A DNA stretch of 19,466 bases from positions 1 through 19,466 of the forward strand of contig JAHENE010000007.1 of NCBI GenBank assembly GCA_024643305.1. The letters are read 5' to 3'. This DNA comes from Thiobacillaceae bacterium. GTDB lineage: Bacteria; Pseudomonadota; Gammaproteobacteria; Burkholderiales; Thiobacillaceae. A program made the position numbers and the translations under genes. A model generated the notes under the pieces. It was not told the origin of the DNA, ran no database searches, and was given only the letters and a program-made list of their open reading frames with translations. This document shows, in pieces, positions 1 to 19,466 of this stretch. How positions within the stretch are numbered: the stretch's first letter is position 1; every line of letters starts with the position of its first letter.

Positions 1-558
1 AGTGTAAAGCCCTTTCTGGTCTGTAAGAATGATCAGGCAATCGGCTTCGATCAGATTGGTGACCAAGGCTCCGAGCGTGTCGTTGTCGCCCAGTTTTATC
101 TCATCAGTCGATACGGTGTCGTTTTCGTTGACGACAGGTACGACCCGCAAATCCAGAAGACTACGAATTGTGGTGCGCGCGTTGAGGTAGCGGGTACGGT
201 CAGCAAGGTCTTCGTGGGTCAGCAATATCTGCGCGGCATGCATGCCATGCTGACGGAAAACGCTTTCGTATGCCTGCACCAACCCCATTTGACCGACTGC
301 TGCAGCAGCTTGCAGCTCATGCAGTGCCTTCGGCCGCTTGCTCCAACCCAAGCGCTGCAAGCCCTCGGCAATGGCACCGCTGGACACCAGCACCACCTGG
401 CGCCCACCTTCGACAAGCTGTGCGATCTGATCCGCCCAGCGCGCCAGCGCGGCATGGTCCAGACCCTTGCCATCATTGGTGACAAGACTGCTGCCCACCT
501 TGACGACAATGCGCCTGGCCGAGGTCAGTACTGAAACCCCGCTCTGCATTTTCTGCAT
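1..558 (-). CDS. proB: Glutamate 5-kinase, N-terminal part (runs off the left edge)
   Basis: Glutamate 5-kinase phosphorylates L-glutamate to glutamyl 5-phosphate, the first step of proline synthesis in the cytoplasm. I translated the reverse strand. 186 residues are present with no stop, so the 3' half of the kinase domain and any PUA domain lie outside the window. Family signatures are all visible: the nucleotide-binding start [12 protein letters not shown], the [11 protein letters not shown] loop, the [12 protein letters not shown] helix, [33 protein letters not shown], and the LTDQKGLYT end. These match E. coli ProB almost block by block. The ATG at 558 overlaps the TAA of the upstream gene (TAATG) and has AGGG a few bases before it. 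A second in-frame ATG at 549 lacks a ribosome binding site. The gene is probably co-transcribed with the CNP1-like gene. Confidence 0.96.
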
Positions 559-1088
559 TAGTACACCCTGGCTGCCTGCTTCAGCTTGCGAATGCCTTCC
601 TCGGCATTCGTGATGGCAATGCCGGTATCGCAGAAAACATCTTCAAACAAAGCCTTGTGATATGAAAGCAGTGAGCGCACTTTGATCACGCCCCATTTCG
701 CGTACCTGTTTTCGGTCCACTTGCCATCAGAGCCGCCAAAAGCATATATCTTGGATTCCATGGTTTCGCATCGAAGTCCTTCGTAGTTGACTGTGCGGGC
801 GCCTTTGGGACTATCGATCACAACGGCATAGCGCACTACCCTGTCGTTGCCGACAGAAATCGAAGCAGTGTCAATCATGAATTTATTTGCCGTGGCGGAA
901 GATACGTCGAACGGCACCAGATTCTCGTTCAGGGGATATGCTGGAAGCTTGACTGCAATTTCTCCCCAAGGGGTCGAATCCTCGACATAATTCGTATTCG
1001 GCAAGGTATCCGGATCAGTAATTGACGGATCGCCCAAGCAGATGGTGGGTAACAATAAAGTTAAAGCAAATAGTTTCATGCCGGTCAT
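558..1088 (-). CDS. CNP1-like family exported protein
   Basis: This small exported protein (176 residues from the chosen start) resembles the CNP1-like family, known mainly from Neisseria and other Betaproteobacteria and without an assigned biochemical role. The N terminus ([19 protein letters not shown]) is a typical Sec signal peptide, probably cut before Asp. The Cys in PTIC does not fit a lipobox. The mature part carries the family-like stretches [21 protein letters not shown], two further Cys residues and a GIRKLKQ end. An upstream in-frame start at 1118 would add residues in front of the signal peptide. The ATG at 1088 has AGG at a good distance and is preferred, and the ATG at 1079 is also possible. 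It overlaps proB by one base. Function is unknown; a periplasmic role is inference from the signal peptide. Confidence 0.8.
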
Positions 1089-1173
1089 TTTAACCTGCCA
1101 GCCTGCCAGTTGCGGCAAGCATTGCGCCTTCCCGCATGTTTTTTGAGACGTCTAGGCAAGACAAGGAGAATGG

Positions 1174-1662
1174 ATGAACAAAACTCTTTTTTCGCTTTTT
1201 TTCGCGTGCTTGCCGGCCTTGTGCCAGGCCAGCGACATTGTTCCGGTCAAGCAGATAGGTTTGGAACTCGCCACAGAAATTGCAATGAAATCGGTGGAAG
1301 CCTGCCGCAACAGCGGCTACAACGTTTCAGCCGTGGTGCTGGATCGCGCCGGAAACATGCAGGTGGCTCTGCGCGACACCCTGGCCGCGCCTTACTCACT
1401 GGAAATCGCCGAGCGCAAGGCCGGCATGGCTGTCATGTCCGGCATTCCCAGCAGTGACTTCCGCAAAGCCCGAGGCGACATCAGGCCCGAACTCAATCAC
1501 ATCCAGGGCCTGATCGTAATGGAAGGCGCGCTCCCCATCCGCGCAGCCGGCAGCCTGATCGGCGCGGTTGGCGTATCGGGCGCGCCCGGTGGCGACAAGG
1601 ATGAAATCTGTGCCCTGAACGCGCTGAAGGCCGTTGAAGAGCGTCTGGAATTTGCAAATTGA
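1174..1662 (+). CDS. Secreted GlcG/HbpS-like (DUF336) protein
   Basis: A 162-residue protein with a clear signal peptide (MNKTLFSLFFACLPALCQA, likely cut before SD) followed by a single GlcG/HbpS domain. Domain marks are SVEACRNSGYNVSAVVLDRAG, VALRDTLAAPYSLEIAERKA, GALPIRAAGSLIGAVGVSGA and a conserved C-terminal helix after GGDKDEICALNA. The family includes the Streptomyces haem-binding protein HbpS and GlcG of the glycolate locus. Many proteobacterial members are periplasmic and of unknown ligand. AAGGAG at 1163-1168, five bases before the ATG, makes the start secure. It is divergent from the CNP1-like gene across 85 bp and lies 33 bp before rlmM, so the two may be co-transcribed. Haem or small-molecule binding is inferred from the family only. 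Confidence 0.88.
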   Translation: MNKTLFSLFFACLPALCQASDIVPVKQIGLELATEIAMKSVEACRNSGYNVSAVVLDRAGNMQVALRDTLAAPYSLEIAERKAGMAVMSGIPSSDFRKARGDIRPELNHIQGLIVMEGALPIRAAGSLIGAVGVSGAPGGDKDEICALNALKAVEERLEFAN

Positions 1663-1695
1663 TATATCCCGAAAATCGGCACGAATGACTCAGCA

Positions 1696-2769
1696 ATGAC
1701 CCACGCAACCCTATCCGGCGTCTTGCTCTATTGCCGCGCTGGTTTCGAGAAGGAATGCGCGCAGGATATAACCCTGGCAGCGGAAAGCCTTGGCCTGACA
1801 GGGTGGTGCAAGGCCGTGCCAGATTCCGCCCACGTACTGTTTCATCCAGCACAGGCAAGTGATCTCCTTGTTCTGAAAAAGCGGCTGGCCTTTGCGGAGC
1901 TGTGTTTTGCACGACAGATGCTGTTTATTGGCGATCAACTGCAGTTGTCTGCCGAAAACCGCCTGCCTCCGTTGGTCGAAGCTGCGAAAGCCCTTGGCGG
2001 CCCCTTTTCATGCCTGTGGCTGGAAACAGCCGACACCAATGCCGCCAAGGAGCTTTCCGGCTTTTGCCGCAAATTCGAACCACACCTGAAAAAATCCCTG
2101 ATTGCAGCCGGTCTGCTCAAACCTGACCAAACCGCCCTGCCGCGGCTACACATATTCTTTCTGGATTCCTCAACGGCTTATGCCGGCGTTAGCCAGCCCG
2201 GGAATTCGACCAACTGGCCGATGGGCATCCCACGCCTGAGAATGCCGCGCGAAGCGCCATCCCGCTCCACGCTCAAACTTGCCGAAGCCCTGCTGGAAAT
2301 GCTCAGTGAGCAGGAGCGCGTACAGCTCAGGCCCGGGCGGCGGGCGGTGGATCTGGGCGCCTCGCCCGGCGGCTGGACCTGGCAGTTGGCCAACCGCGGC
2401 ATGAAAGTCACCGCTGTAGACAACGGCCCGATGGACAGCGCGCTCATAAAAAGCGGCCTGGTCGAGCATTTGCGCGCCGATGGTTTTACGTTTCGCCCGC
2501 GCCACCCGGTTGACTGGCTAGTCTGCGACATGGTGGAAAAACCCGCCCGGGTGGTGGATCTGATCGCACGCTGGTTCGAGCGTGGCGATTGCCGAGCGGC
2601 GATTTTCAACCTGAAACTGCCGATGAAACGCCGTTTTGAGGAAATTCAGCTGTCCAAAGCAGTTCTGGAACAGCGCCTCTCGAGGCTGGACGGTTCCTGG
2701 CGCATTTTGCTGCGCCAGCTCTACCATGATCGAGAGGAAGTCACAGTCGCCCTTCTTCCGATAAAGTGA
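1696..2769 (+). CDS. rlmM: 23S rRNA (cytidine-2498) 2'-O-methyltransferase RlmM
   Basis: RlmM uses S-adenosylmethionine to methylate the 2'-OH of C2498 in the peptidyl-transferase region of 23S rRNA. At 357 residues it is close to the E. coli enzyme. The N-terminal part (1-170) fits the THUMP-like RNA-binding half. The Rossmann methyltransferase half begins near PSRSTLKLAEA. The SAM-binding motif VDLGASPGGWTW is at 218-229, followed by VTAVDNGPMD. The RrmJ-like K-D-K-E tetrad is present: K194 (STLKL), D278 (VCDM), K307 (NLKLP) and a Glu in REEVTVAL near 347-348. The ATG at 1696 has no strong Shine-Dalgarno sequence. An ATG at 1685 is out of frame. The gene sits 33 bp after the HbpS-like gene. 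Confidence 0.95.
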   Translation: MTHATLSGVLLYCRAGFEKECAQDITLAAESLGLTGWCKAVPDSAHVLFHPAQASDLLVLKKRLAFAELCFARQMLFIGDQLQLSAENRLPPLVEAAKALGGPFSCLWLETADTNAAKELSGFCRKFEPHLKKSLIAAGLLKPDQTALPRLHIFFLDSSTAYAGVSQPGNSTNWPMGIPRLRMPREAPSRSTLKLAEALLEMLSEQERVQLRPGRRAVDLGASPGGWTWQLANRGMKVTAVDNGPMDSALIKSGLVEHLRADGFTFRPRHPVDWLVCDMVEKPARVVDLIARWFERGDCRAAIFNLKLPMKRRFEEIQLSKAVLEQRLSRLDGSWRILLRQLYHDREEVTVALLPIK

Positions 2770-2852
2770 GCATTCATGCGTGTTGCAAGCTCACAACACT
2801 ATTTCGCAATATTCTAAAAATATGCGCCCCCCCTAGTTTTCCTGCATGAATT

Positions 2853-2861
2853 TGCTAGAAT
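2853..2861 (+). promoter_or_regulatory. Likely extended -10 promoter of the lipoprotein gene
   Basis: TGCTAGAAT is a near-consensus extended -10 element (TGn-TAnnnT) about 80 bp before the lipoprotein ATG, implying a leader of roughly 70 nt. The -35 is poor (around 2834-2839, TAGTTT), as is common with extended -10 promoters. The -10 lies within a direct repeat of GAATTTGC (2848-2855 and 2858-2865, period 10), which could be an operator. The region just upstream (2780-2826) holds two imperfect hairpins of unclear role. Confidence 0.5.
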
Positions 2862-2938
2862 TTGCCCCGTCGGTTGGATATAAACAATCCCTGACCGATT
2901 CTGGATATCCACTGTCTATATTGTTTAAGGGAAGATAA

Positions 2939-3160
2939 ATGAAATACTCTGTTCTGCTGGCTGCCCTCTTGGCCGTTTCCGTGACCGCTTGCGGCAAAAA
3001 AGAAGAAGCTGCTGAAGCTCCTGCTCCTGCTCCTGAAGCCGCTGCTCCTGCTCCTGAAGCCGCTGCTCCTGCTGCTGACGCTGCCGCTCCTGCTGCTGAC
3101 GCTGCCGCTCCTGCTGCTGACGCCGCTGCTCCTGCTGCTGACGCTGCTCCCGCCAAATAA
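2939..3160 (+). CDS. Small Ala/Pro-rich repeat lipoprotein
   Basis: A 73-residue lipoprotein. The signal peptide MKYSVLLAALLAVSVTAC ends in a good lipobox (VTAC, Cys18), so the mature protein would be acylated and membrane-bound. The mature chain begins GKKEEAAEA and then consists of six heptapeptide repeats: PAPEAAA twice, PAADAAA three times, and a last PAADAAP before the C-terminal AK. No folded domain is expected. Similar GKKEEA-type Ala-rich lipoproteins are common in Betaproteobacteria and have no established function. AAGGGA at 2927-2932, six bases before the ATG, sets the start. Alanine is written mostly as GCT, unlike the GCC/GCG-rich neighbours, which together with the tight promoter and terminator suggests high expression. 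It is monocistronic, ending at a strong terminator. Confidence 0.88.
   Translation: MKYSVLLAALLAVSVTACGKKEEAAEAPAPAPEAAAPAPEAAAPAADAAAPAADAAAPAADAAAPAADAAPAK
3026..3151 (+). repeat. Six 21-bp in-frame tandem repeats inside the lipoprotein gene
   Basis: Codons 30-71 form six 21-bp units, each encoding P-A-(P/A)-(E/D)-A-A-A with the last ending in P. The two first units encode PAPEAAA and the following ones PAADAAA. Units are nearly identical at DNA level (GCT CCT GCT GCT GAC GCT GCC type). Because the unit is a multiple of three, copy-number change would keep the frame. Confidence 0.9.
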
Positions 3161-3177
3161 TTCTGGCGTAAGAGCAC

Positions 3178-3206
3178 AAAAGCCGGTCGCAAGACCGGCT
3201 TTTTTT
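3178..3206 (+). terminator. Rho-independent terminator after the lipoprotein gene
   Basis: A perfect 8-bp stem AGCCGGTC (3181-3188) and GACCGGCT (3193-3200) with a GCAA tetraloop, preceded by AAA and followed by a run of seven T. Outer arms GAGCACAAA (3172-3180) and TTTGTGCTC (3208-3216) can also pair. On the reverse strand only a short T run follows the stem, so it may act weakly for the convergent aminotransferase operon too. Confidence 0.93.
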
Positions 3207-3251
3207 ATTTGTGCTCGTTGCCAATCGCAAGACCGGCTTCATTATTTTCTC

Positions 3252-4409
3252 CTACGCTGACACGAACTTCAAAATCCTCGCCACTGCCTCGCGCAATATC
3301 GGCAGCGGCCGCGTGTAGGCAAAACGCACATATTTTTCCGGGCTCACCTCGCCAAAATCGCGGCCCGGCGTAATCGCCACTGCCGCTTCCTCCAGCAGTT
3401 TCTCAGCGAAAGCAAAGCTGTCCGCGGTAAAGCTGCTGACATCGGCATAAAGATAAAACGCGCCCGCTGGCAATCCCGACAATCCAAAGCCCATCTCGCT
3501 CAAAGCCGGTGCCAGAAAATTACGTCTGACTTTCAGTTCCATGCGCCGCTCTTCAAGAATCGCCTGAGTCTCAGTTGAAAAAGCAGCCAGTGCTGCATGT
3601 TGTGCTGGCGTTGGCGGCGCGAGAAAAAGATTCTGCGCCAGACGCTCAATGCCATTCATCAGCGATTCCGGTGCCACCAGCCATCCCAGGCGCCATCCAG
3701 TCATATGGAAGTATTTTGAGAAACTGTTGATGATGACGACCTGACCTGAATGCGCCAACGCGGTTTGCGGCGAGCCTTCGTAAACAAGTCCGTGATATAT
3801 CTCATCAACAATCAATACCGCGCCACGTGCAGCGCAAAGTGCGGCAATGTCACGGATGTCCTCATCACGTGCCAATGTGCCAGTGGGGTTGGAAGGCGAA
3901 GCCAGCAGCACAGCTTTGGTGTTTTCAGTCCAGTGGCTTTCAACCAGTTCCAGCGTAAGTTGAAAAGCCGTTTCGGGTCCCACCGGAATGCGTACCGGCA
4001 GCGCATCGATGAATTGCGCGAAATGCCGGTTGCAGGGATAGCCGGGATCAGCCATCAGAATTTCGTCACCCGCATCGAGCACTGCGCCTAGCACCAACAT
4101 GAGCGCACCGGAGGCACCCGTTGTCAACGCCACACGTGTTGCTGGCACGTCGATTCCGTATCGGTCCTGGTAGAAACCGGCGATGGCCCGGCGCAATTCA
4201 GGCATCCCAAGTGCAGGGGTGTAATGCACATCGCCATTTTCGATCGCCCGTATTGCGGCCCTTACAATGGGCTCGGGCGTTGGAAAATCTGGCTCACCGA
4301 CTTCCAGATGGATGATGTCGCGTCCCTGCGCTTCCAGGGCCTTGGCCCGCGCCAGGATATCCATGACATGGAAGGGCGCGATGCCTTCCATTCGCCGGGA
4401 ATTATTCAT
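3252..4409 (-). CDS. Class I pyridoxal-phosphate aminotransferase
   Basis: A 385-residue cytoplasmic PLP enzyme of fold type I, class I/II aminotransferases. The PLP lysine is K232 in NSFSKYFHMTGWRLGW. N174 (SPSNPTG), D202 and Y205 (VDEIYHGLVY) and the C-terminal arginine in KYVRFAYTRPL, which holds the substrate carboxylate, are all present. The N terminus (PFHVMDILARAKALEAQGRDIIHLEVGEPDFPTP) is typical of the AspC/AlaA-like subgroup. The amino-acid substrate cannot be told from sequence; alanine- or aspartate-type 2-oxoglutarate transamination is plausible. The ATG overlaps the 3' end of the thioredoxin gene by 8 bp, indicating translational coupling. It converges on the lipoprotein gene. 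Confidence 0.92.
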   Translation of the reverse strand: MNNSRRMEGIAPFHVMDILARAKALEAQGRDIIHLEVGEPDFPTPEPIVRAAIRAIENGDVHYTPALGMPELRRAIAGFYQDRYGIDVPATRVALTTGASGALMLVLGAVLDAGDEILMADPGYPCNRHFAQFIDALPVRIPVGPETAFQLTLELVESHWTENTKAVLLASPSNPTGTLARDEDIRDIAALCAARGAVLIVDEIYHGLVYEGSPQTALAHSGQVVIINSFSKYFHMTGWRLGWLVAPESLMNGIERLAQNLFLAPPTPAQHAALAAFSTETQAILEERRMELKVRRNFLAPALSEMGFGLSGLPAGAFYLYADVSSFTADSFAFAEKLLEEAAVAITPGRDFGEVSPEKYVRFAYTRPLPILREAVARILKFVSA

Positions 4410-4764
4410 TGACCCCGTGTTCGGAGAGAAAGTCCCTTACCCAGTGCTCGGGTTTGGCACTGTGCCAGCGGCCTTTCATCTCACCATCGATAAAGAGCAA
4501 CACGGTGGGAAAACCGCGCATGCCATATTGCCCCGCGAGTTTCATGTTGTGACCATCGTCCACTTCCACCTTGGCGAGCCGGAATTTGCCGCCATAGGCT
4601 TGCACCACGCGTTCAAGGATAGGTGTCAGCGCAGTGCAGGGCGGGCACCAGTCGGCCCAGAAGTCCACCAGGATGGGAACGGTTTTCGATGCCTCGATCA
4701 CTTCCTTGTCGAACAGTTCGTAGCTGCTGTTGAAAATCAACTCGTCTTTTTTTATTGCCGTCAT
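4402..4764 (-). CDS. Thioredoxin-fold protein with WCPPC active site
   Basis: A 120-residue single-domain thioredoxin with no signal peptide, so cytoplasmic. The core is VPILVDFWADWCPPCTALTPILE, with redox cysteines C40 and C43, and the cis-proline loop RGFPTVLLF (P86). Classic thioredoxins carry CGPC. Here the second active-site residue is Pro (CPPC), a change that is known to alter redox potential in this fold and is commoner in TlpA/ResA-like proteins. The sequence around it is otherwise thioredoxin-like rather than TlpA-like. No good Shine-Dalgarno precedes the ATG at 4764. It lies 20 bp after rmuC and overlaps the aminotransferase gene by 8 bp, so the three probably form one operon. Role as a general or dedicated disulfide reductase is unresolved. 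Confidence 0.92.
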   Translation of the reverse strand: MTAIKKDELIFNSSYELFDKEVIEASKTVPILVDFWADWCPPCTALTPILERVVQAYGGKFRLAKVEVDDGHNMKLAGQYGMRGFPTVLLFIDGEMKGRWHSAKPEHWVRDFLSEHGVNE

Positions 4765-4784
4765 GTTGTTACGTCTTGCGAAAA

Positions 4785-6056
4785 TTAGTCCTTGTCCGGC
4801 AGCACGGGCTGTCCAGTCTGCAAATGTTCCAGGTCCACCGCCTCGATCTGGCGGAAGCGCTTGCTGATCTTGTCCGAGCTGATGCTGACTTCCCGCACAT
4901 CCTCGTTGGCCTGATTAATGTGTGCGGCAAGTTTCTTCATGCGCTCCTCGAAACGGCCGAAATCTTTTCCAAGCCGGGAAAGTTCTTCCTTGATGATGTG
5001 CACCTGTCGCCGCGTTTCCACATCTTTGATGACCGCGCGCGCAGTGTTGAGAACCGCCATCAGCGTGGTGGGTGATACGATCCATACTCGTTTCTGCATG
5101 GCGTAATCCACCAGGTCACCATGATAGGCGTGAATCTCGGCGAACACCGCTTCGGCTGGCAGGAACATCACTGCGCCGTCGCTGGTTTCATGTTCGATGA
5201 TGTATTTCGACGCAATGTCCTCGATATGTTTCTTGACATCGGCCTTGAATGAACGTGTGGCTGCGGCACGCTCTGATTCGGCGAGTGTGGAGTCGAACAT
5301 GCGGTTGTAGTTTTCCAGCGGAAACTTGGAGTCCACCGCCACCTTGCCGGTCGGTTCGGGCAAGGTCAGCAGACAGTCGGCTCGGCTCTTGTTGGACAGC
5401 GTCGCCTGGAATTCATACGCGCCCGGCGGCAGGATGTTGCGCACCAGCGCTTCCAGTTGCACTTCGCCAAAGGCGCCGCGCGAACGCTTGTCACCCAGCA
5501 GTTCCTGCAGCGTCACCACATTGGTGGTCAGGCCGTCGATTTTTTTCTGTGCTTCGTCGATGGTAGCCAGCCGTGCCATCACATTGGCAAAGGTCTCGTT
5601 GGTTTTCTTGAAGCCTTCGTCCAGGCGCTCGCTCACCTTGCCGGAAATTTCGCCCAGACGCCCGTCCACCACCCCGCTTAAACGGCCAATGGTTTCCTGA
5701 ATGAGTTTTTGCTGTTCGCGACCCTGATCAGCGAAGGTCGTCAGGGTCTTGTTGAGAAACTCCTGCTGACCACTCTTCAGCGCGTCGCTTGCCTTGGAGA
5801 GCGATTGCGTCTGCTCCACACGCAGTGTTTCAAGAACCTGCCGCAGGCGCTCCGCCGTGTCATTGAGCGCGGCCTGGGTGCGATCAGTCTGCTGCGCCAG
5901 ACCCTGATGCAAATCCCTGAGCATGGCCTGATGCTGGCCGCCCAGTTCCTTTTCCTGGCTGTCAGTGAGCTTGCGCTGATTGCGCAGCACGATGGCCAGC
6001 AGGGCAATCACTGCCAGCAGCGCGGCAAGAATCAGAATGCTTAGGGTTGAAGACAT
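4785..6056 (-). CDS. rmuC: RmuC family DNA recombination protein
   Basis: RmuC limits inversions at short inverted repeats in E. coli and carries a restriction-endonuclease-like domain. This 423-residue protein has an N-terminal membrane anchor (residues about 5-25), a long coiled coil (about 26-180, Gln/Glu/Lys-rich) and the conserved RmuC domain from GAFGEVQLEALVRNILPP onward. The PD-(D/E)XK-like motif is visible as KVAVDSKFPLENYNRM, followed by DGAVMFLPAEAVFAEI and VWIVSPTTLMAVLNTARAV. The ATG at 6056 starts directly with the anchor. It is the first gene of the rmuC-thioredoxin-aminotransferase group. It is divergent from the nuclease gene with only 23 bp between the two start codons. Confidence 0.95.
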   Translation of the reverse strand: MSSTLSILILAALLAVIALLAIVLRNQRKLTDSQEKELGGQHQAMLRDLHQGLAQQTDRTQAALNDTAERLRQVLETLRVEQTQSLSKASDALKSGQQEFLNKTLTTFADQGREQQKLIQETIGRLSGVVDGRLGEISGKVSERLDEGFKKTNETFANVMARLATIDEAQKKIDGLTTNVVTLQELLGDKRSRGAFGEVQLEALVRNILPPGAYEFQATLSNKSRADCLLTLPEPTGKVAVDSKFPLENYNRMFDSTLAESERAAATRSFKADVKKHIEDIASKYIIEHETSDGAVMFLPAEAVFAEIHAYHGDLVDYAMQKRVWIVSPTTLMAVLNTARAVIKDVETRRQVHIIKEELSRLGKDFGRFEERMKKLAAHINQANEDVREVSISSDKISKRFRQIEAVDLEHLQTGQPVLPDKD

Positions 6057-6079
6057 GATGCAGATTATACTTCCGCAGC

Positions 6080-6628
6080 ATGCGGCATTTATTTTTGATT
6101 ACCTTCTGTCTGTCCCTGTCGACCCCTGTTTGCGCGGATGCACAGGTTCTGGAAGGCTGGGTGACTGGCATTGCGGATGGCGACACCTTGTACGTGCTGG
6201 ACAAGAATCGCAACAGTCACAAGATCCGCCTGCTGGGCATTGACGCGCCGGAACACCAGCAAGCCTTTGGCGAGCGCTCGAAGCAGTCCCTTGCGCAAAT
6301 GACCTACCGCCAGACAGTCAGCGTGGACTGGGAATCGCGCGACATCTATGGCCGCATCCTCGGACGGATACGCATCGCCTCTGCCCATTGCCGACAAGAT
6401 GACTGCCCTAGAAATTTTGACGTCAACCTAGAGCAAGTGCGGCTTGGCCTGGCCTGGTGGAACAAGAAGTTCGCCGATTCGCAGATTCCCGGCGACGCGC
6501 GCACGTATGAAACCGCCGAGCGAGAAGCCCGCAAAAAACGGGCGGGCTTGTGGGCCGAGGCCCATCCTCTGCCACCCTGGCGCTGGCGCTATGCAAACCG
6601 TCTCGAACACGATACAGTTAAGCCATGA
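6080..6628 (+). CDS. Secreted thermonuclease (SNase-like) family protein
   Basis: A 182-residue protein with a signal peptide (MRHLFLITFCLSLSTPVCADA) and one staphylococcal-nuclease-like domain. The Ca2+/catalytic positions of the family are visible: D in GIADGDTLYV, R and D/E in IRLLGIDAPEHQ, and R in SRDIYGRILGRI. The C-terminal AREARKKRAGLWAE and PPWRWR segments are standard for bacterial periplasmic members. It would hydrolyse DNA or RNA in the periplasm or outside the cell; substrate is inferred. Two family-unusual Cys residues (HCRQDDCP) could form a disulfide. The start codons of this gene and rmuC are only 23 bp apart, so its promoter must lie within rmuC. Confidence 0.92.
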   Translation: MRHLFLITFCLSLSTPVCADAQVLEGWVTGIADGDTLYVLDKNRNSHKIRLLGIDAPEHQQAFGERSKQSLAQMTYRQTVSVDWESRDIYGRILGRIRIASAHCRQDDCPRNFDVNLEQVRLGLAWWNKKFADSQIPGDARTYETAEREARKKRAGLWAEAHPLPPWRWRYANRLEHDTVKP

Positions 6629-6685
6629 AAACAGCCGTCATCATTCTTGCCGTCCTGCGCCGCCCGATGTGGCGCGCTTTGCATG

Positions 6686-6760
6686 GGCCCGGCATGAACT
6701 AGCGACAGTCGTTTTCAGCAACCGGGCCACGCCGCCACAAGCGCCGTGGCCTTTGTTTTG
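6686..6760 (+). promoter_or_regulatory. Possible attenuator (antiterminator/terminator pair) before the EamA gene
   Basis: The 152-bp gap between the nuclease and EamA genes holds two mutually exclusive hairpins. A terminator-like stem GGCCACG (6725-6731) with CGTGGCC (6745-6751) is followed by TTTGTTTTG. Its left arm overlaps CCGGGCC (6722-6728), which can instead pair perfectly with GGCCCGG (6686-6692). A 25-codon reading frame starts in an ATGA overlap with the nuclease stop (6625) and ends at 6702 in the loop of the alternative hairpin. I cannot match it to a named riboswitch class. Confidence 0.45.
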
Positions 6761-6780
6761 TCCTCAAAAGGGAACCAACC

Positions 6781-7695
6781 ATGAGCCAACACCAAAAACA
6801 GCTTTCCAGCGCCTATCTGGGCGTCATCCTCATCTGGTCCACCACGCCCCTGGGCATCGTGTGGAGCAGTCAGGGCGTGCATTACACCTTTCCGCTGTTC
6901 GCGCGCATGGCGATCGGTCTCATGATCAGCCTGCTCTGGCTGGCGCTCACGCGCACACGCTTCCCGACGGATGTGCAGGCGCGCCAGTCCTATGCCATCG
7001 CCGGCTTCAGCATCTGGGCGGCCATGCTGTGCACCTACTGGGGCGCACGCTTCATCCCGTCTGGAATGATTTCGGTGATCTTCGGCCTGAGTCCGATCAT
7101 GACCGGCCTGTTCGCATCACTATGGCTGCGTGAGGACGCCTTCAGCTCGCTGAAGATCGTCGGTATGCTGCTGGGACTGGCCGGGCTATTTCTGGTGTTC
7201 AGCGGCAGCGTGCAGCTCGGCAGTACTGCCCACTGGGGCATTGCCGCAGTGCTTGCCGCTGTCGTGTTGCAAGCCTGGGGGCTGGTGGCCATCAAGCGCA
7301 TCCAGGCCGACGTCCCTGCGGTGGCGCAAACGGCCGGCGCGCTGGCCTTCACGGTACCGCTTTCCGGTCTGAGCCTGATGATGCTTGGTGAATGGCCAGC
7401 GCACGTGCCTTTGCATGCAGCCGCGGCAACGCTTTACCTGGGCGTGTTCGGCTCGGTGGCTGGATTCTCGATGTATTACTTTCTCATCAAGCACATCAGC
7501 GCCGGACGTGTGGCGCTGATTACCCTGATCACGCCAGTGACTGCGCTCATGCTTGGCATGCTGCTGAATGGCGAGCGCCTGACGTTAAATATTGCCGAGG
7601 GTACGGCCCTGATCCTGTTCGGGCTTGCCTTGTATGAGTGGGGGCTGGTCAGTAAAAACGGGCAGCGCTTGCGCGGTGCCCGTTTGCCAGATTAA
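6781..7695 (+). CDS. EamA/DMT family inner-membrane transporter
   Basis: A 304-residue integral membrane protein of the drug/metabolite transporter superfamily. It is strongly hydrophobic, with about ten predicted helices in two EamA repeats (about 10-140 and 155-290). Marks include the N-terminal YLGVILIWSTTPLGIVWSS, the repeat-1 end MTGLFASLWLREDAFSSLKIVG, and the repeat-2 end ALITLITPVTALMLGMLLNGE. Members export amino acids, purines or other small metabolites; the substrate here cannot be assigned. AAGGGA (6768-6773), seven bases before the ATG, fixes the start. The leader may hold an attenuator (6686-6760). The gene converges on typA, with 31 bp between the stop codons. Confidence 0.9.
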   Translation: MSQHQKQLSSAYLGVILIWSTTPLGIVWSSQGVHYTFPLFARMAIGLMISLLWLALTRTRFPTDVQARQSYAIAGFSIWAAMLCTYWGARFIPSGMISVIFGLSPIMTGLFASLWLREDAFSSLKIVGMLLGLAGLFLVFSGSVQLGSTAHWGIAAVLAAVVLQAWGLVAIKRIQADVPAVAQTAGALAFTVPLSGLSLMMLGEWPAHVPLHAAAATLYLGVFGSVAGFSMYYFLIKHISAGRVALITLITPVTALMLGMLLNGERLTLNIAEGTALILFGLALYEWGLVSKNGQRLRGARLPD

Positions 7696-7726
7696 GACCT
7701 GATTACCCTTGTGAGACAGGCTGGGG

Positions 7727-9562
7727 TCATGCGCTCTCGCGCATGGCCTTCCGGCGGTCATGCTCCTGCAGAAAGCGCTTGCGGATGCGGATGGACTTGG
7801 GTGTAATTTCCACCAGTTCGTCGTCGTCGATAAACTCGACGGCGGATTCCAGCGTGAGCTTGATCGGCGTGGTCAGGCGCACCGCTTCGTCAGTGCCTGA
7901 AGCGCGCACGTTGGTAAGCTTCTTGCCCTTGATGGGGTTGACCACCAGATCGTTGTCACGGCTATGGATGCCGATGATCATGCCTTCATAGAGCTTGTCA
8001 CCCGGGGAGACGAACATGCGGCCGCGATCTTCCAGGTTCCACAGCGCATAGGCAACGGCTTCGCCATTTTCCTGGGAAATCAGCACGCCGTTGTGGCGGC
8101 CGGGCAGGTCGGCCTTAACCGGACCGTATTCGTCAAACACATGGCTCATGAGGCCAGTGCCGCGCGTCATGGTCATGAAGTCGCCCTGGAATCCTATGAG
8201 CCCACGCGCGGGGATGTGATATTCGATGCGTACGCGGCCATTGCCGTCCGGCTGCATGTCCTGCAGGTCGCCGCGGCGGCGGCCAAGCTCTTCCATCACT
8301 GCACCCTGATTGGCTTCTTCGACGTCAATGGTGAGCAACTCATAGGGCTCCATTTTTTCGCCGTCGATTTCCTTGTACACCACGCGCGGCTTGGCCACTG
8401 CCAGCTCGAATCCTTCGCGGCGCATGTTTTCCAGCAGGATGGTCAAATGCAATTCGCCCCGGCCTGCGACAAGGAATATATCTGCGTCGCCTGTGTCTTC
8501 CACCCTCAGCGCCACATTGGTCAACAGTTCCTTGTTCAGGCGGTCGCGGATCTGGCGGCTGGTGACAAACTTGCCTTCGGTGCCGGCCAGCGGCGAGGTA
8601 TTGACCTGGAAGTTCATGGTCAGAGTGGGTTCATCCACCTTTGTCATCGGCAAGGGCTGAGGGTTGTCCTTGTCAGTAATTGTGACACCGATGCCAATAT
8701 CCTCAATGCCGTTGATGAGCACGATGTCACCGGCTTCGGCCTGGTCCACCAAAATGCGATCCAAACCCTGGAAACCCAGAACCTGGTTGACCCGGCCGGT
8801 TTTCACTTCACCTTCCGGACCAGCTGCCACAGCCACAGTCTGGCCTGGTTTGATGCGGCCGTTGCGGATGCGGCCTACGCCAATGCGGCCAACGTAGGAA
8901 GAATAATCCAGCGCGGCAATCTGCAACTGCAGCGGCGCATCCGGGTCGCCAACTGGCGCCGGCACATGCGACAGAACAGTCTCGAACAAGGGCACCATGT
9001 CAGCAGCAGTGCCACCGGAAGAAGGCGCATCCTTGATATCCAGGCAGGCCCAGCCGTTCAGGCCGGATGCATAAACGATCGGGAAGTCGAGCTGTTCGTC
9101 GGTCGCGCCGAGCTTGTCAAACAGATCGAAAGTCGCGTTGATGGCGTAATCGGGGCGCGCGCCGGGGCGGTCGACCTTGTTGACCACGACGATGGGATGC
9201 AAGCCCAGCGCCAGCGCTTTTTTGGTGACGAAGCGAGTCTGCGGCATGGGGCCCTCGACGGCGTCGACCAGCAGAACCACGCCGTCAACCATGCCGAGCA
9301 CGCGCTCGACTTCACCGCCAAAATCGGCGTGTCCGGGGGTATCGACGATGTTGATGTGATAGTCACCGTATTCGATGGCCGTGTTTTTGGCCAGGATGGT
9401 AATACCGCGTTCCTTTTCCAGGTCGTTGCTGTCCATGACCCGTTCGTCCACCGCCTGATTTTCGCGGAAGGTGCCAGATTGTTTGAGCAGCTGGTCAACC
9501 AGCGTGGTTTTGCCGTGGTCGACGTGAGCGATGATGGCGATGTTGCGAAGATTGCGGGACAT
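7727..9562 (-). CDS. typA: Ribosome-associated translational GTPase TypA/BipA
   Basis: TypA (BipA) is an EF-G-like GTPase that binds the ribosome and supports 50S assembly and growth under stress or cold. The 611 residues agree with the E. coli length. G motifs are intact: G1 AHVDHGKTT (12-20), the switch [18 protein letters not shown], and G4 [10 protein letters not shown]. Domain II, the EF-G-like domain III/V ([20 protein letters not shown]) and the BipA-specific C-terminal domain ([22 protein letters not shown]) follow in the usual order. The ATG at 9562 gives the canonical [20 protein letters not shown] start. It appears monocistronic with its own promoter in the 60-bp gap upstream. Confidence 0.98.
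7728..7745. other. Perfect hairpin at the typA stop codon
   Basis: CATGCGC (7728-7734) and GCGCATG (7739-7745) form a 7-bp perfect stem with a TCTC loop exactly over the last codons and stop of typA, in the short convergent gap with the EamA gene. No T tract follows on either strand, so it is not a standard intrinsic terminator. It may just be codon coincidence (MRESA) or protect the mRNA end. Confidence 0.35.
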
Positions 9563-9590
9563 GGCAGAAGCCTGGTTTGGAAAACCCGCT

Positions 9591-9599
9591 ATTTTAGCA
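9591..9599 (-). promoter_or_regulatory. Likely extended -10 promoter of typA
   Basis: Read on the minus strand, TGCTAAAAT is an extended -10 element about 30 bp before the typA ATG. No convincing -35 hexamer is at 17 bp. Its position in the 60-bp gap between the unknown gene and typA implies that typA is transcribed at least partly on its own. Confidence 0.45.
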
Positions 9600-9622
9600 G
9601 AATTGAATATATCTCTCGTTAA

Positions 9623-10873
9623 CTATTGATAGAGAGGATGCCGAGATAATCGCTGCTCGATTTCCGCCATTTGTTTGAGGTAAGCAGGGCTGCCGACTGC
9701 GCCGAAGCGGTGCACGAATACGGCCTCTGGCATGAATTCAGGCAGGTCGGCGAAGGAAGGCGACAATGCGCTGTCCTTTGCAAGACCTGCCAGATAGGTC
9801 TGCACCAATGCCGCGCGCGGTCCGGTCGCCAACTCGCCCAGCTTTGCGCCTGTCCGGTCATAGGCAAGGTCTGTAAAGCTGAAGCCGGAGCCTGACACCA
9901 CGTCTTCCTCTTCTTTGGCCAGCCCCATGGCATTGGCCAGGCGGCTGCCACCACTTGCGGAAAGGGCGGCGGCAATCAACAAATGTTCTGCAGCATCGCG
10001 CCTGCCATACAGGGTCAGCAAAACCGGGGGGGCGCGACGAGTGCTGCGTCCACGTCCCTCCAGTAGTTGGTGAAGACTGACTCCAGCAACGTAAGCGCCA
10101 ATTGAGGTCAAAGCCGCTCGATTTTCTAATGCCGCATCTCCGCCGCGCTGTTCGGCAAAGCGGAAAACCTCGGCAACCAGTTTGCGTCCAGGCTGCTGGC
10201 TTTTATCCGGAAATTGGGCAGCCGCCCTGCGCACAAAATCTGCATAGATCAGCAAGCGCCCTTTTTCATCCGCACCAACCAGAACTTCCGCACCCTTGCG
10301 TTCCATAAGAGTCAGCAATTCAGGTCGCCAATGATAGTTAAGGCTCAGGTGATTCTCTGTAACACTGACACTTTTCAGGGCTTCCATCAAAGCGGTATAG
10401 GCAGGATCCTGGCGCAACCACTTTTGCGCTACCCACAACATCCCGCGCCCCAGAAAGGACGGCATGGGCAGGCTGCCAACCTGCATGCCCGTCAATTCAA
10501 GTTCGCCCCCGTTCTGTGTAAGTTCGGAAGAAATATTCAGGTAGCTTCCAAAGGGATTGTGCAACACGCGCAGGCTTACATTGAGCAATGCCCGGCCTGA
10601 CTCCAGATCGGCTGAAACCCCGCTTACCGGCCTGACCACCACGGCGTAATTCAGCAGGCGGTTGACGTCGTCCTCGGACAACTCCAGGGTTTGCACCGTA
10701 TCAGCACTGCGGTTGGGTGGAATGTTCTTTTCGAACAAATGCTTTGCCCAGACCAGGTCATCACGGGTAATACGCGAACCGGGCTCAACCGTAGGCTGGT
10801 CATTCAGCACAATCCAGGCCAGCCCAGCCAAGGTAGCCAGCAGCAACAGCAAAAAGGCAAGCAGGCGCTTCAT
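9623..10873 (-). CDS. Membrane-anchored protein of unknown function
   Basis: A 416-residue protein that I do not recognise as a named family. It starts with one hydrophobic anchor (residues 4-24, MKRLLAFLLLLLATLAGLAWIVL). The rest is soluble and probably periplasmic. The first half (about 65-190) alternates polar and hydrophobic residues as in beta-sheet proteins (LNVSLRVLHNPFGSYLNISSELTQNGGELELTGMQVG split across strands). The second half is mainly helical, with LLIAAALSASGGSRLANAMGLAKEEEDVVSGSGFSFTDLAYDRTG, which looks like a conserved block containing a catalytic-looking or binding GSGFSFTDL turn. Only one Trp-rich stretch and no metal motif are seen. Its ATG shares one base with the stop of the truncated haemoglobin gene (TGATG), so it is translationally coupled to that gene. 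Confidence 0.8.
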   Translation of the reverse strand: MKRLLAFLLLLLATLAGLAWIVLNDQPTVEPGSRITRDDLVWAKHLFEKNIPPNRSADTVQTLELSEDDVNRLLNYAVVVRPVSGVSADLESGRALLNVSLRVLHNPFGSYLNISSELTQNGGELELTGMQVGSLPMPSFLGRGMLWVAQKWLRQDPAYTALMEALKSVSVTENHLSLNYHWRPELLTLMERKGAEVLVGADEKGRLLIYADFVRRAAAQFPDKSQQPGRKLVAEVFRFAEQRGGDAALENRAALTSIGAYVAGVSLHQLLEGRGRSTRRAPPVLLTLYGRRDAAEHLLIAAALSASGGSRLANAMGLAKEEEDVVSGSGFSFTDLAYDRTGAKLGELATGPRAALVQTYLAGLAKDSALSPSFADLPEFMPEAVFVHRFGAVGSPAYLKQMAEIEQRLSRHPLYQ

Positions 10874-11253
10874 CAGCTCTCTTGATTTCGCATGAAATCA
10901 GCCGTTTTGAAAAAGGCGGCGTCAAGCTCGGCTTTCAGATTTTCATCCAGCCCGACGTCATTCATGGCGCGCTTCATGCAGTTCATCCACTGGTCACGCT
11001 CCGATTCGCCAATCGCAAACGGCAAATGGCGGCGGCGCAGGAAGGGATGGCCGAAACGGTCGGTGTACAGTGGCGGCCCGCCGGTCCAGCCGGAAAGAAA
11101 CCAGTACAGTTTGTTGCGCGACTCGCTGAGATCCTGCGGATGCAGCTTGCGGATGCCGTAGTAGTCCGGGTCTTCGTCCATTAGATCGTAAAAACGATCG
11201 ACCAGTTTGCGGACCATCTCATCGCCGCCTATGCGGTTGTAATGCGTTTCCAT
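10873..11253 (-). CDS. Group II truncated haemoglobin
   Basis: A 126-residue group II (O-type) truncated haemoglobin, a cytoplasmic haem protein of the 2/2 globin fold linked to O2, NO or peroxide chemistry. Visible family features are the N-terminal YNRIGGDEMVRKLVDRFYDLM helix with TyrB10, the WFLSGWTGGPPLY segment, FGHPFLRRRHLPFAIGE with the proximal His (F8) in RRRHLPF, and the group II TrpG8 in RDQWMNCM. A TTG at 11259 would add two residues but leaves no room for a ribosome binding site. The ATG at 11253 has GGAAG six bases upstream and is preferred. It begins two bases after the purT stop, and its stop overlaps the next start, so it is the middle gene of a coupled trio. Confidence 0.94.
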   Translation of the reverse strand: METHYNRIGGDEMVRKLVDRFYDLMDEDPDYYGIRKLHPQDLSESRNKLYWFLSGWTGGPPLYTDRFGHPFLRRRHLPFAIGESERDQWMNCMKRAMNDVGLDENLKAELDAAFFKTADFMRNQES

Positions 11254-11255
11254 GT

Positions 11256-12458
11256 TCAACTTCCAGTAACAGGTTTGACCTTGCCTGCTGCTGTCTTTGC
11301 GCGCTCACGTGCTTCTTCCACGCTATCGGCATTTGCCAGCGCCACGCCCATGCGGCGGCGGGTGAAACTCTCCGGCTTTCCAAACAGGCGAACATCGGAT
11401 TCGGGCACCTGCAAAGCTTCCGCGACACCCTCGAAGGCGATCCCCTTGGCTTCCATGCCGCCATAGATCACGGCCGACGCGCCCGACCGGCGCAGGCTGA
11501 CATCGACAGGCAGGCCGAGGATGGCGCGCGCATGCAGTTCGAATTCATTCATACGCTGAGTACACATGGTCACCATGCCGGTGTCATGCGGGCGTGGGCT
11601 GACTTCGGAAAACCAGACCTGGTCGCCGCTGATGAAGAGCTCCACGCCGAAAATGCCCAGCCCACCCAAACTGTCCGTCACCTTCTTCGCCATGTCGCGC
11701 GCTGCCTGCAAGGCTTTCTCGCTCATGGGCTGCGGTTGCCAGGATTCCACATAATCGCCCTGTACCTGCACGTGCCCAATGGGTTCGCAGAAATGTGTTT
11801 CCACTTTGCCACTCGCACCACGAGCACGCACCGTCAACTGCGTAATTTCGTAGTCAAAATTAATGAACCCTTCAACAATCACCCGGCCTGCATCGACGCG
11901 CCCGCCACTGGCAGCATAGTTCCAGGCGGCTTCCACATCTTCCGGCCCGTTGACCTTGCTCTGGCCCTTGCCGGAAGACGACATCACAGGCTTTATCACG
12001 CAGGGGTAGCCAATGCCGCCGTCGATGGCAGCGCGCATTTCCGCAAGACTGGAAGCGAAGGCATAGGGTGAAGTGGCAAGGCCGAGTTCCTCCGCAGCGA
12101 GTCTTCGGATGCCTTCGCGGTTCATGGTCAGTTGTGCCGCGCGAGCAGTGGGGATTACCGTCGCCAGACCTTCGCGCTCAATGTTCAGCAGTTCATCGGT
12201 GGCAATCGCCTCGATTTCCGGGACGATCAACTGCGGTTTTTCCTGTTCCACCAAGGCACGCAGGGCCTTGGGGTCAGCCATGTTGATGACGTGGGCGCGG
12301 TGCGCCACCTGCTGCCCCGGCGCATTGGCATAACGATCGACCGCAATCACCTCCACGCCCAGGCGCTGCAGGGCAATGATGACTTCCTTGCCCAGTTCGC
12401 CTGCGCCGAGGAGCATGACGCGGGTGGAGGAAGGAGATAAAGGGGTGCCGAGTTTCAT
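11256..12458 (-). CDS. purT: Formate-dependent phosphoribosylglycinamide formyltransferase PurT
   Basis: PurT makes formyl-GAR from GAR, formate and ATP in purine synthesis, replacing the folate-dependent PurN reaction. It is a 400-residue ATP-grasp enzyme. The N-terminal [31 protein letters not shown] and [11 protein letters not shown], the central [17 protein letters not shown] and [18 protein letters not shown]-grasp loop, and the metal-binding [25 protein letters not shown] all match the family closely. A TTG start at 12467 is possible. ATG 12458 gives the normal [15 protein letters not shown] start and is preferred. It is the first gene of purT, truncated haemoglobin and the unknown membrane protein. 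Confidence 0.97.
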
Positions 12459-12531
12459 GTTTCTCAAGGAATTTTGACAATAGCTGATTGTAACTTGTCG
12501 CCCCGGGCATGCCCCGGAACCTAATCCAGAG

Positions 12532-12537
12532 TAAAAT
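12532..12537 (+). promoter_or_regulatory. Candidate -10 element for the AAA+/VWA cluster
   Basis: TAAAAT lies 30 bp before the AAA+ ATG in the 109-bp divergent gap with purT, the only clear gap ahead of this cluster. No good -35 is found at the standard distance. A TTGACA at 12474-12479 is too far away. A GGGCATGCCC palindrome (about 12506-12515) sits between the divergent starts and could be an operator. Confidence 0.3.
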
Positions 12538-12567
12538 AGTCAACTTTGTAATTGGATAGTTTTAGAA

Positions 12568-13611
12568 ATGCGTCCCGCCCAACTAATCCCGATTCTTGAG
12601 CGCGAATTCCTGAGCGCAGCCGAAGGACACCATACCCCCGTGATGATGTGGGGCCCGCCCGGCGTGGGAAAATCCCAGATGGTGGGCGAAGTCGCGGTCA
12701 AACATAATGTACCCGTAATCGACATTCGGCTCTCCCAGATGGAGCCCTCCGATCTGCGCGGCATTCCATTTCGCGTGGGCGAACAAGTGGATTGGGCGAT
12801 TCCCTCCATCCTGCCCGACGCCAAGCGCCACGGCGAAAGGGGCATCCTGTTCCTGGACGAGATTACCTCGGCCCCGCCCTCGGTTTCAGCTGCAGCCTAT
12901 CAATTGATTCTCGACCGCCGCCTGGGTGCCTATGAAGTGCCACCGGGCTGGGCAATCTTTGCTGCCGGCAACCGCCAAGGCGACCGCGGCGTGACCTATG
13001 CCATGCCAGCGCCACTCGCCAACCGCTTCTCTCACTTCGACGTGGAAGCCAACCTCGACGACTGGTCACAGTGGGCCTATGAGAACAATATCGATGAACG
13101 CCTGATCGGCTTTCTGCGCTTTCGCCCGGAACTCTTGTTCGACTTCGACCCGGCACGCAATCCCACCGCCTTCCCCACCCCGCGTTCCTGGGAGTTTGCC
13201 CATCGCGCCCTGCAGAAATTCGGCGATCAGCCAGACCTGCTCGGCCCCGCGCTGGCGGCCTGCGTGGGCCAGGCAGCCGGCATTGAGTTCTCGGCCTATC
13301 TTGCCAACCTGTCGCGCATGCCGGACCTGGATGCCATCGTCGAAGGCCGCCCTGCCGACGTTCCGCGCGACACCGACCTGCAATACGCCGTGGCGGCTGC
13401 ACTGGTGGCACGTGCCATCCGCAACAAGAACGGTACAAACATCAAGGAAATGCTGGGTCACATCCTCGACTATGCGGCCAAGTTTCCACTCAAGGAAATG
13501 GGCGTGATGCTGGTATCCGATATCCATCGCAACGTTGGGCAGACGCTGTTTGCGGTGCCGCAGTTCGCCAGCTGGGCCAACCAGGTAGCTGATATCGTTT
13601 TGTACGAGTAA
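12568..13611 (+). CDS. MoxR-type AAA+ ATPase
   Basis: A 347-residue AAA+ ATPase of the MoxR/AAA_5 kind, likely a ring-forming chaperone that remodels a partner, normally the VWA protein encoded beside it. Walker A is GPPGVGKS (29-36), Walker B ILFLDE (93-98), sensor 1 is N135 in FAAGNRQGD, and an arginine-finger candidate is R153 in PAPLANRFSHF. After residue 230 follows a helical lid region. There is no signal peptide or membrane segment. The ATG at 12568 has only a weak ribosome binding site. A 74-bp gap, without a terminator, separates it from the VWA gene. MoxR/VWA pairs such as RavA/ViaA, CbbQ/CbbO and NorQ/NorD activate or assemble metalloenzymes; extension to this pair is inference. 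Confidence 0.93.
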   Translation: MRPAQLIPILEREFLSAAEGHHTPVMMWGPPGVGKSQMVGEVAVKHNVPVIDIRLSQMEPSDLRGIPFRVGEQVDWAIPSILPDAKRHGERGILFLDEITSAPPSVSAAAYQLILDRRLGAYEVPPGWAIFAAGNRQGDRGVTYAMPAPLANRFSHFDVEANLDDWSQWAYENNIDERLIGFLRFRPELLFDFDPARNPTAFPTPRSWEFAHRALQKFGDQPDLLGPALAACVGQAAGIEFSAYLANLSRMPDLDAIVEGRPADVPRDTDLQYAVAAALVARAIRNKNGTNIKEMLGHILDYAAKFPLKEMGVMLVSDIHRNVGQTLFAVPQFASWANQVADIVLYE

Positions 13612-13685
13612 GCAATTTACCGCCGAGAGCACAAGGTTCGCTGAGTGACTCTCTGAATACTCTGCGCTTTAAAAGATTTTGTTGA

Positions 13686-15005
13686 ATGCCGAGCCTTAGC
13701 CAGATCACCTTCGCCAACGATCCTGCCACCAAACTGGCGGCGGCGCGCACGCGTCTGATTCTGGACAAGCCCTTCCTGGGCGCCTTGGTGCTGCGCCTGC
13801 CCATGATCGAAGCCGGACCGTGGTGCCGCACGACCGCCACGGATATGCAAAGCTTCTATTACAACCCCGCCTACATCGACAAGCTGTCCCTGTCCCAGGT
13901 GGAATTTGTGCTGGCGCACGAAGCACTGCATTGCGCACTCACCCATTTCGTGCGGCGCGGCCATCGCATCCAGCGCAAATGGGATCTGGCCTGCGATTTC
14001 GCCATCAACCCCATCCTCATGAACGACGGCCTGCAGCCGCCGCCGGAAGCCGTGGTGCTGAACCAGTTCGAGAACATGAGCGCGGAGGAAATCTATCCCT
14101 GTCTCGACGATAGCCTCGACAACGAGACGCTGGACCAGCATCTCTACGACAACAACGCCGAGGGCAGCCAGAACGGCCAGAGCCAGGAGCCCCCCCCGGA
14201 GGATGCGCCGCAGGACCAGCAGGGAAAATCCGGCGGCGGGTCGCAACCAAAAAATCAGGAACCGCAACAGGGTGAAGGCGGTGGCGCGAAGCCCAATCCG
14301 CAGCAAGGCCAATCCGGGCAAAAGGCCGGCGAAGACGACGACAAGGACAATCCGCCCGTTCCCTTGAATGCGCAGGAGCGCGAAGAATTGGCGCAGAAAT
14401 GGCAGCAGTACCTCGCCAGCGCAGCGCAACAAGCCCAGCAGGCGGGCAAACTGGGTGGGGCCATGGCACGCATGGTTGATGCATGGCTTGAACCGAAGCT
14501 GCCCTGGCGCACGCTGCTGGCGCACTACTTTTTCGACCAGGCACGCAACGACTACAACTACATGCGTCCCTCCCGTCGTGAAGGCGACATGATCCTGCCC
14601 TCTCTGAAAAGTTCGCAGTGCGACCTCATCGTCGCCATCGACACTTCCGGTTCAATCGGCGAAGAAGAGTTGTCTGAGTTTCTTTCAGAGATCAACGCCA
14701 TCAAGGGCGCGCTGCCGGTGCGCATTACGCTGCTGGCCTGCGATGCAAAACTGGCCGAGGACGGCCCCTGGGTGTTCGAGCCCTGGGAAGAATTCCGCCT
14801 GCCGCGCACCTTCCAGGGTGGTGGCGGTACTGATTTCGCGCCGGTGTTCGAGTGGGTTGAAAACGAAAACCTGCGCCCCGACGCGCTGGTGTACTTTACC
14901 GATGCCGATGCCGAATTTCCAGAGAACGCCCCGACCTATCCGGTGATCTGGCTGGTCAAGGGCAAGAAGCCGGTGGCCTGGGGCAAGCGGATTCAGTTGA
15001 ATTGA
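13686..15005 (+). CDS. DUF2201-type protein with HExxH motif and C-terminal VWA domain
   Basis: A 439-residue protein with three parts. Residues 1-140 form a putative metallopeptidase-like domain with HEALH at 78-82 (AHEALHCALTHFVRRG) and a possible further ligand in WDLACDFAIN. Residues about 145-230 are a low-complexity linker rich in Gly, Gln, Pro, Asp and Glu. The C-terminal part is a VWA-like domain with a full MIDAS: DTSGS (LIVAIDTSGSIGEEEL), Thr in GGGGTDFAP and Asp in VYFTDADAEFP. This architecture matches DUF2201 (VWA-like) proteins that are paired with AAA+ ATPases. Whether the HExxH part is a real peptidase is not established. The ATG at 13686 lacks a strong Shine-Dalgarno sequence. 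The TGA overlaps the next ATG (TGATG). Confidence 0.92.
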   Translation: MPSLSQITFANDPATKLAAARTRLILDKPFLGALVLRLPMIEAGPWCRTTATDMQSFYYNPAYIDKLSLSQVEFVLAHEALHCALTHFVRRGHRIQRKWDLACDFAINPILMNDGLQPPPEAVVLNQFENMSAEEIYPCLDDSLDNETLDQHLYDNNAEGSQNGQSQEPPPEDAPQDQQGKSGGGSQPKNQEPQQGEGGGAKPNPQQGQSGQKAGEDDDKDNPPVPLNAQEREELAQKWQQYLASAAQQAQQAGKLGGAMARMVDAWLEPKLPWRTLLAHYFFDQARNDYNYMRPSRREGDMILPSLKSSQCDLIVAIDTSGSIGEEELSEFLSEINAIKGALPVRITLLACDAKLAEDGPWVFEPWEEFRLPRTFQGGGGTDFAPVFEWVENENLRPDALVYFTDADAEFPENAPTYPVIWLVKGKKPVAWGKRIQLN

Positions 15006-16141
15006 TGAAGAACGAACTTTCTTCCGAAGACAGCCTGCGGCTCAATGTGCTGATGATGGCCAACCCCGTACAGGCGGTGCGCATCGACGAAGGCGCAATG
15101 ACGCTCTACGCCCTTACCGAGAGCGGCGAGGCGAAAATCCAGCTGCACCCAAACTGCCGCGCCGATCAGTACACCGGCCGGGTCAAGGAGTTCCTCGGCG
15201 GCCATGCACTCGGCTCGCCCGGCGGCTACCCGGTCTACCTGCAGCGCTGGACGCGCATGGGCCAGACCTCGGACAAAAACCTGGAAGCTTTGCTGCTGCT
15301 GGGCGAACCTGAAGCGGTGGTAGCGGTTGCGCATGCGCCCGGTCTCACCGATGAGCTTGCACGACGGGCATGGTGGTGCCAGCCCACCATGGAAATCGCA
15401 CGCTGGATGCTGGAAAAGGAAGCCGTCATCCAGGGGCAGATGGGCAAGGTGCTGGCCGATTTTTTGATCGAGCATCTGCCATTCGAGGAAAGCACGGATG
15501 CCCGCATGCACACCATTCGCCTGGTGCTCTACGGCAAGCTCGCCGATGAACAGACTACGGCCAAGCTCTGGCGCATGGCCAAGGGCGTGCCCTACTACTT
15601 TATCGGCTTTCTGGAATTCATGCCGGAGACGCTGCCTGACGACCAACCCGCGCGCGCCGATTATGCTGAGGCCGAAAAAGTGCTTGGGCCGCTGGCCAAA
15701 AGCGGCAATGTCTACGCCGAACGTTTCCTCTCCCTGCTCTCTGCCAACGGACAAACCTATCTGAAAGCCATTGCCGAAGTTTTGACAAGACCTTCCACCT
15801 CGCTGGTTGTTTATGCGCTGCTCGATGCCATCAGCCGCTACTTTCACAGCATGGGCTATCCAATCAAGACAGAAAACCTGGAAGATCTGTTTGCCCAAGC
15901 CAGCGCGATTACACGCGGAGAACAGGAAGCACCGCAAGAATTGCAGGCCGTGCTGGCTGCCGCACCGCAATATCGCCAGGGCATCGAAGCCATGCTGGCG
16001 CTGTCCGGCCTCACCAGCAAAACTGCCGACCCCTGGCTGCTGCGCAACTCTGCCGTGGGTGCGCTGATGCGGCGTAAAATTGAGCCATTGATTTCCCCCA
16101 TCAACATGGCAGTGCAGGTCATGAGAATCCCCGTGAAATGA
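15005..16141 (+). CDS. dsrS: DsrS-like protein
   Basis: A 378-residue soluble protein that I recognise as DsrS-like, from the N-terminal SPxDSLRLNVLxAN-type block, MTLYALTESGEAKIQLHPNC, GSPGGYPVYLQRWTRMG, LLLLGEPEAVVAVAHAPGLTDELARRAWW and the C-terminal AVGALMRRKIEP. In Allochromatium vinosum dsrS closes the dsr operon for oxidation of stored sulfur; from memory, mutants there have lowered levels of Dsr proteins, and the mechanism is unknown. No catalytic motif or cofactor site is visible, and the protein is largely helical. A TTG at 15002 is possible, but the ATG at 15005 overlaps the VWA stop and is preferred. Its own stop overlaps the next ATG by four bases. The family assignment is from memory of the sequence. 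Confidence 0.7.
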   Translation: MKNELSSEDSLRLNVLMMANPVQAVRIDEGAMTLYALTESGEAKIQLHPNCRADQYTGRVKEFLGGHALGSPGGYPVYLQRWTRMGQTSDKNLEALLLLGEPEAVVAVAHAPGLTDELARRAWWCQPTMEIARWMLEKEAVIQGQMGKVLADFLIEHLPFEESTDARMHTIRLVLYGKLADEQTTAKLWRMAKGVPYYFIGFLEFMPETLPDDQPARADYAEAEKVLGPLAKSGNVYAERFLSLLSANGQTYLKAIAEVLTRPSTSLVVYALLDAISRYFHSMGYPIKTENLEDLFAQASAITRGEQEAPQELQAVLAAAPQYRQGIEAMLALSGLTSKTADPWLLRNSAVGALMRRKIEPLISPINMAVQVMRIPVK

Positions 16142-16359
16142 AACTCTATCTCGACCCCTCGCAAATCAAGGAACTGCCGGCGCTGATCCGCAGCCCCAAC
16201 AAGACGCGCAAGCGCTATCCGGAAGGGGTGGTGGAAACCGTGGCGAGCGAAGCCGAAGCACTCGAGCGTGCGGAGGAAAACTTGCATCCGGCAATCGTAA
16301 TCGGCCCTTCGCGTTCGTCTGAAGGATTCAGAATTTTTTATCTGGTCAGGTGGCTCTAA
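16138..16359 (+). CDS. Conserved small protein of 73 residues, unknown function
   Basis: A 73-residue soluble protein with no recognised domain. It has mixed charge, with a basic segment (SPNKTRKRYPEGVVETV), an acidic helix (SEAEALERAEENLHPAIVIGPS) and a C terminus ending in IFYLVRWL. There are no cysteines and no signal peptide. The strongest evidence that it is real is its position: its ATG overlaps the DsrS stop (ATGA), and its TAA overlaps the next ATG (TAATG). The codon use also matches the flanking genes. It could be a binding partner or subunit for the DsrS-like or AAA+/VWA proteins, but this is inference from the operon only. Confidence 0.78.
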   Translation: MKLYLDPSQIKELPALIRSPNKTRKRYPEGVVETVASEAEALERAEENLHPAIVIGPSRSSEGFRIFYLVRWL

Positions 16360-16754
16360 TGGAAGAGTTCAAACGTAAACCCATCAACATCCCGGTCGTT
16401 TCCGCGGACCAACCACAGGATCAGGCCTTGAGCGCCTGCTCCGAAGCCGAGCCGTTCGCACTCATGGTGCTGGGCGACAGCATGGAGCCGGAATTTCTCG
16501 ATCAGGAAATCATCGTCATCGAGCCCGAAGGCCTGGCCAAGGACGGCTCCTATGTCATCGCATTTCACAATGAGGAATATACCTTTCGCCAGTTGCTGAA
16601 ACGCGATGCCGGCTGGGCGCTGCATGCGCTCAACCCGTCCTACCCGGATCACCCCATTGCAGATTTATCCTGCATCAAGGGCGTGGTGATCTTGAAAAAA
16701 CAGCCGGGCAGACGCAAATCAGTCAAATACTACATCGAACCGGAGAAACACTAA
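16359..16754 (+). CDS. S24 (LexA/UmuD-fold) protein, probably without peptidase activity
   Basis: A 131-residue protein with the S24 peptidase fold seen in LexA and UmuD. The nucleophile motif is VLGDSMEPEFLDQEIIVIEP with Ser41. The catalytic Lys of LexA/UmuD lies in a TVKRL/TVKKL motif. The aligned stretch here is EEYTFRQLLKR, with Arg77 in the Lys position. There is no N-terminal helix-turn-helix and no Ala-Gly cleavage site, so this is not an SOS repressor. It may be a structural or regulatory use of the fold. A GTG at 16350 is possible, but ATG 16359 has AGGTGG five bases upstream and overlaps the preceding stop. Its TAA overlaps the next ATG. Confidence 0.86.
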   Translation: MEEFKRKPINIPVVSADQPQDQALSACSEAEPFALMVLGDSMEPEFLDQEIIVIEPEGLAKDGSYVIAFHNEEYTFRQLLKRDAGWALHALNPSYPDHPIADLSCIKGVVILKKQPGRRKSVKYYIEPEKH

Positions 16755-16978
16755 TGCCCTACTTCGTTTACGAAATCCACCCATTTCAAATCGTCAAGAA
16801 AATCGCCGAGTTCGACAAGTTCAAGGATGCTTCTGGACATGCCAAGGAACTGCGCGGCAAGCTGACGGGTGCCGACAACTATTCCATCAAGGTCATCTTT
16901 GCCGAGAACGAATTGCACGCCGAAGAGATACTGGGTGAAGTGCGCGAGAAGCCGCCGACCACCGGCGAGGATTATTGA
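16754..16978 (+). CDS. Conserved small protein of 74 residues, unknown function
   Basis: A 74-residue soluble protein starting MPYFVYEIHPFQIVKKIAEFDKF and ending with an acidic tail (REKPPTTGEDY). It reads as a short beta strand, a basic amphipathic helix (KDASGHAKELRGKL), a strand (YSIKVIFAEN) and another helix (ELHAEEILGEV). This beta-alpha-beta-alpha pattern is a plausible small fold. I recall similar proteins in sulfur-oxidising proteobacteria but cannot name the family. The ATG shares a base with the S24 stop (TAATG), with GGAG eight bases before it. It is the last gene before the inverted-repeat element, which begins ten bases after its stop. Confidence 0.78.
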   Translation: MPYFVYEIHPFQIVKKIAEFDKFKDASGHAKELRGKLTGADNYSIKVIFAENELHAEEILGEVREKPPTTGEDY

Positions 16979-16988
16979 TTTAATGCCC

Positions 16989-17148
16989 TGCGCACCCTCA
17001 GAAATCGTCGCGAGCAGGCTCGGCTGCAAGGCGCGCGGCGCGCGGCGCGCGGCGCGCAGGAAGCGGAATGTATACGGATATACATGAGCATTCCGAGTAC
17101 CAAGCAACACAGCAGACGAAACGCGCAGTAGATTTATGAGGATGCGCA
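16989..17148. repeat. 160-bp MITE/REP-like element with terminal inverted repeats
   Basis: The gap between the 74-residue and Cys-rich genes is nearly filled by one symmetrical element. Its ends are TGCGCACCCTCAGAAATC (16989-17006) and GATTTATGAGGATGCGCA (17131-17148), which are inverted repeats matching at 16 of 18 positions. Inside are four GGCGCGC tandem units, a palindrome ATGTATA/TATACAT (17068-17074, 17079-17085) and flanking GGAATG/CATTCC (17065-17070, 17089-17094). It encodes no protein. From memory, similar sequences with the GGAATGTA...TACATGAGCATTCC core recur between genes in beta- and gammaproteobacteria. No clear target-site duplication was seen. The right end supplies GAGG (17138-17141), eight bases before the next ATG. 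Confidence 0.75.
17030..17057 (+). repeat. Four tandem copies of GGCGCGC
   Basis: Four perfect 7-bp units of GGCGCGC lie in the left half of the inverted-repeat element. The unit is not a multiple of three and is outside any gene. It could be a slippage expansion specific to this copy of the element. Confidence 0.9.
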
Positions 17149-17149
17149 C

Positions 17150-17593
17150 ATGAGTGAGTACAACGAGGATGCATACCGCGATGCCCGCAAGTCGGTCAAC
17201 CCGACTCCGTGCGCTTTTGAAAAGGGTGTGCTGGCTCGCTGCATCACCTGCAGCAAAGCGGAGAAACATCTGCTGGCAGAACGGGAAACAATCAATTGCG
17301 GCGACGCTATTGCGCAGGCCCGCTGCCTGGAGCTGAAAACTCTTTTGCGCGGCCACTCCGCTTTCGCGCTGAAGATTCCACATGTTGGCGCGCAACTGCC
17401 TCACGCCAAGGAGCTCAAAATCCAGTGCGGCGGCCTTAAAGGACTGCAATCGGCCATGAATGGCAGCGACAAGGTGGAAGACGCCTTCGCACTGATTGAG
17501 TCAGCGATTTCCAGCCATGGCAGCCTCGATTCATTTCCCTACTCGAATATCGTGCAGGGCGTGGTGCACTTCGAAGCGCGCAGGCGGGGTTAA
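17150..17593 (+). CDS. Cys-rich conserved protein, possible metal or Fe-S binding
   Basis: A 147-residue soluble protein without a signal peptide that I cannot assign to a named family. The N-terminal part holds a four-cysteine pattern, C21-x9-C31-x2-C34-x15-C50, in PCAFEKGVLARCITCSK and TINCGD. Further Cys are at about 59 and 93 (KIQCGGLKGLQ). The pattern suits a zinc or iron-sulfur site. The rest is helical, with SLDSFPYSNIVQGVVHFEARRR at the end. I recall similar proteins in sulfur-oxidising proteobacteria. The ATG at 17150 uses GAGG contributed by the right inverted repeat of the upstream element. It probably belonged to the same operon as the S24 and 74-residue genes before the element arrived, which is inference. 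Confidence 0.8.
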   Translation: MSEYNEDAYRDARKSVNPTPCAFEKGVLARCITCSKAEKHLLAERETINCGDAIAQARCLELKTLLRGHSAFALKIPHVGAQLPHAKELKIQCGGLKGLQSAMNGSDKVEDAFALIESAISSHGSLDSFPYSNIVQGVVHFEARRRG

Positions 17594-17706
17594 TTCGACT
17601 GACACCTTGACATTGAATTGAACCAGGCCGATGCTGGTACGATTCTTCACTTTTAGGCAGATTTTTTGCGCAAAGCTTCACAAGAAATTATTTCATGAGG
17701 CAAACC

Positions 17707-18366
17707 ATGGGTCCACGTCTCTCCAAAAGATCAGGCATCGTCCTGGTCATTTTGAGCTTCAATTGCGCCCATGAAGCCATGGCTGAATCAAATCTGAATT
17801 TGTCTATTCCACAAGACATTCTCACCAACAAGAGCAATTCCCTCCCGAAACAAGATTCACTCACTAACCCCGAAGAGCAAGAGATTCAACGCTCACCGAA
17901 GCAAATGTTCTACGTTCAAAATGCCAATGAGAAAATCCTTCGAAGGTTAAAAGCAGTACCTGCTCAAGATCAGTTTGGAAAACAGATCTGTGGAAAAATT
18001 GAATATCGTGCCAAAGTTCGTCCAAACGGTGAATTAGAGGTAGTTGAGGTTATCCCTGTAAAGCAAAAAGGCAAGTACGAAAGAAAAGTGGCGGTCTATC
18101 TAGAGCAAAATCAAAGCTTGCGAGATTCTAAAGAGGTATCAAGAATGGAAACCTTTACCTCTGATGACGATGAAATCAATATATTTGTAAATGCCATGAT
18201 TGAAGCAATACACGCCGCTGCCCCCTTCCCGCAGTACCAAGACGACGCAAACATTTCCCAGATGAGCGGGACACAAAGAACAATAAAGAGATTCAACCTG
18301 ATCTATGGCACCTTTTGGCGTGAATGCCATAGTTGGACCCCGCCCACTAGAATTAATCCTCAGTAA
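17707..18366 (+). CDS. Putative secreted protein with a TonB-C-like domain, A+T-rich
   Basis: A protein of about 219 residues. The N terminus MGPRLSKRSGIVLVILSF...AHEAMAES is a signal peptide with a basic start and an AMA cut site. A Ser/Asn/Gln-rich stretch follows to about residue 65. The C-terminal half resembles the TonB C-terminal fold: GKIEYRAKVRPNGELEVVEV, an insertion, then a helix ending in AIHAAAPFPQYQ and a final strand KRFNLIYGTF. The classic N-terminal TonB anchor and Pro-rich linker are missing. ATG 17707 has GAGG six bases upstream and is preferred to ATG 17695. Codon use is clearly more A+T-rich than that of the flanking genes, which suggests later acquisition. It sits between two cluster genes with 113 and 122 bp gaps and may have its own promoter. 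Confidence 0.65.
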   Translation: MGPRLSKRSGIVLVILSFNCAHEAMAESNLNLSIPQDILTNKSNSLPKQDSLTNPEEQEIQRSPKQMFYVQNANEKILRRLKAVPAQDQFGKQICGKIEYRAKVRPNGELEVVEVIPVKQKGKYERKVAVYLEQNQSLRDSKEVSRMETFTSDDDEINIFVNAMIEAIHAAAPFPQYQDDANISQMSGTQRTIKRFNLIYGTFWRECHSWTPPTRINPQ

Positions 18367-18488
18367 ACTGATATTGCTTTCGTCCAATATGTTTCCAAGA
18401 AGGCACCCCACTAAGGCGGAATAGTATTTGTCTCAAGACATATACAAAACACCACCACGAATGCAGAGCTTGTCTTAGAGGAAGCACC

Positions 18489-19466
18489 ATGCACAACTTC
18501 CACGAACTGGTCGAAACGGTACAAAGAAACTGCCACATTGCGGATGCCAACCACGCCCGCAATATGACCATGTGCACCTACCTTCTGGAAATGCGCGAAT
18601 TCTTCCGCTGGGAAAACGAGCTGCCGCTCAGCCAACAGCCGCCGCGCGCGGAAATCGGCCCCTGGATCGTCGCCCGCGAATCGCTATGGGAAACCCTGGA
18701 AGAGGACGACTTCGCCGCCTTGCCGGTCAAGGGCCATGCCATCGACCCGTTCGAAAGCCGTGCTGTAAACCTTGAGTTACTCCCGGAAGGCCTGGTCTAC
18801 GGCGCAGGTATTGGGCGTTATCGCAAACCCCACTTCTTCCTTGGCGAACTCATGCGCAAGGAAGAACGTGAGGGACTCACCATCTACGTTACCGGTTGCG
18901 AGTATGCGCGCGACCTTTCCACCCTTCCAGCCGCCTACCAGGATGGCGCCATTTTCCTGCGCACTGATGCGTTGAAACGGGCTCTGTGGGAGAAGGTCGA
19001 ATTGTGGGGGCAGAAAAAACCCGAGGGCGCCATGAAAAAGGCCTTGCAATGTTACGGCTTTGAGCATGATCCCGAGACTGCACTCCTGCGCATGACTGAA
19101 GCCGAAAGCGAGGCCGTCATCCTGCACGAAGTGGGTGAGGCACGCGCAGATAAATTATTGGGTGCCGATTGGAAGAAAATGCTCGCCAGCCTTACCCACC
19201 GGCATGCTGAAGTGCTGGCCAGATCAGTGCGCGACAACCTGGCTGACTGCCTTTCCACCCTGCCCGCGCTGATTGAAAACGAGGCCTGGTGCAGCCTGCA
19301 TTACTACATGGCCGAGTTTGATGGCCTGCGTCTGGTGCTGTTTCCTAAGCTGACTGAAGCTTACAAGAACTGGTGCGGCAACGGTCGGCACGATGGACTG
19401 CTCAAGGCCATCAAAGAAGGGCAGCGGCACTGGAGCAATCAGGCGGAAATGCTGCTGGGCATTTAC
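18489..19466 (+). CDS. Sfum_1244 family protein (runs off the right edge)
   Basis: 326 residues are present without a stop; the 3' end lies outside the window. The N terminus MHNFHELVETVQRNCHIADA, the YLLEMREFFRWENELPL block, WIVARESLWETLEEDDFAALPV, GLVYGAGIGRYRKPHFFLGEL and the later LHEVGEA helix match my memory of the Sfum_1244 family, named after a Syntrophobacter fumaroxidans locus and without known function. It is soluble, with no signal peptide. HEVGE (213-217) in a helical context is a possible metal-ligand set. AGGA (18479-18482), six bases before the ATG, makes the start firm. It is the last visible gene of the AAA+/VWA/DsrS-like region, and its placement there is conserved-looking but unproven. 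Confidence 0.82.
   Translation, partial: MHNFHELVETVQRNCHIADANHARNMTMCTYLLEMREFFRWENELPLSQQPPRAEIGPWIVARESLWETLEEDDFAALPVKGHAIDPFESRAVNLELLPEGLVYGAGIGRYRKPHFFLGELMRKEEREGLTIYVTGCEYARDLSTLPAAYQDGAIFLRTDALKRALWEKVELWGQKKPEGAMKKALQCYGFEHDPETALLRMTEAESEAVILHEVGEARADKLLGADWKKMLASLTHRHAEVLARSVRDNLADCLSTLPALIENEAWCSLHYYMAEFDGLRLVLFPKLTEAYKNWCGNGRHDGLLKAIKEGQRHWSNQAEMLLGIY

Follow-up and report, generated by a model that had tools for sequence, protein, structure and literature searches.

A MoxR ATPase, a DUF2201 VWA protein and DsrS as a probable functional module of the reverse Dsr pathway

Among the described pairs of a MoxR-type ATPase and a VWA protein, CbbQ/CbbO is a rubisco activase of chemoautotrophs, and in the PA2707-type MoxR subfamily, the MoxR gene adjoins a VWA-like gene; we know of no DsrS partner in that subfamily. 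NorQ/NorD is described as inserting FeB into nitric oxide reductase (PMC9976466, PMC13036017) and, in the account given in the second of these sources, the linker and the C-terminus of NorD matter. As for DsrS, the 2011 genome paper of Allochromatium vinosum refers to its function as "still not resolved" (PMC3368242).

Here, we analyzed a window of 19,466 nucleotides from a Thiobacillaceae bacterium, in which genes for a MoxR ATPase, a DUF2201 VWA protein and DsrS are followed by several smaller genes. We suggest, with a probability of roughly two in three, that MoxR, VWA and DsrS constitute a functional module serving the reverse (oxidative) Dsr pathway. The features are as follows.

12568..13611, plus strand: MoxR-type AAA+ ATPase, 347 aa (AAA_5, Walker A)
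13686..15005, plus strand: DUF2201 VWA partner, 439 aa (Pfam, AlphaFold2 model, motifs in relatives)
15005..16141, plus strand: DsrS, 378 aa (identity to dsr-operon DsrS; model)
16138..16359, plus strand: 73-residue protein (p73), no family (ORF; relatives in 10/80 loci and in L142)
16359..16754, plus strand, GTG start at 16350 possible: S24-fold protein (Pfam; alignments to lambda CI and relatives)
16754..16978, plus strand: 74-residue protein (p74), no family above cut-off (ORF; 75 relatives)
16979..17149, no strand: GC-rich spacer, 171 nt (RNA folding, z -3.35)
17150..17593, plus strand: Cys-rich protein, 147 aa (alignment of relatives; relatives beside dsrNRS)
17695..18366, plus strand: 223-aa ORF in a window-specific insert, without family or tblastn relative
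18489..19466, plus strand, cut by the contig end: Sfum_1244-family protein (DUF6866; NF045620, 437 bits, cut-off 150)

An earlier note on this DNA had listed eight genes on one strand, with overlaps from the VWA gene to the p74 gene. The ORF list of the window bears this out: all eight lie on the plus strand, and the overlaps are 1, 4, 1 and 1 bp, i.e. one base between VWA and DsrS (TGATG), four between DsrS and p73 (ATGA), one between p73 and S24 with the start ATG 16359 (ten with GTG 16350), and one between S24 and p74 (TAATG). MoxR and VWA are separated by 74 bp, and p74 and the Cys-rich gene by the GC-rich spacer, which folds well as RNA and, among the loci compared, occurs a second time only in L002 (85%). 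The note had missed a ninth ORF between the Cys-rich and Sfum_1244 genes; this 223-aa ORF lies within ~0.9 kb that is missing from the otherwise ~90% identical DNA of L002, has no relative by tblastn in 80 related loci and is probably unrelated to the module. DsrS, p73, p74, the Cys-rich protein and the 223-aa ORF matched no Pfam or NCBIfam family above cut-off. The gene order from VWA to Sfum_1244 is seen again in seven Thiobacillus-like loci, L002 to L008, with protein identities of 64-100% (L002 begins within VWA and its MoxR is therefore out of view), and is largely kept in L012 to L014; judged from sequence, its repetition across L002 to L008 appears to be beyond chance.

The MoxR protein matches AAA_5 (40 bits, cut-off 22) and has the Walker A motif GPPGVGKS, which places it within the AAA+ core; its closest solved chains are Midasin (E 5e-12) and NorQ (E 3e-5). 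The VWA protein matches DUF2201_N (167 bits) and DUF2201 (91 bits) in Pfam, while a sequence comparison with PDB chains gave no match up to E 1. It has an N-terminal domain with an HExxH motif (HEALHCALTH), a low-confidence stretch at residues 155-218, and a C-terminal VWA domain with the MIDAS motif DTSGS, of which relatives keep DxSGS, GGT and TD, and it ends in QLN. Its AlphaFold2 model (pLDDT 70.6) contains a hairpin predicted at low confidence at residues 297-304, and its matches to VWA-type folds are weak (E 4e-3 at best); in NorQ/NorD, a VWA-domain finger sits in the pore of the AAA+ protein. Thus, as far as NorQ/NorD is described in the sources cited above, both systems combine a MoxR AAA+ protein with a VWA protein in which a linker joins the N-terminal domain to a C-terminal MIDAS VWA domain, and the C-terminus that is important in NorD is invariant among VWA relatives here. 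Unlike in NorQ/NorD, the VWA protein is of the DUF2201 type with HExxH in the N-domain, and DsrS, tied to Dsr, is present as a third partner. CbbQ/CbbO is likewise a MoxR/VWA pair in chemoautotrophs; however, the MoxR protein here is distant (CbbQ/NirQ/NorQ-type chain, E 1e-4) and its partner belongs to DUF2201. The PA2707-type subfamily, compared by its description only, shares the MoxR gene beside a VWA-like gene.

The third gene had been called DsrS-like, and rightly so: its product is 44-46% identical over ~370 residues to the proteins encoded directly 3' of dsrN-dsrR in the dsr operons of L066, L067 and L074, where the operon genes were named by NCBIfam in L074 (several below model cut-offs) and by tblastn in L066 and L067. 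It thus belongs to the same family as A. vinosum DsrS (Alvin_1265; PMC3368242, PMC10892978), a kinship judged via these relatives rather than via the A. vinosum sequence itself. Compared with the arrangement described in these sources, the gene in the window lies outside the dsr genes, and its arrangement resembles that of a gene co-transcribed with MoxR/VWA. The genome of the window carries dsrB (517 bits, C251), dsrMKLJO and part of dsrP on a contig other than that of the window. DsrS is predicted with confidence to be a helical solenoid with a small N-terminal alpha/beta part (pLDDT 91.6, pTM 0.86); its structure matches are weak.

Two surveys, of 250 genomes of the same order and 221 of the same class, link the three core genes to each other and to Dsr; all counts and p values are per genome and ignore kinship, and MoxR was counted in the order survey only. 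DsrS, dsrB, VWA and MoxR were found in 38, 49, 59 and 56 genomes of the order survey, and DsrS, dsrB and VWA in 66, 75 and 65 of the class survey. Kinship ignored, DsrS is nearly confined to genomes with dsrB (37/38 and 63/66; 99 of 103 DsrS genomes over both surveys), and it is accompanied by both MoxR and VWA in 38/38 genomes of the order and by VWA in 62/66 of the class, with G291, G303, G391 and G443 lacking a VWA match. By contrast, and with the same disregard of kinship, dsrB genomes without a DsrS match had VWA in only 2/12 (order) and 1/12 (class) cases. Because DsrS genomes mostly carry VWA and DsrS-less dsrB genomes rarely do, MoxR-VWA-DsrS looks like a reverse-Dsr module; since 21 of these 24 DsrS-less genomes also lack VWA, Dsr can run without it. 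VWA lies within 5 kb of DsrS, on the same strand, in 23/38 order genomes and is not adjacent in 15; in the class survey, it lies within 5 kb in 35 DsrS genomes and elsewhere in 27 of the 31 others. Restricted to non-adjacent cases, the DsrS-VWA comparison gave p 8e-6 (order; 1e-5 minus G121, a likely contig break) and 3e-6 (class), again ignoring kinship. "Not adjacent" can conceal contig breaks: among the 27 such class cases, the two genes share a contig at a distance above 5 kb in 5 and lie on different contigs in 22. The refutation test that the earlier note had set for all eight families, applied here to the core, did not refute it: MoxR, VWA and DsrS occur together well beyond close relatives, and the note's tie of the pair to sulfur oxidation is supported by the company of DsrS and dsrB.

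Based on these data, we suggest that the module is probably a client-remodelling chaperone with DsrS as adaptor. By analogy with NorQ/NorD and CbbQ/CbbO, a MoxR hexamer and the VWA protein would form an ATP-driven remodelling machine, and DsrS, as a predicted alpha-solenoid scaffold, may recruit this machine to a Dsr client. The likeliest client would be DsrAB, at the insertion or repair of its sirohaem/Fe-S cofactor, followed by DsrMKJOP or DsrL; the assignment to DsrAB cofactors is tentative, and the complete proposal, in which DsrS would be the adaptor through which a dedicated MoxR/VWA activase reaches oxidative DsrAB and inserts or repairs its cofactor, is more tentative still. The Cys-rich, S24-fold, p73, p74 and Sfum_1244 proteins would be lineage-level accessories.

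Alternatively, DsrS and the pair could regulate Dsr at the level of protein amount or stability, with the S24-fold and Cys-rich proteins as sensors, a reading that we consider unlikely. S24 folds are common in regulators, and the HExxH motif of the VWA protein makes proteolysis conceivable. The N-terminal Cys pattern of the Cys-rich protein is conserved among relatives, which lie beside dsrNRS in L064, L066, L074 and L078; in four loci near dsrNRS, such a relative occurs together with glutaredoxin and S4-domain genes. However, the S24-fold protein (16350-16754; Peptidase_S24, 62 bits) matched no DNA-binding domain in Pfam and is found by tblastn in only 10 of 80 DsrS loci. It was earlier termed pseudo-S24, and the alignment agrees: the Ser is kept (GDSM), while the position of the catalytic Lys of lambda CI, presumably Lys192, is Arg in 13/13 S24 sequences aligned. 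The protein thus lacks the Ser-Lys catalytic dyad of S24 peptidases. NorQ/NorD, as far as described, inserts iron (PMC9976466, PMC13036017), which also speaks for maturation over regulation.

We regard as still less likely that the pair serves another chemolithotroph trait, such as carbon fixation, Sox or respiration, its link to DsrS being ecological or one of inherited linkage. MoxR and VWA occur without a dsrB match in 17 order-survey genomes, and the pair in itself is therefore not specific to sulfur; soxY-soxZ lie directly 3' of MoxR-VWA in L131, and L129 and L135 likewise have genes from these two clusters beside the pair; the co-occurrence counts ignore kinship; and G365, listed as 100% complete, keeps a Sel1-MoxR-VWA-DsrS-CysG block and Sfum_1244, although dsrB has no match there and DsrK matches only below cut-off. 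Yet within the genomes that have dsrB, the pair goes with DsrS and not simply with Dsr, even when non-adjacent. In the MoxR tree, the 17 dsrB-less genomes are mostly on separate branches; the 17 rows from genomes lacking dsrB are split from the others by one change (support 79), and a fork with support 93 encloses 55 of the 57 remaining rows; two Dsr-type rows (G130 and a second copy in G166) are unresolved and adjoin non-Dsr rows. G166 is itself one of the 17, and dsrN- and dsrR-like genes adjoin its module. The linkage of DsrS to MoxR/VWA is repeated in loci labelled beta- or gammaproteobacterial, and on the DsrS tree, the MoxR/VWA context changes 6 times, at least 3 of them forced. Sulfur genes as neighbours also favour the module: CysG-cluster ORFs are present in 21/81 loci, cysG-dsrR-dsrN begins 6.5 kb after DsrS in L008, L102 has dsrR- and dsrN-like genes, and the soxY-soxZ type genes of L131, L129 and L135 count here as well.

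A single system made up of all eight genes, in which the small proteins act as adaptors, as the earlier note had it, is improbable in spite of the order and overlaps conserved in L002 to L008 and largely in L012 to L014, and of p73, S24 and Sfum_1244 genes adjoining DsrS in L142, because p73, S24 and p74 (for which a word-based search across 5.8 billion proteins gave 75 relatives) are found by tblastn in only 10, 10 and 13 of the 80 DsrS loci, and Sfum_1244 follows dsrB (47/50, kinship ignored) more than DsrS (weak association among dsrB genomes, Fisher p 0.047). The Cys-rich and Sfum_1244 genes are found in 14 and 33 of these loci, compared with 39 for VWA and 35 for MoxR; in gammaproteobacteria, Cys-rich and Sfum_1244 relatives are also near dsr genes. 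If any adaptor exists, the widely conserved candidate is DsrS.

In our preferred reading of MoxR-VWA-DsrS as a reverse-Dsr module, the fact that an AAA+ motor and its helper usually accompany DsrS suggests for DsrS a role, open to experiment, in the assembly or repair of the machinery that oxidises sulfur. Because loci of both beta- and gammaproteobacteria contain this companion of DsrS, often non-adjacent to it, the function of DsrS becomes directly testable. If the more tentative proposal of an activase for the DsrAB cofactor holds, we know of no earlier AAA+ activase that acts on a dissimilatory sulfite reductase. The module itself would provide a central pathway of the sulfur cycle with a machine for maturation or repair, and would extend the MoxR/VWA chaperones by a variant of three parts.

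From 12568 to the contig end, nine consecutive ORFs occupy the + strand of the window, in this order:

MoxR AAA+ ATPase, +
DUF2201 VWA protein, +
DsrS, +
p73 (73 residues), +
S24-fold protein, +
p74 (74 residues), +
Cys-rich protein, +
223-aa ORF, +
Sfum_1244-family protein, +, truncated by the end of the contig

The earlier note had read eight of these genes as one sulfur-oxidation chaperone system with small-protein adaptors. All eight are present, on one strand and with overlaps (1, 4, 1 and 1 bases from VWA through p74), but the 223-aa ORF had been missed. It lies in ~0.9 kb (17581-18478) with a GC of ~0.51-0.52 vs 0.59-0.61 at 12-16 kb. This segment is missing from the locus of a Thiobacillus (L002), the nearest named relative by DsrS (97%), which is elsewhere 90% identical, and the ORF has no tblastn relative across 80 loci (best of 341 DsrS relatives). 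The GC-rich spacer at 16979-17149 has a good predicted RNA fold (z -3.35) and contains CGCG-type units in series as well as an inverted repeat; among the loci compared, it was found again only in L002 (85%). Separately, the 73-aa product of an ORF at 2939-3160 has a start resembling that of a lipoprotein and carries repeats rich in Ala and Pro (AAPAADAAAP).

Because no model in Pfam or NCBIfam covers the DsrS ORF, its name was tested through gene context. A scan of genome contigs gave 341 DsrS relatives; the best 80 went into the comparison. By tblastn, the relative lies downstream of dsrM-K-L-J-O-P-N-R in L062, L066, L067, L074 and L078, the L074 operon genes also being named by NCBIfam, several below model cut-offs, and downstream of dsrN-dsrR in L055 and L064. 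Over ~370 residues, the window DsrS shares 44-46% identity with its counterparts in L066, L067 and L074. DsrS function is termed unresolved in the A. vinosum genome paper (PMC3368242), and dsrS is tabulated alongside dsrR and dsrN in PMC10892978.

When our two surveys, which have the window's genome in common, are joined, dsrB is present in 99 of 103 DsrS genomes. In the order survey (250 genomes; DsrS in 38, dsrB in 49, VWA in 59, MoxR in 56), dsrB accompanies DsrS in 37/38 genomes and VWA plus MoxR in 38/38; VWA and MoxR occur together in 2 of the 12 dsrB-positive genomes without DsrS and in 17 genomes without dsrB. The class survey (221 genomes; DsrS in 66, dsrB in 75, VWA in 65, Sfum_1244 in 50) gave dsrB in 63/66 and VWA in 62/66 DsrS genomes, and VWA in 1/12 dsrB-positive genomes without DsrS. 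VWA lies within 5 kb of DsrS on the same strand in 23/38 order-survey genomes. In 14 of the other 15, the VWA neighbourhoods were examined and hold no DsrS; in the remaining one (G121), a contig break probably separates the two. In the class survey, the two are within 5 kb in 35/66; 27 of the remaining 31 have VWA elsewhere, 5 on the same and 22 on different contigs. For non-adjacent cases only, Fisher p is 3e-6 (class) and 8e-6 (order), relatedness and contig breaks being ignored. Sfum_1244 falls in dsrB-positive genomes in 47/50 cases, and its tie to DsrS among these (class survey) is weak (p 0.047, relatedness ignored). The window genome (311 contigs, the window being C213; listed completeness 83%) has a single DsrS; its dsrB (517 bits, with a weaker dsrB-model match upstream) is on contig C251, where after it come dsrM, K, L, J, O and, cut by the contig end, the first part of dsrP.

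Four genomes have DsrS without dsrB. In G280 and G311 this is probably an assembly gap, since both have DsrK above cut-off. G166 (85% complete) gave no DsrK match above cut-off, and dsrR- and dsrN-like genes adjoin its cluster. G365 (L101; listed 100% complete) has neither dsrB nor DsrK above cut-off in a genome search and retains Sel1-MoxR-VWA-DsrS-CysG and Sfum_1244, a pattern of either recent Dsr loss or a different client. DsrS without VWA occurs in G291, G303, G391 and G443, all with DsrK above cut-off. In the class survey, G319 and G384 have VWA without DsrS or dsrB, and G308 has VWA and dsrB without DsrS.

The 74-row MoxR tree, with no root inferred and some rows long, separates 17 rows (16 genomes without dsrB) from the others by one change (support 79); one fork (support 93) holds 55 of the 57 other rows, a second copy from G166 and the G130 copy being unresolved at the base. 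The 40 DsrS-linked rows form a single group (100*). Thus, Dsr genomes mostly hold their own branch of the wider MoxR/VWA family.

On the DsrS tree (80 rows, with the window and without L041), 38 rows have MoxR/VWA nearby, 23 a Sel1-repeat gene, 7 dsrN/dsrR and 12 other surroundings. The MoxR/VWA context needs 6 changes, of which starred branches force 3 or more, and 0/500 shuffles were as low. Sel1-type surroundings are a second conserved DsrS neighbourhood; the Sel1-repeat gene lies upstream of DsrS in many gammaproteobacterial loci (e.g. L053:8212-9965), with a divergent Sfum_1244 gene, an unnamed 64-aa gene and one of ~190 aa close by. In L131 (4972-8365; G127, of the window genome's family), soxY (Pfam, 106 bits) and soxZ (125 bits) directly follow MoxR-VWA, with DsrS on a separate contig; in L129 and L135, MoxR-VWA is followed by ORFs that belong to these two clusters.

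Across the loci of the best 80 of 341 relatives, some with clusters cut by locus ends, tblastn found VWA in 39, MoxR in 35, Sfum in 33, Cys-rich in 14, p74 in 13, p73 in 10 and S24 in 10. A word-based search of 5.8 billion proteins gave 171 Cys-rich and 75 p74 proteins. The S24-fold protein keeps the Ser and has Arg at the position of the lambda CI catalytic Lys, as do 13/13 aligned sequences. Cys-rich relatives lie within ~2 kb of dsrS in L064, L066, L074 and L078, adjoining glutaredoxin- and S4-domain-type genes, and L064 has an S24 relative ~6 kb from dsrS. The small-partner genes may help the MoxR-VWA-DsrS core, which can exist without them.

A literature search mostly of non-subscription papers found none that contains both DsrS and MoxR, and a wider listing of similar coverage named no such system among the matches listed. 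By titles and abstracts, DUF2201 papers concern other subjects; in one paper with both MoxR and dissimilatory sulfite reductase, MoxR is mentioned where predicted regulatory sites are tabulated.

Family membership, gene order, co-occurrence and predicted fold are observed; beyond these, we suggest a model in which DsrS would bring the MoxR-VWA motor to a client in the Dsr pathway. The favoured candidate is DsrAB, because several lineages have cysG (sirohaem), dsrN and dsrR in the vicinity of DsrS and its cluster, as in Thiobacillus L008, where a window-type cluster is followed by cysG-, dsrR- and dsrN-type genes 6.5 kb past DsrS. Since Dsr genomes without the MoxR-VWA-DsrS module occur, repair or activation of the client would fit better than obligatory maturation.
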